Shown here: positions 1 to 64,000 of the stretch, in pieces
How the letters are laid out: each line of letters begins with the position of its first letter
How positions within the stretch are numbered: the stretch's first letter is position 1
Assembly: GCA_001799995.1 (NCBI GenBank)
Contig: MGUK01000039.1
Coordinates: 1 to 64,000 of the forward strand
Direction of reading: 5' to 3'
From: Elusimicrobia bacterium GWF2_62_30
GTDB lineage: Bacteria > Elusimicrobiota > Elusimicrobia > Elusimicrobiales > UBA9959
Length of the DNA stretch: 64,000 bases
Notes under the pieces: model-generated
Databases searched by the model: none
What the model saw: the letters and a program-made list of their open reading frames with translations, nothing else
Told to the model about the DNA's origin: nothing
Made by a program: the position numbers and the translations under genes

Positions 1-408
1 GACGACATCCTCCTGTTCAAAAAGCTCGACCTCGACATGGTCGGCATCGGGCCGTTCATAGCCAACCCCGACACCCCTCTCGGCACCGCCGAAAGCGGCG
101 CCCTCGACACCGCCCTGCGGATGGTAGCGCTGACCCGCATCGTGACCGTCAATACCCATATCCCGGCGACCACCGCCATGGGCAGCATCCATCCCCAGGG
201 CCGCCAGAAAGCCCTGCGCTGCGGCGCCAACGTGCTGATGCCAAATATCAGCCCCGTAGAGCACCGCGTGGACTACAGCCTGTACCCCGGCAAGATCTGC
301 TCCAACGAACACCCGGAACAGTGCGCCTCCTGCGTAGACGGCATACTGAGCACGCTGGGCCGGACCCGGGCCGAAGATTTCGGAGACAGCCTGAGGGAAT
401 CGATATGA
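1..408 (+). CDS. hydE: [FeFe] hydrogenase H-cluster radical SAM maturase HydE, C-terminal fragment
   Basis: The frame is open from the first base of the window, so the N-terminus with the radical-SAM CxxxCxxC motif lies upstream and only about 135 C-terminal residues are visible. The 'MVGIGPFI' followed by 'PDTPLG' segment and the 'MPNISP' and 'YPGKIC' motifs are typical of the HydE C-terminal barrel. HydE helps build the dithiolate-bridged diiron subcluster of [FeFe] hydrogenase. The stop codon overlaps the hydF start (ATGA), so the two maturases are translationally coupled. HydG and the hydrogenase itself are not in view. The ORF track's ATG at 37 is internal, not the true start. Confidence 0.93.
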   Translation, partial: DDILLFKKLDLDMVGIGPFIANPDTPLGTAESGALDTALRMVALTRIVTVNTHIPATTAMGSIHPQGRQKALRCGANVLMPNISPVEHRVDYSLYPGKICSNEHPEQCASCVDGILSTLGRTRAEDFGDSLRESI

Positions 409-1655
409 ACACCACGCCAAAAGCCTTGCGCCTGCAGATAGCCATCTTCGGCCGCACCAACGTCGGCAAATCCAGCGTGCTCAACATGCTGGCCGGCCAG
501 GACGTGGCCATCACCTCGCCCGTGCCCGGCACCACCACTGATACCGTCGAGAAATCGATGGAGCTTCTCCCGGTCGGCCCCGTGGTCTTTCTGGACACCG
601 CCGGCCTCGACGACAGGAGCGAGCTGGGCGCCCTGCGCACGGCCCGCGCCCGCAAGGTCTTCGACCGCGCCGAAGTAGCCATACTTGTCCTTGAGCCCGC
701 CTCCTGGGGGCCCTGGGAGGAGGAGGTAGTAAAGACCGCCGCCGCCAGGAATATCCCGGTGATACCGCTCATCAACAAAACCGACATCGCCGCCCCCTCG
801 GAAGAGGTGCTGGGCGCGCTCAAACGACATGGCCTGGACCCCGTCTCCTGTTCGGCCGCGGCCAGGGCCGGACGTGAACACGCCGTCGCTCAAGTAAAGG
901 AGCGCCTGCTGGCGCTGACCGGGAAGAACGCCGTCCCGCGCGCCATACTGGGCGACCTAGTGCCGCCCGGCGGCACCGCGCTCCTGATAATTCCGATAGA
1001 CAAGGAAGCCCCCAAAGGCCGGATAATCCTGCCGCAGGTGCAGGCCATGCGCGACCTGCTGGACCACGGCGCCATTTTCCTTACCGCCCGCGAGCACGAG
1101 TATCCGCAGGCCCTTGCCGCGCTGAAAGCGCCGCCGGCCCTGGTCGTGTGCGATTCGCAGGTGGTGGATTTCATGGTGAAGCACACCCCGCCCGGCGTGC
1201 CCTGCACCACGTTCTCAATCCTGTTCGCCCGCTTCAAAGGCGATCTGGCCGCTTACGCCGCCGGCGCCGCCGCCGTGCGCGCCCTGCGCCCCGGCGACCG
1301 TCTCGCCGTCCTTGAAGCCTGCAGCCACCACGCCATCGAGGACGACATCGGCCGCGTAAAGCTGCCGCGCTGGCTCAAGGAGACCGCCGGCGGGGAACTG
1401 AAGATCGATACTTTCGCGGGCAGGGACCTGCCGGCCGACCTGGCCGGCTATAAGCTGGCTATACAGTGCGGCGGGTGCATGCTGACGCGTACCGAGATCC
1501 TCAACCGCATGGCCAAAGCGGGCCAGGCGGGCATACCCATAACCAATTACGGGATGGCCATCTCCGAGTGCAACGGCGTGCTGGAACGCGTACTCTCGCC
1601 GTTCCCGGAAGCCCTGGCGGCCTACCGCGCCGGAAAGGCAGTTCCGGCGGTATAA
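405..1655 (+). CDS. hydF: [FeFe] hydrogenase H-cluster maturation GTPase HydF
   Basis: HydF is the scaffold/carrier GTPase that delivers the diiron subcluster to apo-hydrogenase. The start was placed at the ATG at 405, which overlaps the hydE stop (ATGA), instead of the longer ORF start at 321 inside hydE. This gives 416 residues, normal for the family. The GTPase domain has Walker A 'GRTNVGKS' (about 16-23), a 'PGTT' switch and 'DTAGLDD'. The C-terminal cluster domain keeps the three Cys ligands expected for the [4Fe-4S] site: C306 (in 'CSHH') and C355/C358 (in 'CGGC'). The gene implies that an [FeFe] hydrogenase is used elsewhere in the genome. Confidence 0.96.
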   Translation: MNTTPKALRLQIAIFGRTNVGKSSVLNMLAGQDVAITSPVPGTTTDTVEKSMELLPVGPVVFLDTAGLDDRSELGALRTARARKVFDRAEVAILVLEPASWGPWEEEVVKTAAARNIPVIPLINKTDIAAPSEEVLGALKRHGLDPVSCSAAARAGREHAVAQVKERLLALTGKNAVPRAILGDLVPPGGTALLIIPIDKEAPKGRIILPQVQAMRDLLDHGAIFLTAREHEYPQALAALKAPPALVVCDSQVVDFMVKHTPPGVPCTTFSILFARFKGDLAAYAAGAAAVRALRPGDRLAVLEACSHHAIEDDIGRVKLPRWLKETAGGELKIDTFAGRDLPADLAGYKLAIQCGGCMLTRTEILNRMAKAGQAGIPITNYGMAISECNGVLERVLSPFPEALAAYRAGKAVPAV

Positions 1656-1672
1656 AACGCCCGTTGATTCTG

Positions 1673-1678
1673 TATAAT
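1673..1678 (+). promoter_or_regulatory. Candidate -10 box directly upstream of the ATG at 1687
   Basis: A perfect TATAAT ends 8 nt before the start codon, which would place transcription start at or next to the ATG. There is no Shine-Dalgarno sequence and no good -35 at 16-19 bp spacing. This is consistent with a leaderless or near-leaderless mRNA. Confidence 0.4.
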
Positions 1679-1686
1679 AATCGGGA

Positions 1687-2310
1687 ATGAAACCCGCCGT
1701 GATCCTGCGCTTAGTCTGGCTGCTCCCCTTAACCGCGGCCTTCCTCCTTTTCCTGCCGACGGCTCTCATCGCCATCTTCGTAGGTTTTTCCATCACCCAC
1801 CTTCTACTGACCGCCGGCATAGCCTACCCGCTGTACCGCGCCTGGAAAGACACCGTGCAGGCTATCAGGGGGAAAACAGAGCTCAACCTGAAGCGAAACC
1901 TGTACGCCGCCATAGCCGCGGCCGCGCTGGTGTTGCTCCTCACCCTGGCCATTATACCCAAGATGCTGGACCTGGTCCGTTACAGCGTTTCCGGCAGTCA
2001 GAAAGGGACCTTGGCCGAGATACGTACGGCCCTTGAGGGATACAAGCAGGCCAAAGGCGCGTACCCGGCGGAAGCCGCCGAAGTCGAGGCCATGGTTTCG
2101 GCGCCGGGACGCAAGGAACTCTGGGACACCCGGCTCAAGCTATACGAGCACCGGTCCACTAAGGCCATAAACGCTTACGCATCTGCAGAGGCGCGTGACA
2201 CCGGCAACTGGGCCTACGTTAACGACCCGGCCAGCCCTGACTTCGGCCGCTTCTATATCGACTGCACCCATACGGACCAGTATCACGGCCTGGCCTGGTC
2301 CACCTACTAA
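1687..2310 (+). CDS. Membrane protein with GspG/pilin-like C-terminal domain, function unknown
   Basis: The 207-residue protein has three hydrophobic segments (about 8-30, 32-52 and 75-98). A soluble tail follows with a long helix ('LAEIRTALEGYKQAKGAYP') and then 'GNWAYVND...FYIDCTHTD'. This layout resembles the end of type II pseudopilins and type IV pilins, where a helix is followed by a Gly-Trp beta region. There is no prepilin peptidase motif at the N-terminus; the helix follows a normal membrane span, so it is not an ordinary pilin. A related tail occurs in the gene at 45373. No Shine-Dalgarno sequence is visible, and a TATAAT box (1673-1678) ends 8 nt before the ATG. No function is assigned. 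Confidence 0.7.
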   Translation: MKPAVILRLVWLLPLTAAFLLFLPTALIAIFVGFSITHLLLTAGIAYPLYRAWKDTVQAIRGKTELNLKRNLYAAIAAAALVLLLTLAIIPKMLDLVRYSVSGSQKGTLAEIRTALEGYKQAKGAYPAEAAEVEAMVSAPGRKELWDTRLKLYEHRSTKAINAYASAEARDTGNWAYVNDPASPDFGRFYIDCTHTDQYHGLAWSTY

Positions 2311-2370
2311 CCCAAAAACTTGCGCCTCCCCGGCGCAGCCGACGACTGAAGGCTCTTATTTATAAACAGG

Positions 2371-2455
2371 ACCTGCCTGCAAGGGCCCCCGCGGCATAGG
2401 TCTTCATCCATGCCGGGCCTGGGCCCTTAGCCTCCTGCGCGGACGGGAGGCAGGT
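2371..2455. repeat. Composite inverted repeat in the 184-bp gap 2311-2494
   Basis: Outer arms 'acctgcct' (2371-2378) and 'aggcaggt' (2448-2455) are perfect complements. Inside them 'aagggccc' and 'cggcat' (2381-2396) pair with 'atgccg' and 'gggccctt' (2410-2428). It could fold into a nested hairpin in RNA or a cruciform in DNA. There is no T tract, so it is not a classical terminator. A possible -10 box (TAGAAT, near 2457) lies just downstream and before the deiminase gene. It may be a small palindromic element or a structured spacer. Confidence 0.5.
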
Positions 2456-2494
2456 GATAGAATATATTCGCAAGCGGTCAGAAAGAGGACTATT

Positions 2495-3670
2495 ATGAAA
2501 AAAACCATTTCACTCGCGGCAGTACTGGCGGCCCTGCTGGCGGCGGCCCCTTTCACGAACGCGGCCGACGGCTCCGAGTTCGGCGCTTCCGGCATAACCC
2601 TTTCCAATTCCGTTTACCAGGTCCCGGCGGTCTCCGGTCCCGGCGGCTCCGAGAAAGCGCAGAACCCCGTGCCCGCCCACGGCTACACGCCCGGCCAGCG
2701 GCAGGAAATGGCCGACCACAACGCCACGCTCCAGAAAACTTTCGTGAAGGGCCTCTCTCTTGACCGGGCCGAAGACAAGTACCGCCCTTACGCCGACTAC
2801 GAAGCGCCCGGCTACCTGATAATGAGCTCCGAGTTCAACTTCGACTCCCGCCAGCCCAAACTCGAGATGGCCAGCAAGCTGCCGGCCGACGGCACCCTGG
2901 TCATCTTCACCGACTATAACGACGCCGGCACCAAGGAAGGCATCCTGCGCGCCTACGAAGGCGTGGTGCCCCGCGCCCGCATTAAAGTTATTACCCTGCC
3001 CCGCGCCCGCCAGGGCTTCTGGGCCCGCGACGGCATACCGGTGCCTGTTATCGACAAGAGCAACAAGCTCGCCGTCATCGACGCGGTTTACGGCCACGGC
3101 TTCGAACCCGACGCCGAAATAGCCCGCCTCTTCGGCACCGGCCTCGAGAAACACCAGTACTATTTCGAAGGCGGCAACTTCCAGGCCAACCATTCCGGCA
3201 CCTGCATGATAGTCAACCACGGCGCCCACATAAGGATCCCCGACGAGATCTTTTCAGGCCTTTACGGCTGCAAGCAGCTGGTCCGCCTGCCCTTCGTGGA
3301 CGGCATCGGCCACGTTGACGAGCACGCCCGCTTCATCAGCGAGAAGGTCATCGTCACCGACATCCCCCAGTACAAGGACATACTGCAGGGCAAGGGCTTC
3401 ACCGTGCACATGCTGCCCAAGCCCGTCGGCTCGTATGAAACGTACGTCAACTCCCTTATCATGAACGACAAAGTTATCGTCCCCGTGTTCGGCAGGGACA
3501 CCGACGCGAAAGCCCTTGCCGTTTACGAAAGCCTGGGCCTGAAGGCCAGCGGAGCCAGCTCCCGCTCCCTCTCCAACCAGGGCCAGGGCTCGGTACACTG
3601 CATAACCATGACCTATCCCAAGGTCCCCGCCGCGGAGCTCATGAAGGCGCTGGGCGCCACGGAGCTGTAA
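2495..3670 (+). CDS. Secreted peptidylarginine/agmatine deiminase family protein
   Basis: The 391-residue protein starts with a clear Sec signal peptide (about 1-24, ending 'TNAADG'). The rest fits the agmatine deiminase/PAD_porph fold of guanidino-group modifying enzymes. The active-site motifs can be read in order: 'WARD' (176-179), 'EGGN' (225-228), 'GHVDEHARF' (His273, Asp275) and the C-terminal nucleophile in 'SVHCITM' (Cys369). The family converts an arginine side chain or agmatine to a citrulline-type product plus ammonia. The signal peptide favours a periplasmic or extracellular peptidyl-arginine or free guanidino substrate over cytosolic agmatine. An AGAGGA ribosome site lies upstream. 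The exact substrate is not determinable. Confidence 0.8.
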   Translation: MKKTISLAAVLAALLAAAPFTNAADGSEFGASGITLSNSVYQVPAVSGPGGSEKAQNPVPAHGYTPGQRQEMADHNATLQKTFVKGLSLDRAEDKYRPYADYEAPGYLIMSSEFNFDSRQPKLEMASKLPADGTLVIFTDYNDAGTKEGILRAYEGVVPRARIKVITLPRARQGFWARDGIPVPVIDKSNKLAVIDAVYGHGFEPDAEIARLFGTGLEKHQYYFEGGNFQANHSGTCMIVNHGAHIRIPDEIFSGLYGCKQLVRLPFVDGIGHVDEHARFISEKVIVTDIPQYKDILQGKGFTVHMLPKPVGSYETYVNSLIMNDKVIVPVFGRDTDAKALAVYESLGLKASGASSRSLSNQGQGSVHCITMTYPKVPAAELMKALGATEL

Positions 3671-3675
3671 TCGCG

Positions 3676-4410
3676 ATGATGAATTCTTCCCGCCTCGTAA
3701 AACTGCTGCTGTCGGCCTGGCTGTGCGCTTTGTGCTCGCCAGGCCGCGCCGCGGAGACGGCAACGGAATATAAACTGCTGCTGGCCCCGGCCTCGTGGCG
3801 CGCGGCGGCCGCGGCCTACAAGCTTAACGCGCCCGACAAGGAACGCGACATATATTTTTACGATACCCAGGACCTGGCGCTTTACGCCCGGGGCCTGGTG
3901 CTGCGCGCCCGCGCCGGGAAGAAGAAGGGGGACACTACGGTGAAGTTCCGCCCGCCCCAGGGCCCGGTACCCGCCGACGTGTCCGCGCAGGATGGCTTTA
4001 AATGCGAGAACGACGCCACGCTCTCCGGGGCGACTAAATCCTGCTCGCTTACCGCGCCGCGCGAGCCGGCCGACATCGCCGCCGTGGCCGCCGGAGACCG
4101 CAAGCCGCGGCACCTGTTCACAGGCACGCAGCGGGCCTGGGCGGGGGAGATCTGGGAAGGCCTCAGGCCGCTCGGCCCGATCAAATCTTTTTCCTGGGAA
4201 GTGCCGCACCCGGCCCTGGACGCCCTGGCCTTCGAGCGCTGGGACCTGCCGGGCGGGCCATCCTACTACGAGGTTTCCTTTCGCGCCTCTTCCGGCGGCG
4301 AAGCCGGGCTTTCACTGCTGCTCAAGGAACTGGCGCAGCTGGGCATAAAACCTGCCGCGCGGCAGTCTTCAAAGACCCTGGCCGCTATGGAATTCTTCTC
4401 CCGGCCCTGA
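3676..4410 (+). CDS. Secreted CYTH-domain-like protein
   Basis: The gene is 5 bp downstream of the deiminase gene. The 244-residue product begins with a hydrophobic signal peptide cleaved near residue 26. The remainder matches the CYTH (triphosphate tunnel) pattern: 'EYK' after the signal peptide, 'YFYDTQDLAL', 'LVLRAR', 'TVKFRP', 'FKCEND' and a late 'YYEVSFRA'. CYTH enzymes bind triphosphate-type substrates with charged residues in a beta tunnel. The first Glu of the usual ExExK motif is Ala here while the second Glu and the Lys remain. Export is unusual for this fold. Activity is uncertain; it could be a polyphosphate-binding protein or a hydrolase. Confidence 0.65.
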   Translation: MMNSSRLVKLLLSAWLCALCSPGRAAETATEYKLLLAPASWRAAAAAYKLNAPDKERDIYFYDTQDLALYARGLVLRARAGKKKGDTTVKFRPPQGPVPADVSAQDGFKCENDATLSGATKSCSLTAPREPADIAAVAAGDRKPRHLFTGTQRAWAGEIWEGLRPLGPIKSFSWEVPHPALDALAFERWDLPGGPSYYEVSFRASSGGEAGLSLLLKELAQLGIKPAARQSSKTLAAMEFFSRP

Positions 4411-4454
4411 GTTTCTGGCGCCGCCCGCCCCTAATAAGGCAAAATATCCGGGAT

Positions 4455-5150
4455 ATGACTATCCCGGCGTCCGCATACGCGCTCCTGGCGGCCAACCTGC
4501 TGCCCCTCGTCATGGCGGCGGGCGGCAACTGGGGCATCCGCGAGATACTGCCGCTGTACTGGTTCGAGTCGGCGATAATCGGTTCCTTCAATATTTTAAA
4601 AATACTGCTCGCCTCCGGCACGTTCGTGAAGGCCGGCGGAAAAGAGCCGGACAAGAACCCGTTCAATATTTCTCCTGAAGTTTTTTCGGCCCTGGGACTG
4701 GTCAACAGGGTCTTCACGGCCGCCTTCTTCACTTTCCACTTCGGAATGTTCATGTTCGTACACGGCGTTTTCCTGTTCGGCGTGATACTGGGCGGCGGCA
4801 AGTCGGCATCCGAATTCGACTGGCTGCCGGCCCTTTTGAACGTGAAATGGGGCGTGCTGGCCCTTTTCTGCAGCCACGCGGCGTCCTTCCTTATGAATTA
4901 TATCGGCGGGGGGGAATTCCGGACGGCCAGTCCGGGCGAGTGCATGGCGCAGCCGTATTCGCGCATCATAGTGATGCATCTCACCATACTTCTAGGCGCC
5001 TTCGTCTCCTTCATGTTCAAGGACCTGTCCGCGGTGATGGTGATCTTCGTGGCGCTAAAGATATTCGTGGACTTTAAAGCCCATTTAAAAGAACGCGCGA
5101 AAGCCGCGGCCCCCGCCGCCGCAACCCGGCCTCCCCCGGAAACAGTGTAA
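4455..5150 (+). CDS. DUF6498-type integral membrane protein
   Basis: The 231-residue hydrophobic protein has about six predicted spans. The early motif 'LYWFESAIIGSFNILKI' is the signature of the DUF6498 family, which has no established function. The C-terminal 20 residues are Ala/Pro-rich. No Shine-Dalgarno sequence precedes the ATG; an AT-rich 'aaaatat' lies 7 nt upstream. It converges on the DUF2779 gene with only 20 bp between the stops and no clear terminator. Confidence 0.65.
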   Translation: MTIPASAYALLAANLLPLVMAAGGNWGIREILPLYWFESAIIGSFNILKILLASGTFVKAGGKEPDKNPFNISPEVFSALGLVNRVFTAAFFTFHFGMFMFVHGVFLFGVILGGGKSASEFDWLPALLNVKWGVLALFCSHAASFLMNYIGGGEFRTASPGECMAQPYSRIIVMHLTILLGAFVSFMFKDLSAVMVIFVALKIFVDFKAHLKERAKAAAPAAATRPPPETV

Positions 5151-5170
5151 CCTTGCGGACGGGAATGCCG

Positions 5171-6652
5171 CTACGCGGCGGCTTCGTATAACTTCGCCAT
5201 GATCTTCACCATGGCAAGAGTGTCCTGCCCGCAGTAAACTTTCAGGTCCTGCCTGGTCTTTTTAACCTCGTCGGGGTTCAGCTTCCCGCGCACCATGGCG
5301 GCGTAGGCCAGTTGGGCGTCCGCGCCGTTGCCTATGGCAAGGCCTTCATAAGTCATCTCCGGCACCAGCTCCGGGAGCACTACCTTTATAGAACAGCGCC
5401 CCTTGAACTGCGGGAGCACGTAAAACTGCTGCCGGAAGGGTATCATCAGGTCCACAAGGCGGTCCGCGAAACCGGGCAGCCAGGTCCGCGACGCGGGAAA
5501 GTCTTCGGCCATTTCACGCATGCGCGCGGCCTCGAAGCCGGCGTTATAGGCCACAAGGGAACCTTTGGGCCCGATGCCCCTGCGCAAGGCCTCGATAAGG
5601 CCGGGGCGGGGGTCTTCATAAGAGTCTCCCAGGTATTCCAGCTGTTCCGGCTCCGCCCCTGGCGAAGCCTGCACATGGATAGAAACCTGGAAAGGTAGCT
5701 GCTGGTAAGGCCGGGAGCCGTTATACAGCGGGATGCCCGGCATCAGCGTTTCAAAATCCACATAATACAGCGGGTATTCAAGCGCGCTCAGGAAGGCCTT
5801 TATGGCGGGAGCGATCACCACCGGCCGGCCGGTGCGCTCCACGCGCTGGTAAAGGCGCTGCGCCTCGTTAAGTTCGAAATTATCGGGCACATCCGCGAAT
5901 TTCATTACGCCCATAAGGCGGAGGGTATTCTTCTTTTCCCACGAAAGCCGGGGGATGTCGAAGATGGAGGAATCCGGCAGCCCCTTCCAGCAATGGCCCC
6001 TGAACTCGCAGTCATAAGGATCGGAGCATTGGCGGCCGATGGGCGCTTCCGGGACGTCAGGGGAGGCGACGGTGCGCATGAACTTGCGCAGGTCCTGCTC
6101 CACTTCGGGACTGAGTTCCGCCGTCCGGGCGGTTATATCCTCGCGCCTGAATAGCTTCAGCGGGTCCACGGGCCCCTGCCTTATATAGGAAGCGTCGAGG
6201 AACATCAGCCAGCACTTGTTTATCTTAAGCCCGCCGCCCTCCAGCACATAACGCTGCACGGCGGCGTCGGAAAGGTGCTCTTCGTGCACAGCGGTAGAAC
6301 TCTTCACTTCAATAAGGTCCCAGGTGCCGTCGAAGTTGCGCTCAAGGATATCGCAACGCACCAGCGCGGCCCCGGCCGCGAAAGCGCCTTCGTAGATGAA
6401 GCGCGGCCCCTCTTTAACCAGCGCCGCGGTGCGCTTAAGGGCCAGGTGCAGCATGCGGTTGTCGTATTCCACCAGTTCGCCGCCGGGGTGGGCCCGGCGC
6501 GAAAGCTCGTCGACAGCCAGGCCCTCGTCGAGCAGGCGCTGCCGCGCGGCAGTGACGGTAGGCAGCAGGTCCTGCCTGTGGTTATAAAGCCACAGGCGCT
6601 TGGGGCACTGCAGCCCCATCATGTATTGGGTTTTGGAAATGCGCTTTGCCAT
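5171..6652 (-). CDS. DUF2779 family protein: Cas4-like nuclease domain plus RNase H-fold exonuclease-like domain
   Basis: This 493-residue protein has two recognisable halves. The N-terminal half resembles PD-(D/E)XK nucleases of the Cas4/AddB type, with 'RCDILERN...LIEVKSST' as the catalytic strand region. Cys16 ('QCPKRLW') and a three-Cys cluster ('CSDPYDCEFRGHC') could ligate a 4Fe-4S cluster. The C-terminal half has 'YYVDFET', 'AYNAGFEAARM' and 'GQDTLAMV', which read as the acidic motifs of a DEDD 3'-5' exonuclease. The family is often annotated only as DUF2779 and may act in nucleic acid repair or defence. No partner genes or CRISPR array are nearby. No Shine-Dalgarno sequence is seen; an extended -10 (TGCTAAACT) ends 6 nt before the ATG. 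Confidence 0.75.
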   Translation of the reverse strand: MAKRISKTQYMMGLQCPKRLWLYNHRQDLLPTVTAARQRLLDEGLAVDELSRRAHPGGELVEYDNRMLHLALKRTAALVKEGPRFIYEGAFAAGAALVRCDILERNFDGTWDLIEVKSSTAVHEEHLSDAAVQRYVLEGGGLKINKCWLMFLDASYIRQGPVDPLKLFRREDITARTAELSPEVEQDLRKFMRTVASPDVPEAPIGRQCSDPYDCEFRGHCWKGLPDSSIFDIPRLSWEKKNTLRLMGVMKFADVPDNFELNEAQRLYQRVERTGRPVVIAPAIKAFLSALEYPLYYVDFETLMPGIPLYNGSRPYQQLPFQVSIHVQASPGAEPEQLEYLGDSYEDPRPGLIEALRRGIGPKGSLVAYNAGFEAARMREMAEDFPASRTWLPGFADRLVDLMIPFRQQFYVLPQFKGRCSIKVVLPELVPEMTYEGLAIGNGADAQLAYAAMVRGKLNPDEVKKTRQDLKVYCGQDTLAMVKIMAKLYEAAA

Positions 6653-6658
6653 GAGAAT

Positions 6659-6664
6659 AGTTTA
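6659..6664 (-). promoter_or_regulatory. Candidate extended -10 box for the DUF2779 gene
   Basis: On the minus strand TGC-TAAACT fits an extended -10 element and ends 6 nt before the ATG at 6652. No Shine-Dalgarno sequence lies between them, again suggesting a leaderless start. Confidence 0.35.
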
Positions 6665-6673
6665 GCACAGCAT

Positions 6674-6693
6674 CCCGACAGCGTAGTGTCGGG
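6674..6693 (-). terminator. Perfect 7-bp hairpin between mrp and the DUF2779 gene
   Basis: 'cccgaca' (6674-6680) and 'tgtcggg' (6687-6693) form a GC-rich stem with a 6-nt loop just after the mrp stop codon. It lacks a T tract, so it may be a weak or factor-assisted terminator, or an mRNA 3' stabiliser. Confidence 0.35.
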
Positions 6694-6706
6694 TCCGGCG
6701 GCGGAT

Positions 6707-7513
6707 TTATTTTACGGGCAGCCCCGAAAAAGCCCGCTTAAGCGCCTGAGCCGCCGGGGTACCCGGGTTATCCAGTACATAAAGCCTGCCGGCGTCGCCG
6801 GCTTCCACCATGGCCGGGTCGAACGGGACGCTGCCCAGGAAAGGCACGCTCATCTCTTTGGCGGCCTGCTCGCCGCCGCCGGTACGGAAGAGGGTTATTT
6901 CTTTGGCGCAGTGCGGGCAGCAGAAGGCGGTCATGTTCTCGAGTATGCCCAGCACCGGGATGCCCAGCGTTTTAAGGAAGTTCACCGCTTTGCGGGAATC
7001 CAGCAGGGCCACGGCCTGCCCGGTGGTCACCACGATAGCGCCGGTCATTTCCGGGATGAGCTGGCAGATGGTAAGGGGCTCGTCGCCGGTGCCGGGGGGG
7101 GCGTCTATCACCAGCGCGTCCAGGTCGCCCCATTTCACGTCGGAGAGGAACTGCTTGAGCACGCCGAGCTTCAGGGGCCCGCGCCAGATCACGGGCGTAT
7201 CCGCCTCCCGCATCACGGAGCCCATCGAGATCATTTTGAGGCCTGGCATCACTTCCAGCGGCTCTATCAGGGGGCCGTCCACGGCGTGCGCCTTGTTCTC
7301 CTGCCCCGTCATCCGGGCGGCGGAGGGGCCGTGTATATCGATATCCAGCAGGCCGGTCTTTTTGCCGGAAGCCGCCAGCAGCGCGGCCAGGCTCACCGCC
7401 ACCGTACTTTTGCCGACCCCGCCCTTATTGCTCATAACAAGTATTTTGGTCTTTATCCTGGCCATATTGGCCCGTACAAGGTCCTCTCGGTGATCGATAT
7501 GTACTTTATGCAT
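6707..7513 (-). CDS. mrp: Mrp/NBP35 (ApbC) family Fe-S cluster carrier ATPase
   Basis: The product is a deviant Walker A P-loop NTPase of 268 residues: 'SNKGGVGKST' near 28-37, 'DIDIHGPS', 'DAPPGTGDE' and 'ILENM'. 'CPHC' follows ILENM and is the CxxC that holds a bridging [4Fe-4S] cluster in Mrp/NBP35 dimers. No N-terminal DUF59 domain is present. The ORF runs to 7624, but the start was placed at the ATG at 7513 because a GGAG site precedes it and the longer form would run into the divergent atoD. It likely delivers clusters to Fe-S proteins, fitting the many Fe-S enzymes nearby. Confidence 0.9.
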   Translation of the reverse strand: MHKVHIDHREDLVRANMARIKTKILVMSNKGGVGKSTVAVSLAALLAASGKKTGLLDIDIHGPSAARMTGQENKAHAVDGPLIEPLEVMPGLKMISMGSVMREADTPVIWRGPLKLGVLKQFLSDVKWGDLDALVIDAPPGTGDEPLTICQLIPEMTGAIVVTTGQAVALLDSRKAVNFLKTLGIPVLGILENMTAFCCPHCAKEITLFRTGGGEQAAKEMSVPFLGSVPFDPAMVEAGDAGRLYVLDNPGTPAAQALKRAFSGLPVK

Positions 7514-7546
7514 GTTTTCTCCGGTAAAACCGCGGCGCCGCGCTGC

Positions 7547-7583
7547 TTTAATAATATAACTTTTTTTGTTATTATATTTAAAC
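7547..7583. promoter_or_regulatory. AT-rich divergent promoter region between mrp and the lysine cluster
   Basis: A 37-bp AT island sits in an otherwise GC-rich 101-bp gap and contains -10-like hexamers on both strands (TATTAT on plus, TATATT on minus). Its two halves are roughly inverted around a T7 run. A perfect 12-bp palindrome 'cgcggcgccgcg' (7531-7542) lies beside it on the mrp side. The plus-strand leader ends in an 'aaggag' ribosome site before atoD. No riboswitch-like structure fits in this short space. Confidence 0.5.
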
Positions 7584-7614
7584 ACCTGAATCGGCGGCTC
7601 ACAAGGAGTAAGGC

Positions 7615-8295
7615 ATGAAACCAATTCTTACTGCGGACAAGGCGGTGGAAGACATAAAGGACGGCTGCACGCTGATGGTAGCCGGCTTTATGGGCTGCGG
7701 CAACGCCTTCACGCTCATCGACGCCCTCATCAACAAGGGCACCAAGGGCATCAACCTCATTACCAGCGACACGGCTTACCCCGAAGTGGGAGTGGGCCGC
7801 CTCATCTGCCAGAACCGCGCCGCCACTCTCACCGCGTCGCATATCGGGACCAATCCAGTGAGCGGCCAGAAAATGAATTCCGGCGAGCTCAAGGTCACGC
7901 TGGTGCCGCAGGGCACCCTGGCCGAGCGTATGCGCTCGAAGGGCGCGGGCCTGGGCGGCGTACTGACCCCCACCGGCGTAGGCACCGCCGTGGAGGAGGG
8001 GAAACAGAAGCTCAATATCGGCGGCAAGGATTACCTGCTCGAGCTGCCGCTCGGCGCCGACTTCGCCTTCATCAAGGCCGAGATCGCCGACAAGTACGGC
8101 AACGCCTTCCTGCCCGGCGCCACCAAGAACATGGCCGTCTCCATGGCCATGGCCGCCGACCACGTGATAGTCGAAGCGGAAAAGATAGTGGAGCCCGGAG
8201 AGCTGGACCCGGAGAAGGTCACCATCCCCGGCGTGTTCGTCTCCGCCATCGTGAAGTCCACCCTGCCCGCCTCGAACGTGCAGGTAAAGCCCTAA
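7615..8295 (+). CDS. atoD: Acetoacetate/butyrate-type CoA-transferase, alpha subunit
   Basis: This is the first gene of the lysine fermentation cluster. The 226-residue product has the family I CoA-transferase alpha features: 'GCTLMVAGFMGCG' near the N-terminus, 'GTLAERMRSKGAGLGG' and a late 'PGVFVSAIV'. With AtoA it would move CoA onto acetoacetate released by Kce, giving acetoacetyl-CoA at the expense of acetyl-CoA or butyryl-CoA. An 'acaaggagtaaggc' leader supplies the ribosome site. The beta subunit follows after 11 bp. Confidence 0.92.
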   Translation: MKPILTADKAVEDIKDGCTLMVAGFMGCGNAFTLIDALINKGTKGINLITSDTAYPEVGVGRLICQNRAATLTASHIGTNPVSGQKMNSGELKVTLVPQGTLAERMRSKGAGLGGVLTPTGVGTAVEEGKQKLNIGGKDYLLELPLGADFAFIKAEIADKYGNAFLPGATKNMAVSMAMAADHVIVEAEKIVEPGELDPEKVTIPGVFVSAIVKSTLPASNVQVKP

Positions 8296-8306
8296 GGAGA
8301 ATTTTC

Positions 8307-8966
8307 ATGGACCCCAAAGAACTTAAAAGAGAGCGGCTGATAAAGCGCATAGCGCAGGAACTGCCCGACGGGGCGCTGGTGAACCTCGGCATAGGCATGC
8401 CCACCATGGTAGGCAACTACATCCCGGCCGGCCGCACCATACTGCTGCATTCCGAGAACGGCTTTACCGGCCTCGGCCCGGCCGCCCCGAAAGATAATTT
8501 CAGCCAGAGCGTGGTCAACGCCGGAGGCCAGCCGGTCACCATCGTGCCCGGCGGCGCCTTCTTCGATTCGGCGATGTCCTTCGCCATCATCCGCGGCGGC
8601 CACGTGGACTACACCGTGCTCGGCGCTCTTGAAGTGGACATGGAAGGCAACCTGGCCAACTACATGATCCCCGGCAAGATGGTGCCCGGCATGGGCGGCG
8701 CCATGGACCTCGTCGCCGGCGCCAAGAACGTCATCGTGGCCATGGAGCACGTCAACAAGAACGGCGCGCCCAAGATCCTCAAGAAATGCTCGCTGCCGCT
8801 CACCGCCAAAGGCGAGGTGGACCTCATCGTCACCGACATGGCCTTCATCCGCGTGACGAAGAAAGGCCTCGTCCTCGAGGAGATAGCCGAGGGCGTCACC
8901 ATTGAGGAAGTCGTTAAAGCGACCGAAGCCCCGCTGCACATAGCGGGCAAACTGGGAACTTTTTAA
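8307..8966 (+). CDS. atoA: Acetoacetate/butyrate-type CoA-transferase, beta subunit
   Basis: The 219-residue product has the beta-subunit active site 'LLHSENGFTGLG', in which Glu50 is the residue that forms the glutamyl-CoA thioester. The N-terminal 'LVNLGIGMPTMV' and 'GGHVDYTVLGALEVD' segments are also characteristic. It sits between atoD and kce with gaps of about 10 bp and a well-placed 'aaggag' site. The substrate is inferred from context (acetoacetate from lysine); the same family also covers acetate and butyrate CoA-transferases. Confidence 0.92.
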   Translation: MDPKELKRERLIKRIAQELPDGALVNLGIGMPTMVGNYIPAGRTILLHSENGFTGLGPAAPKDNFSQSVVNAGGQPVTIVPGGAFFDSAMSFAIIRGGHVDYTVLGALEVDMEGNLANYMIPGKMVPGMGGAMDLVAGAKNVIVAMEHVNKNGAPKILKKCSLPLTAKGEVDLIVTDMAFIRVTKKGLVLEEIAEGVTIEEVVKATEAPLHIAGKLGTF

Positions 8967-8975
8967 GGAGCTATC

Positions 8976-9791
8976 ATGGCAAACAAAATGGTTATCACCT
9001 GCGCCATCACCGGCGCCGAGACCACGAAGGCGCAGCAGCCCGCCCTCCCGGTAACCCCGGAAGAGCTCGCGAACGCCGCCGCCGAGGCCTGCGCCGCCGG
9101 CGCGGCCATAGTGCACCTGCATGCCCGCAACGACGACGGCTCGCCTACGGCCAGCGTGGACGTGTTCAAGAAGGCCATAGACCTGATCCGCAAGAAGTCC
9201 GACGTGGTGGTGGAGATCACCACCGGCGGCGCAGTAGGCATGACGCCCGAGGAGCGAATAGCGCCCGTGGCGCTGAAGCCCGACATGGCCTCGCTCGACT
9301 GCGGCACCGTTAACTTCGGCAACGACTATATCGTCAACACCCTGCCCATCATGCGGCAGTTCGCCTCGGAGATGAACAAGTACGGCGTGCGCCCCACGCT
9401 GGAATGCTTCGACGTCTCGCACGTGCAGTCCTCGCATATCCTGATAAAGGAAGGCCTGATAAAGCCGCCCTACCATTACGGCTTCGTGATGCAGGTGCCC
9501 GCAGCCCTGAGCCTCAGCGTCAAGACGCTGTCCTACATGATGGACCAGATGCCCCCGGAGAGCTACTTCACCGTGATGGGCATCGGCCGGGCGCATATCC
9601 CGGGCATCTGCGGGGCCATCGCCGCCGGCGGGTTCATCCGCGTGGGCTTCGAAGACAACATTTACTATTCCAAGGGCCGGCTGGCGAAATCCAACGCCGA
9701 GTTCGTGGAGCGGGCCGTGCGCTTCTCGCAGGAAGCGGGCCTGGAGATAGCCAAGCCTTCCGACGTCAGAGAGCTCTTTAAACTTAAATAA
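8976..9791 (+). CDS. kce: 3-keto-5-aminohexanoate cleavage enzyme
   Basis: This member of the BKACE (DUF849) family has 271 residues. Zinc ligands can be read as 'HLH' (His47, His49) and the later 'GFEDN' glutamate. 'GAETT' near residue 15 carries a further conserved Glu. Kce condenses 3-keto-5-aminohexanoate with acetyl-CoA and releases acetoacetate and 3-aminobutyryl-CoA. Its position directly between the CoA-transferase and the diaminohexanoate dehydrogenases makes this assignment firm within a broad family. Confidence 0.94.
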   Translation: MANKMVITCAITGAETTKAQQPALPVTPEELANAAAEACAAGAAIVHLHARNDDGSPTASVDVFKKAIDLIRKKSDVVVEITTGGAVGMTPEERIAPVALKPDMASLDCGTVNFGNDYIVNTLPIMRQFASEMNKYGVRPTLECFDVSHVQSSHILIKEGLIKPPYHYGFVMQVPAALSLSVKTLSYMMDQMPPESYFTVMGIGRAHIPGICGAIAAGGFIRVGFEDNIYYSKGRLAKSNAEFVERAVRFSQEAGLEIAKPSDVRELFKLK

Positions 9792-9816
9792 CCCAGCATA
9801 AACCAAGGAGAACACA

Positions 9817-10884
9817 ATGCCCACACAGACCCAGGTAGAGATAAAAGCCAACGGCAACCCTTTCGGCTCGCACCGCGTGCTGGAGCCCAAGGGCGTACTG
9901 CCCCAGCCCGCGCTCCGCGTTGACAACAACATGGATTACATTTACGACAACGAGCTGCTGCTCGAGGTAGAGACCCTGAACATCGACTCCGCCAGCTTCA
10001 CGCAGATAAAAAAGGAATGCGGCGGCGACGAGGAAAAGATAAAGACCATGATCCTCAAGATCGTCGGAGAGCGCGGCAAGATGCAGAACCCCGTTACCGG
10101 CTCCGGGGGCATGTTCCGCGGCAAAGTGCTCAAGATCGGCCCCAAACTGGCCGGCAAGACCAACCTTAAAGAGGGCGACAAGATAGCCAGCCTCGTCTCC
10201 CTGTCCCTGACCCCGCTCAAGATCGAGAAGATCATCGGCATAAAGCCCGGCACCGAGCAGGTCAACGTGGTGGCCAAGGCCATCATCTTCGAGAGCGGCA
10301 TCTACGCCAAGCTCCCGACCGATATGCCCGAGACCCTGGCCCTGGCCGTGCTCGACGTGGCCGGCGCCCCCGCTCAGACCGCCAAGCTGGTGCGCCCCGG
10401 CAACACCGTGGTCATCATCGGCGCGGCCGGCAAGTCCGGCGTGCTGTGCGCCTACGAGGCCCGCAAGCGCGCCGGCGTCATGGGCAAGATCATCGGCATC
10501 ACCAGCTCCGACAGCGGCCTGGCCAAGATGAAGGAATACGGCTTCTGCCATGAATCCCTCAAGCTCGACGCCGGCAACGCGCTGGAATGCTACGAGGCTA
10601 TCAGCAAACTGACCAACGGCAAGCTGGCCGACGTCATCATCAACTGCGTCAACATCCCCAACACGGAGATGGCCTCCATCCTGATGTGCCGCGACGGCGG
10701 CATAGTGTACTTCTTCACCATGGCCACCTCGTTCACCAAGGCCGCGCTGGGCGCCGAGGGCGTGGGCAAGGACGTGGACATGATCATCGGCAACGGCTAC
10801 TGCAAGGACCACGCGGAGATCACGCTCAACATCCTGCGCGAATCCAAGCAGGTGCGCGACATCTACGAGAAGATCTACGCGTAA
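9817..10884 (+). CDS. kdd: L-erythro-3,5-diaminohexanoate dehydrogenase, copy 1
   Basis: Kdd oxidatively deaminates 3,5-diaminohexanoate to 3-keto-5-aminohexanoate. The 355-residue product has the family N-terminus ('NPFGSHRVLEPKG'), the central 'GSGGMF' and a Rossmann fold with 'GAAGKSG'. After the second beta strand the sequence reads 'IIGITSSDSG', a neutral polar ending. A second copy follows 23 bp downstream. Copy 1 lacks the acidic residue found at this position in copy 2, so the two may differ in NAD(P) preference; this is inference. Confidence 0.93.
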   Translation: MPTQTQVEIKANGNPFGSHRVLEPKGVLPQPALRVDNNMDYIYDNELLLEVETLNIDSASFTQIKKECGGDEEKIKTMILKIVGERGKMQNPVTGSGGMFRGKVLKIGPKLAGKTNLKEGDKIASLVSLSLTPLKIEKIIGIKPGTEQVNVVAKAIIFESGIYAKLPTDMPETLALAVLDVAGAPAQTAKLVRPGNTVVIIGAAGKSGVLCAYEARKRAGVMGKIIGITSSDSGLAKMKEYGFCHESLKLDAGNALECYEAISKLTNGKLADVIINCVNIPNTEMASILMCRDGGIVYFFTMATSFTKAALGAEGVGKDVDMIIGNGYCKDHAEITLNILRESKQVRDIYEKIYA

Positions 10885-10907
10885 CCCTTAACCTCCGGAG
10901 CCCCGCC

Positions 10908-11975
10908 ATGACGAACGCAGCATCGCCAGAGGTCAGGAAGGGCGGCAACCCCTTCGGCGCGCACCGTGTCCTGCAGCCGAAGGGGGACCTGCCCCAGCCT
11001 GCCCGGAAGCTGGACAACTGCATGGACTACATCTACGACAACGAGATCCTCGTCGACGTGGATACGCTCAACATCGACTCGGCCAGCTTCACCCAGATCA
11101 AGGCGGAAGCGGCCGGCGACGAAGAGAAGATAAAGAGCTCGATATTGTCCATCGTGGCCGAGCGCGGCAAGATGCAGAACCCGGTGACGGGTTCCGGCGG
11201 GATGTTCTACGGGCGCGTGGCCATGGTCGGCCCCGCCATGGAAGGCAAGACCGACCTGAAGCCCGGCGACAAGCTAGCGAGCCTGGTCTCGCTTTCGCTG
11301 ACGCCGCTGAAGATAGAGAAGATCCTGGGCCTGAAGAAAGGCACCGAGCAGGTGAACGTGCAGGCCAAGGCCATCCTGTTCGAGAGCGGCATCTACGCCA
11401 AGATCCCGACCGACATGCCAGAGAAGCTGGCGCTGGCCATCCTCGACGTGGCCGGCGCCCCGGCCCAGACCGCCAAGCTGGTGCGGCCCAACCAGGTGGT
11501 GGTGATAATCGGCGCGGGCGGCAAGAGCGGCATCCTGTGCGCCTACGAGGCAAGCAAGATAGCAGGCGTAGCCGGCATAGTGGTGGGCCTTGAGTACTCC
11601 AGGGAAGCCTGCGACAAAGTCAGGGAGTTCGGCTTCTGCGACCACGTGATACAGGCCAACGCCACCGACGCGCTGGACTGCCACAAAAAGATGATGGAAG
11701 CCACGGGCGGGAAGGAAGCCGACGTAGTGATAAACTGCGTCAACATCCCCAACACCGAGATGGCCTCGGTCCTGATGTGCAAGGACCAGGGGATAGTATA
11801 TTTCTTCAGCATGGCCACTTCGTTCACCAAAGCCGCGCTGGGGGCCGAGGGCGTAGGCAAGGATGTGACCATGCTGGTGGGCAACGGCTACACCCGGCAC
11901 CACGCCGAGACCACGCTGAACATACTCAGGGAAAGCCCCGCGATCAGGGCGGCTTACGAGAAACAGTTCGCTTAA
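10908..11975 (+). CDS. kdd: L-erythro-3,5-diaminohexanoate dehydrogenase, copy 2 (tandem paralogue)
   Basis: The real start is the ATG at 10908 behind a 'ctccggag' site; the longer ORF from 10587 overlaps copy 1 out of frame. The protein is again 355 residues and by eye about 70% identical to copy 1, with long identical blocks such as 'GERGKMQNPVTGSGGMF' (first residue varies). Differences cluster in the nucleotide-binding half after 'GAGGKSG', where copy 2 has 'VVGLEYSREA' with an acidic residue after strand 2. All core motifs are intact, so it looks functional. Duplication of kdd inside the operon is not the usual arrangement. Confidence 0.92.
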   Translation: MTNAASPEVRKGGNPFGAHRVLQPKGDLPQPARKLDNCMDYIYDNEILVDVDTLNIDSASFTQIKAEAAGDEEKIKSSILSIVAERGKMQNPVTGSGGMFYGRVAMVGPAMEGKTDLKPGDKLASLVSLSLTPLKIEKILGLKKGTEQVNVQAKAILFESGIYAKIPTDMPEKLALAILDVAGAPAQTAKLVRPNQVVVIIGAGGKSGILCAYEASKIAGVAGIVVGLEYSREACDKVREFGFCDHVIQANATDALDCHKKMMEATGGKEADVVINCVNIPNTEMASVLMCKDQGIVYFFSMATSFTKAALGAEGVGKDVTMLVGNGYTRHHAETTLNILRESPAIRAAYEKQFA

Positions 11976-11995
11976 GGATTTTAAGGAGAAACATC

Positions 11996-13264
11996 ATGCG
12001 TGAATATCAGAAGGTGGACTACAAAGAAATACCGCTTTGGAAGAACGTGCCCGAAAGCGACTGGTGCGACTACCAGTGGCAGCTCAGCAACGTCATAAAG
12101 GATATCCCGACGCTGGAGAAGGTGGCCGTGCTCACCCCGCAGGAGAAGAACGACCTCAAGTCCTGCCTCAAGAAATTCACCATGGCCATAACGCCCTATT
12201 ACGCGGCGCTCATGGACAAGAAGGCCAGGAACTGCCCCGTGCGCATGCAGGCCATCCCCCGCGGCCTCGAACTCAGGCACGACGACTCCGATCTTTCCGA
12301 CCCGCTGCACGAGGACGTGGACTCGCCCGTGCCGGGCCTTACGCACCGCTACCCCGACCGGGTGCTGCTCCTGGTCACCAATATCTGCTCCATGAACTGC
12401 CGCCACTGCACGCGCCGCCGCCTGGTCGGGTTCAAAGATTCCAACATGTCGGGCGCCAACATAGAGAAGGCCATCGAGTATATCCGCAAGAACAAGGAGA
12501 TCCGCGACGTGCTGATCTCCGGCGGCGACCCGCTGGTGCTTACCGACGAGATGCTTGAGGGAATAATAAAAAAAGTGCGCGCCATCCCGCATGTGGAGAT
12601 CATCAGGCTGGGCACCCGCATGCCGGTGGTGCTCCCCATGCGCATCACCGACAACCTGGTGAGCATGCTCAAGAAGTACCATCCCATCTACGTTAACACG
12701 CATTTCAACCACCCGAAGGAACTGACGTCCGAGGCCCGCGAAGCCTGCCGCAAGCTGGCCGACGCCGGCATCCCGCTGGGCAACCAAAGCGTGCTGTTAA
12801 AAGGCATCAACGACTGCCCGCAGACCATGAAGAAGCTGGTGCACGAACTGCTGATGGCCCGCGTAAAGCCCTATTACATCTACCAGTGCGACCTCTCCGT
12901 CGGGATCAGCCACTTCCGGACTACCGTCTCGAAGGGCATAGAGATCGTGGAGAACCTGCGCGGCCACACCTCGGGCATGGCCGTCCCGACCTTCGTCGTG
13001 GACGCCCCCGGCGGCGGCGGCAAGACGCCGGTGATGCCGAACTACCTCATCTCCATGTCGGACAAGCGCGTGGTGCTGCGCAACTACGAAGGCGTGGTGA
13101 CCACCTATACCGAGCCGGAAGGCTACGTCGCCAACCACGACAACTGCTGGTATTGCGGCGACGACAAGTACAAGCCGATAGACGGCGTGGCCAAGCTCCT
13201 GAACGGCGAGAAGCTTACGCTGGAGCCCGCTAATCTGAAGCGCACGCGCAGGCACAAGAAGTAG
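11996..13264 (+). CDS. kamA: Lysine 2,3-aminomutase
   Basis: KamA is a radical-SAM, PLP-dependent enzyme that converts L-lysine to L-beta-lysine, the first step of the pathway. The start is the ATG at 11996 with an 'aaggag' site. The 422-residue product has the cluster motif 'CSMNCRHC' (C131, C135, C138), 'SGGDPL' and the PLP-binding Lys343 in 'PGGGGKTPV'. The late 'NCWYCGD' cysteines match those that bind zinc in clostridial KamA. Length and motifs are those of a true catabolic aminomutase, not the shorter EpmB type. A stem-loop lies in the 91-bp gap before kamB. Confidence 0.96.
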   Translation: MREYQKVDYKEIPLWKNVPESDWCDYQWQLSNVIKDIPTLEKVAVLTPQEKNDLKSCLKKFTMAITPYYAALMDKKARNCPVRMQAIPRGLELRHDDSDLSDPLHEDVDSPVPGLTHRYPDRVLLLVTNICSMNCRHCTRRRLVGFKDSNMSGANIEKAIEYIRKNKEIRDVLISGGDPLVLTDEMLEGIIKKVRAIPHVEIIRLGTRMPVVLPMRITDNLVSMLKKYHPIYVNTHFNHPKELTSEAREACRKLADAGIPLGNQSVLLKGINDCPQTMKKLVHELLMARVKPYYIYQCDLSVGISHFRTTVSKGIEIVENLRGHTSGMAVPTFVVDAPGGGGKTPVMPNYLISMSDKRVVLRNYEGVVTTYTEPEGYVANHDNCWYCGDDKYKPIDGVAKLLNGEKLTLEPANLKRTRRHKK

Positions 13265-13274
13265 ACAGGATCGG

Positions 13275-13329
13275 AAGTCGGAGATCCGGGTAAAAGAAAT
13301 GCAATTTCTATAACCGCGGTCTTCGACTT
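13275..13329. other. Stem-loop in the kamA-kamB intergenic gap
   Basis: Outer arms 'aagtcggagatccgg' (13275-13289) and 'ccgcggtcttcgactt' (13314-13329) pair with a few mismatches. Inside is a perfect 6-bp hairpin 'agaaat-gca-atttct' (13295-13309). There is no T tract after the outer stem. It may be an mRNA processing or stability element that sets different levels of KamA and KamB-E, or a relic of a small palindromic insertion. Confidence 0.5.
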
Positions 13330-13355
13330 TCAGTTTAAGGATACCAGGCCCAGCT

Positions 13356-14216
13356 ATGGATTTCATCAAGGGATTGACGGACCGGACGGTGTTCATCGTC
13401 GGCTCTAAAAAGAACGCCGGCAAGACGACCTTCCTCAATTACGCCATGAGCCGCCTCCGCGGCAGCACCCGGCTGGCGGCCCTGAGCATCGGGGTCGACG
13501 GTGAAGCCTGCGACCAGATCTTCGGCAACCCCAAGCCGCAGGTCCGGGTCGAGGCGGGGGACCTCCTGCTCTGCGCCGATACTTCACTGAAGAACTCCGA
13601 CCTCTCTTTTGACATCCTCAACGTCTACCCGTTTTGCACCGCCCTGGGCCGGCCGCTGCTGCTGCGGGCGCGGCGCCGCGGGAAAGCCGAGATCTCCGGC
13701 CCGGAGAACAACCCGCAGCTGGCGGAGATATTAGCCGACATGCGCCGCCACGGGGCCGGCACGGTCTTTATTGACGGCGCGGTCGACCGCATCACCCAGG
13801 CGGCAGAGGGAGGGAACGCCTCCCTGGTCTACGTGGCCAAAGTAGAGCCGGAGAATCTCATTTCCTCGGCTTCGGCGCTGAAACTCCTCTGGGCCGCTTC
13901 CCGCGCCCCGCTCTGGAAGCCCGGCAGCAAGAGCAGGGAACCGGTGCTCTTCGCGGAAGGGGCGCTTACCGCCGGCAAGATCCCGCCAAAGAACGAAAAA
14001 GGCACGCTGGTCATAGAAGACCCCACCAAGTTGTTCCTTTCCTGGCAGGAATGGCAGGCTCTTAACGCGCGGATGGACGTGCGCTTCACGCGCAGGCCCG
14101 ACTTAGCCGCGTTTATAGTCAATTTGTATAATATCTCCAGGGCGGACTTCGAGAAGAACCTCGCCCTGCCGGCCCTCGCCGAAAGGATCATCTACAACCC
14201 GTACGCCCTGGGTTGA
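13356..14216 (+). CDS. kamB: Lysine 5,6-aminomutase reactivase subunit KamB (P-loop protein)
   Basis: The 286-residue protein has a Walker A 'GSKKNAGKTT' (16-25) near the N-terminus. 'VFIDGAVDRI' near residue 130 could serve as a Walker B-like strand. By family and gene order (kamA-kamB-kamC-kamD-kamE, as in Fusobacterium and clostridia) it is the KamB component thought to reactivate lysine 5,6-aminomutase by exchanging damaged cobalamin. The sequence alone supports a nucleotide-binding protein; the reactivase role comes from context and family naming. It is 7 bp upstream of kamC. Confidence 0.8.
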   Translation: MDFIKGLTDRTVFIVGSKKNAGKTTFLNYAMSRLRGSTRLAALSIGVDGEACDQIFGNPKPQVRVEAGDLLLCADTSLKNSDLSFDILNVYPFCTALGRPLLLRARRRGKAEISGPENNPQLAEILADMRRHGAGTVFIDGAVDRITQAAEGGNASLVYVAKVEPENLISSASALKLLWAASRAPLWKPGSKSREPVLFAEGALTAGKIPPKNEKGTLVIEDPTKLFLSWQEWQALNARMDVRFTRRPDLAAFIVNLYNISRADFEKNLALPALAERIIYNPYALG

Positions 14217-14223
14217 AGTTCGA

Positions 14224-15819
14224 ATGGAAAAAGCGCGCGCTTTCGCGGAATTCGAGGCCTTCTACGACCTGTTCAGGCCGCTGACCCCTTATGGCCGGGT
14301 CTACAGGGAAAAGCGCCCGTTCTTCTCCGACGCCGCCGCGCTCAAGGAAGAATACGACCTTACGGCCGCGGCCGGCGCCTTCCTGGCCGCGAACCGCCAC
14401 AGGGCCGACCGCCTGCGCTTCCACCTGCGCAACCTGCCGCAGCTGGACCTCCCGGCTCCGGAGAACAGCGGCGCCGCGGGACTGTTCCTGGCCAGGAAAT
14501 TCCTTTCGAACGCCAAAGAGATCTTTGCCCTGCTGCCCGCGCCGCTGCGCGCCAGGTTCTCCGCGCGCTGGGAATCTTCCGGCCTGCTGGACCTCCTCGA
14601 CAAGGGCGGGAAGGGCGAAGCCTTCCATATAGCGGACGCCTACTGCCCGGACCTGGCCGCCGAACGCGCCCGGATAGCCGCGTGCGACCTGGCCCTGAAG
14701 CGCCTGCTCGAGAAGAGACATAAAGCCCTGCGCGAACGCTGGGGCCTGGATTTTTCGGACAGGGAATTCCTGGTGGTGGAAGAAAAGACCGCCGCGCGCT
14801 TCTCCGGCGCTCCCGAGCTCTTCGTGGAACCTTTCGACGCGGGCCATGTCACGGTCAAGCCGGTATCCGGCCCGGAATACATGGAAACGGTTTCGGTCCG
14901 CGACCGTCACCGGGCGGCCGAGCAGGAGCTGGAGGCCGCCGTAGTGAAAAAACTCTCGGCCGCCGTGCAAGCGGAAAAGCGCTCGTTCCAGGCTTACGCC
15001 CAGGCTATTGAAAAGATAGACATAGCCGCGGAACGCGCGCGGCTGGCCGGCGAGCTGGAGATGACCAGGCCCGTCATGAGCAAGCGCCCGGCGGCGATCC
15101 GGCTGGTGAAGGCCCGCTTCCTCCCGCTGGAAGCGAAGCTGCGCGAGGCCGGCCTGAAGTACACCCCGCTCAACGCGGATTTCCCGCGGCGCGTGAACAT
15201 AATTTACGGTTCCAACATGGGGGGGAAGACCGTAGCCCTCAAGACCCTCGCCTTCCTGCAGCTGGCCGCGCAGAGCGGGTTCTTCGTGCCGGCCGCCAGG
15301 TTCGAGACCTGCCTTTTCGACACCCTGGCCTTCATCGGCGGGTCGGAGATGGAGACGGCCGGCGGCCTAAGCGGGTTCGGCCTTGAAATGAACGAGTTTT
15401 CCGCGGCTTACTACGGGCTCAGGAACGGCAGTACGCTGCTGCTGATGGATGAGTTCGCCAGGACCACCAATTCGCAAGAGGCGGCCGCCCTGCTGAGCGC
15501 CATACTGAGCGACCTGGAGACCAGGCCCGGCGCGGCGGCGTTCCTGGCCACGCATTTCTCGGGGCTGCGGACCGGCAAGGGCTCGGCCAGCTTCATGATG
15601 CGCGGCTTCGATACCGAAGCTTTCAACAAGTTCTTTTCCGCCAAGCCCGCCTGCGGCCTGGACGAGAAGCTGCGCATGATAAACCGCTTCATGCGCTATG
15701 AGCTGCGCCAGGGCGCGGCCGGCGCCGAGGCCCGCGACGCGCTAAAGATCGCCGGCATACTCGGAGTCAGCAAAGCTATCATCAATAAAGCCCAGGATTT
15801 TATGGAGGAGAAAAAATGA
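14224..15819 (+). CDS. kamC: Lysine 5,6-aminomutase reactivase ATPase KamC (MutS-like)
   Basis: The product (531 residues) has a MutS-type ABC ATPase domain in its second half. Walker A is 'GSNMGGKT' (about 329-336), followed by 'GLSGFGLEM' as the signature region and Walker B 'LLLMDEFART' (Asp409-Glu410). It lacks the mismatch-recognition domain, so it is not a DNA repair MutS. In lysine-fermenting bacteria this MutS-related protein lies next to KamDE and is named KamC, a reactivating ATPase. The last 4 bp overlap kamD (ATGA), implying coupled synthesis with its target enzyme. Confidence 0.85.
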   Translation: MEKARAFAEFEAFYDLFRPLTPYGRVYREKRPFFSDAAALKEEYDLTAAAGAFLAANRHRADRLRFHLRNLPQLDLPAPENSGAAGLFLARKFLSNAKEIFALLPAPLRARFSARWESSGLLDLLDKGGKGEAFHIADAYCPDLAAERARIAACDLALKRLLEKRHKALRERWGLDFSDREFLVVEEKTAARFSGAPELFVEPFDAGHVTVKPVSGPEYMETVSVRDRHRAAEQELEAAVVKKLSAAVQAEKRSFQAYAQAIEKIDIAAERARLAGELEMTRPVMSKRPAAIRLVKARFLPLEAKLREAGLKYTPLNADFPRRVNIIYGSNMGGKTVALKTLAFLQLAAQSGFFVPAARFETCLFDTLAFIGGSEMETAGGLSGFGLEMNEFSAAYYGLRNGSTLLLMDEFARTTNSQEAAALLSAILSDLETRPGAAAFLATHFSGLRTGKGSASFMMRGFDTEAFNKFFSAKPACGLDEKLRMINRFMRYELRQGAAGAEARDALKIAGILGVSKAIINKAQDFMEEKK

Positions 15820-17405
15820 CACCCGCAAAAAGCAAGCTCGGGCTTTCAAAGCCCAAGACGGCGAAGGCGCGCGCGCTGGCGGCCGAGATCGTGGCCCCCG
15901 TGCAGGAATTCATCGACAAGCACACTACCATAACGATAGAGCGGGCCACGCTGCGGCTGCTCGGGGCGGACGGCGCCAATTCCGACGGGATCCCGGTCCC
16001 CAACCTGATCGCGCAGCAGTGCGGCGGCAGGCTCTCCGGCGGCGCCGCCGTGTACTATATCAACGCGCTCACAAAACTTTCCAAGACCCCGGCCGAACTC
16101 AACGCGGAGATCGCGAAAGGCCTCGACATCTCCAAGATCGAGCTCACGGACCTCAAGCACATACAGAAAAAGGCGGGGGAGCTCGTTAAAGGGCTGGACG
16201 CGCGCATTACCGCCAACGTCTCCCACCGGAACGCCAAGCTTTCCCAGTACAAGGCCAACGTAAGATCCCCGCTGATCTACGTCATCGTGGCCACCGGCAA
16301 CATCTACGAGGACGTAAAACAGGCCCAGTCCGCGGCCCTGGGAGGCGCGGACATCATCGCCGTGATCCGCACCACCGCCCAGAGCCTGTTGGATTACGTG
16401 CCCTACGGCGCCACCACAGAGGGCTTCGGCGGCACCTACGCCACCCAGGAGAATTTCCGGATCATGCGCGCCGCGCTGGACGAAGTGGTGGACAAGGAAA
16501 AGCGCTACATCCGCCTGGTCAACTACTGCTCCGGCCTCTGCATGCCGGAGATCGCGGCCATGGGCGCCATGGAACGCCTGGACATGATGCTCAACGACTC
16601 CATGTACGGGATACTTTTCCGCGACATCAACATGTACCGCACGTTCACGGACCAGTACTTCTCCCGCATGATCAACACCGCGGCCGACATCATCATCAAC
16701 ACCGGCGAGGACAATTACCTCACAACTTCGGACGCCGTCGAGAAAGCCCATACCGTGCTGGCCAGCCAGTTCCTGAACGAGAAGTTCGCCGCCAACGCCG
16801 GCATGCCCAACCGCCTGATGGGCCTGGGTCACGCCTTCGAGATCAACCCCGAAGTGAAGAACGGCTTCCTGTACGAATACGCGCAGGCGCTGATGGCCCG
16901 GGAGATCTTCCCCGAGCACCCGCTCAAGTACATGCCCCCTACAAAGTTCATGACCGGCGACATCTTCAAGGGCTACGCGATGAACACGCTGTTCAACTTC
17001 GTCAGCAAAGCCACCGACCAGGGCATCCACCTGCTGGGTATGCTCACGGAAGCCATCCACACCCCGTACCTGCAGGACAGGCACCTCGCCATCGAGAACG
17101 CGCTGTACGTGCACAACACGATGGAGGGCTTCATCGACGAGATCGAGTTCAAGAAGGACGGCATCATGGCGCGGCGGGCCCGGCAGGTGCTGGACGAGAC
17201 CATGGAAATGCTCTCCCAGGTAAAGAAACACGGCCTGTTCACGGCGATAGAGACCGGGATGTTCGCCGAGATAAAGCGGCCCCGCGACGGGGGAAAAGGC
17301 TTCGACGGGGTCTACGAAAAATCCCCCGACTACTGGAACCCGGTGGAAGACTACCTGAAGAACAAGCTGGGCGTAAAAGCCGCGCCGGCAGGTACGGCGC
17401 GCTAG
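15816..17405 (+). CDS. kamD: Lysine 5,6-aminomutase alpha subunit
   Basis: KamD is the large subunit (529 residues) that holds the TIM barrel of the adenosylcobalamin- and PLP-dependent aminomutase. The enzyme moves the terminal amino group of beta-lysine to C5, giving 3,5-diaminohexanoate. Typical stretches include 'DGIPVPNLI', 'PYGATTEGFGGTYAT', 'DNYLTTSDAVEKAHTV' and 'EAIHTPYLQDR'. Length matches the clostridial enzyme. It overlaps kamC by 4 bp and is followed by kamE after 15 bp. Confidence 0.96.
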   Translation: MTPAKSKLGLSKPKTAKARALAAEIVAPVQEFIDKHTTITIERATLRLLGADGANSDGIPVPNLIAQQCGGRLSGGAAVYYINALTKLSKTPAELNAEIAKGLDISKIELTDLKHIQKKAGELVKGLDARITANVSHRNAKLSQYKANVRSPLIYVIVATGNIYEDVKQAQSAALGGADIIAVIRTTAQSLLDYVPYGATTEGFGGTYATQENFRIMRAALDEVVDKEKRYIRLVNYCSGLCMPEIAAMGAMERLDMMLNDSMYGILFRDINMYRTFTDQYFSRMINTAADIIINTGEDNYLTTSDAVEKAHTVLASQFLNEKFAANAGMPNRLMGLGHAFEINPEVKNGFLYEYAQALMAREIFPEHPLKYMPPTKFMTGDIFKGYAMNTLFNFVSKATDQGIHLLGMLTEAIHTPYLQDRHLAIENALYVHNTMEGFIDEIEFKKDGIMARRARQVLDETMEMLSQVKKHGLFTAIETGMFAEIKRPRDGGKGFDGVYEKSPDYWNPVEDYLKNKLGVKAAPAGTAR

Positions 17406-17420
17406 TCCGGGAGACCCACT

Positions 17421-18158
17421 ATGATAATAAAACCTTACGGCGACACATCCAACGACGGGGCGGTACAGCTTTCCTTCACGCTGCCCGTCAAGAACTGCGG
17501 CAGGGCTAAAGAAGCCGCCAAGCTCTACGTGCAGAAGCTGGGCTTCCGCAAAGTGGACGTGGTGCACGCCGCGCCCCTTTCCGACGAGTTCACCTTCTTC
17601 GTGGCCTACGGCAAGACCGAGGTGGGCATAGACTACGACAAGGTGGAATACGCCGAGGCCGTGGACAAGTACATGTCCATGGACGAGGTGAACGACTTCA
17701 TAAAGACGCATTTCAAGCGCAAGATCGTCATCGTCGGCGCCTGCACCGGCACCGACGCCCATACCGTGGGCATCGACGCCATCATGAACATGAAGGGCTA
17801 CAACCACCACTTCGGCCTGGAGCGCTACCCCATGATAGAGGCCCTGAACATGGGGTCCCAGGTGCCTAACGAGAAGATCCTGGCCAAAGCCAAAGAGCTC
17901 AAGGCCGACGCCGTGCTGGTGTCGCAGATAGTGACCCAGAAGGACGTGCACATCAAGAACCTCACAGAGCTGATAGAGCTGGCCGAGGCCGAGAAGGTGC
18001 GCGGCAAGATGCTGCTGGTGATGGGCGGCCCGCGCGTCAACAACAAGCTGGCCAAGGAGCTGGGCTACGACGCCGGCTTCGGCACCGGCACCTACGCCGA
18101 GCACGTGGCAACCTTCGTAGTAAAGAAACTGTACGACAGGATGACGACCGCGAAATAG
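17421..18158 (+). CDS. kamE: Lysine 5,6-aminomutase beta subunit (B12 and PLP binding)
   Basis: The small subunit (245 residues) carries the base-off cobalamin motif 'DAHTVG', with His114 as the lower axial ligand. Lys125 lies exactly 11 residues later in 'NMKGYN', the same spacing as the His133/Lys144 pair of the Clostridium sticklandii enzyme, where the Lys binds PLP. Both cofactor residues are therefore present and the enzyme should be active. The gene ends the contiguous kam block; a 317-bp gap with two palindromic elements follows. Confidence 0.96.
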   Translation: MIIKPYGDTSNDGAVQLSFTLPVKNCGRAKEAAKLYVQKLGFRKVDVVHAAPLSDEFTFFVAYGKTEVGIDYDKVEYAEAVDKYMSMDEVNDFIKTHFKRKIVIVGACTGTDAHTVGIDAIMNMKGYNHHFGLERYPMIEALNMGSQVPNEKILAKAKELKADAVLVSQIVTQKDVHIKNLTELIELAEAEKVRGKMLLVMGGPRVNNKLAKELGYDAGFGTGTYAEHVATFVVKKLYDRMTTAK

Positions 18159-18170
18159 CTTCGGTATCCG

Positions 18171-18298
18171 GAGCCGGACACGTGGTCCGGAACGCAAACC
18201 GCGCTCGGCACACCGTGCCTCGCTCATCCTCCGGCCTCGGCGCTATGCAAGCCTCGGCCTACGGAAGGGTTTGCTAACCCGGACCACATGCCCGGCTC
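18171..18298. repeat. Palindromic MITE-like element, copy A
   Basis: The element has about 20-bp imperfect terminal inverted repeats: 'gagccggacacgtggtccgg' at 18171-18190 pairs with 18279-18298. It codes for nothing. Its interior matches the reverse complement of copy B (shared 'gcacaccgtgc' and a 'gcgctaygcaagc' block, y = pyrimidine). Together A and B fill the 317-bp gap between kamE and the aminotransferase. Confidence 0.65.
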
Positions 18299-18313
18299 AG
18301 AAGCCTCAGGGTG

Positions 18314-18432
18314 ACCGGTGTGTTGGTTCGGAGGGCGTCACGGACCGAAGCCGCTTGCGTAGCGCGGCGAGGGAGTGGCGAGCGGCGCGCACGGTGTGCG
18401 CGACCGCGTGCCCGATGGGCCAACATACCGGT
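18314..18432. repeat. Palindromic MITE-like element, copy B (inverted relative to A)
   Basis: Terminal repeats 'accggtgtgttgg' (18314-18326) and 'ccaacataccggt' (18420-18432) pair with one mismatch over 13 bp. Read on the minus strand, the interior aligns along most of its length with copy A. The two elements are thus related copies in opposite orientation, 15 bp apart. A -10-like 'gatatagt' and an 'aaggag' ribosome site for the aminotransferase lie directly downstream. Confidence 0.65.
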
Positions 18433-18475
18433 CGCCCGCATGATATAGTGGTTAATAAGAATAAGGAGCGAACAA

Positions 18476-19720
18476 ATGGCTGAACATCTTAAACTGGACA
18501 ATTCGGACAGGCTTTATAAGGAAGCGCAGGAACTGATACCCGGCGGCATGATGGGCATACGCAGGCCCTACAACTTCGTCCCCGGCGAATACCCCATCTT
18601 CTTCGACTCCGCCAAGGGCGGCAAGGTCACCGACGCCGACGGCAACGAGTACATCGACATGCTCTGCGCCTACGGCCCCATCATCATCGGCCACCGCGAG
18701 CGCGAGATAGACGCCGCCGTCATCAAGCAGATCAAGGAAAAAGGCTTCTGCATGTCCATCGTGCAGGAGATCCAGAACACCCTGGCGAAAAAGGTCATCT
18801 CCCTGGTGCCCTCCGCCGAGAAAGTGGTTTTCGCCAAGACCGGCTCCGACGCCACCACGCTCGCCACCCGCATAGCGCGCAGCTTCACCGGCAAGACCAA
18901 GATCATCCGCTGCGGCTACCACGGCTGGCACGACTGGTGCGTGGAGAACAAGGGCGGCGTGCTCCCCAAAGCTTACGAGGACACCCTGGAATTCGAATAC
19001 AACGACCTGCAGGGCCTGGAAGACCTGTTCAAAAAGTATCCCTCCGAAGTGGCCGGCATCATAATCACCCCGCTGGGACATCCCAACGCGCACGAAGTGG
19101 AAATGCCCAAGGCGGGCTTCCTGGAAGGCGTCAGGAAGCTGGCCGAACAGTACGGCGCCGTGCTCGTCTTCGACGAGATCCGCACGGGCTTCCGCGTCAG
19201 CCTGGGCGGCGCGCAGAAGTTCTTCGGCGTCACGCCGCACATGTCCGTGTTCGGCAAGGCCATGGCCAACGGCTACGAGATAAGCATGGTGGCCGGCCGC
19301 AAAGACATAATGGACGTGCTGATAAGCAAAGCCTTCGTCAGCTCCACCTACTTCAACAACACCCTGGCCATGGTGGCCTCGCTCAAGACCATCGAGCTGT
19401 TGGAGCGCGACAACATGCTCGACGTTATCGCCAAGCGCGGCCAGGCCTTCTGCAACAAGGTCCGCAGGCATGTGAAGGCCAGCGGGCTGGCCGTCAAGTT
19501 CACCGGCGAACCGTGGATGCCCTACATCACCTTCGACAAGGACGAGACCGGCGCCTACAAGAAGAACCGCGTAAAGTTCTACACCGAGCTTATCCGCCGC
19601 AAGGTGTTCCTGCAGCCTTATCACCACGGCTATGTGGCCTACAGGCATTCTTCCCGGGACCTTGCCTACGCCGCCGACATGATAGCGGAGTCGCTCGCAG
19701 AAGTTAAGAAGGCGGCCTGA
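18476..19720 (+). CDS. kat: Class III aminotransferase, probable 3-aminobutyryl-CoA transaminase
   Basis: This is a 414-residue class III PLP aminotransferase of the glutamate-1-semialdehyde aminomutase-like branch. Visible motifs are 'TGSDATTLATRIAR', 'YHGWHDW', 'LVFDEIRTGFR' and the PLP Lys261 in 'VFGKAMANG'. In the usual lysine pathway 3-aminobutyryl-CoA is deaminated by the ammonia lyase Kal, which is absent here. Candidatus Cloacamonas uses a 3-aminobutyryl-CoA aminotransferase (EC 2.6.1.111) instead, so this gene, last in the cluster, most likely has that role and makes acetoacetyl-CoA plus glutamate. The function is inferred from context; a heme-pathway HemL role is less likely. Confidence 0.75.
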   Translation: MAEHLKLDNSDRLYKEAQELIPGGMMGIRRPYNFVPGEYPIFFDSAKGGKVTDADGNEYIDMLCAYGPIIIGHREREIDAAVIKQIKEKGFCMSIVQEIQNTLAKKVISLVPSAEKVVFAKTGSDATTLATRIARSFTGKTKIIRCGYHGWHDWCVENKGGVLPKAYEDTLEFEYNDLQGLEDLFKKYPSEVAGIIITPLGHPNAHEVEMPKAGFLEGVRKLAEQYGAVLVFDEIRTGFRVSLGGAQKFFGVTPHMSVFGKAMANGYEISMVAGRKDIMDVLISKAFVSSTYFNNTLAMVASLKTIELLERDNMLDVIAKRGQAFCNKVRRHVKASGLAVKFTGEPWMPYITFDKDETGAYKKNRVKFYTELIRRKVFLQPYHHGYVAYRHSSRDLAYAADMIAESLAEVKKAA

Positions 19721-19723
19721 GCG

Positions 19724-19755
19724 CCGCCGGTTACGGCGGTCGGGAACGCTTCCCG
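19724..19755 (+). terminator. Two consecutive GC-rich hairpins after the aminotransferase
   Basis: 'ccgccg-gtta-cggcgg' (19724-19739) is followed directly by 'cgggaa-cgc-ttcccg' (19741-19755). There is no T tract. They plausibly mark the 3' end of the lysine transcript or stabilise it; intrinsic termination is not certain. Confidence 0.4.
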
Positions 19756-19801
19756 GCTGCCGTCAGCCGGTATTTGGGACTAGCCGGGGGTTTGCGGGGA
19801 C

Positions 19802-20647
19802 ATGAAAAAAAAGCTGCTGCCTTGGGCCGCAAAGGCCTGGAAGATAACGCGTCTTTCCGCCCGTAGATTCATCGAGATCGACGGGGGGGAGAGGGCTTCG
19901 GCTTTCGCTTACAGCGCGTTCTTCTCGCTTTTTCCGATGCTGGTACTTATAGTGGCCCTGGCCTCCACTTTCGTGGACAGGAGCACCGCCGCCAGCATGG
20001 TCATAACCGACCTGAAGAAATACGTGCCCCTCAGCGGCGAAATGCAGAACTACATCTTCAACACCATCTCGCTGGTGATAAGCTCGCGCGGCGAAGCCAG
20101 CCTGATAGCCTTCCTGATGCTGTTCTGGGCCGCCACCCAGTTCTTTACCACGCTGGTACTTGCCGCCAACCGCGCCTGGGGCGTAACGGGGCAGAGGTGG
20201 TGGCATCTCCCCATGAAGAACATAAGCCTGCTCGGGATAATGATCCTGGCCGTGCTCACTGGTATCGTCGGGCCGGCCATGCTGAGGCTGGCGAGCCTGA
20301 AAACGCTCAAAGCCCTGGTCCTGCTCCCTTGGGCGGAAAAACTGTGGCTGTTCATCGTGCCCTGGATCCTGGTATTCATGAGCCTGCTTATCTTCTACAG
20401 GCTCGCACCGGTACGGAAGACAAAGCTTTCCGAGGTCTGGCTTCCGGCCCTGCTCGCGACCATCATGATGTACTGGGCACAGGTGTTCTTCGTCTACTAC
20501 CTGAAGCATTTCGCTGCCCTTAGCGCCGTCTACGGGGCTTTTGGCGGGATAATAGCGCTTATGCTCTGGATCTATATTTCAGGCGTGGTTTTCATCTTCT
20601 GCGCCTGTCTCTGCGCCGCGCAAGCCTCCCTGGCAGAACAGACCTGA
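19802..20647 (+). CDS. YihY/BrkB family inner membrane protein
   Basis: The 281-residue protein shows about six hydrophobic spans and the YihY pattern: 'RASAFAYSAFFSLFPMLVLIVAL' in the first span and a late 'YGAFGGIIALMLWIYISGVVF'. The family was once called ribonuclease BN by mistake; its transport or envelope role remains uncertain. The N-terminus is positively charged. It is 3 bp upstream of a glycosyltransferase gene, suggesting a shared envelope function. Confidence 0.85.
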   Translation: MKKKLLPWAAKAWKITRLSARRFIEIDGGERASAFAYSAFFSLFPMLVLIVALASTFVDRSTAASMVITDLKKYVPLSGEMQNYIFNTISLVISSRGEASLIAFLMLFWAATQFFTTLVLAANRAWGVTGQRWWHLPMKNISLLGIMILAVLTGIVGPAMLRLASLKTLKALVLLPWAEKLWLFIVPWILVFMSLLIFYRLAPVRKTKLSEVWLPALLATIMMYWAQVFFVYYLKHFAALSAVYGAFGGIIALMLWIYISGVVFIFCACLCAAQASLAEQT

Positions 20648-20650
20648 CCC

Positions 20651-21847
20651 ATGCGCCTCAAACCCCTGATCATCCACATCATCACAAGGCTGGAGCCCGG
20701 CGGCTCCAGCCGCAACACGGTGGACAGCTGTGCTTCGCAGTCTAAAGACTTCGACGTGATACTGCTCCACGGACCGCATCCCGGCACGGAGCAGCTTTTA
20801 AAACTGCTGCCTCCCGCCGTGAACTGCATCGAGATAAGATACCTTCAGCGCGAGCTCTCGCCGTTAAAGGACCTGAAAGCGCTGCTGGAACTTAGCAAAG
20901 AACTCCGCGAGCTGGCGCCCGATATCGTACACACGCACACTTCCAAGGCGGGAGCGCTGGGGCGCCTTGCCGCCAGGGCGGCCGGCCTGCTCTCAAAAAA
21001 GCCGGCCATCGTGGTGCACACCCCGCACGGCCACCTGCTATACGGGTATTACGGGCCGGTAAAGACGGCGGTCTTCCGCCTGGCCGAAAGGTTCCTTTCC
21101 AGGTTCACCGATCATTTCATCGCCCTCACCCCCGGCGAACTGAACGAATCCGTCGCCGCCGGCCTGGGCCGCCGCGAGCAGTGGGTGGTGGTGCACAGCG
21201 GCGTGGATTTCACGCCGCCTGCGGTGCCCGCGCGCAAACCGGACCTTGGCATAGAGAAGGACGAGCTGGCCGTCGGCACCGTGGCCCGGCTGGAGCCGGT
21301 AAAAGGCGTGGAATATTTCATCCGTGCGGCGGCGCTCCTTAAAGCCCGCGGCCTTGCGGCCAAGGCGCGCTTCGTCGTGATAGGCGACGGGGAACTGGAA
21401 ACACAGTTGCGGAACCTCTCGGACGACCTGGGGCTGGGCGACCGTGTCATCTTTACCGGCTTTCGCCGGGACGTAGCGGCCCTGCTGTCCGCGCTGGACG
21501 TTTACGTGCAGCCTTCCCTTAATGAGGGTATGGGCCGCGCCCCTTTGGAAGCCCAGGCCCGCGGCGTGCCGGTAGTTGTAAGCCGCGTATGCGGCCTGCC
21601 GGACGTGATCCGCGAGGGGGAAACCGGGTTCGCCGTAAATCCCGGCGACCCGGACGAACTGGCCGACAAGCTGGGGCTGCTCCTGCTCTCGCCGGAACTG
21701 CGCGCCCGCATGGGCAAAGCGGCGGCGGAATGGGCGTCCGCCAAGGACGAGACGGGCTTCCCGCACTTCGGCGTGGAAAGCATGAACGCCCGCCTGGAAA
21801 GTTTCTACCGGAAAACGCTGCGCGACGCGGGAAAAGCCGGGGTATAA
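20651..21847 (+). CDS. Glycosyltransferase family 4 protein
   Basis: The 398-residue GT-B protein has an N-terminal acceptor domain ('HIITRLEPGGSSRNT', 'HTHTSKAGALGRLAA'). The C-terminal nucleotide-sugar domain carries 'GTVARLEPVKGVEYF' and the E-x7-E type segment 'SLNEGMGRAPLEAQARG'. It resembles polysaccharide glycosyltransferases and is a clear paralogue of the protein at 57674 (shared 'HIITRL' and 'HTHxSKAG...GRLAA'). The sugar and acceptor are unknown. It probably acts in surface glycan synthesis. Confidence 0.88.
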   Translation: MRLKPLIIHIITRLEPGGSSRNTVDSCASQSKDFDVILLHGPHPGTEQLLKLLPPAVNCIEIRYLQRELSPLKDLKALLELSKELRELAPDIVHTHTSKAGALGRLAARAAGLLSKKPAIVVHTPHGHLLYGYYGPVKTAVFRLAERFLSRFTDHFIALTPGELNESVAAGLGRREQWVVVHSGVDFTPPAVPARKPDLGIEKDELAVGTVARLEPVKGVEYFIRAAALLKARGLAAKARFVVIGDGELETQLRNLSDDLGLGDRVIFTGFRRDVAALLSALDVYVQPSLNEGMGRAPLEAQARGVPVVVSRVCGLPDVIREGETGFAVNPGDPDELADKLGLLLLSPELRARMGKAAAEWASAKDETGFPHFGVESMNARLESFYRKTLRDAGKAGV

Positions 21848-22004
21848 ATCCCCGTTATTTTTTGTTATACTTTTTATGTAGCTTTAGGCTCTGTTCACCG
21901 TTCACGCAGCGCGCGACTTTCCGGCAGCCCGACACGAAGCCCTTCTTCCAAGCCGAGCGATACCCGCCGAGCCAGCCCGCCGCAATATTAACCCCGGAGG
22001 TTCT
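21848..22004 (+). promoter_or_regulatory. 157-bp leader of the 2-oxoacid oxidoreductase operon
   Basis: An AT-rich stretch at 21853-21880 contains a -10-like 'ttatac' (21865-21870), with no convincing -35. This would leave a 5' UTR of about 128 nt ending in 'ccccggaggttct' before the ferredoxin gene. No known riboswitch was recognised in it. Confidence 0.4.
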
Positions 22005-22208
22005 ATGCCAAAGATGGAAGTCGACGTAGACAAATGCAAAGGCTGTTACCTTTGCATCCAGGTCTGTCCCAAAAAATGCATTGAAAGATCCGATAAATTC
22101 TCCAAGACCGGCTATTACCCGGCCATGGATTCCAAAGAAGGCTGCTGCATAGCCTGCCAGAGCTGCGCCCGCATCTGCCCCGACCTGGCGATCCGGGTCT
22201 ATAAATAA
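22005..22208 (+). CDS. 2-oxoacid:ferredoxin oxidoreductase, ferredoxin (delta) subunit
   Basis: The 67-residue protein binds two 4Fe-4S clusters, seen as 'CKGCYLCIQVCP' and 'CIACQSCARICP'. It heads an operon with the alpha, beta and gamma subunits, 12 bp before alpha, and would pass electrons from the TPP centre to soluble ferredoxin. The order delta-alpha-beta-gamma is that of VorDBAC/KorDABC complexes. Confidence 0.9.
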   Translation: MPKMEVDVDKCKGCYLCIQVCPKKCIERSDKFSKTGYYPAMDSKEGCCIACQSCARICPDLAIRVYK

Positions 22209-22220
22209 GGAGAAGACACC

Positions 22221-23309
22221 ATGGCTGAAAAAAAATTAATGAAAGGCAACGAAGCCCTGGCAGAAGGCGCGATCCGCGCCGGCTGCCGCTTCTTCGCCGG
22301 TTACCCCATCACTCCCCAGAACGAAGTCCCGGAATATATGTCCTGGCGTCTGCCGCAGGTGAACGGCGCGTTCGTGCAGGCCGAGAGCGAAGTCTCGGCC
22401 ATCAACATGGTCTACGGCGCCGCCGCCACCGGCGTACGCTGCATGACCTCCTCCTCCAGCCCGGGCATCAGCCTCAAGCAGGAAGGCATCTCTTACTGCG
22501 CCGGCGCCGACCTGCCCGTCTTCATAGGCAACGTAATGCGCGGCGGCCCGGGCCTGGGCAACATAGCCGGCGCCCAGGGAGACTACTGGCAGGCCACGCG
22601 CGGCGGCGGCCACGGCGACTACCGCACCTTCGTAATGGCGCCCAACTCCGTCACCGAGATGGCGAACTTCCCGCACAAATGTTTTGAAGTGTCCTTCAAG
22701 TACCGCATCCCGTCCATGGTACTGGCCGACGGCATCATCGGCCAGATGATGGAACCCGTGGAATTCAAGCACCCCGAAGTGGACGTTAAAACCCTCGTGG
22801 AGCCCGACTGGGCCATCGGCGTCAACGGCGGCAGGGCCAAGCGCATAGTGAAGTCCTATGACCTGCGTGAAGGCTACCTGGAAGTAATGGTGAACGAGCG
22901 CGTGAAGCGATACAAGCAGATAGAAGCCAGTGAGACCCTGTACGAGGAAAAGATGATGGACGACGCCGAAATAGCCATAGTGGCTTACGGCACCTCTGCC
23001 CGCGTCTCCGTGGCCGCCATGAAGCTGGCCCGCGAAAAAGGCCTGAAGGTCGGCCTGTTCCGCCCGATAACCCTGTGGCCCTTCCCCAAAGCCCGCCTGG
23101 TGGAGCTCTCCAAGCGCGTGAAGAAGTTCCTGGTAGTGGAGATGAGCCTCGGCCAGATGGTGGAGGACGTACAGCTGGCCCTCAACGGCCGCGCGGAAGT
23201 GCACCTGCACGCCAAGCCCGGCGCCTCCGTAATGACCGCCGACGAAGTTTACCGCACGATGGACAACATCGTAAAAAAGGGGGCCAAAGAATATGCAGCT
23301 GCTAAATAA
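22221..23309 (+). CDS. 2-oxoacid:ferredoxin oxidoreductase, alpha subunit (Vor/Kor type)
   Basis: The 362-residue product has the N-terminal 'GNEALAEGAIRAGCRFFAGYPITPQNE' typical of 3-methyl-2-oxobutanoate/2-oxoglutarate oxidoreductase alpha subunits (VorB/KorA). It contains the pyrimidine-binding domain and the transketolase C-terminal domain, and lacks the fused gamma domain found in some KorA proteins. The complex decarboxylates a 2-oxoacid to acyl-CoA while reducing ferredoxin. Branched-chain 2-oxoacids or 2-oxoglutarate are both possible; the sequence does not settle which. The last 17 bp overlap the beta gene. Confidence 0.9.
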   Translation: MAEKKLMKGNEALAEGAIRAGCRFFAGYPITPQNEVPEYMSWRLPQVNGAFVQAESEVSAINMVYGAAATGVRCMTSSSSPGISLKQEGISYCAGADLPVFIGNVMRGGPGLGNIAGAQGDYWQATRGGGHGDYRTFVMAPNSVTEMANFPHKCFEVSFKYRIPSMVLADGIIGQMMEPVEFKHPEVDVKTLVEPDWAIGVNGGRAKRIVKSYDLREGYLEVMVNERVKRYKQIEASETLYEEKMMDDAEIAIVAYGTSARVSVAAMKLAREKGLKVGLFRPITLWPFPKARLVELSKRVKKFLVVEMSLGQMVEDVQLALNGRAEVHLHAKPGASVMTADEVYRTMDNIVKKGAKEYAAAK

Positions 23310-24054
23310 GAAACCAGAATCGCTTCTCGACGTGAAGATGCATTACTGCCCCGGCTGCGGGCACGGCATCATCCACCGCCTGGTGGCCGAGGTCATGGAC
23401 GAGCTGGGCATCCGGAGCCGCACCATCGGCGTGGCGCCCGTAGGCTGCGCGGTCTTCGCGGACACCTACTTCAACTGCGACATGATCCAGGGCCCGCACG
23501 GCCGCGGCCCCGCCGAAGCCACCGGCATCAAGCGCGCCAAGCCCGACAGCATAGTGTTCTCCTACCAGGGCGACGGCGACCTGGCCTCCATCGGCATGGC
23601 AGAGATAGTGCACGCCGCCATCCGCTCCGAGAACATAACGGTGATCTTCGTGAACAACGCCATCTACGGCATGACCGGCGGCCAGATGGCTCCGACCACG
23701 CTGATAGGCCAGAAGGCCACCACCTGCGTGGACGGCCGCACCGCCAAGCAGGCCGGCTATCCCATTAAGATGAGCGAGATGCTCGCCACCATCGACGGCG
23801 CCACCTACCTGGAGCGCACCACGGTGCATACCGCCCCGGGCGTGCTCAAGACCAAAAGCGCCATAAGGAAGGCCTTCCAGAACCAGATAGACGGGAAAGG
23901 CTTCTCGCTGGTGGAAATACTGAGCATGTGCCCCACCAACTGGGGCACCCGCCTGGACAACCCTTCGGAAGCCACCAAGTTCGTGGCTGAAGGCATGCTG
24001 CCCGTCTTCCCGCTCGGCGTCTACAAGGACGCCTGCGCGGCCGACAAGAAATAA
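23293..24054 (+). CDS. 2-oxoacid:ferredoxin oxidoreductase, beta (TPP-binding) subunit
   Basis: The 253-residue product has 'YCPGCGHG' near the N-terminus and the TPP/Mg motif 'GDGDLASIG...VNNAIYGMTGGQ'. Its start lies 17 bp inside the alpha gene, so translation is coupled. The size and the 'MTGGQMAPTT' stretch are typical of Vor/Kor beta subunits, not pyruvate oxidoreductases. The ferredoxin it reduces could feed the [FeFe] hydrogenase implied by HydEF. Confidence 0.92.
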   Translation: MQLLNKKPESLLDVKMHYCPGCGHGIIHRLVAEVMDELGIRSRTIGVAPVGCAVFADTYFNCDMIQGPHGRGPAEATGIKRAKPDSIVFSYQGDGDLASIGMAEIVHAAIRSENITVIFVNNAIYGMTGGQMAPTTLIGQKATTCVDGRTAKQAGYPIKMSEMLATIDGATYLERTTVHTAPGVLKTKSAIRKAFQNQIDGKGFSLVEILSMCPTNWGTRLDNPSEATKFVAEGMLPVFPLGVYKDACAADKK

Positions 24055-24068
24055 CGGAGGACTTTAAA

Positions 24069-24608
24069 ATGTACCAAGGCATAAAGATATCCGGTTTCGG
24101 CGGACAGGGAGTGATCTCCGCCGGCTACCTGCTGGCCCAGGCCGGCATGATGGAGGGGAAAGAAGTGAGCTTCTTCCCGGCGTACGGCGCGGAGATGCGC
24201 GGCGGCACGGCTAACTGCTCGGTGGTAGTGGCCTCCGACGAGGTCACCACCCCGATAGTCACGTCCCCCGACACGGCCATAGTGCTCAACGAGCCGTCGC
24301 TGGCGAAATTCGAACCGACGGTAAAGCCCGGCGGCCTGCTGATCATCAACAGCTCGCTGGTGAACTCCAAGGCCACCCGCACGGACATAAAGGTCATTTA
24401 CGTGCCCTGCAACCAGGTCGCGGGCGAACTCGGCAACGCCAAGATAATGAACATGGTCGCCCTGGGCGCTTTCGCCGCGGCTACCGGCGCGATAACCATC
24501 GACGCCATAGCCAAGGCCCTGCCCAAGGTGTACAAGAAGCTAAAGCCCGAAGTGATAGAACTCAACGTTAAAGCCCTTAAGCGCGGGGCGGAGTTCAAGC
24601 TGAACTGA
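24069..24608 (+). CDS. 2-oxoacid:ferredoxin oxidoreductase, gamma subunit
   Basis: The 179-residue product begins 'IKISGFGGQGVISAGYLLAQAG', the hallmark of the gamma domain, followed by 'SFFPAYGAEMRGGTANCSV'. It completes the four-subunit enzyme. It lies 14 bp after beta with a 'ggagg' site, and an intrinsic terminator follows 20 bp after the stop codon. Confidence 0.93.
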   Translation: MYQGIKISGFGGQGVISAGYLLAQAGMMEGKEVSFFPAYGAEMRGGTANCSVVVASDEVTTPIVTSPDTAIVLNEPSLAKFEPTVKPGGLLIINSSLVNSKATRTDIKVIYVPCNQVAGELGNAKIMNMVALGAFAAATGAITIDAIAKALPKVYKKLKPEVIELNVKALKRGAEFKLN

Positions 24609-24628
24609 GCGCGGCAAAAGTAAAAGAT

Positions 24629-24660
24629 AAAAGCCCGGCTTTATGCCGGGCTTTTATTTT
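24629..24660 (+). terminator. Intrinsic terminator of the 2-oxoacid oxidoreductase operon
   Basis: 'aaaagcccggc' (24629-24639) pairs perfectly with 'gccgggctttt' (24645-24655) around a 5-nt loop. The T-rich tail 'ttttatttt' follows. This is a textbook rho-independent terminator. Confidence 0.92.
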
Positions 24661-24730
24661 CCCGGGCGCTTAAAGTATTGTATTATTACTTCAGCCGGCG
24701 GCCGGGCCCGCCGCAGGGGAATAATAACAG

Positions 24731-25549
24731 ATGCCGAAAATACTGGCGGTAGAGGACAATCCCGCTATACTGGATTTCTACAAGGAATTCTTCGTCGAGT
24801 CGGGCTTCGAGATAGAGACCGCCGAGGACGCTTTGTCCGCCATTACCAAATACCAGCTGTTCAAGCCCGACGTGATAATCCTGGACCTGGATATCCCCGC
24901 GGGCGGGGGGATGCAGGTCTTCGAAAGGCTCCGCAGCACCTTCAACGACCCCGTGCCCATCATCTTTTCCACCGGCAAGCCGGAAAAACTGCCCCGCCTG
25001 GAGAATCTCCACAACGCTTCCGGGCTGCCCAAGCCCGTGGACCCCGAGAAGCTGCTGGCCGAGGTAAAGAAGCTGACGGCCGGCGTCATAAAAATAGTGC
25101 CGCAGATGAACCCGGTCCCTCCGCCGCCCCCGTCCCCGGCGCTGCTCCAGAAGGCCGCCTCGGGGCAGCCGCCGGCCGCCGCCGCGGTCCCGGCGAAGAT
25201 ACTTGTGGTGGACGACGACCTGACCCTGCTGGAGCTCTACAAGGATTTCCTCGGGAGCGCCGGCTTCGAAGTGCAGACCGCCGAGGACGCCATAGGCGCG
25301 CTGACCAGGTTCCAGGAGTTCAAGCCCGCGCTCGTCATCCTCGACGTAGATATGCCGGCCGGCGGAGGCAAAAAGGTGTTCGAGCGCCTGCGCATACAAC
25401 TCGCCTCTCCCACGCCCATCATCTTCTCCACCGGCAACACCGAATCGGTGCAGGCCCTGGAAAGGAACCTCAACGTCGTGGTGCTGAAAAAACCCCTGGT
25501 CCCGGCCACGATCGTAGAGGCCATCCGCAAGCTCCTCAAACTTTCCTGA
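24731..25549 (+). CDS. Double receiver-domain response regulator (REC-REC)
   Basis: The 272-residue protein consists of two CheY-like receivers (about 3-120 and 155-272) joined by a Pro/Ala-rich linker ('NPVPPPPPSPALL'). Each has the acidic pocket ('AVEDN', 'VVDDD'), the phospho-Asp ('IILDLDIPAGG' with Asp52; 'VILDVDMPAGG') and the late Lys ('LPKP', 'LKKP'). No output domain or histidine kinase is present nearby. The two halves are closely similar, indicating internal duplication. It may act as a phosphate relay or sink, or by protein contact. A 'caggggaa' site precedes the ATG, and a -10-like TATTAT lies near 24681. Confidence 0.88.
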   Translation: MPKILAVEDNPAILDFYKEFFVESGFEIETAEDALSAITKYQLFKPDVIILDLDIPAGGGMQVFERLRSTFNDPVPIIFSTGKPEKLPRLENLHNASGLPKPVDPEKLLAEVKKLTAGVIKIVPQMNPVPPPPPSPALLQKAASGQPPAAAAVPAKILVVDDDLTLLELYKDFLGSAGFEVQTAEDAIGALTRFQEFKPALVILDVDMPAGGGKKVFERLRIQLASPTPIIFSTGNTESVQALERNLNVVVLKKPLVPATIVEAIRKLLKLS

Positions 25550-25550
25550 C

Positions 25551-25566
25551 CCGGCGACAACGCCGG
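25551..25566 (+). terminator. Short hairpin after the REC-REC gene
   Basis: 'ccggcg-acaa-cgccgg' is a perfect 6-bp stem directly after the stop codon. It lacks a T tract, so termination is possible but not assured. Confidence 0.35.
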
Positions 25567-25601
25567 ACCTTCAACAATTCCCTTCCTGCCGCCGTATTTT
25601 A

Positions 25602-25607
25602 TAGAAT
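25602..25607 (+). promoter_or_regulatory. Candidate -10 box before the ABC exporter genes
   Basis: TAGAAT ends 9 nt before the ATG at 25617. Only a weak AGG lies between, so the mRNA may begin close to the start codon. No clear -35 was found. Confidence 0.35.
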
Positions 25608-25616
25608 AGGTATGTC

Positions 25617-27398
25617 ATGCATCACGGCGACCCCAACGACGACGGCCAGGATCCTAAAGAGAAGATCAACTACAAGGCCACCTTCCGCCTGCTGGCCGGC
25701 CTGATCAGTACGCGCAAGGGCCCGTTCCTCCTCGCCTTCGTCTACATGGCCTCAGCCACCCTCCTGAACCTCTTTATCCCTATGATAGCGAAGTTCGTGA
25801 TAGACACGGCGATCCCTGGAAAGGATCCGAAAGCGCTGCTGCTGGCCGCCGCCGTCTATATCGTCACCACGCTGCTTTTCCTGTACTTCAACTATCTGCA
25901 GGTCCTCCAGCTGGCCAAGGCCGGCCAGGACTTGATAGTGGACCTCAAGCAGCGCATCCTCACCCACATACTTTCGCTGGATCTGGAGTTTTACTCCTCC
26001 ATGCCGGTCGGCCGCCTTAATGCGCGGGTGCAGTCGGACACCAGCACGCTTTACGCCCTCTTCACCAACACCGTCATAACCATCGTAAACGACGCCCTGA
26101 TGTTCGGGGTGGTCTTCTGCGTGATGGCCTTCTTCAACCTCAAGCTGACGCTGATGCTGGTGCCGATGTTCCCGGTGCTGGCGCTCCTCGGCTGGGTCTT
26201 CGTCACGGTCACCTCGCCCATGTTCGTCAAGGTCCGGAAAATAGCCGCGGAGATCCCCGGGTTCCTGACGGAACAGTTCAACGGCATCGGGGTGCTGCAG
26301 GCCTTCAGCCGCGAGGCTGACACCGCGGCCAAAATGGAGGAACTGAACCGCCGGAAGTTCACCGCGGATATAAACGTAGAGATCTACACGGTGGTCTTCT
26401 TCCTCAGCATCGTGTTCCTGCACCCGGCGTCCACCGCGGCCGTCTTCCACTACGGCGGCCGGATGGTGATAGACAACAAGATGACGGTGGGCGTGATCCT
26501 GCTGTTCGTCATGTACCTCGGCAACCTCTTCGAGCCTATCTTCCGCTTTTCCGAACACCTCAGCGTTATACAGCGCTCCTTCTCGGCCGGGCACAGGATA
26601 GCGAAGATACTCGCGCTCAGGCCGGCCCTTACGGAACCGGCGAAGCCCCATTACCTGACCAGCGTCCGCGACTCCATAGATTTCCGCAACGTCTGGATGC
26701 GCTACAAAGAGGATTCCGGCTGGGTGCTCAAGGACGTTTCCTTCAAGCTGCCGCGCGGCAAAAGCCTGGCCATACTCGGCGAGACCGGAGGCGGCAAGAC
26801 CACGGTGACCAGCCTGTTGTTCCGCTTCTACGACTTTCAGAAAGGCCATATCGAGATAGACGGGACGGATATACGGAGCCTCAGCCTGGGCTCGCTGCGC
26901 GCGGCCATAGGGCTGGTGCAGCAGGACATCTACCTGTTCCCCGGCACGGTGATGGATAACCTGAAGCTGATGGACACCTCCATCCCCGACAACCGCGTCC
27001 ACGACGCCATCCGGCTGATGGGCATAGAGGGTTTCTTCAAGAAGCACCCGCTCGACAAGAAAGTGCAGGAGAAAGGCGCTAATCTCTCCATCGGTGAGAA
27101 GCAGGTGATCTCGCTGGCCCGCGCCATGGTGCTGGACCAGGAGGTGCTGGTGCTCGACGAGGCCACCTCGAACATGGACCCGCACACCGAACGCCTGATC
27201 ACGACGGCCATAAAGAATCTGCTCCGGCATAAGACGGTGATAATAATCGCGCACCGCCTGTCCACCGTGAGGAACGCTGACCGGGTAATGATGATCTCGG
27301 GCGGAGAAGTGAAGGAGCTCGGCACGCACGACGAACTGCTCGCGCAGGGCGGCCTTTATTCCAAGTACTACCGCCTCCAGTTCGGGGAGGGCGGATGA
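25617..27398 (+). CDS. ABC exporter half-transporter, subunit 1 (consensus ATPase site in cis)
   Basis: This 593-residue protein has six N-terminal membrane spans and a C-terminal nucleotide-binding domain, the type IV exporter (MsbA/MDR) layout. Walker A is 'GETGGGKTT', Walker B 'VLVLDEATS' with the catalytic Glu, and the H-loop is 'IAHRLST'. Its signature motif is the deviant 'LSIGEKQ', not LSGGQ. The partner gene overlaps it by 4 bp and has the opposite pattern, so the two would form a heterodimer with one active and one degenerate site. The substrate is unknown; related pairs export drugs or lipids. Confidence 0.88.
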   Translation: MHHGDPNDDGQDPKEKINYKATFRLLAGLISTRKGPFLLAFVYMASATLLNLFIPMIAKFVIDTAIPGKDPKALLLAAAVYIVTTLLFLYFNYLQVLQLAKAGQDLIVDLKQRILTHILSLDLEFYSSMPVGRLNARVQSDTSTLYALFTNTVITIVNDALMFGVVFCVMAFFNLKLTLMLVPMFPVLALLGWVFVTVTSPMFVKVRKIAAEIPGFLTEQFNGIGVLQAFSREADTAAKMEELNRRKFTADINVEIYTVVFFLSIVFLHPASTAAVFHYGGRMVIDNKMTVGVILLFVMYLGNLFEPIFRFSEHLSVIQRSFSAGHRIAKILALRPALTEPAKPHYLTSVRDSIDFRNVWMRYKEDSGWVLKDVSFKLPRGKSLAILGETGGGKTTVTSLLFRFYDFQKGHIEIDGTDIRSLSLGSLRAAIGLVQQDIYLFPGTVMDNLKLMDTSIPDNRVHDAIRLMGIEGFFKKHPLDKKVQEKGANLSIGEKQVISLARAMVLDQEVLVLDEATSNMDPHTERLITTAIKNLLRHKTVIIIAHRLSTVRNADRVMMISGGEVKELGTHDELLAQGGLYSKYYRLQFGEGG

Positions 27399-29146
27399 TC
27401 TTCACGCTGAAGTGGCTCCTGCCCTACTGGCGCCGGCATGCCGTGCGCATGGTCGCCATCGTGGTTTTCGGCATGATCAGCGCGGCGCTGCACGCCTATA
27501 ACCCGCTGCTGATAAAGAACATCGTCAACGGCCTTAGCGGCAGCCCCGACCCGGAGTACCTCCGCCACAACGTGCTGCTGATCCTCGGCGTCGGCTTCGG
27601 GCTGTTCGCGACCAACCTGATCGCGCAGCGCAACAGGGCGTGGATGAACGTGCGCCTCGAATGGGAGATCCGCCGCGACGCGTTCAACCACGTCGTCACG
27701 ATGGACCGCAACTTCTTTCACCGCTTCACCACCGGCGACCTCGTGGCCCGCCTCTCGGACGACATTTCCGAGAAGATCTCCTGGTTCGGCTGCTCGGGCG
27801 TCTTCCGCTTCGTGCAGGCCTGCTTCACGCTGACGGCGGCCGTGGGCATGATGCTTTACCTGAACCCGGCCTTCTCGCTCTGCGTGCTGCTGCCGCTGCC
27901 GCTCGTGCTGTTCTTCTCCATAAAGACCGGCCGCCTCCTCAGCGGCAAATACAAGGAGCTGCAGGAATCCATCACCAACCTTTTCGACTTCCTGGAGACC
28001 TGCTTTACCGGCATCCGCGTGATCAAGGCCAACGCCAAGGAACCCTCGCAGCTGATGTACTTCAAAACCAGGACCGCCGCCCAGCGCGAGGCCGAGATCG
28101 CCACCGCGAAGCTGCAGGTCTTCTTCTCCTACTTCTGGAGCGAGGCCGGCTTCGTCTCCATAGCGCTGCTGTACGCCGCCGGCGGCCTGATGGTGATAAA
28201 CGGCCGCGCCACGCTGGGCGAACTCATAGCCTTCCAGTTCTACGCCAGCATGGTCGTCCAGCCGCTCATGGACATAAGCCAGTTCGTAGTGGCCGGCAAC
28301 CGCGCCGGCGTCTCGATAGCGCGCGTCAACGAGCTGCTGACGGCCCGTTCCTCGCTGAGATCGGGGCTGGGCGATATGACCACCCCTGACCACATCACCA
28401 CGCTGGAATTCTGCGGGGCCGGCCTGAAAAGCCCCAAGGGCGACAGCATGCTGGTGAAGGACATAACCTTCAAGGCCGAGCGCGGACAGCGCGTGGCCGT
28501 AGTCGGCAAGATCGGCTGCGGCAAGTCCACCCTGCTGTCGCTGGCTCTGCGCCTGAGCGAGCATGACGAGGGCAAGATGCTGGTGAACGACACCGACATC
28601 CGCAAATGGAACCTGCACATTTTCAGGGAGCGCGTGGGCTACACCGCGCAGGAGGCGTCCATCTTCAGCGGCACCCTGCGCGAGAACATACTCATGGACC
28701 GCACTTTCGGAGTGAAGCCGGGGATGCTCGAGAAGGCCCTGGAGACCGCGCAGCTCGCGCACGAGCTGAAAAAATTCCCTAAAGGCCTGGACACCGTGGT
28801 GGGCACGCGGGGCTTCGCCCTTTCCGGCGGCCAGAAGCAGCGCGTTGCCATTGCCCGCGCGCTGCTGACCGGACCCGACGTACTGCTGCTCGACGACGCC
28901 ACCAGCGCGATGGACGCGCAGACCGAAGATCAGTTCTGGAAAGCCTTCCGCAGGGAGCACCCGGACGCGCTCTGCCTGGCCGTCACGCACCGCGCAAAGA
29001 CCATCGAAACCTCGGACCTGATACTGGTCCTGGAGGAGGGGCGCCTGGCGGAGCAGGGCACCCACGCCGAACTCATGGCCATGAACGGCCTGTACAGGCA
29101 GATCTACGAAAGAAAGAAGCTGGAAGAAGAGATAGGCGGCAAATAG
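27395..29146 (+). CDS. ABC exporter half-transporter, subunit 2 (Walker B Glu to Asp)
   Basis: The 583-residue partner begins in the ATGA-type overlap with subunit 1. It has six spans, Walker A 'GKIGCGKST', a consensus signature 'LSGGQKQ' and Walker B 'VLLLDDATS', where Asp replaces the catalytic Glu. The H-loop His is kept ('VTHRAKT'). Its Walker residues would therefore face the deviant signature of subunit 1 in the degenerate site, exactly as in TM287/288-type heterodimers. It converges with the AEC transporter gene 8 bp away and no terminator is visible. Confidence 0.88.
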   Translation: MIFTLKWLLPYWRRHAVRMVAIVVFGMISAALHAYNPLLIKNIVNGLSGSPDPEYLRHNVLLILGVGFGLFATNLIAQRNRAWMNVRLEWEIRRDAFNHVVTMDRNFFHRFTTGDLVARLSDDISEKISWFGCSGVFRFVQACFTLTAAVGMMLYLNPAFSLCVLLPLPLVLFFSIKTGRLLSGKYKELQESITNLFDFLETCFTGIRVIKANAKEPSQLMYFKTRTAAQREAEIATAKLQVFFSYFWSEAGFVSIALLYAAGGLMVINGRATLGELIAFQFYASMVVQPLMDISQFVVAGNRAGVSIARVNELLTARSSLRSGLGDMTTPDHITTLEFCGAGLKSPKGDSMLVKDITFKAERGQRVAVVGKIGCGKSTLLSLALRLSEHDEGKMLVNDTDIRKWNLHIFRERVGYTAQEASIFSGTLRENILMDRTFGVKPGMLEKALETAQLAHELKKFPKGLDTVVGTRGFALSGGQKQRVAIARALLTGPDVLLLDDATSAMDAQTEDQFWKAFRREHPDALCLAVTHRAKTIETSDLILVLEEGRLAEQGTHAELMAMNGLYRQIYERKKLEEEIGGK

Positions 29147-29154
29147 GCCGGGCG

Positions 29155-30066
29155 CTACAGGAACTTCAGCATCGCCCAGTCGTAGAGGTAAAGCAGCGGG
29201 AAGAAAGCCAGCGTCGAGAAGAGTATGCTCTGCGAGACCAGGTCCGCGTCGAAGTCGAATTCCCTGGCCACGACGTAGTTCATGACCGCCACCGGCATGG
29301 CGACCTGCAGGAAGACCACCCTGGCGGAAAGCCCGCCGAACCCCGTCAAACCCGAAAGCAGAAGGAAGAACAGCGGCATGAGCAGCAGCTTGAAGCCGCT
29401 GAGCAGCGCTATGCGCGGCAGGTTATGCCGCACGCGCTTGCCGTAAAGGCCCACGCCTATGGTGAACAGGGACAGGGGCAGCGTGGTCCGGCCGATGTCG
29501 CCAAGCGCCTGGTGGACCAGGCCCGGCAGGCGCAGCCCCGAGCCGGCGAGGAGCAGCCCCGCCACCGAAGACCAGAGGATGACGTTGCGGGTTATCAGCC
29601 GCAGGAACTGCGCCGGGGGACAGACCTTGTCGCAGATCAGCGTCATGATCAAGAAGCCGAAAGTGAAGACGAAGATGTTCTGCAGCGAGGCCACTATGGC
29701 CGCGTAGCCCAGGGCCTGCTCGCCCAAGCGCATGGCCGAGACCGGGAAACCGAAATAGACGGTATTGCCGAGCGCGGAAACTATGACCAGCGTGCGGGCA
29801 AAGCGCCAGTCCACCGCCCCGGCCTTCCACAGGGCGACGGCCGCGAGCATAACGCCCAGGAGCGGCAGGGTATTGCCGGCGATGAACTGCCAGCCGAGCC
29901 CCGCCAGGGGCGTATCCGCAATTTTAACGATGATCAGCGCCGGCAGCGCGAGGTAATACAGGTACTGGTTGAACGCCTTTTCGGCGCCTTCCTGCACTAT
30001 GCCGTACTTCCGGAACAGCCACCCGGCGGACAGGATAAGCAGTAGATTGGCGATTATCGGCGTCAT
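29155..30066 (-). CDS. AEC (auxin efflux carrier) family transporter
   Basis: This hydrophobic 303-residue protein has about ten spans and the AEC pattern of two five-helix halves: 'LPALIIVKIA' early, 'GNTVYFGFPV' in the middle and 'QVAMPVAVMNYVVA' late. Bacterial members move malate, malonate or other carboxylates and some amino acids. It lies 11 bp downstream of the YidE-type gene on the same strand, so the two are probably cotranscribed. The substrate is not predictable. Confidence 0.85.
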   Translation of the reverse strand: MTPIIANLLLILSAGWLFRKYGIVQEGAEKAFNQYLYYLALPALIIVKIADTPLAGLGWQFIAGNTLPLLGVMLAAVALWKAGAVDWRFARTLVIVSALGNTVYFGFPVSAMRLGEQALGYAAIVASLQNIFVFTFGFLIMTLICDKVCPPAQFLRLITRNVILWSSVAGLLLAGSGLRLPGLVHQALGDIGRTTLPLSLFTIGVGLYGKRVRHNLPRIALLSGFKLLLMPLFFLLLSGLTGFGGLSARVVFLQVAMPVAVMNYVVAREFDFDADLVSQSILFSTLAFFPLLYLYDWAMLKFL

Positions 30067-30077
30067 GGGTCGGCCAG

Positions 30078-31730
30078 CTAAAGGAAAAGCAGCACGATCA
30101 GCTGCGCCGAGATCACGCGCATTATCATGACCAGCGGGTACACCGTGGCGTAGGACATGGCAGAAAGGTTGGAGGGAGCCATGGCATTGGCGAAAGCGAG
30201 CGCGGGCGGATCGGTCATGGAACCGGCCAGAGCCCCGCAGAGGGACATGTAGTTAAGCTTGAGTTTGGCCTTGGCGAGAATACCGACGATGATGATGGGC
30301 AGCACGGTAATAAGGAACGAGAACAGCACGATGTAGGCGCCGTTGCCGTTAAGCAGCGTCTCGAAGAATTTGCCGCCGGCCTTGAGCCCGACGCAGGAAA
30401 GGAACAGCACTATCCCCAGCTCCCGCAGCATCAGGTTGCCGGCGGGGGGGAGGTACCAGTTCAGCGGGCCGATATGCTGGATATAGCTGAGGACTATGGC
30501 CATTATCAGCGGGCCGCCCGCCAGGCCGAGCCGCACGGGCGTAGAGAGGCCGGGGAGCGCTATCGGGATGGAGCCGAGGATCACGCCGGCCGCGATGCCG
30601 ATGAAGGCCGGGATCAACTGCGGGTGATTGAGGTCCTTCGGGGAATTGCCCAGCGTCTGGGCCGCCTTGGCGACGGAGGCCTCCTCGCCCACGATCACCA
30701 GGTTGTCGGCGAACTGCAGCACGTAGGAATCCGAGACCAGGAATTCCACGTCGGCGCGGGCGGCGCGCGTGGCCACCACGTCGTACTTGCCCTCCAGGTT
30801 TATCTCCTCCAGCGTCTTGCCTATAACTTCCTTATGGGTCACCACCACGCGGGAATGGATGATGCGGCTGGGCAGCTTCTTCAGGTCCATCTCGCTCCTG
30901 GCGCCCACGACCAGCATGAACTTATTTACGTTCTCCTCTTTACCCACGGCGAGCAGGACGTCGCCGGAATGGACGACCGTATCGTCGTGCGCGAGGCCGA
31001 GCTGCCCGGCGTGATAGATGCGGGAGATAACCACGCCCAGCTCGTTCAGGGCGGGGATATCTTTTACCTTGAGGCCCTCCAGGTTCCTGTTCTCCACCAC
31101 TACGCTGGCGTTTATGAACCCGGAAGAAGCCTTCTCGGACTGCACCTGCAGCATATCCTGTTCGGCCTCGGTTTTGAAAAGGCGCCGGATAAGGATCATC
31201 GTCAGAATGATGCCCATTATCGCGCCGGGGTAGGCCAGCGCATAGCCGATGGAGGCGCTGTTCGCGGCATCGGGGCTTACCGCGCCCAGCGCCTGCTGCG
31301 CGGCGGCCAGGGAGGGAGTATTGGTAACGGCCCCGGAGTACATGCCGACGGCCGTGGCGATATCGAACCCGGCCAGCCGGCTGACCAGCACCGTCAGCAG
31401 CACCCCGCCGAGCACCACGGCGGCGGCCAGCAGGTTGAGGCGGATGCCTTCCTTGCGGAAGGAGGAAAAAAAGCCCGGGCCGACCTGCGTGCCTATGGAA
31501 TAGACGAAAAGGATAAGACCGAAATCGCGCAGGAACTCCAGCGTCTCGTGGTTTATCTCCAGGCCGAAATGGCCGAAGAGTATGCCGGAGAAGAGCACGC
31601 CCGCTATCCCGAGGTTGATGCTGAAGAATTTAATATTGCCTAGCGCCAGCCCGGCCGCGGCCACCAGCATGATGACGAAGACCGACCAGGCCACGGACTG
31701 CGGGGAAAACAGCAAAGCGAAGTGATCCAT
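30078..31730 (-). CDS. AspT/YidE-type putative antiporter with RCK (TrkA-C) domains
   Basis: The 550-residue protein has the duplicated AspT/YidE/YbjL membrane domain (about 15-175 and 380-550). Between them are two TrkA-C type regulatory domains (about 205-370). 'GMYSGAVTNTPSLAAAQQAL' and 'GSMTDPPALAFANA' are the paired discontinuous-helix motifs of the two halves. AspT exchanges aspartate and alanine; YidE relatives are uncharacterised. An amino acid or carboxylate exchanger would suit an amino-acid fermenter. A 'ccggagaactt' site precedes the ATG and a TAAAAT -10-like box lies upstream. Confidence 0.85.
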   Translation of the reverse strand: MDHFALLFSPQSVAWSVFVIMLVAAAGLALGNIKFFSINLGIAGVLFSGILFGHFGLEINHETLEFLRDFGLILFVYSIGTQVGPGFFSSFRKEGIRLNLLAAAVVLGGVLLTVLVSRLAGFDIATAVGMYSGAVTNTPSLAAAQQALGAVSPDAANSASIGYALAYPGAIMGIILTMILIRRLFKTEAEQDMLQVQSEKASSGFINASVVVENRNLEGLKVKDIPALNELGVVISRIYHAGQLGLAHDDTVVHSGDVLLAVGKEENVNKFMLVVGARSEMDLKKLPSRIIHSRVVVTHKEVIGKTLEEINLEGKYDVVATRAARADVEFLVSDSYVLQFADNLVIVGEEASVAKAAQTLGNSPKDLNHPQLIPAFIGIAAGVILGSIPIALPGLSTPVRLGLAGGPLIMAIVLSYIQHIGPLNWYLPPAGNLMLRELGIVLFLSCVGLKAGGKFFETLLNGNGAYIVLFSFLITVLPIIIVGILAKAKLKLNYMSLCGALAGSMTDPPALAFANAMAPSNLSAMSYATVYPLVMIMRVISAQLIVLLFL

Positions 31731-31874
31731 AAGTTCTCCGGGCGCTCAAGAAGGAACACTTATTTTAGCAAAATCCGCGCGGACGCGCCCCCGCGGAGGA
31801 GGAAGAGTGCGGCGGCGGACACCGCATGTCGTTTTTACGTCGGAGAAAGAATTTTAACATCGTTCTCTTTTTTG

Positions 31875-31920
31875 TATTATATTTCTGACTTAATAATTGC
31901 GGTTCTTTCAGGAGGTAAGG
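31875..31920 (+). promoter_or_regulatory. Candidate -10 box and ribosome site for homospermidine synthase
   Basis: In the 193-bp divergent gap, 'gtattat' (-10-like TATTAT at 31875-31880) is followed by a leader of about 37 nt. The leader has a strong 'ggaggtaagg' site just before the ATG at 31924. The strong site argues against the TTG at 31897 used by the ORF track. Confidence 0.5.
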
Positions 31921-31923
31921 CAA

Positions 31924-33381
31924 ATGATCGACTTCAACAAACGCATACTCTTTATCGGTTACGGCTCGGTGGCGCAGTGCGCCCTGCCCATGCTTTTTAA
32001 GCTTTTAAAGGTTCCGGCCAGGAACATCACGGTGATGGATTTCGAGGATAAGCGCGAAGCGCTCAAACCCATGCTGGCCAAAGGCGTCAAGTTCGTGCGG
32101 CAGCAGGTCACCAAACAGAACATGGGGCCGCTGCTGGCCAAGTATCTTTCCGCCGGCGATTTACTCATAGACCTGGCCTGGAACATCGACGCGTGCGAGA
32201 TCCTGCAGTGGTGCCACGACCGCGGCGTGCTCTATATCAACACCTCCACCGAGCTGTGGGATCCCTACAAGGGCGCCGTCGACAAACACCCGACGGAGCG
32301 CACCCTCTACGTCAGGCACATGGCCTTGCGCAAGATGATCGCCAAGTGGAAGACCCCCGGCCCGACGGCCGTCATCGAGCACGGCGCCAACCCCGGCCTG
32401 ATCTCCCATTTCGCCAAGAAAGGCCTGATCGACATCGCCAACAGCCTGATAGCCGACAGGAAAGCCAAAGGCGCCAGGGCTGAAAAGCTGCGCCAGCTGA
32501 TAAACGATCAGACCTTCAACGAGCTCGCCAAAGAGATCGGCGTGAAAGTGATACATGTCAGCGAGCGCGACACGCAGATAACCAACAAGCCCAAACAGGT
32601 GAACGAATTCGTCAACACCTGGAGCGTTGAGGGCTTCCGCGAGGAAGGCGTGGCGCCGGCCGAACTGGGCTGGGGCACGCATGAGAAGACCCTGCCCCCG
32701 ATGGCCTGCCAGCACAAGACCGGCCCCAAGAACCAGATCTGCCTGGCCCGCATGGGCATGAACACCTGGATCTCCACCTGGGTACCCGACTACTGCATCC
32801 ACGGCATGCTGGTCCGCCACGGCGAGGCCTTCACCCTCTCCGACAGGCTGACGGTCTGGAAGAAAGGCAAGGCCGTGTACCGCCCCACCGTGCATTACGC
32901 CTACTGCCCGTCTGATTCGGCGATAGCTTCCCTCAACGAGCTGCGCGGCTACGACTACGCGCTGCAGCCCAAGCTGCGCATCCTCGGCGACGAGATCATC
33001 AGCGGCTACGATACCCTCGGCACACTGCTGATGGGCCACGAATACAACGCCTGGTGGACCGGCACGATCCTGGGCATAGAAGAATCGCGCAAGCTGATCC
33101 CTCACCAGAACGCCACCACCATCCAGGTAGCCATCGGCGTGCTCTCCGCGGCCATGTGGATGATAGAGAACCCGGAAAAGGGCTTTAACGTGCCCGAGGA
33201 CCTGCCGCACGACTACATCCTCAAGATAGCCAAGCCCTGGATCGGCAAGCTGCATTCGGCGAAGTCCGACTGGACCCCGCTGAAGCATTACACCAACGCC
33301 TTCAAGGGGTACAACAACCCCTACATCGACAAGAAGGACCCGTGGCAGTTCAAGAACTTCCTGATCACGGACTCGGACTAA
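31924..33381 (+). CDS. Homospermidine synthase
   Basis: The 485-residue product has a Rossmann N-terminus ('RILFIGYGSVAQCALPML') and motifs of bacterial homospermidine synthase, a saccharopine dehydrogenase-like fold: 'DLAWNIDACEILQW', 'NTSTELWDPY', 'EHGANPGLISHF' and 'GHEYNAWWTG'. The enzyme makes sym-homospermidine from putrescine with NAD as a recycled cofactor. The decarboxylase that can supply the diamine follows directly, so the pair forms a short polyamine pathway. The start is the ATG at 31924. Confidence 0.9.
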   Translation: MIDFNKRILFIGYGSVAQCALPMLFKLLKVPARNITVMDFEDKREALKPMLAKGVKFVRQQVTKQNMGPLLAKYLSAGDLLIDLAWNIDACEILQWCHDRGVLYINTSTELWDPYKGAVDKHPTERTLYVRHMALRKMIAKWKTPGPTAVIEHGANPGLISHFAKKGLIDIANSLIADRKAKGARAEKLRQLINDQTFNELAKEIGVKVIHVSERDTQITNKPKQVNEFVNTWSVEGFREEGVAPAELGWGTHEKTLPPMACQHKTGPKNQICLARMGMNTWISTWVPDYCIHGMLVRHGEAFTLSDRLTVWKKGKAVYRPTVHYAYCPSDSAIASLNELRGYDYALQPKLRILGDEIISGYDTLGTLLMGHEYNAWWTGTILGIEESRKLIPHQNATTIQVAIGVLSAAMWMIENPEKGFNVPEDLPHDYILKIAKPWIGKLHSAKSDWTPLKHYTNAFKGYNNPYIDKKDPWQFKNFLITDSD

Positions 33382-33435
33382 TTGGAATTCGGAAATAACA
33401 TTAACGGGAAACCGGAGGAACACCAGACAAGGCAT

Positions 33436-34584
33436 ATGATAACGAAAAAACAGATGCAGGACCTAGCGAAGAAGCACGGCACGCCGCTCTTCATCATGGA
33501 CCACGACGAGATACGCAAGAACTACGCGCAGTTCAAGAAATACCTGCCGCGCGTGCAGGCCTACTACGCGGTGAAGGCCGAGCCCATGCCGGAGATCGTG
33601 CGCACGCTCTACAAGGCGGGCGCCAGCTTCGACGTGGCCTCCATGCCGGAGTTCATGATAGTCCACGAGAACATCAAGAATATGCCGGACAAGAAGCGCC
33701 AGGACTGGATCTGGGACAAGATCATCTACGCCAATCCGATAAAGCCCAACGAAACCCTCACGCAGCTGGACAAGTACCGCCCGCTGGTCACTTTCGACAA
33801 CCTCGAGGAGATCAAGAAGATAAAGAAGTACGCCCCGCATGCCGGCCTGTGCCTGCGCATCAGGGTGCCCAACACCGGCGCCGTGGTGGAGCTGTCCTCC
33901 AAGTTCGGCGCGTCCCCCGGCGAAGCCGTGGACCTCATCCTCGAGGCCGTCAGGCAGGGCCTCGGCGTCGAAGGCCTCAGCTTCCACGTGGGCAGCCAGA
34001 CCACCAACTTCGAGAACTTCGTGCAGGCCATCAACCTGGCCGCGGACATCTTCAAGGAAGCCAAAGAGCGCGGCTACGACAAGATGAACCTGCTCGACAT
34101 CGGCGGCGGCTTCCCGGCCCCGTACGACGCCACCGTGAAGCCTTTCCAGGAGCTGGCCAAGAAGATCAACGCCGAGATAGAGCGCCTGTTCCCGGACCCG
34201 AAGATAGAGATCCTGGCCGAGCCGGGCCGCTTCATGATAGCGACCGCCGGCACCTCGGTGGTGCGCATAAACGGCAAGACGGTGCGCGACGGAAAGACCT
34301 GCTACTACGTCAACGACGGCGTATATCACACCTTCTCCGGCATCATCTTCGACCACCAGCACTGCCACCTCTTCCCTTTCCGCAAGGGCAAGAAGCCGGA
34401 GATCTGCGGCGTGTTCGGCCCCACCTGCGACGCGCTCGACGTGATCTCGATGTCCGAGAACCTGCCGACGGACCTGCAGCTGGGCGAGCTGATGTACAGC
34501 CCCAACATGGGCGCGTACAGCCACGCCTCGTCCACCTGGTTCAACGGCTTCCCGCCGGCCAAAGTGGTACACATAAACAAGTAA
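33436..34584 (+). CDS. Fold III PLP decarboxylase (ornithine/lysine type)
   Basis: This alanine-racemase-fold decarboxylase has about 382 residues from the ATG at 33436. A longer form from TTG 33382 begins right at the upstream stop and is less likely. PLP Lys lies in 'YYAVKAEP'; 'HVGSQ', 'DIGGGFPAPY', 'EPGRF' and the catalytic Cys in 'GPTCDALD' are all present. The family includes ornithine, lysine/ornithine and related decarboxylases. Next to homospermidine synthase, ornithine to putrescine is the best guess, but lysine to cadaverine would also make sense in this genome. A strong hairpin follows the gene. Confidence 0.88.
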   Translation: MITKKQMQDLAKKHGTPLFIMDHDEIRKNYAQFKKYLPRVQAYYAVKAEPMPEIVRTLYKAGASFDVASMPEFMIVHENIKNMPDKKRQDWIWDKIIYANPIKPNETLTQLDKYRPLVTFDNLEEIKKIKKYAPHAGLCLRIRVPNTGAVVELSSKFGASPGEAVDLILEAVRQGLGVEGLSFHVGSQTTNFENFVQAINLAADIFKEAKERGYDKMNLLDIGGGFPAPYDATVKPFQELAKKINAEIERLFPDPKIEILAEPGRFMIATAGTSVVRINGKTVRDGKTCYYVNDGVYHTFSGIIFDHQHCHLFPFRKGKKPEICGVFGPTCDALDVISMSENLPTDLQLGELMYSPNMGAYSHASSTWFNGFPPAKVVHINK

Positions 34585-34611
34585 ACGCGATAACCGTAAA
34601 CCCGGAAACCA

Positions 34612-34647
34612 TTAACCCGCATCCTGCCTGCGCAGGGTGCGGGTTAA
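34612..34647 (+). terminator. Long hairpin terminator after the decarboxylase
   Basis: 'ttaacccgcatcctgc' (34612-34627) pairs with 'gcagggtgcgggttaa' (34632-34647), a 16-bp stem with one wobble and a 4-nt loop. The tail is short and not T-rich, but the AT-rich base ('ttaa') and position suggest a bidirectional or 3'-end hairpin. Confidence 0.6.
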
Positions 34648-34702
34648 TACAAAATCGGGCACCCGGAAGAACGCAGCCGCAGGCGAGGGGACTGGGGAAA
34701 TT

Positions 34703-35878
34703 ATGCGCCGCACGAGATCACTGTTGTTATCCGCCGTTTGCCTGTTCTATACGGGCACCTCTTCAGCCGCCTCTTTGACGGTCCAAGTGGCCAAAACAGC
34801 GAAGAAGTTCTCCGATTCCGCCGCCGCCCTCGGGCTCAGCTCCGCAACCGTTGCGATATTCCAGTTCGAAGCAGACAAAGAACTCTCCAGGAAAAAGGCC
34901 AACTTCGCGGTCACTGAACTGCTTACCCATCACATCCTGGCACAGAAGACACTGCAGGTCACGGAAAGAACCCAGCTTTCAGCCGTACTTAGAGAACAGC
35001 GCCTTGGATTATCCGGAGCATTAGACGCGAAGACCGCGTCCGGTGTGGGGCAGATACTCGGCGCCCGGCTGCTAGTACTAGGGAATGTTGTTAAACTGGG
35101 GAAATCCTACCAGATAGTCGCAAAACTTGTGGATTCTAAGACAGCTGAGATTATAGCCTCTGAGGTCGTAGAAGTTCCGGCAGAAACCTTTAACAAAGAC
35201 GCAGCGCCATACCTGGTCCTTGTCCCGAAATCTCAGGCTATCGGCGCCTTTGTAACAGGCAATTATGGTTTCGTAACCACTAGGAATTCACCCACCGTTA
35301 CATACAACTCCGCTAGTGTAGTCCCAAGCAACCCTGACGCCCATAGCATTTCCACCGGGTGGGGGTTGCGATACTGGCCGGCAGATGACTACATGATAGA
35401 AGCCTCGTACTCCAGGTTCAAACTTAGTGGCGGACGTGTATATACAATATTAAATGCCACATCAGTCGACTCAAAACAGCCTCCTCTGGTCGCACTTAGC
35501 GGGTATGCCATTCAGCTAACCGTCAACCGCATTTTCGCCATCTCGCAAGTGTTCCGCTTTCATATAGGAGCTGGTGCTCTAAATGTACTAGCGACTATGC
35601 CAACAACGACGGGTAGAACCAATGGGTATTGGAATGTCTCTGTCCAATACACCTCAGAACCACTTAGCTATCTCGCCCCCATATTACGAACCGGTCTCGA
35701 ATGGAAACCCCAGGAGCGCATTGGTTTTGGAATATTCGGCAGCTATAGTCTGCTAAGAAGAACCGTAGTACAAAAAGTTATTCTGGATGACGGGACAAAC
35801 CCCACGCAGACAAGTAGCGTATGGGAAGCTGAATTGTCGCCGTTTGCACTGGAAACGACATTGTCGCTATATTTTTGA
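34703..35878 (+). CDS. CsgG/FlgO-like domain fused to an outer-membrane beta-barrel-like domain
   Basis: The start was chosen at the ATG at 34703, which gives a clean signal peptide (about 1-23) behind a 'gggga' site. Residues about 40-175 resemble CsgG/FlgO-type proteins: 'TVAIFQFEADKELS', 'ERTQLSAVLREQ' and 'LGARLLVLGNVVK'. From about 190 to the terminal Phe the sequence alternates polar and hydrophobic residues in repeated strands and ends 'TLSLYF', like a small outer-membrane barrel. Base composition falls to about 50% GC in the second half, well below the neighbours, with codons such as agt, tta and aga. This suggests transfer or fast evolution. Function unknown; perhaps an outer-membrane assembly or surface protein. 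Confidence 0.65.
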   Translation: MRRTRSLLLSAVCLFYTGTSSAASLTVQVAKTAKKFSDSAAALGLSSATVAIFQFEADKELSRKKANFAVTELLTHHILAQKTLQVTERTQLSAVLREQRLGLSGALDAKTASGVGQILGARLLVLGNVVKLGKSYQIVAKLVDSKTAEIIASEVVEVPAETFNKDAAPYLVLVPKSQAIGAFVTGNYGFVTTRNSPTVTYNSASVVPSNPDAHSISTGWGLRYWPADDYMIEASYSRFKLSGGRVYTILNATSVDSKQPPLVALSGYAIQLTVNRIFAISQVFRFHIGAGALNVLATMPTTTGRTNGYWNVSVQYTSEPLSYLAPILRTGLEWKPQERIGFGIFGSYSLLRRTVVQKVILDDGTNPTQTSSVWEAELSPFALETTLSLYF

Positions 35879-35902
35879 TGCAAGAATTCAACAGGAGACA
35901 AC

Positions 35903-37171
35903 ATGATAGCTAAAGCCGAAAATCGCAGCCCCTGGGCCTACGTGCCCACCACTTATTTCGCCGAGGGCCTGCCCTACATGATAGTCAACGCCCTGGCCGT
36001 CATCGTCTACAAGAAGATGGGCGTCTCCAACACGCTCATCGCTTTCTGGACCAGCTGGCTGTACCTGCCTTGGGTCATAAAGATGCTCTGGGGCCCCCTC
36101 ATCGACATGTACGCCACCAAGCGTTCCTGGATAATAGCCACCCAGGCGCTCATGACCGCCGCCATCGCCTTCGCCGCCCTCTCGCTCAAGACCCCTCACT
36201 TCCTGTACGTCTCCATGATCTGCTTCATGGGGGTGGCTTTCCTCTCGGCCACGCACGACATCGCCGTGGACGGCTTCTATATGCTGTCCATGGACGACAA
36301 GAAGCAGGCCTTCTTCGTGGGCATCAGGGCCTTCTGCTACCGGCTCGCCATGCTGTTCAGCTCCGGCGTGCTGGTCATGCTCGCAGGCAGGATTGAGAGC
36401 GCTACCGGCAATATCCAGAACAGCTGGACGGTGGTGCTGCTCCTCGCCGCCGCCGTCATGGGCCTGCTGGCCGTCTACCACAAGGTGTTCCTGCCCTACC
36501 CCGCAGTGGACAGGCCCGACGAGGCCAAGGCCGGGCAGCTCTCCGAGTTCGGCCAGATCTTCGCCGCCTATTTCAAAATGGAGGGCGTCGGCCTGGGCGT
36601 GGCCTTTATCCTGCTTTACCGCTTCGGCGAGGCCATGCTGCTGAAGCTGGCGGCGCCGTTCCTGCTGGACAAGGCGGAGGCGGGCGGTATGGCCTTTACC
36701 ACCACCCAGGTGGGCGTAGCCTACGGCACCATCGGCCTGATCTGCCTTATTATAGGGGGACTGCTGGGCGGCTGGCTTATCTCTAAGTTCGGCTTGCGGC
36801 GCTGCATCTGGCCGCTCGCGCTGGCCCTTAACGCGCCGGATCTGGTCTACGTCTACATGTCCTTCCATACGGACCTGCCGCCCACCTTCGTGTACGGCCT
36901 GGTGGCGGTGGAACAGTTCGGCTACGGCCTCGGCACCACGGCCTTCATGTTCTACATGATGCAGCTTACCGGCGAGCGCTACAAGACAGCCCACTTCGCC
37001 ATTTCCACCGGAATCATGGCGCTCGGCATGATGCTGCCGGGCTTCATCAGCGGCAAGCTGCAGGCCGTGGCGGGCTACCCCAAGTTCTTCATTATAGTCT
37101 GCCTGGCCACCCTGCCGGGCATGCTCCTGATCCCCCTGCTCAAGTACAAGGAAGAGCTTAAAAGGGCCTAA
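35903..37171 (+). CDS. AmpG-like major facilitator superfamily transporter
   Basis: The 422-residue protein has about twelve spans. 'PWAYVPTTYFAEGLPYMIVN', 'WVIKMLWGPLID' and 'ATHDIAVDGFYM' match the AmpG/PAT branch of the MFS, whose members carry muropeptides or acetyl-CoA. It is 24 bp after the CsgG-like gene with an 'acaggaga' site, and a bidirectional-type terminator follows. Muropeptide recycling is plausible but not shown. Confidence 0.8.
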   Translation: MIAKAENRSPWAYVPTTYFAEGLPYMIVNALAVIVYKKMGVSNTLIAFWTSWLYLPWVIKMLWGPLIDMYATKRSWIIATQALMTAAIAFAALSLKTPHFLYVSMICFMGVAFLSATHDIAVDGFYMLSMDDKKQAFFVGIRAFCYRLAMLFSSGVLVMLAGRIESATGNIQNSWTVVLLLAAAVMGLLAVYHKVFLPYPAVDRPDEAKAGQLSEFGQIFAAYFKMEGVGLGVAFILLYRFGEAMLLKLAAPFLLDKAEAGGMAFTTTQVGVAYGTIGLICLIIGGLLGGWLISKFGLRRCIWPLALALNAPDLVYVYMSFHTDLPPTFVYGLVAVEQFGYGLGTTAFMFYMMQLTGERYKTAHFAISTGIMALGMMLPGFISGKLQAVAGYPKFFIIVCLATLPGMLLIPLLKYKEELKRA

Positions 37172-37197
37172 GCACGGGGTATCCGCCTCTTACAACG

Positions 37198-37223
37198 AAA
37201 AAGCCCGCGCTCGCGGGCTTTTT
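37198..37223. terminator. Intrinsic terminator shared by convergent genes
   Basis: 'aaaaagcccgcg' and 'cgcgggcttttt' form a near-perfect stem with A/T tracts on both sides. It can terminate the MFS gene on the plus strand and the CDF exporter gene on the minus strand, whose stop codon is at 37245. Confidence 0.9.
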
Positions 37224-37244
37224 CATGGGCGGGCGTTGCCGGCG

Positions 37245-38156
37245 CTAGCGATTTTCCGGGTGGTAGTGGGTGTAGATCTTGCGGATGTGATGGAACTTGT
37301 CGTAGAGCGTCTTTTCCGCGCGGGTGGCTATCCGGTCCCCCATGCTGACGGCGAGGTCGCCGTCCACGCAGAACTTTATATTGACCATGAAATGCGGGCC
37401 GAAGCGGTGCGCGTGGACCTCTTCCACCTTCAGCACGCCCTCCACGCCGGCCAGCGCCTCGCGGATCTGCGCGTCCAGTTCTTTGCCGGGCACGGTGTCC
37501 ATCAGCTCCATGGCCGCCTCTTTGAGGATGCCGACGCCGGTCTTGAGGATGAACAAGGCCACTACGGCGCCGGCCAGCGGGTCCACCCAGGCGTACCCGG
37601 CCAGCGCCAGGATTATGCCGACCGCCGCCGAAGCTGAAGCCATGATATCGTTGACATGGTCCTTGGCCAGCGCCGCTATCACCGGGTTGCCGGTGGACCT
37701 GCCGATGCTGCGCGTCTTAATGGCCAGGCCGATCTTGAGCGCTATCGTGAACAGCGCGGTCCAGAGCGCGTAGATGGAGATCCTGTTGGCCTCCGCCAGG
37801 CCCTTGTACAGGTGCCAGCCGCGGTCGGCGGAATCCCAGAAGATGGCCACGCCGGTGGTGATGATGAAGGCGCCCACCACCAGGGCCGCTATGGTCTCGA
37901 ACTGGGCGTGGCCGTAGGGGTGCTCGTCGTCCGCCGGCTGGCGCGAGAGCTTCACGAAGATCTTGACCGCGATGTAATAGATGAAATCCGAGGTGGAATT
38001 GATGCCGTCGGCCAGCAGGGCCGCGCTGTGGCCGACGATGCCGACTGTGGTCTTGAGCAGCGCCAGGAAGATATTGGAATACAGCCCGATATCCACGGCA
38101 AAATCGCAGGCGTCGTTGCGTCCTTCCGTCATGTCCCTAGCGCGTTCTTCGTTCAT
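37245..38156 (-). CDS. Cation diffusion facilitator (CDF) family metal exporter
   Basis: The 303-residue protein has about six spans and a C-terminal cytoplasmic ferredoxin-like domain ('VLKVEEVHAHRFGPHFMVNI'). Metal-binding pairs in the membrane are visible as 'ADGINSTSD' (second span) and 'KDHVNDIMAS' (fifth span). Such proteins export Zn, Fe, Mn or Co in exchange for protons. The first half-site has Asn-Ser-Thr-Ser-Asp in place of the zinc-typical HxxxD, so specificity may favour Fe or Mn; this is inference. Confidence 0.88.
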   Translation of the reverse strand: MNEERARDMTEGRNDACDFAVDIGLYSNIFLALLKTTVGIVGHSAALLADGINSTSDFIYYIAVKIFVKLSRQPADDEHPYGHAQFETIAALVVGAFIITTGVAIFWDSADRGWHLYKGLAEANRISIYALWTALFTIALKIGLAIKTRSIGRSTGNPVIAALAKDHVNDIMASASAAVGIILALAGYAWVDPLAGAVVALFILKTGVGILKEAAMELMDTVPGKELDAQIREALAGVEGVLKVEEVHAHRFGPHFMVNIKFCVDGDLAVSMGDRIATRAEKTLYDKFHHIRKIYTHYHPENR

Positions 38157-38176
38157 AAAGCCCGTCCCAAATAAAA

Positions 38177-38215
38177 AGCCCGCCTGAATTCCTTTTTAAG
38201 AAACCCAGGCGGGCC
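38177..38215 (-). terminator. Intrinsic terminator of the ferredoxin gene
   Basis: On the minus strand 'aggcccgcctg' pairs with 'caggcgggct' across a loop of about 19 nt and is followed by 'tttttattt'. It separates the ferredoxin gene from the CDF gene. Confidence 0.8.
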
Positions 38216-38246
38216 TGTGCGTCCCAAGGGGGACGGCTTAGCTATT

Positions 38247-38429
38247 TTATTCGCACTTAATGCACTGCACGGGGCAGTTGGCGGCGGCGGTCTTGCAGGC
38301 GTCCTCTTTGCCGGCGGGAACCGCGCCCTTCGAAACGGCCTTGTCGGCGTTCATCTCGAACACTTCGGGGCAATCATTGGCGCAAAGGCCGCAGCCGATG
38401 CAGGAAGCGGTGTCTATTGTAGCTTTCAT
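38247..38429 (-). CDS. Small 4Fe-4S ferredoxin
   Basis: The 60-residue protein has one clear cluster motif, 'CIGCGLCANDCP' (Cys10, 13, 16, 20). The C-terminal half has 'ACKTAAANCPVQCIKCE', which supplies the remote ligand of a monocluster ferredoxin and further cysteines. It has its own promoter, a 'ggagg' ribosome site and its own terminator, so it is monocistronic. It could carry electrons between the 2-oxoacid oxidoreductase and the hydrogenase. Confidence 0.9.
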   Translation of the reverse strand: MKATIDTASCIGCGLCANDCPEVFEMNADKAVSKGAVPAGKEDACKTAAANCPVQCIKCE

Positions 38430-38470
38430 GTTAAAACCTCCGTAAAGATAGTTCCGAAATCAGCAAGTAA

Positions 38471-38499
38471 ATTATACCTAAACTCCGGCCGCCGCTCAA
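38471..38499 (-). promoter_or_regulatory. Sigma-70-type promoter of the ferredoxin gene
   Basis: On the minus strand TTGAGC (38494-38499) and TATAAT (38471-38476) are separated by 17 bp. The leader of about 35 nt ends with 'acggaggttttaac' before the ATG. Confidence 0.75.
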
Positions 38500-38564
38500 G
38501 GCTATGCCGGGTACCGTATAAAAGCGCTATGCGCGCCAGACGGCCAAGACGACGATAGTCAACC

Positions 38565-39665
38565 CTATTCGCTGATGCGGTTCTCGGTGGCCTTGTCGAA
38601 GACGTGCATGTTCTTATAGTTGAAGCAGAGCTGCACGCCGCTGCCCGGGCTGCGGTCGAAGAAAGCTTCCACGGTGGCGAGCAGGCGCTGTCCGCCGACC
38701 TTGATATAGAGGTTCTCGCGGTGGCCCAGCAGCTCGCAGACCTCCAGCACGCCCTCTATCTTGTCTGAGCACTTCTCGCCGGCCTCGCGGCCCACTACCA
38801 CGTCATCGGGGCGCACGCCCACCGCCACTTCCTGGCCGTCGCGGACCTTGTTAGCCGGCAGCAGGTAGGGGGGGATGGAAAGTTTTATGTCGGGGCTTGT
38901 GAACATCACTTTGTCGCCTTCGAGGGAAAGCTTGCCGTGCATGAAGTTCATCGTGGGGCTGCCGATGAAGCCGGCCACGAAGAGGTTGGCGGGCTTGCGG
39001 TACACCTCGATGGGGGAGCCCACCTGCTGCACTATGCCCTTGTTCATGATGACGATGCGGCCCGCCAGCGTCATGGCCTCCACCTGGTCGTGCGTGACGT
39101 AAATTATAGTGGCGTTCAGGCGCTGGTAGAGCTTGGCTATCTCCACGCGCATCTCCTCGCGCAGCTTGGCGTCCAGGTTGGAGAGGGGCTCGTCGAACAG
39201 GAACACCTTGGGCTTGCGCACGATGGCGCGGCCTATGGCCACGCGCTGGCGCTGGCCGCCGGAAAGCTGCTTGGGCATGCGCGCGAGGAAGCTCTTGAGC
39301 TGCAGGATCGTCGCGGCCTCTTCCACGCGCGCGTCGATCTCGGCCTTGTCGGTCTTCCGGAGGCGCAGCGCGAAACTCATGTTCTGCTCCACCGTCATGT
39401 GCGGGTACAGAGCGTAATCCTGGAAGACCATGGCGATCTGGCGCTTGGAGGGATGCAGCTCGTTCACGCGCAGGCCGTCTATCAGGATGTCGCCGCCGGT
39501 CACGTCCTCCAGGCCGGCCAGCATGCGCAGCAGCGTGGTCTTGCCGCAGCCGGAAGGGCCGACGATCACGACGAACTCGTGGTCCTTGATGTCGACGTCC
39601 ACGCCGTTGAGCACGGTGTTGTCGTTGAATTTTTTTACGATGCCTTTAAATTCTACCGAAGCCAT
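38565..39665 (-). CDS. Sugar ABC transporter ATP-binding protein (MalK/UgpC/MsmK type)
   Basis: The 366-residue ATPase has Walker A 'GPSGCGKTT', signature '[15 protein letters not shown]', Walker B '[12 protein letters not shown]' and a C-terminal OB-fold (TOBE/MalK regulatory) domain from about 235. Such ATPases energise carbohydrate import. It is the last gene of the malE-malF-malG-malK order on the minus strand, 3 bp after the second permease gene. Confidence 0.92.
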
Positions 39666-39668
39666 AGA

Positions 39669-40523
39669 TTATCCTTTCACGCTGCCCAGCGTCAGCCCCG
39701 AGATGAGCCATTTGGACGAATAGAGGAATACGCAGAGCACGGGGATCGTCACCAGCATGGAACCGGCGGCGAACATGCCCCACTGAGTGATGTACTGTCC
39801 CTGCAGCTCGAACAGGCCGAGCGTCCAGGTATACTGCTTCGCGCTGAAGAGCACCACGCGCGCTACCAGGTATTCGTTCCAGGCGGTGGTGAAATTGAAC
39901 AGGAAAGCGATACTGAGCGCCGGCGTGGACAGCGGCAGGATGATGCGCCAGAAGGCGCCCACCTGGCTGGTGCCGTCGACAAGCGCGGCCTCTTCGAGGG
40001 AGCGGGGGATAGTGTCGTAGTAGCCCTTGAGGATCCAGATGCTGAACGGCAGCGACGACACCGAATAGGCGATGATCATGCCCAGGTAGGTGTTCATCAG
40101 GTTGAGCTTCATGATCATCAAAAACAGCGGCAGGATGAGCATGCCGGCTGGGATCATCTGGCTGGAAAGCAGCAGGATCAGCCCGGCCTTCTTGCCGGGG
40201 AAACGGAAACGGGAGAACGCGTAGGCCGCCGTGGAGGCCAGCGACACGCCTATAAAGGAGGTGGCCAGGGTTATGATGAGCGAGTTCCACAGCCAGCGCA
40301 GGAACATCGTGTCCTTGAGGAGGCTGGCATAGGCGGTAAAGGTGGCGCCCGCCGGGACCAGGGAAAGATCGGTGGAGAAAAGCTTATCGCCGGGGCGCAG
40401 CGAGATGGAGAAGATGCGCAGCAGCGGGTAGACGCAGATGGCCGCGCTGATTATGATCACCGCGTGGATGAGGAAGAATTTCAGCTGCTTCTTCCTTTCG
40501 ATGGACAGGCGTTCTTTGTTCAT
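39669..40523 (-). CDS. Carbohydrate ABC transporter permease (MalG type)
   Basis: The 284-residue permease has six spans. The conserved EAA loop reads 'EEAALVDGTSQVGAFWRIILPLSTPAL', which contacts the ATPase. The end 'GLTLGSVKG' is typical of MalG-like proteins. It pairs with the MalF-type permease 3 bp upstream. Confidence 0.92.
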   Translation of the reverse strand: MNKERLSIERKKQLKFFLIHAVIIISAAICVYPLLRIFSISLRPGDKLFSTDLSLVPAGATFTAYASLLKDTMFLRWLWNSLIITLATSFIGVSLASTAAYAFSRFRFPGKKAGLILLLSSQMIPAGMLILPLFLMIMKLNLMNTYLGMIIAYSVSSLPFSIWILKGYYDTIPRSLEEAALVDGTSQVGAFWRIILPLSTPALSIAFLFNFTTAWNEYLVARVVLFSAKQYTWTLGLFELQGQYITQWGMFAAGSMLVTIPVLCVFLYSSKWLISGLTLGSVKG

Positions 40524-40526
40524 AAT

Positions 40527-41714
40527 TTACCTGTCCTCCTTGGCCGCGTCGAACCCGTGCAGGTACGTGACCGAGATGAAGAACAGCAGGGCGAAGACCA
40601 CGATGGCGAAGGCCGCGGAATAGCTGTAGCGGTTGTAGGTGAAGGCCGCCTTGTAGAGGGCGGACACCAGGATGTCGGCCTGTTCGGTGCCGCCCGACTG
40701 CCCGGTCACCAGGTAGATCACGTTGATGTTATTGAAGGTCCAGACGGTGCCCAGCGTCACGGCGGGCATCATCACCGGGCGGATAAGCGGCACGGTGATG
40801 AAGCGCAGCTTCTGCAGGTAAGAGGCGCCGTCGATGTCGGCCGCGTCGTAATAGGAGCTGGAGATGGACTGCAGGCCGCCCAGGATCACCACCATCATGA
40901 ACGGGATGCCCAGCCAGATGTTTATCAGCGTGCAGGTGACCAGCGGGTAGTCGGAGAGCCACTGCACCGGGCCGATGCCGAGCTGCGTAAGGAAAGGCAT
41001 GGCCTCTGTAAGTTTGGTCAGGACGATATTAACGAAGCCGTTCTGGGAATGGAATTCGCCGCGCATGGCCAGCACCGCCACCACCTGCGGCATGGCCCAC
41101 GGGATCACCAGCAGCGTGCGGTACACCCCTTTCCAGCGGATGTTATTGTTAAGCAGCAGCGCCAGCGCGAAACCGCCGGCCACGTGGAAGAAGACGTTGG
41201 TGAAGGTCCACAGGAGCGTGCGGCCCAGCAGCGCCCAGAACGAGACCTCGGACAGGGGGGAAGTGGTGAAGACCTTGATGTACTGGTCTATCCCTACGAA
41301 AGGCAGGCGGCCGGTGTTCTTCCACATCATTATCGTGGTCAGTTTCAGGTCGTGGAAGGAAAGGTAGATCTCGAAGACGAACGGGTACACCAGCAGCAGG
41401 GCCAGGCCGACGAAGGCGGGGGCCAGCAGCAGGTAAGGCACGGTATGGCGGCCCTGCACGAGGTAGCGGAAGGCGGCCGCGATGGCGGCTTCGGCCAGGA
41501 GGAAATATACCCAGAGCTGGAAGGTATAGCCGCCGAGCAACTGCCCGAAGACCGCCAGCGCCAGGGCCGGCATGACGGCCAGCGCGGCGGGAAAGAACCA
41601 CTTCCGGTCGTAATACTGGAAGTGGTAATAGAAATAGCCCTCGAGCGCGCCCACGCCGAGCGAGATCAGCAATATGAACCAGACCACTTCTTGTATAGAT
41701 TTAAGGATTTCCAT
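40527..41714 (-). CDS. Carbohydrate ABC transporter permease (MalF type) with extra N-terminal spans
   Basis: The core permease (about residues 95-395) has the MalF fold and an EAA loop ('YDAADIDGASYLQKLRFITVPLIRPVM'). At 395 residues it exceeds the common size of about 300 because roughly 90 N-terminal residues add three hydrophobic segments (about 11-31, 41-62 and 67-87). E. coli MalF also has extra N-terminal spans, but the sequence here is different. The start at 41714 directly abuts the binding-protein stop. Confidence 0.9.
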   Translation of the reverse strand: MEILKSIQEVVWFILLISLGVGALEGYFYYHFQYYDRKWFFPAALAVMPALALAVFGQLLGGYTFQLWVYFLLAEAAIAAAFRYLVQGRHTVPYLLLAPAFVGLALLLVYPFVFEIYLSFHDLKLTTIMMWKNTGRLPFVGIDQYIKVFTTSPLSEVSFWALLGRTLLWTFTNVFFHVAGGFALALLLNNNIRWKGVYRTLLVIPWAMPQVVAVLAMRGEFHSQNGFVNIVLTKLTEAMPFLTQLGIGPVQWLSDYPLVTCTLINIWLGIPFMMVVILGGLQSISSSYYDAADIDGASYLQKLRFITVPLIRPVMMPAVTLGTVWTFNNINVIYLVTGQSGGTEQADILVSALYKAAFTYNRYSYSAAFAIVVFALLFFISVTYLHGFDAAKEDR

Positions 41715-42932
41715 TTACCGGTTCATCTCTTCTATTTTTTTTACGGTGTTATCCTGCATCTTGCGGATGGCTTCATCCACCGGCAGCTTCTTCGTGGTGG
41801 CCAGCCCCATGTAGTTCCGGGCGGAATCCCAGACGGCGCGCATTTCGGTGGCCATAGGCATCGGCCTGCCTTTAAGGATCTGGTCCAGGGAGATGCGCGA
41901 AACCTCGTCGGAGGTTATCTCTTTGGCCGCGCCGGCGGCGGTCAGGGCGGGCAGGCGCGTAAGCGTCTGGTACTGTTTCACCTGGTTCTCTTTCGAGGTG
42001 TAAAATTCGAGCAGGCGCTTAATCATCGCCATCTTCTCCGGCTTGGCGCCGGCGCTGAGCATGAAATATTTGCCGCTGACCATCGGGGAGGGCCAGCGCC
42101 CGGTGGAGGAAAGCTTGGGGATCACGCACAGGCCGAAATCCTGTTTGAAATGTTTCTGGTAGCCGGAGATAGCCCAGTCGCCGTTTATGATGAACGCCGC
42201 CTTGCCTTCCTTAAATAGCGAGTCCATGCAGTTGTAATCGCATTCCATCGGCACGTACTTCTTTTCGTATTTCAGGTCCAGGTAGAAATTGAGCGTGTCG
42301 CGCATCGGCTTGGAATCCAGCTGCGGGGTCTTGCCGTCCATCGGCCAGCCGCCGAAAGCGCCGAGCCAGGGCATCAGCCAGAAAGGCTCGCCCATATCGA
42401 AGGCTATGCAGCGGTCGAGCTTCAGCGTTTTGGCCGGGCCCGCGCAGAAGGAGAAAAGCTCGTCGGTAGACTTCGGGGGGGATTTGACGAACTTCTTATT
42501 GTAGAACATCATCAGGTGGTTGCCGTTGGAAACCGGCACGCCCCACTGGTGCCCGTCCAGGGTGATGGCCTCCACCACCGGCTTGTTGAAGCGGGAAAAA
42601 TCGAAGAGCTTCTCCACCGGGACGATGAAACCGGAGATCGCGTAAAGCCCGGCGGTGTCGGAAGGGCCAAGCAGCAGGTCCGGCGGGACGCCGGCCAGGG
42701 AGGCGGCCTGGAACTGCTGGCGCAGGTCCTCGGTCTGGTAATGGGTGCGGACTATCTCTATCCCCGCGTTCTCGGGGAGTTTTTTGAAGGCTTCAAAAAC
42801 GGAGTCGATGTAGGGGGCGACCTGGGCGTCTTCCTGTTCCCAGACCACTATGGTTTTGGAGGTGTCGGATGTAGGGCGGGCGCAGGCGGTGCATGCTGCC
42901 AGACACACGATGAGGAAATAGATCTTTTTCAC
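41715..42932 (-). CDS. Extracellular solute-binding lipoprotein of the sugar ABC importer
   Basis: The 405-residue family 1 binding protein starts at a GTG behind a 'ggggca' site. The N-terminus 'MKKIYFLIVCLAAC' is a lipoprotein signal with lipobox LAAC (Cys14). The mature part has the MalE-like pattern 'TIVVWEQED', 'DLLLGPSDTAGLYA', 'GVPVSNGNHLMMFYNKKF' and 'AAFIINGDWAISGY'. The ligand is probably an oligosaccharide. This is the first gene of the four-gene importer operon, and the 138-bp gap to the methyltransferase holds divergent promoters. Confidence 0.92.
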   Translation of the reverse strand: MKKIYFLIVCLAACTACARPTSDTSKTIVVWEQEDAQVAPYIDSVFEAFKKLPENAGIEIVRTHYQTEDLRQQFQAASLAGVPPDLLLGPSDTAGLYAISGFIVPVEKLFDFSRFNKPVVEAITLDGHQWGVPVSNGNHLMMFYNKKFVKSPPKSTDELFSFCAGPAKTLKLDRCIAFDMGEPFWLMPWLGAFGGWPMDGKTPQLDSKPMRDTLNFYLDLKYEKKYVPMECDYNCMDSLFKEGKAAFIINGDWAISGYQKHFKQDFGLCVIPKLSSTGRWPSPMVSGKYFMLSAGAKPEKMAMIKRLLEFYTSKENQVKQYQTLTRLPALTAAGAAKEITSDEVSRISLDQILKGRPMPMATEMRAVWDSARNYMGLATTKKLPVDEAIRKMQDNTVKKIEEMNR

Positions 42933-43070
42933 CCTGCCCCTTTTCCGCTCCTGAAAATGTGCCGCCTTCCGGCCGGCTTCTATTAAAGAATTCTAACAAA
43001 TTTGAGCCGGTAAAAGACAAGGCCGGGCGGCTATTTTTAGATATAATAAAGCTACATTCAGCACACGTCC
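42933..43070. promoter_or_regulatory. Divergent promoter region, sugar importer versus methyltransferase
   Basis: On the plus strand TATAAT (43042-43047) precedes the methyltransferase ATG by 23 nt with no Shine-Dalgarno sequence. On the minus strand TAGAAT with a TTGTCT-like element about 19 bp upstream could drive the binding-protein operon. No operator repeat was recognised. Confidence 0.4.
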
Positions 43071-43862
43071 ATGAAAGCCACCCCCGCAAATCAAAAGCTG
43101 TTCTGGGACGGCAGGGCCCGGAACTATCCCCTGCCGTTCGAACGCTCCACTCTTTCCAAAACGCGGCGCATCCTGCGCCTGCTGGGAAAAATGGGCGCTG
43201 AGTTCCGCGGCAGGGATATCCTGGATATAGGCTGCGGCACGGGCGTCTATGCGCTCGCGCTGGCGCGGGGAGCGGGGAAGGTAACCGGAGTGGATTCCTC
43301 TCCCGCTATGCTGCGCGTCTTCAGGGCGCAGCAGAAAGCCTCCGGCATCAAGAACGCGCGCTGCCTGGCCGCCGCCTGGGGGAAATTACCCGCGGCCCGG
43401 GTGAAAGGGAAATTCGACATAGCCCTTGCCTCCATGACCATGGCCATCAAGGACCGCGCCGACGTGCTGAAGATGGAGGCGGCCGCCTGGGAGCGGTGCG
43501 TCTATATAGGCTGGGCCGGGGTGCGCCGCAACCCGCTGCTGGAAAAGGTTTACTCGGGGCACGGGCTGAAGTACAGGGCGCCGGAGGGCGCCGGGCCCGT
43601 CCTGAAAATTCTCAAAGAACTCGGCCGCACGCCGCGGGTGAAGTTCATAACCGACAGCTGGACGAAAAGCGCCGCGCCGGCGGAAACCCTGCGCGACATA
43701 GCGCTGAATATGAAAGTAAACGGGGCTGTCCTGAAGGAAGCCTGGGTCTCGGAGCTGCTCAGGAAAAGGACCAGGGGCGGCAAAGTGAAACAGCGGACCA
43801 CGGTAAGAAAAGCTCTTATAACCTGGTCGCCGCCTGGGCCAGGGAAGCGGCCGGTTCCTTAA
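43071..43862 (+). CDS. Class I SAM-dependent methyltransferase
   Basis: The 263-residue protein has SAM motif I 'ILDIGCGTGVYALAL' (about 49-63), motif II 'VTGVDSSPAMLRVF' and a post-motif 'FDIALASMTMAI'. The C-terminal 120 residues are basic and do not point to a known substrate. It stands alone between the importer operon and acetate kinase. The natural substrate (small molecule, quinone or lipid) cannot be inferred. Confidence 0.78.
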   Translation: MKATPANQKLFWDGRARNYPLPFERSTLSKTRRILRLLGKMGAEFRGRDILDIGCGTGVYALALARGAGKVTGVDSSPAMLRVFRAQQKASGIKNARCLAAAWGKLPAARVKGKFDIALASMTMAIKDRADVLKMEAAAWERCVYIGWAGVRRNPLLEKVYSGHGLKYRAPEGAGPVLKILKELGRTPRVKFITDSWTKSAAPAETLRDIALNMKVNGAVLKEAWVSELLRKRTRGGKVKQRTTVRKALITWSPPGPGKRPVP

Positions 43863-43923
43863 ATCCTCCACAGGTCTTCCGCGCCGCCAGCCCGTCTTGA
43901 CATCCCCGGAGCCGGCGCAGGGC

Positions 43924-45276
43924 TCAGCTCTTAATCTCCGCGGGCGGGGGGACCGCCACTTTCAGCAGGGCCGGTTTCTTAGCGCACTGTTTGGCGAAAG
44001 CGTCGTCGCGCAGTTTGTTGCGGTAAGCCGGGTGCTGGAAGGTGTAGTCGAAGCGCGTATGGATGTCGTAGCTGCCGTTCATCAGGCCCGCCACGTCCTC
44101 CACGAAGACCATCTCCTCGTCGGTGGGGATCACGAACACCTTCACCTTGGAAGTTTTGCTCGAGATCTCGGTCTCAGCGTTGCGGGTCTTGGAAATATCG
44201 TTCTTCTCCGTGTCCAGTTTTATGCCCATGAACTCCAGCCCGGTGAGCGCGCCGGCGCGGGTCAGGGGGCCCATCTCGCCGACGCCGGCGGTGAAGACCA
44301 CCGCGTCGATGCCGCCCACCTCGGCCGCGTAAGCGCCGATATATTTCTTTATGCGGTTGGCTTCCATGTCCAGCGCCAGCTGGGCGCGCTTGTCGCCCTG
44401 CTCGGCGGACATTTCCACGTCGCGCGCGTCGCTGAACTTGCCGGTGATGGCGAGCTTGCCGGATTTCTTATTGAGGATGGCGTCCATCTCGCCCGGGTTG
44501 AGGCTCTCGCGGGCCATCACGTAGAGCGGGATGGCCGGGTCGTGATCTCCGGCGCGGGTGCCCATCACCAGGCCCTCGAGGGGTGTGAAACCCATGCTGG
44601 TGTCGTAGGAAAGGCCGTTGCGGACCGCGTTGACCGAGGCGCCGTTGCCGATATGGCAGATGACGAGGTTGGTCTTGAAGGGGTCTTTACCCAGCAGCAC
44701 GGCGGCGCGTTTAGCGTTGTACAGGAACGAGGTGCCGTGGAAGCCGTAGCGCCGTATGGCGTACTTCTCGTACCACTCGCGGGGCAGGGCGTACATATAG
44801 GAGGACTCAGGCATGGTCTGGTGCCAGGCCGTGTCCATGATGGCCATGTGCGGGATGGAGGGCATCAGCGCGCGGGCGGCCTCTATGCCCTGGATGTTCG
44901 GCGGGTTATGCAACGGGGCCAGCGAGGCCAGCTCGCGGAAAGTCTCTACTACTTTGTCGTCGATGATGACGGATTTCACGAACTTCTCGCCGCCGTGGAC
45001 CACGCGGTGGCCGACGGCGGTGATGGCGGTGAGGCTCTCCAGCACGCCGTGCTCCTTGTGCGTCAGCGTGTCGATGACCAGCTTTATGGCGTCCTTGTGC
45101 GTGGGACAATCCTGGTTAACCACGACTTTTTCGTTGCCGGGGGTCTCATGGCTGACGAAAGCCCCGCCTATGCCGACGCGCTCCACAACGCCGGAGGCGA
45201 GGGGGCTTTTGGCCTTCCAGTCGAAAAGAGAATACTTGACGGATGAGCTTCCGCAGTTAAGGCACAATATTTTCAT
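43924..45276 (-). CDS. ackA: Acetate kinase, with C-terminal extension
   Basis: AckA turns acetyl phosphate and ADP into acetate and ATP. The protein begins 'MKILCLNCGSSSVKYSLFD' and has 'GHRVVHGGEKF', 'DTAWHQTMPE', 'RRYGFHGTSF', 'HIGNGAS' and 'FTAGVGEMGP', all active-site blocks. It is 450 residues, about 50 longer than usual. The extra part follows the normal C-terminal 'VFVIPTDEEMVF' region and contains an aromatic, basic stretch before 'VAVPPPAEIKS'. Phosphotransacetylase is not in the window. Confidence 0.93.
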   Translation of the reverse strand: MKILCLNCGSSSVKYSLFDWKAKSPLASGVVERVGIGGAFVSHETPGNEKVVVNQDCPTHKDAIKLVIDTLTHKEHGVLESLTAITAVGHRVVHGGEKFVKSVIIDDKVVETFRELASLAPLHNPPNIQGIEAARALMPSIPHMAIMDTAWHQTMPESSYMYALPREWYEKYAIRRYGFHGTSFLYNAKRAAVLLGKDPFKTNLVICHIGNGASVNAVRNGLSYDTSMGFTPLEGLVMGTRAGDHDPAIPLYVMARESLNPGEMDAILNKKSGKLAITGKFSDARDVEMSAEQGDKRAQLALDMEANRIKKYIGAYAAEVGGIDAVVFTAGVGEMGPLTRAGALTGLEFMGIKLDTEKNDISKTRNAETEISSKTSKVKVFVIPTDEEMVFVEDVAGLMNGSYDIHTRFDYTFQHPAYRNKLRDDAFAKQCAKKPALLKVAVPPPAEIKS

Positions 45277-45360
45277 AAAGTTAATCCTCGGAGACTAGAA
45301 TAATGCGCGGGAACGACCGCACAATTATTCTACAAAATTCCGCGCCGGCGTTTATTTTGG

Positions 45361-45366
45361 TAATAT
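45361..45366 (+). promoter_or_regulatory. Candidate extended -10 before the gene at 45373
   Basis: TGG-TAATAT fits an extended -10 and ends 6 nt before the ATG. No Shine-Dalgarno sequence is present, so the mRNA may be leaderless. Confidence 0.35.
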
Positions 45367-45372
45367 TCCCAT

Positions 45373-45756
45373 ATGAGGATACGGATGATCTCGGCCTTCC
45401 TGCTGGCCGCGCTGGCCGCCGCGGGAACGGCGTACCTGCGGACGTCCATGCCTGCCGCGGAAGTGGTGCGCAAGCTCTCAGGGGTACGCCTCGCGCTCGC
45501 TTTTTACCGCGTGGAGCACAAGAACTTCCCCGCTTCCTTCTCCGAAGTCATCACCTCGGGAAAGCTGGAGGGAGTGCCCGACCTCAAGCTGTACGGGCAT
45601 TTCAAGTCCGCAAAAGTCAGGCCCGTAAGCTCGTTCACCATAAAGGACACCGGCGGCTGGACGTACGTGAACGCCCCGGCCGATCCCCAGTTCGGGCTGC
45701 TGTACATAGACTGCTCGCATGCGGATGAGAAAGGCAGGTTCTGGAGCGAATTCTGA
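45373..45756 (+). CDS. Small secreted or membrane-anchored GspG/pilin-like protein
   Basis: The 127-residue product has one N-terminal hydrophobic segment (about 5-21) and then 'VRLALAFYRVEHKNFPASFSEVI', a pseudopilin-like helix/loop. The end is 'GGWTYVNAP...LLYIDCSHADEKG'. The tail matches that of the protein at 1687 ('GNWAYVND...FYIDCTHTD'). The N-terminus lacks the G-F-T-x3-E prepilin motif, so normal pilin processing is unlikely. It is convergent with the glycosyltransferase gene 10 bp away. Function unknown. Confidence 0.65.
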   Translation: MRIRMISAFLLAALAAAGTAYLRTSMPAAEVVRKLSGVRLALAFYRVEHKNFPASFSEVITSGKLEGVPDLKLYGHFKSAKVRPVSSFTIKDTGGWTYVNAPADPQFGLLYIDCSHADEKGRFWSEF

Positions 45757-45766
45757 CCCCGGGGCT

Positions 45767-46804
45767 TTAACCCAGGGCGTCCTCGTATAACCCCATCAGG
45801 ATATTGCAGACCACCGGCAGCGACATGTTGTTGTGAACATAGTCGAAGGCCGTCTTCGACATCGTGTGGCAGATAGGCGGGTTGTTGATGAGGTGCACCA
45901 CGGCCCGGGTATAGGAGAGCACGTCACCGGGCTCGACTATCAGCCCGCTGCGCTCGTTGATGGTAAAATCGCTCAGCCCGCGCAGGCGCGGTATCACGCA
46001 GGCTACTCCCGACGCCTGAGCCTCGATCAGCGACAGGGACATGCCCTCCCGGGCGGCGGTCTTCGCGTAAATGTGCATCATCGCCATCACTTCCGGCATA
46101 TCGTTGCGCTCCCACAGCACGTCCACCTTGTGGCTGATGTCCAGTTTGCGGGCCAGGTCGCGGATGCGCTCGTCCTTCTGCCCCACAAGGAGGAAATTGG
46201 TATTGGGCTGCACCGCCAGCACCTCTTTGGCCATAAGCAGGAAAAGTTCCTGCTCCTTGAAAGTGGGGTCCATGCTGACGGTCCCGACCCGGTAGGGGCG
46301 CTTGAGGAACATGGCCGGCTTTATCAGCATGGCGCTTTCCCAGCGGCCGGTGTTTATGGCGGGGGGGACCATGAAGACCTTGCGCTGGTTCACGCCGAAC
46401 TTATAGAACTCCTCCTGGACGGAATTGCAGGCGGCCACGTAGCGGTCGATATACGGTTCCAGGCCGGCCAGCTTTTCGAACGCGCGCTGGCCGCCCAGCT
46501 TCATCTGCGTCACGAAGATCTTCGACGAAGCCCGGGCTTTCTTAAGCGCCAGCGGGTTTAGCGCGGAGGGGTTGTAGAAATGGACGATGTCCCAGCCTTC
46601 CGTCTCGAAAAAACCGAATTTTACGCCGAGGGTTATCGGGCGCGCGTTGATCTTCAGCTTCTGGCATTCCTCGTAGAGCCGGCTCTTCTTGTTGCACAGG
46701 ACGGCGGCGTTATGCCCCGTCTTAAGGAAGCGGGCGGCCGTATGAAGGGCCTGGTAGGAGACGATGTCCCAGTCCTCGCTGTCGCAGATGTTGAGGATGT
46801 TCAC
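45767..46804 (-). CDS. Glycosyltransferase family 4-like protein
   Basis: The 345-residue GT-B protein starts with GTG at 46804 in a GTGA overlap with the upstream gene. The C-terminal half has 'RVGTVSMDPTFKEQELFLLMAKEV', 'NFLLVGQKDERIRDLA' and 'AREGMSLSLIEAQASGVACV', the usual donor-binding Glu region. The N-terminal half is diverged. It ends a five-gene coupled operon with an ABC-2 exporter, so it may modify an exported or surface glycan. Confidence 0.8.
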   Translation of the reverse strand: MNILNICDSEDWDIVSYQALHTAARFLKTGHNAAVLCNKKSRLYEECQKLKINARPITLGVKFGFFETEGWDIVHFYNPSALNPLALKKARASSKIFVTQMKLGGQRAFEKLAGLEPYIDRYVAACNSVQEEFYKFGVNQRKVFMVPPAINTGRWESAMLIKPAMFLKRPYRVGTVSMDPTFKEQELFLLMAKEVLAVQPNTNFLLVGQKDERIRDLARKLDISHKVDVLWERNDMPEVMAMMHIYAKTAAREGMSLSLIEAQASGVACVIPRLRGLSDFTINERSGLIVEPGDVLSYTRAVVHLINNPPICHTMSKTAFDYVHNNMSLPVVCNILMGLYEDALG

Positions 46805-47547
46805 CTTTTTGAGGTTCTCCCTTTAAGTTTTTCCAGCTCCCGCGCCGCGTTGCGCAGATAGGCAGGGTCCTTCGTCGTCACCAGGATGTCCGCGTAGATG
46901 GCCGCGGCCGCGGCGTAATTGCCGGCGCGCTTGTTCAGGAAAGCGGCGAGCTGCTTGAGCATCACGGGGCAGTCCGGGTCCTTCAGCATCGGGGCTATGG
47001 CCGAAGCCACCGCGTTCGGGTCCTTCGCTTTTGTATACCCTATAGCCGCCAGCACGGAAAGGTATTTCCATTCCTTCGGGGAATATCTCAGCCCGTAATT
47101 CAGCACGGCTTCGGCTTCGTCCGGGCGCTCCAGGTTGAAAGCGAGGGAGGCCGCGCTGTAAAGGCAGGCCGCGGTAAAACCGGGGTCAAGCTGGAGGATA
47201 TGCAGGGACATGGGCAGGAAGTCGGGATACCTGCCCTTGCCGAAATCGGCGCCATGGTGGCAGTGATGTCCCGGCTTCCCGTGGCTTTCCAGCTCCTCTT
47301 GTTCCTCGTCGTCCGATAGTTCCCGGGTGCCGTAATACTGCATCAGGCGCACGAACCACAGGTCGGCGAAGAGCCGCCGCGCGCCAAAAGCCAGCGCGAA
47401 CATATCCGCCGGGGCCCCGCCGCCTGCTTGCTTGATCTCGCCGGGAGGAGGGAACTGCGTGCGGTACCCCCGGAAGGCGGCCGAAGAGCCGGCGCCCCAG
47501 GCCAGGAGCGCCGCGAGCAGCAGGAATAGGCCGGCTCGCTTTTCCAT
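46801..47547 (-). CDS. TPR-like secreted or anchored protein with an HHCHH motif
   Basis: The start was set to the ATG at 47547, which shares one base with the upstream stop (TGATG); the longer ORF to 47697 runs through the permease gene. The 248-residue product has an N-terminal signal or anchor (about 5-24). A His/Cys-rich loop 'GKPGHHCHHGADFG' follows, and the rest is helical repeats like TPRs ('AACLYSAASLAFNLERPDEAEAVLNYGLRYSP'). The HHCHH cluster could bind metal or haem. Not recognised as a named family. Its place between the exporter and a glycosyltransferase suggests a periplasmic partner. Confidence 0.65.
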   Translation of the reverse strand: MEKRAGLFLLLAALLAWGAGSSAAFRGYRTQFPPPGEIKQAGGGAPADMFALAFGARRLFADLWFVRLMQYYGTRELSDDEEQEELESHGKPGHHCHHGADFGKGRYPDFLPMSLHILQLDPGFTAACLYSAASLAFNLERPDEAEAVLNYGLRYSPKEWKYLSVLAAIGYTKAKDPNAVASAIAPMLKDPDCPVMLKQLAAFLNKRAGNYAAAAAIYADILVTTKDPAYLRNAARELEKLKGRTSKR

Positions 47548-48311
47548 CAGAATTCCTTGCGCCGCAGCAGCCATAGCGCGGCCAGGTATGAGCCGCCGAC
47601 CCAGGCGGCTGCGGAAACGAAGGCCGGGGCGCCCAGCACGCAGGCGGAGCCCGAAACATCCCGGGCGTTGAAAAGCTGCAGGTTCGGGATCAGCCATACG
47701 GCAGCGTTAAGAGCGGTGCCCTTAAGGCCGCCCGCCTGGTCCGCCAGGAACCGCGTTTCCGGCACGAAATGCCCCAGGGTCCACAGGATGCCGGAGATGA
47801 CCAGCGTGGAGACCGGGGAAGTTGAGAACAGGGAGACGAAAAAAGCGAAAGAGGTTATCACCGCCAGTTTCAGGAAGGAGCCGCCCAGCGCCCAGGCGTA
47901 GAAGGGCGGGACGCCGAACCCCCTGAAGGACAGCAGGAGCAGGTGCATCAGCCCCATGACCGCGAGCATGAATGCGGAAGTGAGCAGCACGCCGGCCAGT
48001 TTCCCGGCCAGGTAGCTCCAGCGCGGTACCGGCCGGGAGAATACCAGGTAGATAGTCTTGGTTTCCGCCTCCTTGAGCAGCGAGGAGGAAGCGGAGAACA
48101 GCGCGTAAGCCAGGGCCGTAAGCTCGATGAGGGCCAGGCCCATGTCCGCCAGCACCCGGCCTTCCTGGTCCACCGCCATTACCCCGGCGAGCACGGAGGC
48201 GTAGATGGAAGTAAAAGCGAACACGGCGAAGAGGGTGAAGAAGCGGTTGCGCACGCTTTCCCTGAAGGAGTTGGAGGCGACCGCGGCGGCCGCGTACAGG
48301 GTATTTTTCAT
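47547..48311 (-). CDS. ABC-2 type transporter permease
   Basis: The 254-residue membrane protein has six spans and the ABC-2 layout. An amphipathic N-terminal helix ('AAVASNSFRESVRNRFF') is followed by the loop 'EAETKTIYLVFSRPVPRWSYLAGKLAGVLL', which is characteristic of NosY/YhaP-type permeases. It overlaps the ATPase gene by 4 bp and the TPR-like gene by 3 bp of shared start/stop sequence. Together with the ATPase it would form an exporter or an extrusion machine. Substrate unknown. Confidence 0.85.
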   Translation of the reverse strand: MKNTLYAAAAVASNSFRESVRNRFFTLFAVFAFTSIYASVLAGVMAVDQEGRVLADMGLALIELTALAYALFSASSSLLKEAETKTIYLVFSRPVPRWSYLAGKLAGVLLTSAFMLAVMGLMHLLLLSFRGFGVPPFYAWALGGSFLKLAVITSFAFFVSLFSTSPVSTLVISGILWTLGHFVPETRFLADQAGGLKGTALNAAVWLIPNLQLFNARDVSGSACVLGAPAFVSAAAWVGGSYLAALWLLRRKEF

Positions 48312-49045
48312 TTCACCGTCTCCACGAAAATGGCTTCAAGGCCCCCGGGCGCGGCTTCCCATTCCGCGCGCGTCACCGTGCGGGCGAGGCTGCCGCGGAC
48401 CATGATCAGCACGCGGGAGCACAGCTTCTCCACTTCGGAGATGCTGTGGGAAGAAAGAAAGATGGTGCAGCCGTCGGCGTTAAGGGCGGCCAGCAGGCCG
48501 CGGATGTCGTGGATGGCCAGCGGGTCCAGGCCGCTTACCGGCTCGTCGAGGACCAGCAGCCGCGGCTTGTGGAGCAGCGCCTGGGCGAGCCCGAGCCGCT
48601 GGAGCATGCCCTTGGAGAATTCGGAGATGCGCTTGCCGGCGTGGGGTTCGAGGCCGGTGCGCCGGAGGGCGCCCTCTACGCCCGCGGCCAGATCCGGCCC
48701 GCCAAGCCCCGAAAGGCGCCCGTAATAGGCGAGCACCGCCCCCGGTGATTCCTGGGGAGAGAAATACGGCAGTTCTGGCAGGAAGCCCACGCTCCCCTTT
48801 GCCGCCCGGCTGGTGGGGGGGAGCCCGAAGATCTCTACGGAGCCTGCGGTGGGGAACAGCAGGCCGGTGATCAGCTTCATTATCGTGGTCTTGCCCGCCC
48901 CGTTAAGGCCGAGCAAGCCGGTAACCTCGCCGGCGGGGATCTCGAAGGAGAGCTCTTTGACCGCGGTATGGTACACGGCGCCCAGGAGCTGGGGGCGCCT
49001 GTAGGTCTTTTCCACGCCGCGGAAGGAAACGGTCGGCCCGGTCAT
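48308..49045 (-). CDS. ABC transporter ATP-binding protein (ABC-2 exporter type)
   Basis: The 245-residue ATPase has Walker A 'GLNGAGKTT', signature 'FSKGMLQRLGLAQAL' in the CcmA/NodI style, Walker B 'LLVLDEPVSGLDP' and 'LSSHSISEVE' as H-loop. Such ATPases pair with ABC-2 permeases in export. Four-base overlaps on both sides tie it to the DUF885-like gene before it and the permease after it. Confidence 0.9.
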   Translation of the reverse strand: MTGPTVSFRGVEKTYRRPQLLGAVYHTAVKELSFEIPAGEVTGLLGLNGAGKTTIMKLITGLLFPTAGSVEIFGLPPTSRAAKGSVGFLPELPYFSPQESPGAVLAYYGRLSGLGGPDLAAGVEGALRRTGLEPHAGKRISEFSKGMLQRLGLAQALLHKPRLLVLDEPVSGLDPLAIHDIRGLLAALNADGCTIFLSSHSISEVEKLCSRVLIMVRGSLARTVTRAEWEAAPGGLEAIFVETVK

Positions 49046-50841
49046 CTGATTATTTTCTTCTCTTCCGCTTTCTGCCGCTTCACTTCCTCCTGTATCCTGT
49101 CGATCGGGATCTCGCCCATCTTCAGGAACAGCGTGTGGAACTTGCGCAGGTCGAAATATTTGGCCTCGGTACGCTCGTAATAGCGGCGCATTTCAAGTAT
49201 CCTGTCGAGCCCGTAGACGTACGAGAAGCCGTCGGTCGGCGTGTGGGAAAGCTTCAGCACCTCGTTGTCCGCCTGCGTCTTGGTCATGAAAAGATTTTCC
49301 TGGAAGAACTCCGCGGCTTCCGTCTTGGTCCATTTCCTGGTATGCAGCGCCGTATCGGCATAGGCGCGGGCGCAGCGCAGCGCGCGCACGTAGCAGCGCA
49401 GGAAGCGGGACCAGTACGAAGAATAGAAGCCCATTTCCTCGGCCAGCAGCTCGGCGTAGCAGGCCCAGCCGTTGGTAACTACCGGCTGATGCGAAGCGCG
49501 GCGGATGCGGGAACGGTTGGAAGAGGCCTGGAAGCTGTGCAGGTGCAGCCCCGGCATAATGGCGTAGGCCGTAAGCAGCTCTATCTGCGAATAATTGAAC
49601 CCGGCGGCCAGCACTTTCTCTTTAGCCGCTTCCGGGGTCCCGTCGGGGGGAAGCAGCACGAAAAGCTCGGAGATGCGGGTATCGTCCAGCGAGAAGGAAG
49701 GAGCGTAGAAGACGTAAGGCAGCACCGACGCCATGAACCCGGGCATGCGCTTTATCAGCAGGCGCTGGCGGGGGAACTCCACCACCTTGTGCTCGTCGAA
49801 GTGCTGGTAGGCCCTGTCCATCTCGTCCTGGAAGACTTTAAGCACGTCGGTAGCCGGCGGGTGCTCCTTGGGAAGCTTCTCCATCACCCCTTTCCAGCCT
49901 TTTTCCCTGGCGAGCAGCGCGTCGACGCTCAGCGCTTCCTTAGCAAGCTCCTTCATCGCCGTCTTGAAGGCCGCTTTGGAATGGGAATAGGCCGCGCCGG
50001 GCGTCATATCCAGGGAGTGCAGGCGCTCCAGGTAAAAGCCGTACTCGGCGGAACCGGAGCGGAAATCCCCGTCGGAAACCGGCAGGATGTCCTTTTCCAG
50101 GAAAGCCGCGTACCTGACGAGCGCCGCCTTGACCTTCTCCATGGTATCGTCCACCTGCGTTTTTAGCAGGGGGTCGTACCTGGTGTAGGTGCGGAAAACC
50201 GCGACGAAATCGGAGATATTATTGAGGGAATCGTTGGACTGCTTTATGGCCTGGCGCGTCCAGATCTCAGGCGGCCGGGAAAGGTTCCTCTCGGCCTGCT
50301 CCAGCACGGCGGGCAGGGACTTCAGGCGGGAGAGCGCGTTGGCGGCGCGGGTGTTGTAATCCTCGTAGTCCTTGCTCATCATCTGGAAGACGAGAAAAAG
50401 CGGTTCCAGGTAGTACTGGGGCCGCTTGCCGAGCCGGTCGAGGTTCTCCATCTCGTAGATGTCGACCTCCATCATGTGGTTCAGCGCTTCGTGGTCCACC
50501 TTCTGGGCCGGGTACATGGGGGCTTTATTGACGGCCAGGAGCTTGGTGCGCAGGTTGCGGAGCGCGGCCAGGTGCTTGCCGACCCGTTCCGGGGTGCGGG
50601 AGGTCAGGTAGGAGTCGGCGCCGTGCAGGCCCATGCGGGTGGCGTTCTCCGGATCGAACATCTGGACCGTGGCCAGGTACTGCTCGAAGATCTCGTTAAG
50701 CTTGGTGTTCTCCAGGGTGCCCTGGATATCCTCGGTGGTCAGCGTATCCTCGTAGGCGGGGACGGCGGGGGGCAAGCAGAGGGCGGCGGCGGACAAAAGT
50801 ATACCTATGGAAAACTTTCGTCCGCTAAGTGAAGTTTTCAT
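49042..50841 (-). CDS. Secreted DUF885 family protein with degenerate metal site
   Basis: The 599-residue protein has a signal peptide (about 1-29, ending 'VPAYED') and the all-helical DUF885 fold. The C-terminal family blocks are easy to align, for example 'ADTALHTRKWTKTEAAEFF' and 'DLRKFHTLFLKMGEIPID'. The zinc motif HEAxPGHHLQ is replaced by 'YAIMPGLHLH', and the conserved EGWALYAE by 'NGWACYAE', so the metal-binding His and Glu residues are mostly lost. It is therefore likely a non-catalytic relative. It begins the coupled operon with the ABC-2 exporter, suggesting a periplasmic binding or adaptor role. Confidence 0.8.
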   Translation of the reverse strand: MKTSLSGRKFSIGILLSAAALCLPPAVPAYEDTLTTEDIQGTLENTKLNEIFEQYLATVQMFDPENATRMGLHGADSYLTSRTPERVGKHLAALRNLRTKLLAVNKAPMYPAQKVDHEALNHMMEVDIYEMENLDRLGKRPQYYLEPLFLVFQMMSKDYEDYNTRAANALSRLKSLPAVLEQAERNLSRPPEIWTRQAIKQSNDSLNNISDFVAVFRTYTRYDPLLKTQVDDTMEKVKAALVRYAAFLEKDILPVSDGDFRSGSAEYGFYLERLHSLDMTPGAAYSHSKAAFKTAMKELAKEALSVDALLAREKGWKGVMEKLPKEHPPATDVLKVFQDEMDRAYQHFDEHKVVEFPRQRLLIKRMPGFMASVLPYVFYAPSFSLDDTRISELFVLLPPDGTPEAAKEKVLAAGFNYSQIELLTAYAIMPGLHLHSFQASSNRSRIRRASHQPVVTNGWACYAELLAEEMGFYSSYWSRFLRCYVRALRCARAYADTALHTRKWTKTEAAEFFQENLFMTKTQADNEVLKLSHTPTDGFSYVYGLDRILEMRRYYERTEAKYFDLRKFHTLFLKMGEIPIDRIQEEVKRQKAEEKKIIR

Positions 50842-50860
50842 GGAACAAACCTCTTTGACG

Positions 50861-50880
50861 CGGCCGGTCCTGCCCGGCCG
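50861..50880 (-). terminator. Perfect 7-bp hairpin after lon
   Basis: 'cggccgg' and 'ccggccg' flank a 6-nt loop immediately downstream of the lon stop codon on the minus strand. It lacks a T tract. It lies between lon and the ribosome site of the DUF885 gene and may partly separate the two transcripts. Confidence 0.4.
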
Positions 50881-50884
50881 GGAT

Positions 50885-53254
<2,370 letters not shown>

Positions 53255-53297
53255 GTAAAAATATCTCCAGCAGCAACCGAGGGGGAGAGGCCCCGTA

Positions 53298-53903
53298 TTA
53301 TTTCTTTTTGAAATCCAGTACGCCGTCGATGATGCCGTAGTCCTTGGCCTCGGAGGCGGAGAGGTAAAAATTCCTTTCCATGTCCGCGCGCATCTTTTCG
53401 GGAGACTTGCCGCAGTGCTTGGACAGGATCTCGATAAGGCGGGTCTTGTTCTCCTGCATCTCGCGGCTCTCTATCTCGATGTCGGTGGCCTGACCTGAAA
53501 TGCCGCCGCCGAAAATGAGGGGCTGGTGGATCATTATCCGGGCATTGGGCAGCGCGTAGCGCTTGCCCTTGGAGCCGGCGGCCAGCAGCACGGCGCCGAA
53601 GCTCATGGCCATGCCCATGCAGATGGTGGAGATGGGGGCCTTGATGAACTGCATCGTGTCGTACACGGCGAGGCCCGCGGTGACCATGCCGCCGGGGGAG
53701 TTGATGTAAAGATTGATATCTTTATCCGGGTCCTCGGCGTCGAGATACAGCAGCTGGGCTATCACCGTATTGGCCGAAGCCGTGGAGACCGCGCCCTCGG
53801 GATCGCCGAAGAAAATGATCCGGTCTTTCAGCAGGCGCGAGAAGATGTCGTAGGACACCATCGAGCCCTGGTTCCATTTTTCAAGAATTGTAGGTATTAT
53901 CAT
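53298..53903 (-). CDS. clpP: ATP-dependent Clp protease proteolytic subunit
   Basis: The 201-residue serine peptidase has the triad residues Ser101 ('[13 protein letters not shown]') and His126 ('RIMIHQP'); the catalytic Asp is in the later '[12 protein letters not shown]' region. 'YINSPGG' forms the oxyanion region. It lies between tig and lon, but clpX, which normally follows clpP, is missing here. The unfoldase must be encoded elsewhere. Confidence 0.96.
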
Positions 53904-53925
53904 AGTTCCTCCCGGTTCTAAAACT

Positions 53926-55197
53926 TCAGGCCTGGGCCTTCTCTTCCTTGATCACCGCTTTTCCCTTGACCAGGTCCATGGTCTTGTTCTCCACCATGGA
54001 AGCCCTGATATATTCCCTGCGCTTCTCGAAAAGGTCGCGGCCTTTCGTTTTCTCGTCTTCCGTGTTAAGGCGCGCCAGCACCTTGTCCAGCTCCGCGCCC
54101 AGCTCGGCGTCGGTCGCCTCTATCTTTTCCTTCTTGGCGATGTGGTGCAGTATATAGGTAAGGGAAAGGTTGCGCTCGGCCACCGGGCGCAGGCGCTCCA
54201 GCAGCGCGTCGTCGGCGATGTTCTGGTCGGGGGGGAGGCGCTTCTTATAAAGTTCCACCAGCTCCTGGGCCTCCTCCTTCACCAGCGTCGGGGGGAGGGT
54301 GAACGGGTTGCTCTTTATCAGCGCGTCCTCTATCTGGCCGAGCAGGTCCTTCTCGGTCTTTTCGGCCGCGTTGTGCTCGAGCATTTTGCGCACGTTGGAC
54401 TTTAATTCCTCCACCGTCTTTACGCCCGCTTCCTTCAGGAAATTCTCGTCCAGCTCGGGGACCACCTTTTCCTTTATCTCGACGACGACCACTTTAAAAA
54501 GGGCCTTCTTGTCGCCGAAAGGGGCGGTGAACTCCCGGGTCTCGCCTTTCTTGGCGCCGATCACGGCCTCGGCCAGGCCGGCGATGGTCTGCGGGGTGGA
54601 GAGATCCACGATCTCGCCTTTAACTTCGCCGCCGGGCACTTTCACGCCGTTCTCCCAGGTCTCGTAATCCACTATCACAAAATGGTTCTTCGCCACCGGC
54701 GCGGCCTCCGGGACGGGTTTGAGGTAGGCGTTATATTCGCGCACCTGGTTGATATACTTCTCGACGTCCGCGTCCTCTATTTTTTTCGTGCGGCGCGTAG
54801 CGGCGATCTTCTCGTAGCCTTTCGGCTCTATCACCGGGGAACATTCGAACTGCAGTTCGAAGGACATCGCGCGGCCCGGTTCGTACTTGAGGCTCTTGAC
54901 GAGCGGGGCCACGACGGGATTTATGGCGGCGCCCTTGATTATTTCCGGCAGCGCGGCCTTCGCCGAGATATCGAGCACCTCGTCCTTCACCATGGAAGGG
55001 AACTGTTCCTTGATCATCGAAAGCGGGACCTTCCCGACGCGGAAACCCGGGAGGGTCACCACGCTCTGAAGGCGCACCAGCGCCTCCTGCGAAGCTTCTC
55101 CCAGTATTTTGTCGTCGAGCGTGACCGAGAAGACGTGCACGCAGCCGTCCTGTTTGACTTTTTTTATCTTGTCGTTGAAGCCTAAAGTAATGCCCAT
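53926..55197 (-). CDS. tig: Trigger factor
   Basis: Trigger factor is a ribosome-bound chaperone. The start is the ATG at 55197 with a perfect 'ggaggaatc' leader; the longer ORF to 55278 would run into tRNA-Leu. The 423-residue protein has the ribosome-docking motif 'GFRVGKVP' and a central FKBP-like PPIase domain ('[11 protein letters not shown]', '[17 protein letters not shown]'). A helical C-terminal cradle completes it. It begins 40 nt after tRNA-Leu on the same strand with no terminator between, so cotranscription is likely. Confidence 0.95.
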
Positions 55198-55237
55198 GAT
55201 TCCTCCGCCTTTAATTTGCTGGATCAAAACTGCATTA

Positions 55238-55321
55238 TGTCGGGACGGGGACTTGAACCCCGACGGGTGTAACCCCACATGGTCCTAAGCCATGCGCGTC
55301 TGCCAATTCCGCCATCCCGAC
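55238..55321 (-). tRNA. tRNA-Leu (anticodon TAG)
   Basis: On the minus strand the acceptor arms GTCGGGA and TCCCGAC pair, followed by discriminator A. The anticodon stem/loop is 'catgg-cttagga-ccatg', giving anticodon TAG (reads CUN leucine). A long variable arm ('tggggttacacccg') and the T arm 'cggggttcaagtccccg' fit tRNA-Leu. CCA is not encoded. Confidence 0.95.
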
Positions 55322-55371
55322 CCGGAAAACCGGCCAAAAAAAAAGAGCAATGAGTAATTGAGTTTTCCGGG
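55321..55371. repeat. Perfect 10-bp inverted repeat between the two tRNA genes
   Basis: 'cccggaaaac' (55321-55330) and 'gttttccggg' (55362-55371) flank a 31-nt loop that contains an A9 run. The first arm touches the 5' end of tRNA-Leu, so the structure could guide processing of the tRNA precursor. It does not look like a terminator for either strand. Confidence 0.5.
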
Positions 55372-55433
55372 AAGGCAGACCCTTCGCCCTGTACTCGCCA
55401 GATATTACCCACTACTCTCGCCGAAAAACTGTT

Positions 55434-55505
55434 TGGGCCATACGGGATTCGAACCTGTAACCTTGCGCTTAAGAGGCGCCTGCTCTACCGTTGAGCTAAT
55501 GGCCC
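55434..55505 (-). tRNA. tRNA-Lys (anticodon CTT)
   Basis: On the minus strand acceptor arms GGGCCAT and ATGGCCC pair, with discriminator A. The D arm is 'tagctcaacggtagagca' and the anticodon loop 'ctcttaa' is flanked by GCGC pairs, giving CTT (reads AAG lysine). The T arm is 'caggttcgaatcccg'-like. CCA is not encoded. It is the first gene after a strong promoter. Confidence 0.94.
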
Positions 55506-55513
55506 GCGTATTT

Positions 55514-55543
55514 ATTATACATAAAACTTTCCGTAGATTTCAA
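55514..55543 (-). promoter_or_regulatory. Sigma-70-type promoter for tRNA-Lys, tRNA-Leu, tig, clpP, lon
   Basis: On the minus strand TTGAAA (55538-55543) and TATAAT (55514-55519) are 18 bp apart. Transcription would begin a few bases before tRNA-Lys. It is one of the best promoter matches in the window. Confidence 0.8.
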
Positions 55544-55584
55544 AATCTTCCTCAAAAAAACGCCGCGCGCCGCCCGGCACGGCC

Positions 55585-55614
55585 TTGTTAGCCGGGACCG
55601 CTAATTGCTACATT
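55585..55614 (+). promoter_or_regulatory. Candidate promoter for the SpoIID-like gene, near-leaderless
   Basis: TTGTTA (55585-55590) and TACATT (55609-55614) are 18 bp apart. TACATT ends 7 nt before the ATG at 55622 and there is no Shine-Dalgarno sequence. Confidence 0.45.
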
Positions 55615-55621
55615 TACTGTA

Positions 55622-57664
55622 ATGATAAAGAAATACCTTATCCTCTGTTTTGCCGCGGCCCTCTGCTCCCCCGCGGCGGACCTGCGCGCGCAGGAAGACC
55701 TGGGAAAGCTCTATTCCGACTCTTCCGCGCAGTGGCTGGACGGCCGGCCGGAAGACGCCGCCGGCGCGCTCAAATACGTCGCGTACCGCGCCACCGATAC
55801 CGCCCTCACGCTGGCGGCGATGAAAGACCTCGCGGTCCTGTTCGCCGAGGCGGGCAAGAACAGCGAAGCGCTGGCTCACCTCGCGAAGGCCGAGATCCTG
55901 GCGCCGGAAGATTTCTACGTGCAGTTCGAAAAGGGCTGGAACCTCCTTTGCCTTGAAAAAGACCAGGACGCGCGCGCCGCGTTCGAAAAGTCCCTCACTC
56001 TTACCGCCGACCCGTCGCTGGTCATCCAGACCCGCTTCGCGCTGGCCCTGACGGAGGCCAGGCTCTCGGGTCCGGCCGCCGCGGTGGACCAGCTGCGGTC
56101 CGTCTACACCCGCTATCCTTACCTGCTCTCCCCGTCGGCGCAGATGATGGCCTTCTACCTGGAGAAGATGAAAAAAAAGCCGCACGCGCTGAACTTCATG
56201 AAAGAAGCCCTTTCCTACGATCCGCGCAACCTGCAGGCGGAAATAGACCTGGCGCGCCTCTACGAGGAGACCGGGTTCAATATGCCGGCCTGGCAGACCT
56301 ACTACACGCTTTACGACCTGGACCCGGAGGAGCCCGCGTTCAGCGAGAAGATCAAAAAACTCTCCAAATATGTAAAAGGGAAAGCGGAAGACCTGCTCTA
56401 CTGGGCGCGCATGGCCTGGCCGGCGCATAAGAACCCGATAGGCGCGGTATCCGGCCCGTCGATAAAGATCGCCCTGTACGCCGGGCGCGGCGGCGCGCCC
56501 GCGGCCGTCAAAAGCTTCAGCTTCATCGTCACCTCCGATTTCGACATGATGGACGCGCGCCTCGGGCGGATCTTCACCGGCCGGAGCGGCGTGCAATGGA
56601 CCTTCGCTTACAACGAGATGAACCGTCTCTACGAATTACGGGACAACTCCGGGGCGGTGACCCATACCACGGCGAACAACGTGAGGATAGTGCCCAAGTC
56701 GGCCACCGCGGTCATACTTATTAAGAGCCCGGAGCTGCCGGAAGCGCACGGCGTCAACCGCAGCGACAAGGAAGTGGCAGGCGAAGTCCTGATCCTGACG
56801 CGCGAAAAAGGCTTCTGGCTTATAAACGAAACCGCGGCCGAATATCTGGTCAGCCCGGTGACCGCTTCCCTTTCCGACAGGAACAAGCTGCCCGAGTATA
56901 TGAAGGCCCTGGCGGTAACGGTACGCACGCGCCTGGCCTGGCTGGCGGCTTCGGTGCGCCACGAAAGCCGTGAGTACCAGCTTTGCGATTCGGCCCACTG
57001 CCTGGTCTACCCCGGCCTGCAGGCGGAGAATGACGCGTCGGCGGAGGCCGCGAAGGCGACACGAGGCGAGGTGCTGCAGCTGGCCGGCGCCACGGCCCCG
57101 GCGGAATTCCACCGGGCGTGCGGCGGGATCACCCGCGAGGGGGTCAACGATTCAGGCCGCCCGGCGGTCAAAACTACGCCTTTCGGGATCTACTCCAGGA
57201 GAGTGGAGGCCCCGCCCGACGGGCTGTTCTGCATGCCCGAGGACAAGACCGAAAGCGCTGACGTCTCCTGGACGCTGATGCTCGCCCCCAAATGGATAGA
57301 ATCGCGCCTGAACCGGAAATACAAGGTAGGCTACCTTAAGGCCCTGGTCCCGCTGGCGCGGGAAGCGGACGGGCGCATAAGATCGATGAGGGCGGAGGGA
57401 ACCGCCGGGACCGCGGTCATAGAAGGGCCCGCCGCGATAGCCGAAATGCTGACCGCCGGCACCCTGCGCTCGACGCTGTTCAGCATCCGCCCCATCTACC
57501 GCGGCAAATTCCCCGAGTTCTTCATGCTGCGCGGCACCGGGACCGGCGACGGCACCGGACTGTGCCTGATGGGCGGGCGCGGGATGGCGAAGAACCTGGG
57601 CGCCAAATACCTGGCGATACTTTCCCGGTATTATCCCTACTATAAGGTAAAGAAGGTCCGCTGA
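55622..57664 (+). CDS. Secreted TPR protein with SpoIID/LytB domain
   Basis: The 680-residue protein has a signal peptide (about 1-24) and TPR-like repeats (about 30-250). After a beta-rich spacer the C-terminal SpoIID domain runs from about 415 to 675. 'LPEYMKALAVTVRTRLAWL' corresponds to the EALKAQAVAART block, with the catalytic Glu kept. 'FHRACGGITREG' and 'GTGLCLMGGRGMAKNLGAKY' are the other conserved segments. SpoIID-type proteins cleave peptidoglycan glycan strands freed of stem peptides. In a non-sporulating Gram-negative type cell it probably acts in cell wall remodelling. Two glycosyltransferase genes follow closely. Confidence 0.82.
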   Translation: MIKKYLILCFAAALCSPAADLRAQEDLGKLYSDSSAQWLDGRPEDAAGALKYVAYRATDTALTLAAMKDLAVLFAEAGKNSEALAHLAKAEILAPEDFYVQFEKGWNLLCLEKDQDARAAFEKSLTLTADPSLVIQTRFALALTEARLSGPAAAVDQLRSVYTRYPYLLSPSAQMMAFYLEKMKKKPHALNFMKEALSYDPRNLQAEIDLARLYEETGFNMPAWQTYYTLYDLDPEEPAFSEKIKKLSKYVKGKAEDLLYWARMAWPAHKNPIGAVSGPSIKIALYAGRGGAPAAVKSFSFIVTSDFDMMDARLGRIFTGRSGVQWTFAYNEMNRLYELRDNSGAVTHTTANNVRIVPKSATAVILIKSPELPEAHGVNRSDKEVAGEVLILTREKGFWLINETAAEYLVSPVTASLSDRNKLPEYMKALAVTVRTRLAWLAASVRHESREYQLCDSAHCLVYPGLQAENDASAEAAKATRGEVLQLAGATAPAEFHRACGGITREGVNDSGRPAVKTTPFGIYSRRVEAPPDGLFCMPEDKTESADVSWTLMLAPKWIESRLNRKYKVGYLKALVPLAREADGRIRSMRAEGTAGTAVIEGPAAIAEMLTAGTLRSTLFSIRPIYRGKFPEFFMLRGTGTGDGTGLCLMGGRGMAKNLGAKYLAILSRYYPYYKVKKVR

Positions 57665-57673
57665 CCCCCGGCT

Positions 57674-58810
57674 ATGGTAAAGGTAGTGCACATAATAACG
57701 CGGCTGGATTTCGGGGGGGCGCAGGGCAACACTCTCTACACGGCCTCGCACCTGGACCGCGCGCGGTTCGACGCGGCGCTGTGGACCGGCGCGGGCGGCC
57801 TGCTCGACGAGAAGGCGCCCCGGGGCCTGCTTACGCACGTAACCGGCCTCGGCCGCGAAATAAATCCCTTCCACGACCTTCTCGCGCTGTACCGCCTCTA
57901 CCGCCTGCTCAGGCGCTCGGCTCCCGACGTTGTGCACACCCATTCCTCCAAGGCCGGCATCCTCGGCCGCCTGGCCGCCGCCGCGGCGCGCGTGCCGGTG
58001 GTCGTACACACCTTCCACGGTTTCGGCTTCCACCCGTTGCAGAGCCCGCTCAAGCGCGGCTTCTTCATCCTGCTGGAAAAGTTCTGCGCTCTGTTCAGCG
58101 ACGCGCTGATCTTCGTCTCCCGGGATAACATGGAAACGGCGCGGGCCGCTGGCATCGGCTCCCCGGAAAAATACAGGCTGATCCGCAGCGGGGTAAAACT
58201 TGCCGGCTACCCCGCGCAGGTCTCCCGGGCGGAAAAGCGCGCCGCCCTCGGGCTGCCGGAGTCCGCCCTGGTCGTAACCGCCATCGGCAACGCCAAGCCG
58301 CAGAAGAACCCCGGCGATTTCATAAAGGCCGCGGCGCGCCTGCTGCCGTCCCGCCCGGACGCGCGCTTCGTTTTCGTCGGCGGCGGGGAGGCGCTGGAAG
58401 CGCTGCGCGCCGAGACCGCCGCGCTCGGCCTCGCGGACCGCTGCCTCTTTACCGGCTGGAGGGAGGACTCCGGCGAAATACTGGCGGCCTCTGATATTTT
58501 CGCGCTCACCTCGCTGTGGGAAGGCCTCCCGCGCAGCCTGGTGGAAGCCATGAAGACCGGCCTGCCCTCCGTGTGCTACCGCGCCGACGGAGTGGCGGAC
58601 ATCCTTAAAGCCGGCCTTAACGGCTTCCCCGTAGAAAAAGGCGACCTGGACGGCTTCTGCTCCTCGCTCGCCCGGGTAATGGACGACGGGGCGCTGCGCG
58701 CGCGCCTTGCCGCCGGCGCGGCGGGAACGGACCTCGCCGAATTCGATATCGATACCATGGTGAAACAACAGGAAGAACTTTACACCGCCCTGCTGGCGGC
58801 CCGGAAATAA
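57674..58810 (+). CDS. Glycosyltransferase family 4 protein (paralogue of 20651)
   Basis: The 378-residue GT-B protein begins 'VVHIITRLDFGGAQGNT'. It has 'HTHSSKAGILGRLAAAAARVP', 'AIGNAKPQKNPGDFIKAAARLL' and the donor site 'SLWEGLPRSLVEAMKTGLP'. The N-terminal half closely follows the protein at 20651, so the two derive from one ancestor. It starts 9 bp after the SpoIID-like gene and 3 bp before a GT2 gene. It is probably part of a cell-surface glycan or lipid-linked sugar pathway. Confidence 0.88.
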   Translation: MVKVVHIITRLDFGGAQGNTLYTASHLDRARFDAALWTGAGGLLDEKAPRGLLTHVTGLGREINPFHDLLALYRLYRLLRRSAPDVVHTHSSKAGILGRLAAAAARVPVVVHTFHGFGFHPLQSPLKRGFFILLEKFCALFSDALIFVSRDNMETARAAGIGSPEKYRLIRSGVKLAGYPAQVSRAEKRAALGLPESALVVTAIGNAKPQKNPGDFIKAAARLLPSRPDARFVFVGGGEALEALRAETAALGLADRCLFTGWREDSGEILAASDIFALTSLWEGLPRSLVEAMKTGLPSVCYRADGVADILKAGLNGFPVEKGDLDGFCSSLARVMDDGALRARLAAGAAGTDLAEFDIDTMVKQQEELYTALLAARK

Positions 58811-58813
58811 TTT

Positions 58814-59764
58814 ATGACAAAGCTCTCCGTAGTTATCCCGGTACTGAACGAAGCGGAGGCCCTGCCGCGCCTCGCCCGCGAACTTACGGCGGCCCTCGAT
58901 TCGCTCGGCCTGCCCTGCGAAGCTATCTGGGTGGACGACGGCAGCACCGACGGCTCCTTCGCCGCGCTCAGGGAACTGGCCGCCGCCGACGCGCGCCACA
59001 AGGCCCTGCGCCTTTCGCGCAACTGCGGCCAGACGGCGGCCCTGGCGGCCGGCATAGCCGAAGCCTCCGGTGAATGGATAGTCACGCTCGACGCGGACGG
59101 GCAGAACGATCCGGCCGACATCGCGGCGCTCCTGGCCCGGGCCCGCTCGGGCTACGACGTGGTGAGCGGCTGGCGCAAGGACCGGCACGACGCTTTTTTC
59201 TCCCGCATCCTCCCGTCGCGCGCGGCCAACGCGGTGATCTCCGCGGTCACCGGGGTGCAGCTGCACGATTTCGGCTGCACGCTGAAGATCTACCGGGCCT
59301 CCCTGCTCAAAAGCGTGGACCTTTACGGGGAAATGCACCGCTTCCTCCCCGCCCTGCTCAACTACGCCGGCGCTTCCATCTCCGAGCTGGAAGTCAACCA
59401 CAGGCCCCGCGAGACCGGCCGTTCTAAATACGGCCTGGCCCGCACCTTCAAGGTGCTGCTGGACCTCCTCACCGTTAAATTCATGGGCGAGTTCATAACC
59501 AAGCCCATCTATCTTTTCGGGGGGATCAGCCTGGCCCTCCTGGCCGCTTCAGCGGCGATGGCCTGCTACACCCTCTATAACAAGTTCTTCAACCATATCT
59601 TCGTGAAGGACCAGCCGCTCTTCCTGGTGGCGATCTTCTTCGCCCTGGTAGCGGCGCAGTTCGCCTTCATGGGACTGATAGCCGAAGTGCTGATCCGCAC
59701 CTACCACAGCGCCAACCGCAAACCGCCGTACACCGTGGCCGAAAGGTCCCAGGCCGTTGACTAA
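58814..59764 (+). CDS. Family 2 glycosyltransferase, polyprenyl-phosphate sugar transferase type
   Basis: The 316-residue protein has a GT-A domain with 'SVVIPVLNEAEALPRL', 'VDDGSTDGS' and 'TLDADGQNDPADI'. Two C-terminal membrane spans follow (about 235-258 and 271-293). This layout is that of DPM1/ArnC/GtrB-like enzymes that load a sugar on undecaprenyl phosphate at the inner membrane. It could supply the lipid-linked donor used with the adjacent GT4 protein. Confidence 0.88.
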   Translation: MTKLSVVIPVLNEAEALPRLARELTAALDSLGLPCEAIWVDDGSTDGSFAALRELAAADARHKALRLSRNCGQTAALAAGIAEASGEWIVTLDADGQNDPADIAALLARARSGYDVVSGWRKDRHDAFFSRILPSRAANAVISAVTGVQLHDFGCTLKIYRASLLKSVDLYGEMHRFLPALLNYAGASISELEVNHRPRETGRSKYGLARTFKVLLDLLTVKFMGEFITKPIYLFGGISLALLAASAAMACYTLYNKFFNHIFVKDQPLFLVAIFFALVAAQFAFMGLIAEVLIRTYHSANRKPPYTVAERSQAVD

Positions 59765-59785
59765 ACCCCGCAGAGTTGATATCTT
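59757..59785 (+). promoter_or_regulatory. Candidate promoter for the yceD-rpmF-plsX-fabG-acpP-rnc operon
   Basis: TTGACT (59757-59762), overlapping the upstream stop codon, and TATCTT (59780-59785) are 17 bp apart. The -10 ends 9 nt before the ATG at 59795. No Shine-Dalgarno sequence is visible. Confidence 0.45.
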
Positions 59786-59794
59786 ATACCCGGC

Positions 59795-60292
59795 ATGCAC
59801 GCAAAAGACCCGCTGATATTTAAAGCCCTGGAGATACGCGAAAGCCGGGGGCTGGACATTTCCCTGTCGCCGCCCCTGGAGTTCTACGCCGACGCTTTCA
59901 CGGAGCCGGGCACGCTGAAAAGCCTCAAGGTCACCCTGTCGTTCTCCGTCGGGGGGGACGAGCTGCTCCTGACCGGACGGACGGACGCGGAACTGGCCCT
60001 GCGCTGCGCCCGCTGCGACGCGCCGATAGCCCGCCGCCTTTCCGACACTTTTGACGAGGCATACCCGGATTCAGTAGAATATATAGATACGCGCGATATT
60101 ATCAGGGAGACCGTGGCCCTGCTCGCGCCGCTGAAAGTTTTGTGTTCCGAAACCTGCAAGGGACGGTGCCCGCTGTGCGGTGTTGACCGCAACGCGACGC
60201 CCTGCACCTGCAGCATGGACAAGGCGACTCCTTTCGAGGCGCTCAAAGGCCTCAAGATCAGGAAGCCCGACGATAAAGGACGCAAACAGTAA
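59795..60292 (+). CDS. yceD: YceD/DUF177 family protein
   Basis: The 165-residue protein carries the DUF177 signature: 'LALRCARCDAPI' in the middle and 'LCSETCKGRCPLCGVDRN' late, Cys pairs that may bind zinc. Genes of this family lie almost universally just before rpmF, as here (16 bp). The family is linked to 23S rRNA and ribosome assembly. This is consistent with the conserved rpmF-plsX-fab gene order that follows. Confidence 0.88.
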   Translation: MHAKDPLIFKALEIRESRGLDISLSPPLEFYADAFTEPGTLKSLKVTLSFSVGGDELLLTGRTDAELALRCARCDAPIARRLSDTFDEAYPDSVEYIDTRDIIRETVALLAPLKVLCSETCKGRCPLCGVDRNATPCTCSMDKATPFEALKGLKIRKPDDKGRKQ

Positions 60293-60308
60293 AAAAGAGG
60301 AATAGAAA

Positions 60309-60521
60309 ATGCCGAATCCCAAAAGAAAACATACCCGTTCCCGCAGAGATTCACGCCGCTCCCAGAACTGGAAGCTGGAAGTGAAAGAACTTGTACCCTG
60401 CGGCCAGTGCGGCGCGCTCCGCATCCCGCACCGCGTCTGCCCGTCCTGCGGCTTCTATAACGGCAAGCTCGAAGTGGCCAAGAAAGCCCCGAAGCAGGAA
60501 GAAGGCGAAGAAAAGAAATAA
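60309..60521 (+). CDS. rpmF: 50S ribosomal protein L32
   Basis: L32 is a small basic zinc-ribbon protein of the large ribosomal subunit. The 70-residue product starts 'MPNPKRKHTRSRRDSRRS' and has all four zinc cysteines (C31, C34, C44, C47). The C-terminus is a short charged tail. It begins after an 'agagga' site and is followed by plsX 9 bp later. Confidence 0.96.
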   Translation: MPNPKRKHTRSRRDSRRSQNWKLEVKELVPCGQCGALRIPHRVCPSCGFYNGKLEVAKKAPKQEEGEEKK

Positions 60522-60530
60522 CGACGAGAT

Positions 60531-61577
60531 ATGCGAATAGCGCTCGACGCTCACGGCGGAGATTTCGGACTGAAGCCGAACCTGGAAGGCGCCCTGCTGG
60601 CGGCTAAAAAGCTGCCGCACGAAGTGATCCTGGTAGGCCGCGATCCCGAGATACGGGAGGAACTGCGCCGCCTCGGCGCGGAGAATCCCGAGCGCATCAG
60701 CATAGTGCACGCGCCCCAGCTGATAGACATGGGAAGCGACCCGGTAGCCGAATGCCGGGCCAAGCAGGACTCCACGCTCATGGTCGGCGCGGGCCTGGTG
60801 CACGAGGGCAAGGCGGACGCGTTCATCTCCGCGGGGAACTCCGGCGCCATCATGGTCGCCTCCCTGCTGAAGATAAAGCGCATCCCCGGAGTGATACGCC
60901 CGGCCATAGCCGCGCCGCTTCCCACGCTGAGAGGCACGACGCTGCTGCTGGACGCCGGCGCCAACATGGACTGCAAGCCCTGGCACCTGGCGCAGTTCGC
61001 CGTGATGGGCTCCCTCTACATGAAGGCGATCTTCAAAGTGGAAAATCCCACGGTAGGCCTGCTCTCCATCGGCGAGGAAGAGACCAAGGGCAATGCGCTG
61101 GTGCAGGAAACGCTGCCGCTGATAAAGGCCGTGGGAGTCAACTTCCATGGCCCCGTAGAGGGGAGGGATATCCCCGCGGGCCTGACCGACGTGATAGTGG
61201 CCGACGGCTTTACCGGCAACGTGGCGCTGAAACTTTACGAAGGCGCCGCCAAGACGATCTTTAAAATGCTCAAGGACCAGATACAGCGCAAGTTCACCTA
61301 CAAGATAGGCGCGATGCTGATGCGCAAGCTCTTCACGGACATGAAGAAGAAAATGAACGTGGACGAGCTGGGGGGCGCGATGCTCCTGGGCGTGAACGGC
61401 GTGGTGCTGGTCTGCCACGGCAAGGTCAGCCCCAATACGATCTTTCACTCGGTGCGCGTCGCCGGCGAAATGGCGGAGTCCGGCCTGGTGCCGCACATAC
61501 GCAAGCAGATAGAACTCGTGAGAGACCAGATCTCCGCGGCCAAAGACGAAGACGCTTCCGGCGCGGAGGTCAAATGA
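60531..61577 (+). CDS. plsX: Phosphate acyltransferase PlsX
   Basis: PlsX makes acyl phosphate from acyl-ACP, the first step of PlsXY glycerolipid synthesis. The 348-residue protein begins 'MRIALDAHGGDFGLKPNLEGAL' and has 'SAGNSGAIM', 'LLDAGANMDCKP' and 'VADGFTGNVALKLYEG', all family blocks. It overlaps fabG by 4 bp, so phospholipid and fatty acid synthesis genes are coupled. Confidence 0.95.
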   Translation: MRIALDAHGGDFGLKPNLEGALLAAKKLPHEVILVGRDPEIREELRRLGAENPERISIVHAPQLIDMGSDPVAECRAKQDSTLMVGAGLVHEGKADAFISAGNSGAIMVASLLKIKRIPGVIRPAIAAPLPTLRGTTLLLDAGANMDCKPWHLAQFAVMGSLYMKAIFKVENPTVGLLSIGEEETKGNALVQETLPLIKAVGVNFHGPVEGRDIPAGLTDVIVADGFTGNVALKLYEGAAKTIFKMLKDQIQRKFTYKIGAMLMRKLFTDMKKKMNVDELGGAMLLGVNGVVLVCHGKVSPNTIFHSVRVAGEMAESGLVPHIRKQIELVRDQISAAKDEDASGAEVK

Positions 61578-62320
61578 AGGCGCTGGAAGGGAAAACGGCC
61601 CTGATAACGGGCTCGGCCCGCGGCATAGGTTTTGAGATAGCCACGCTGTTCGCCGCCGAGGGGGCCTCGGTGGCAGTAGCCGACCTTTCCGAGGAAGCCT
61701 CGAAAGCCGCCGCGGCCGACATAGCCGCTAAGACGGGCGCCAAGACCCTCGGGCTCGGCCTCGACGTCTCGAAAGAGGCGGATTGCGAGAGAGCGGTGGA
61801 AGAAGCGGTGAAAGCTTTCGGCAAACTGGACGTGCTGGTAAACAACGCCGGGATAACGAAGGACAACCTCGTCCTGCGCATGAAGGAAGCGGATTTCGAC
61901 GCGGTGATGTCGGTGAACCTCAAAGGGGCCTTCCTGATGTCGAAGGCGGCCGCCAAACTTATGCTGAAAGCCCGGACCGGCCGCATCATAAATATTTCCT
62001 CGGTGGTCGGGCAGAGCGGCCAGGCGGGCCAGGCAAACTATTCGGCCTCGAAGGCCGGCCTCATCGGCCTCACCAAGTCGCTGGCGCGGGAATTCGCGCC
62101 GCGCCAGGTGCTCGTCAACGCGGTGGCCCCGGGCTTCATACGCACCCGCATGACCGAAGGGCTCAAGGAAGAGGCGAAAACGAAAGTTTACGAGATGATC
62201 CCGCTGGGCCGCATGGGCGAACCGGCGGAAGTAGCTAAAGCCGCGCTGTTCCTGGCGGGCGACGGTTCCGCTTACGTTACGGGCCAGGTGCTGGCCGTGA
62301 ACGGCGGGCTGTACATGTAA
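61574..62320 (+). CDS. fabG: 3-oxoacyl-[ACP] reductase FabG
   Basis: This short-chain dehydrogenase of 248 residues reduces 3-oxoacyl-ACP with NADPH. Visible are 'ITGSARGIGFEIA' (nucleotide binding), 'NNAGITKDNLVLRM', the catalytic Ser in 'NISSVVGQSG', Tyr-x3-Lys in 'YSASKAG' and the end 'VNGGLYM'. It sits between plsX and acpP. fabD and fabH, often found here, are missing from this cluster. Confidence 0.95.
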   Translation: MKALEGKTALITGSARGIGFEIATLFAAEGASVAVADLSEEASKAAAADIAAKTGAKTLGLGLDVSKEADCERAVEEAVKAFGKLDVLVNNAGITKDNLVLRMKEADFDAVMSVNLKGAFLMSKAAAKLMLKARTGRIINISSVVGQSGQAGQANYSASKAGLIGLTKSLAREFAPRQVLVNAVAPGFIRTRMTEGLKEEAKTKVYEMIPLGRMGEPAEVAKAALFLAGDGSAYVTGQVLAVNGGLYM

Positions 62321-62359
62321 ATTTCTGCGGACCCATACTATCAGCAGGAGGGCAACGTA

Positions 62360-62614
62360 ATGGCAGTGACCGAAAACCTGGAAGAAAGAGTCAAGAAGAT
62401 AATCATCGAGCAGCTTGCCGTGGATTCATCCGAAGTCGTGGAAAAGGCGCAGTTCGTGCAGGACCTTGGCGCCGATTCCCTCGACACCGTTGAACTGGTC
62501 ATGGCGCTCGAAGAGGAATTCGACATCGAGATCCCGGACGAAGACGCCGAGAAGATCAAGACCGTCGGCGAAGCGATCAGCTACATAAAAGACAAGGCCG
62601 GAAAGAAAGACTGA
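62360..62614 (+). CDS. acpP: Acyl carrier protein
   Basis: The small acidic protein of 84 residues carries the phosphopantetheine attachment site Ser40 in '[10 protein letters not shown]'. It holds acyl chains for fatty acid synthesis and serves PlsX. A 'caggagggc' site precedes the ATG. fabF, which normally follows acpP, is absent; rnc follows directly. Confidence 0.96.
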
Positions 62615-62628
62615 TTTCCCGCGCGGAA

Positions 62629-63312
62629 ATGGCTTTTCTTGAAGAAGTAATAGGATACAAATTCAGGAACCCGAAGCTGCTGGAAGAAGCTCTCACGCAT
62701 AAGTCACATTCTGCGGAGAGCGGTTCGCCCAGCGACAATGAACGCCTGGAATTCCTGGGCGACAGTGTGCTCGGCCTGATCGTATCCTATTATCTTTTCC
62801 GGACCCACCCGGACAAGGACGAGGGCTTCCTGTCAAAAGCGAAATCCGCGCTGGTCTCGCGGGCCAACCTGGCCCGCCTGGCCGCCGGGATGGGGCTTGG
62901 CGAACACCTCTTCCTGGGCACAGGCGAGTACCAGAGCGGCGGCAAAAGCCGCCACAGCATACTGGCCAACGCCCTTGAAGCCGTGCTCGGCGCGGTCTAC
63001 CTCGACGGCGGGCTTGCCGCCGCCGAAAAGATGGCCGCCCCGTGGCTCACCGCGCTGCCGGAGAACCTGGAGGCCGACCACAAGAGCGAATTGCAGGAGT
63101 ATATCCAGAAACGCCACAAGCAGCCTCCGGATTACGAGCTGATGGAAGAGGAAGGGCCGGAGCACAACAAGCGCTTCACCGTCCGGGTCTGCATAGGCAG
63201 GAAAACGCTCGGCCTGGGCGGCGGCAAAAACAAGAAAGAGGCCCACCAGGCCGCCGCCAAGAACGCTCTGGAATACCTGCGCAGCCACGAGGTCAGGGGA
63301 GATGAGCTCTAA
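62629..63312 (+). CDS. rnc: Ribonuclease III
   Basis: RNase III cleaves double-stranded RNA in rRNA and mRNA processing. The 227-residue protein has the signature 'NERLEFLGD' (37-45) with the catalytic Glu and Asp, the second acidic site in 'LEAVLGAVYLDGG', and a double-stranded RNA binding domain (about 152-222, 'KSELQEYIQKRH' to 'AAKNALEYL'). It overlaps the next gene by 11 bp. Confidence 0.96.
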   Translation: MAFLEEVIGYKFRNPKLLEEALTHKSHSAESGSPSDNERLEFLGDSVLGLIVSYYLFRTHPDKDEGFLSKAKSALVSRANLARLAAGMGLGEHLFLGTGEYQSGGKSRHSILANALEAVLGAVYLDGGLAAAEKMAAPWLTALPENLEADHKSELQEYIQKRHKQPPDYELMEEEGPEHNKRFTVRVCIGRKTLGLGGGKNKKEAHQAAAKNALEYLRSHEVRGDEL

Positions 63313-63922
63313 ATCCCGCGGCGGCATATCCCCCGGCAGCGGGGAGAAAGAACACAACGACAGAACCTTCGACGGGCTTGCGCTGAAAGGCAAGGCCGTA
63401 ACCTCCAAACACTTTTCCGGCTGCGTTTTCAGGAACTGCGACCTGACCGGGCTCACGTTCCGCTTCTGTAAATTTACGGACTGCCGCTTCGAAAGCTGCA
63501 ACCTCAGCCTGCTGAAGGTGCCCGGGACCGTTTTCAGCGGCGTCTCGTTCAAGGATTCCAAGCTGGTGGGGGTGGACTGGACGCAGGCTTCCTGGCCCAA
63601 AATAAAGCTGGCGGCGCCCCTCGCTTTCGCAGGCTGCCTGCTCAACGATTCCAATTTCCTGGGCCTTGCCCTGGCCGGCACGGCCATGACCGGCTGTCTC
63701 GCCCGGGACGCGGACCTGCGGGAAGCGGACCTGGCCGGTTCGGACCTGACAAAGACGGATTTCTCGGGCGCGCTTTTTTCGAACACGAACCTGGCGGGGG
63801 CCGACCTCACGGGGGCGCGCAACTACGCCATACGCATCTCGGAGAACAAGGTAAAGGACGCGAAGTTCTCCCTGCCGGAAGCCATGGACCTGCTCTACTG
63901 CCTGGACATAAAAATAGTATAA
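63302..63922 (+). CDS. Pentapeptide repeat protein, Qnr/YjbI-like
   Basis: The 206-residue protein has A(D/N)Lxx-type repeats in two blocks (about 33-100 and 115-180), for example 'FRNCDLTGLTF', 'FESCNLSLL' and 'ADLREADLAGSDLTKTDFSGA'. It should fold as a right-handed quadrilateral beta-helix. The C-terminal cap 'AKFSLPEAMDLLYCLDIKIV' is like that of Qnr and YjbI proteins. Qnr proteins protect DNA gyrase; most relatives have no known target. Its start lies 11 bp inside rnc with an 'aggggag' site, indicating coupled translation with RNase III. Confidence 0.82.
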   Translation: MSSKSRGGISPGSGEKEHNDRTFDGLALKGKAVTSKHFSGCVFRNCDLTGLTFRFCKFTDCRFESCNLSLLKVPGTVFSGVSFKDSKLVGVDWTQASWPKIKLAAPLAFAGCLLNDSNFLGLALAGTAMTGCLARDADLREADLAGSDLTKTDFSGALFSNTNLAGADLTGARNYAIRISENKVKDAKFSLPEAMDLLYCLDIKIV

Positions 63923-63940
63923 GGACGAACGGGCCGCCAT

Positions 63941-64000
63941 ATGAAAAACCACGCGATCTTAACTCTCCTTGCCGTACTTTTCCTCGCCGCCCCGGCGCGG
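63941..64000 (+). CDS. Start of a secreted protein gene, cut by the window end
   Basis: The ATG at 63941 opens a frame 'MKNHAILTLLAVLFLAAPAR' that runs off the window. The visible 20 residues are a typical Sec signal peptide. It lies 18 bp after the pentapeptide gene. No function can be given. Confidence 0.55.
   Translation, partial: MKNHAILTLLAVLFLAAPAR

Follow-up and report, generated by a model that had tools for sequence, protein, structure and literature searches.

What kind of envelope protein is encoded at positions 34703-35878 of contig MGUK01000039.1 from Elusimicrobia bacterium GWF2_62_30, and how did so GC-poor a gene come to lie there? The window analyzed here was the stretch of 64,000 nucleotides that opens this contig (assembly GCA_001799995.1). 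A sequence-only reading had described the product as a CsgG-like domain fused to a small outer-membrane barrel, and had taken both fusion and composition as signs of recent acquisition or rapid surface evolution. The coding sequence was accepted as real (good start codon, GGGGA ribosome-binding site). Its product is an integral outer-membrane protein of Elusimicrobiota, from a family that is multi-copy, non-syntenic and variable in composition; its domain order, fold classes and conservation pattern were obtained by computation, and the features are listed in Table 1. When the N-terminus was read by eye, no lipobox cysteine was seen (residues 10-13 are SAVC), and no cysteine was conserved in the alignment.

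Profile searches of the N-terminal half gave Pfam CsgG (PF03783) as the best match (45.8 bits against a curated cut-off of 20.8, E=6e-12, residues 40-134), with LpoB as a weak second match. CsgG was also matched by 30/30 aligned homologues, in agreement with the original description of this half, and at E≤0.1 LpoB was matched by 30/30 and FlgO by 21/30. AlphaFold2 was run on 15 aligned proteins. The resulting model (mean pLDDT 80.4, pTM 0.55) contained an alpha/beta domain at residues ~25-166, a linker, and strands between residues 180 and 390 that were counted as eight membrane strands. With so low a pTM and 15 sequences in the alignment, the model does not fix how the two domains lie relative to each other. 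By Foldseek, the first domain was matched to the C-terminal domain of LpoB (4q6z, TMt 0.69; 4q6l, TMt 0.64) and to TolB, and the second to OmpA (TMt 0.72), OmpW (0.57-0.66) and Ail (0.53-0.58). Sequence searches against solved structures returned nothing useful. Structure prediction and fold matches together exclude a single CsgG fold over the full length and uphold the two-domain fusion.

Since CsgG is the best Pfam match, the protein might be taken for a CsgG-type secretion channel, in which the N-domain would oligomerize and the barrel would contribute to a pore that exports a secreted fibre or polymer. We consider this very improbable. The likeness to CsgG, the curli secretion channel, was found by sequence profile in the N-terminal alpha/beta domain, and only positions 12-103 of the 210 in the profile were covered. 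Long inserted hairpins form the pore of CsgG; the model was without them, with tight turns where they would be, and its barrel was a separate C-terminal unit of eight strands. A conserved lipid-anchor cysteine was likewise missing. Searches of the genome (84% complete) for CsgE, CsgF and curlin, with positive controls in E. coli, came back empty; at that completeness, absences are provisional. A curli system or pore was rejected as an assignment on these two grounds, the missing pore-forming part and the curli partners not found in the 84% complete genome.

The N-domain is folded like LpoB (the outer-membrane lipoprotein activator of PBP1B; PF13036/TIGR02722; TMt up to 0.69) and probably shares its location beneath the outer membrane. 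The anchor is a lipid in LpoB and a barrel in the window protein. According to PMC9593243, an outer-membrane anchor is the site from which LpoB works. Against the NCBIfam LpoB model TIGR02722 the protein scored 20.8 bits, far under the equivalog cut-off of 110.55, and no UB2H, the PBP1B domain onto which LpoB docks, turned up in the genome (84% complete). Membership in LpoB was rejected on this basis. Because UB2H was not found, the LpoB partner itself is unlikely, and any partner must differ. Several homologues fall in the same broad domain superfamily as the TolB N-terminal domain (PF04052) and FlgO (PF17680). Unlike TolB, the window protein has no propeller, and no flagellar context was seen adjoining its gene.

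The second domain was confirmed as a separate barrel ending in Phe, by the eight model strands, the OmpA and OmpW fold matches and the C-terminal aromatic signal (Phe391 invariant, Tyr390 in at least 90% of aligned homologues). Pfam OMP_b-brl (PF13505) was matched by 10/30 homologues at E≤0.1 and not by the window protein. Like the OmpA transmembrane domain, OmpW and Ail, the second domain has eight strands and an aromatic end, with short turns on the inner side and long loops on the outer. In OmpA the periplasmic domain follows the barrel, whereas in the window protein it precedes the barrel and is of another fold. The predicted periplasmic turns were short and the predicted outer loops long and variable, and the periplasmic domain was the most conserved part. 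Pairwise identity averaged 45% over the N-domain against 24% over the barrel, the N-domain being more alike in 99% of 741 pairs; the predicted outer loops were the most variable part (10-20%, with strong length variation), which supports the rapid surface evolution suggested at first. Variable loops and fold matches to Ail, OmpW and OmpA would also suit a plain adhesin- or receptor-like small barrel of the Ail/OmpW type, with the N-domain a mere periplasmic stabilizer without a specific partner. We regard this as rather unlikely, since the higher identity of the N-domain in nearly all pairs suggests a specific job.

Table 1. Features of the window gene and of the block that contains it (positions in the window; residues refer to the 391-aa product).
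Feature	Positions	Strand	Basis or remark
Block between the AspT-like and AmpG-like flanking genes, not present there in four same-genus genomes	31731..35902		Three genes including the window gene
Saccharopine-dehydrogenase-family gene, likely carboxynorspermidine dehydrogenase	31924..33381	+	Pfam; in block, beside NspC-like gene elsewhere in relatives
PLP decarboxylase, likely carboxynorspermidine decarboxylase NspC	33436..34584	+	Pfam/NCBIfam; same block
17-nt inverted repeat between decarboxylase gene and window gene	34611..34648		Unique in genome
CDS (window gene)	34703..35878	+	Codes for 391 aa: signal peptide, then a periplasmic domain of CsgG/LpoB type, then an outer-membrane barrel of eight strands
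Sec signal peptide without lipobox, residues 1-22, ...SSAA	34703..34768	+	Sequence reading; alignment without conserved Cys
CsgG/LpoB/TolB_N-like periplasmic domain, residues 45-160; conserved ER...EQ.L.LSGA	34835..35182	+	Pfam, model, LpoB fold match, conservation
Conserved linker (fusion region), residues 161-179, F..DA..YL.LVP	35183..35239	+	Alignment, model
Eight-stranded barrel, residues 180-391, ending LSLYF	35240..35875	+	Model strands, OmpA/OmpW fold matches, OMP_b-brl in 10/30 homologues
Predicted outer loop 1, residues 191-212	35273..35338	+	Model; 20% mean pairwise identity
Predicted outer loop 2, residues 246-261	35438..35485	+	Model; 10% mean pairwise identity
Predicted outer loop 3, residues 299-320	35597..35662	+	Model; length 3-68 residues among homologues
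Conserved periplasmic turn 3, residues 335-339, KPQER	35705..35719	+	57% mean identity
Predicted outer loop 4 with strand ends, residues 350-376	35750..35830	+	Model; 13% mean pairwise identity

The same two-domain layout was carried by at least 38 other Elusimicrobiota proteins, with several per genome in some cases. It was present in the 30 aligned proteins and in the 39 tree proteins, which came from the window's genus, from other genera of its family and from families f7 and f11. Named records with the full layout were Elusimicrobia or Elusimicrobiota MAGs, apart from one labelled only 'bacterium'. Matches from outside Elusimicrobia were to the N-domain only, and no barrel was found in a Pfam scan of three such loci (L082, L085 and L087). 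Because barrel residues are common to all 30 aligned homologues (among them G221, Y224, R339 and F391), one ancestral fusion is the simplest reading. The pairing is an old, conserved architecture. The argument that the fusion suggests recent acquisition fails, as the fusion recurs in ~39 proteins across families of the phylum. The closest homologues of the window protein were ~41% identical. A scan of genome contigs with the window protein alone as query gave no matches, and the broad alignment contained no stretch of sufficient conservation. No relatives were found in viral contigs, plasmids or phages, and no paper on this architecture in Elusimicrobia was found among the open-access literature searched.

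Several other loci were noted. A second, truncated family copy lies at a contig end of the same assembly (L002:1-579, G000:C60; GC 0.50), where its reading frame is cut off, and looks closest to another subclade, and genome G014 has two family members in tandem (L046:4098-6332). At L005:1156-2544 the order is reversed, with a barrel-like region (by eye) first and a CsgG-like domain last. A CsgG-like domain is joined to a von Willebrand A domain at L008:388-1977; this genome has about a dozen CsgG-like loci, several of differing architecture. L004 (445 aa, same genome) has the same order of domain kinds, namely CsgG/FlgO, a Gln-rich linker and OMP_b-brl; it differs from the window protein in its long linker, and no clear barrel similarity between the two was seen by BLAST.

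Base composition was measured over both halves of the gene and against the host. Residues 166-391 had GC 0.491 and GC3 0.482, and residues 1-165 had GC 0.531 and GC3 0.588. The low GC first noticed in the second half is therefore correct, but the anomaly covers the whole gene. Neighbouring genes, put earlier at about 70%, in fact had GC 0.59-0.63, the highest nearby 300-base window reaching 0.68. Whole-gene GC3 was 0.527 against a host value of 0.820 ± 0.049 (315 genes, 399 kb of the same genome), ~six standard deviations below, and codon bias was 0.66, above all 118 genes of similar size (0.25 ± 0.06); the host set was made by a codon-based gene caller that omits odd genes, so 'lowest of all' would overstate the rank. 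In the gaps that the caller had left (those of 450 bases or longer), GC3 near 0.5 was also seen in several questionable ORFs. A gap with overall GC near 0.5 and a long ORF was found only at the window gene, besides the truncated family copy at the C60 end. Homologue genes ranged in GC from 0.42 to 0.67, so composition is not the same in all orthologues: in about half, GC differed by a few points from that of the flanks; some lay higher, and others 5-16 points lower. Because about half of the sampled homologues match host composition, low GC is not a family trait.

The surroundings of the gene were then compared with those in relatives. In four same-genus genomes (G005, G012, G014 and G022) the AspT-like and AmpG-like genes are adjacent, roughly 100 bases apart; in the window they are separated by the 4.2-kb block. 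An assembly error behind the interrupted synteny is unlikely, as it would require two false joins. No mobile-element repeats were seen at the block ends. The saccharopine-dehydrogenase-family and NspC-like genes sit together elsewhere in the relatives read. Within the genus, identity of the NspC-like neighbour is for the most part 85-92%, against ~41% for the nearest homologues of the window protein. For the AmpG-like neighbour, identity was 82-86% in six genomes of the genus, 71% in a seventh and below that in the remaining ones. Contig G000:C73 (L124:1-4460) breaks at the place that the NspC-like gene occupies in relatives. Positions 37245-38156 of the window hold a CDF cation-efflux gene between the AmpG-like and UgpC genes, which are only about 310-340 bases apart in four same-genus genomes, and the region looks like a plastic spot.

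Homologue loci shared no neighbours with the window except two weak ABC-transporter matches. Apart from family members and their antisense frames, no conserved neighbour stood out clearly across these loci; one loose cluster spanned eight of them, and a few clusters were smaller. In a tree of 39 proteins, 9 changes of label were needed for the window's genus, compared with 9.6 when labels were shuffled, so that genera are mixed. Paralogy as well as transfer contributes to this mixing, and faster evolution with loss of paralogues could explain part of the tree.

Support for transfer or relocation of the window copy within the phylum comes from the differing neighbourhoods of homologues, the mixing of genera in the tree and the adjacency of the two flanking genes in four same-genus genomes. 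A rival account of the low GC dispenses with transfer and invokes vertical inheritance, with fast evolution or relaxed codon selection. It agrees with the continuous variation of homologue composition and with the failure to find a donor (best identity about 41%), but same-genus homologues often match the GC of their own host, the two flanking genes meet in four same-genus genomes and the tree does not follow genera; we judge it unlikely. Recent acquisition, as first suggested, or movement is supported by composition, interrupted synteny and the tree, with no donor found.

We propose, with a probability of about 0.55, that the protein is a periplasmic docking domain anchored by a barrel with diversifying surface loops, and that this copy was placed by transfer or relocation within the phylum. 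The product would be exported by Sec, and its barrel assembled in the outer membrane by BAM. With both of its ends in the periplasm, the barrel would hold the N-domain against the periplasmic side of the outer membrane; there the domain may dock onto a periplasmic partner, either cell-wall machinery or another envelope complex, in the manner of lipid-anchored LpoB. No conserved neighbour at homologue loci pointed to such a partner. The outer loops would be exposed to the surroundings and would diversify, with phages, predators or substrates perhaps as the selecting agents. Either relocation or a transfer inside the phylum would have brought the window copy to its place; low-GC Elusimicrobia are possible donors. 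A more speculative reading, which we consider rather unlikely, is a horizontally shuffled, Elusimicrobiota-specific family of outer-membrane sensors or adaptors, in which the conserved LpoB/CsgG-type periplasmic domain would report on a hypervariable eight-stranded barrel as an exchangeable surface-to-periplasm module.

On the preferred reading of a barrel-anchored docking domain, the parts are themselves known and their combination is a variant: in a phylum that has been little studied, a periplasmic domain familiar from proteins with a lipid anchor is here carried on an integral barrel. A CsgG match alone is poor ground for annotating such genes as curli secretion channels. The family also bears signs of frequent transfer and of loop diversification.
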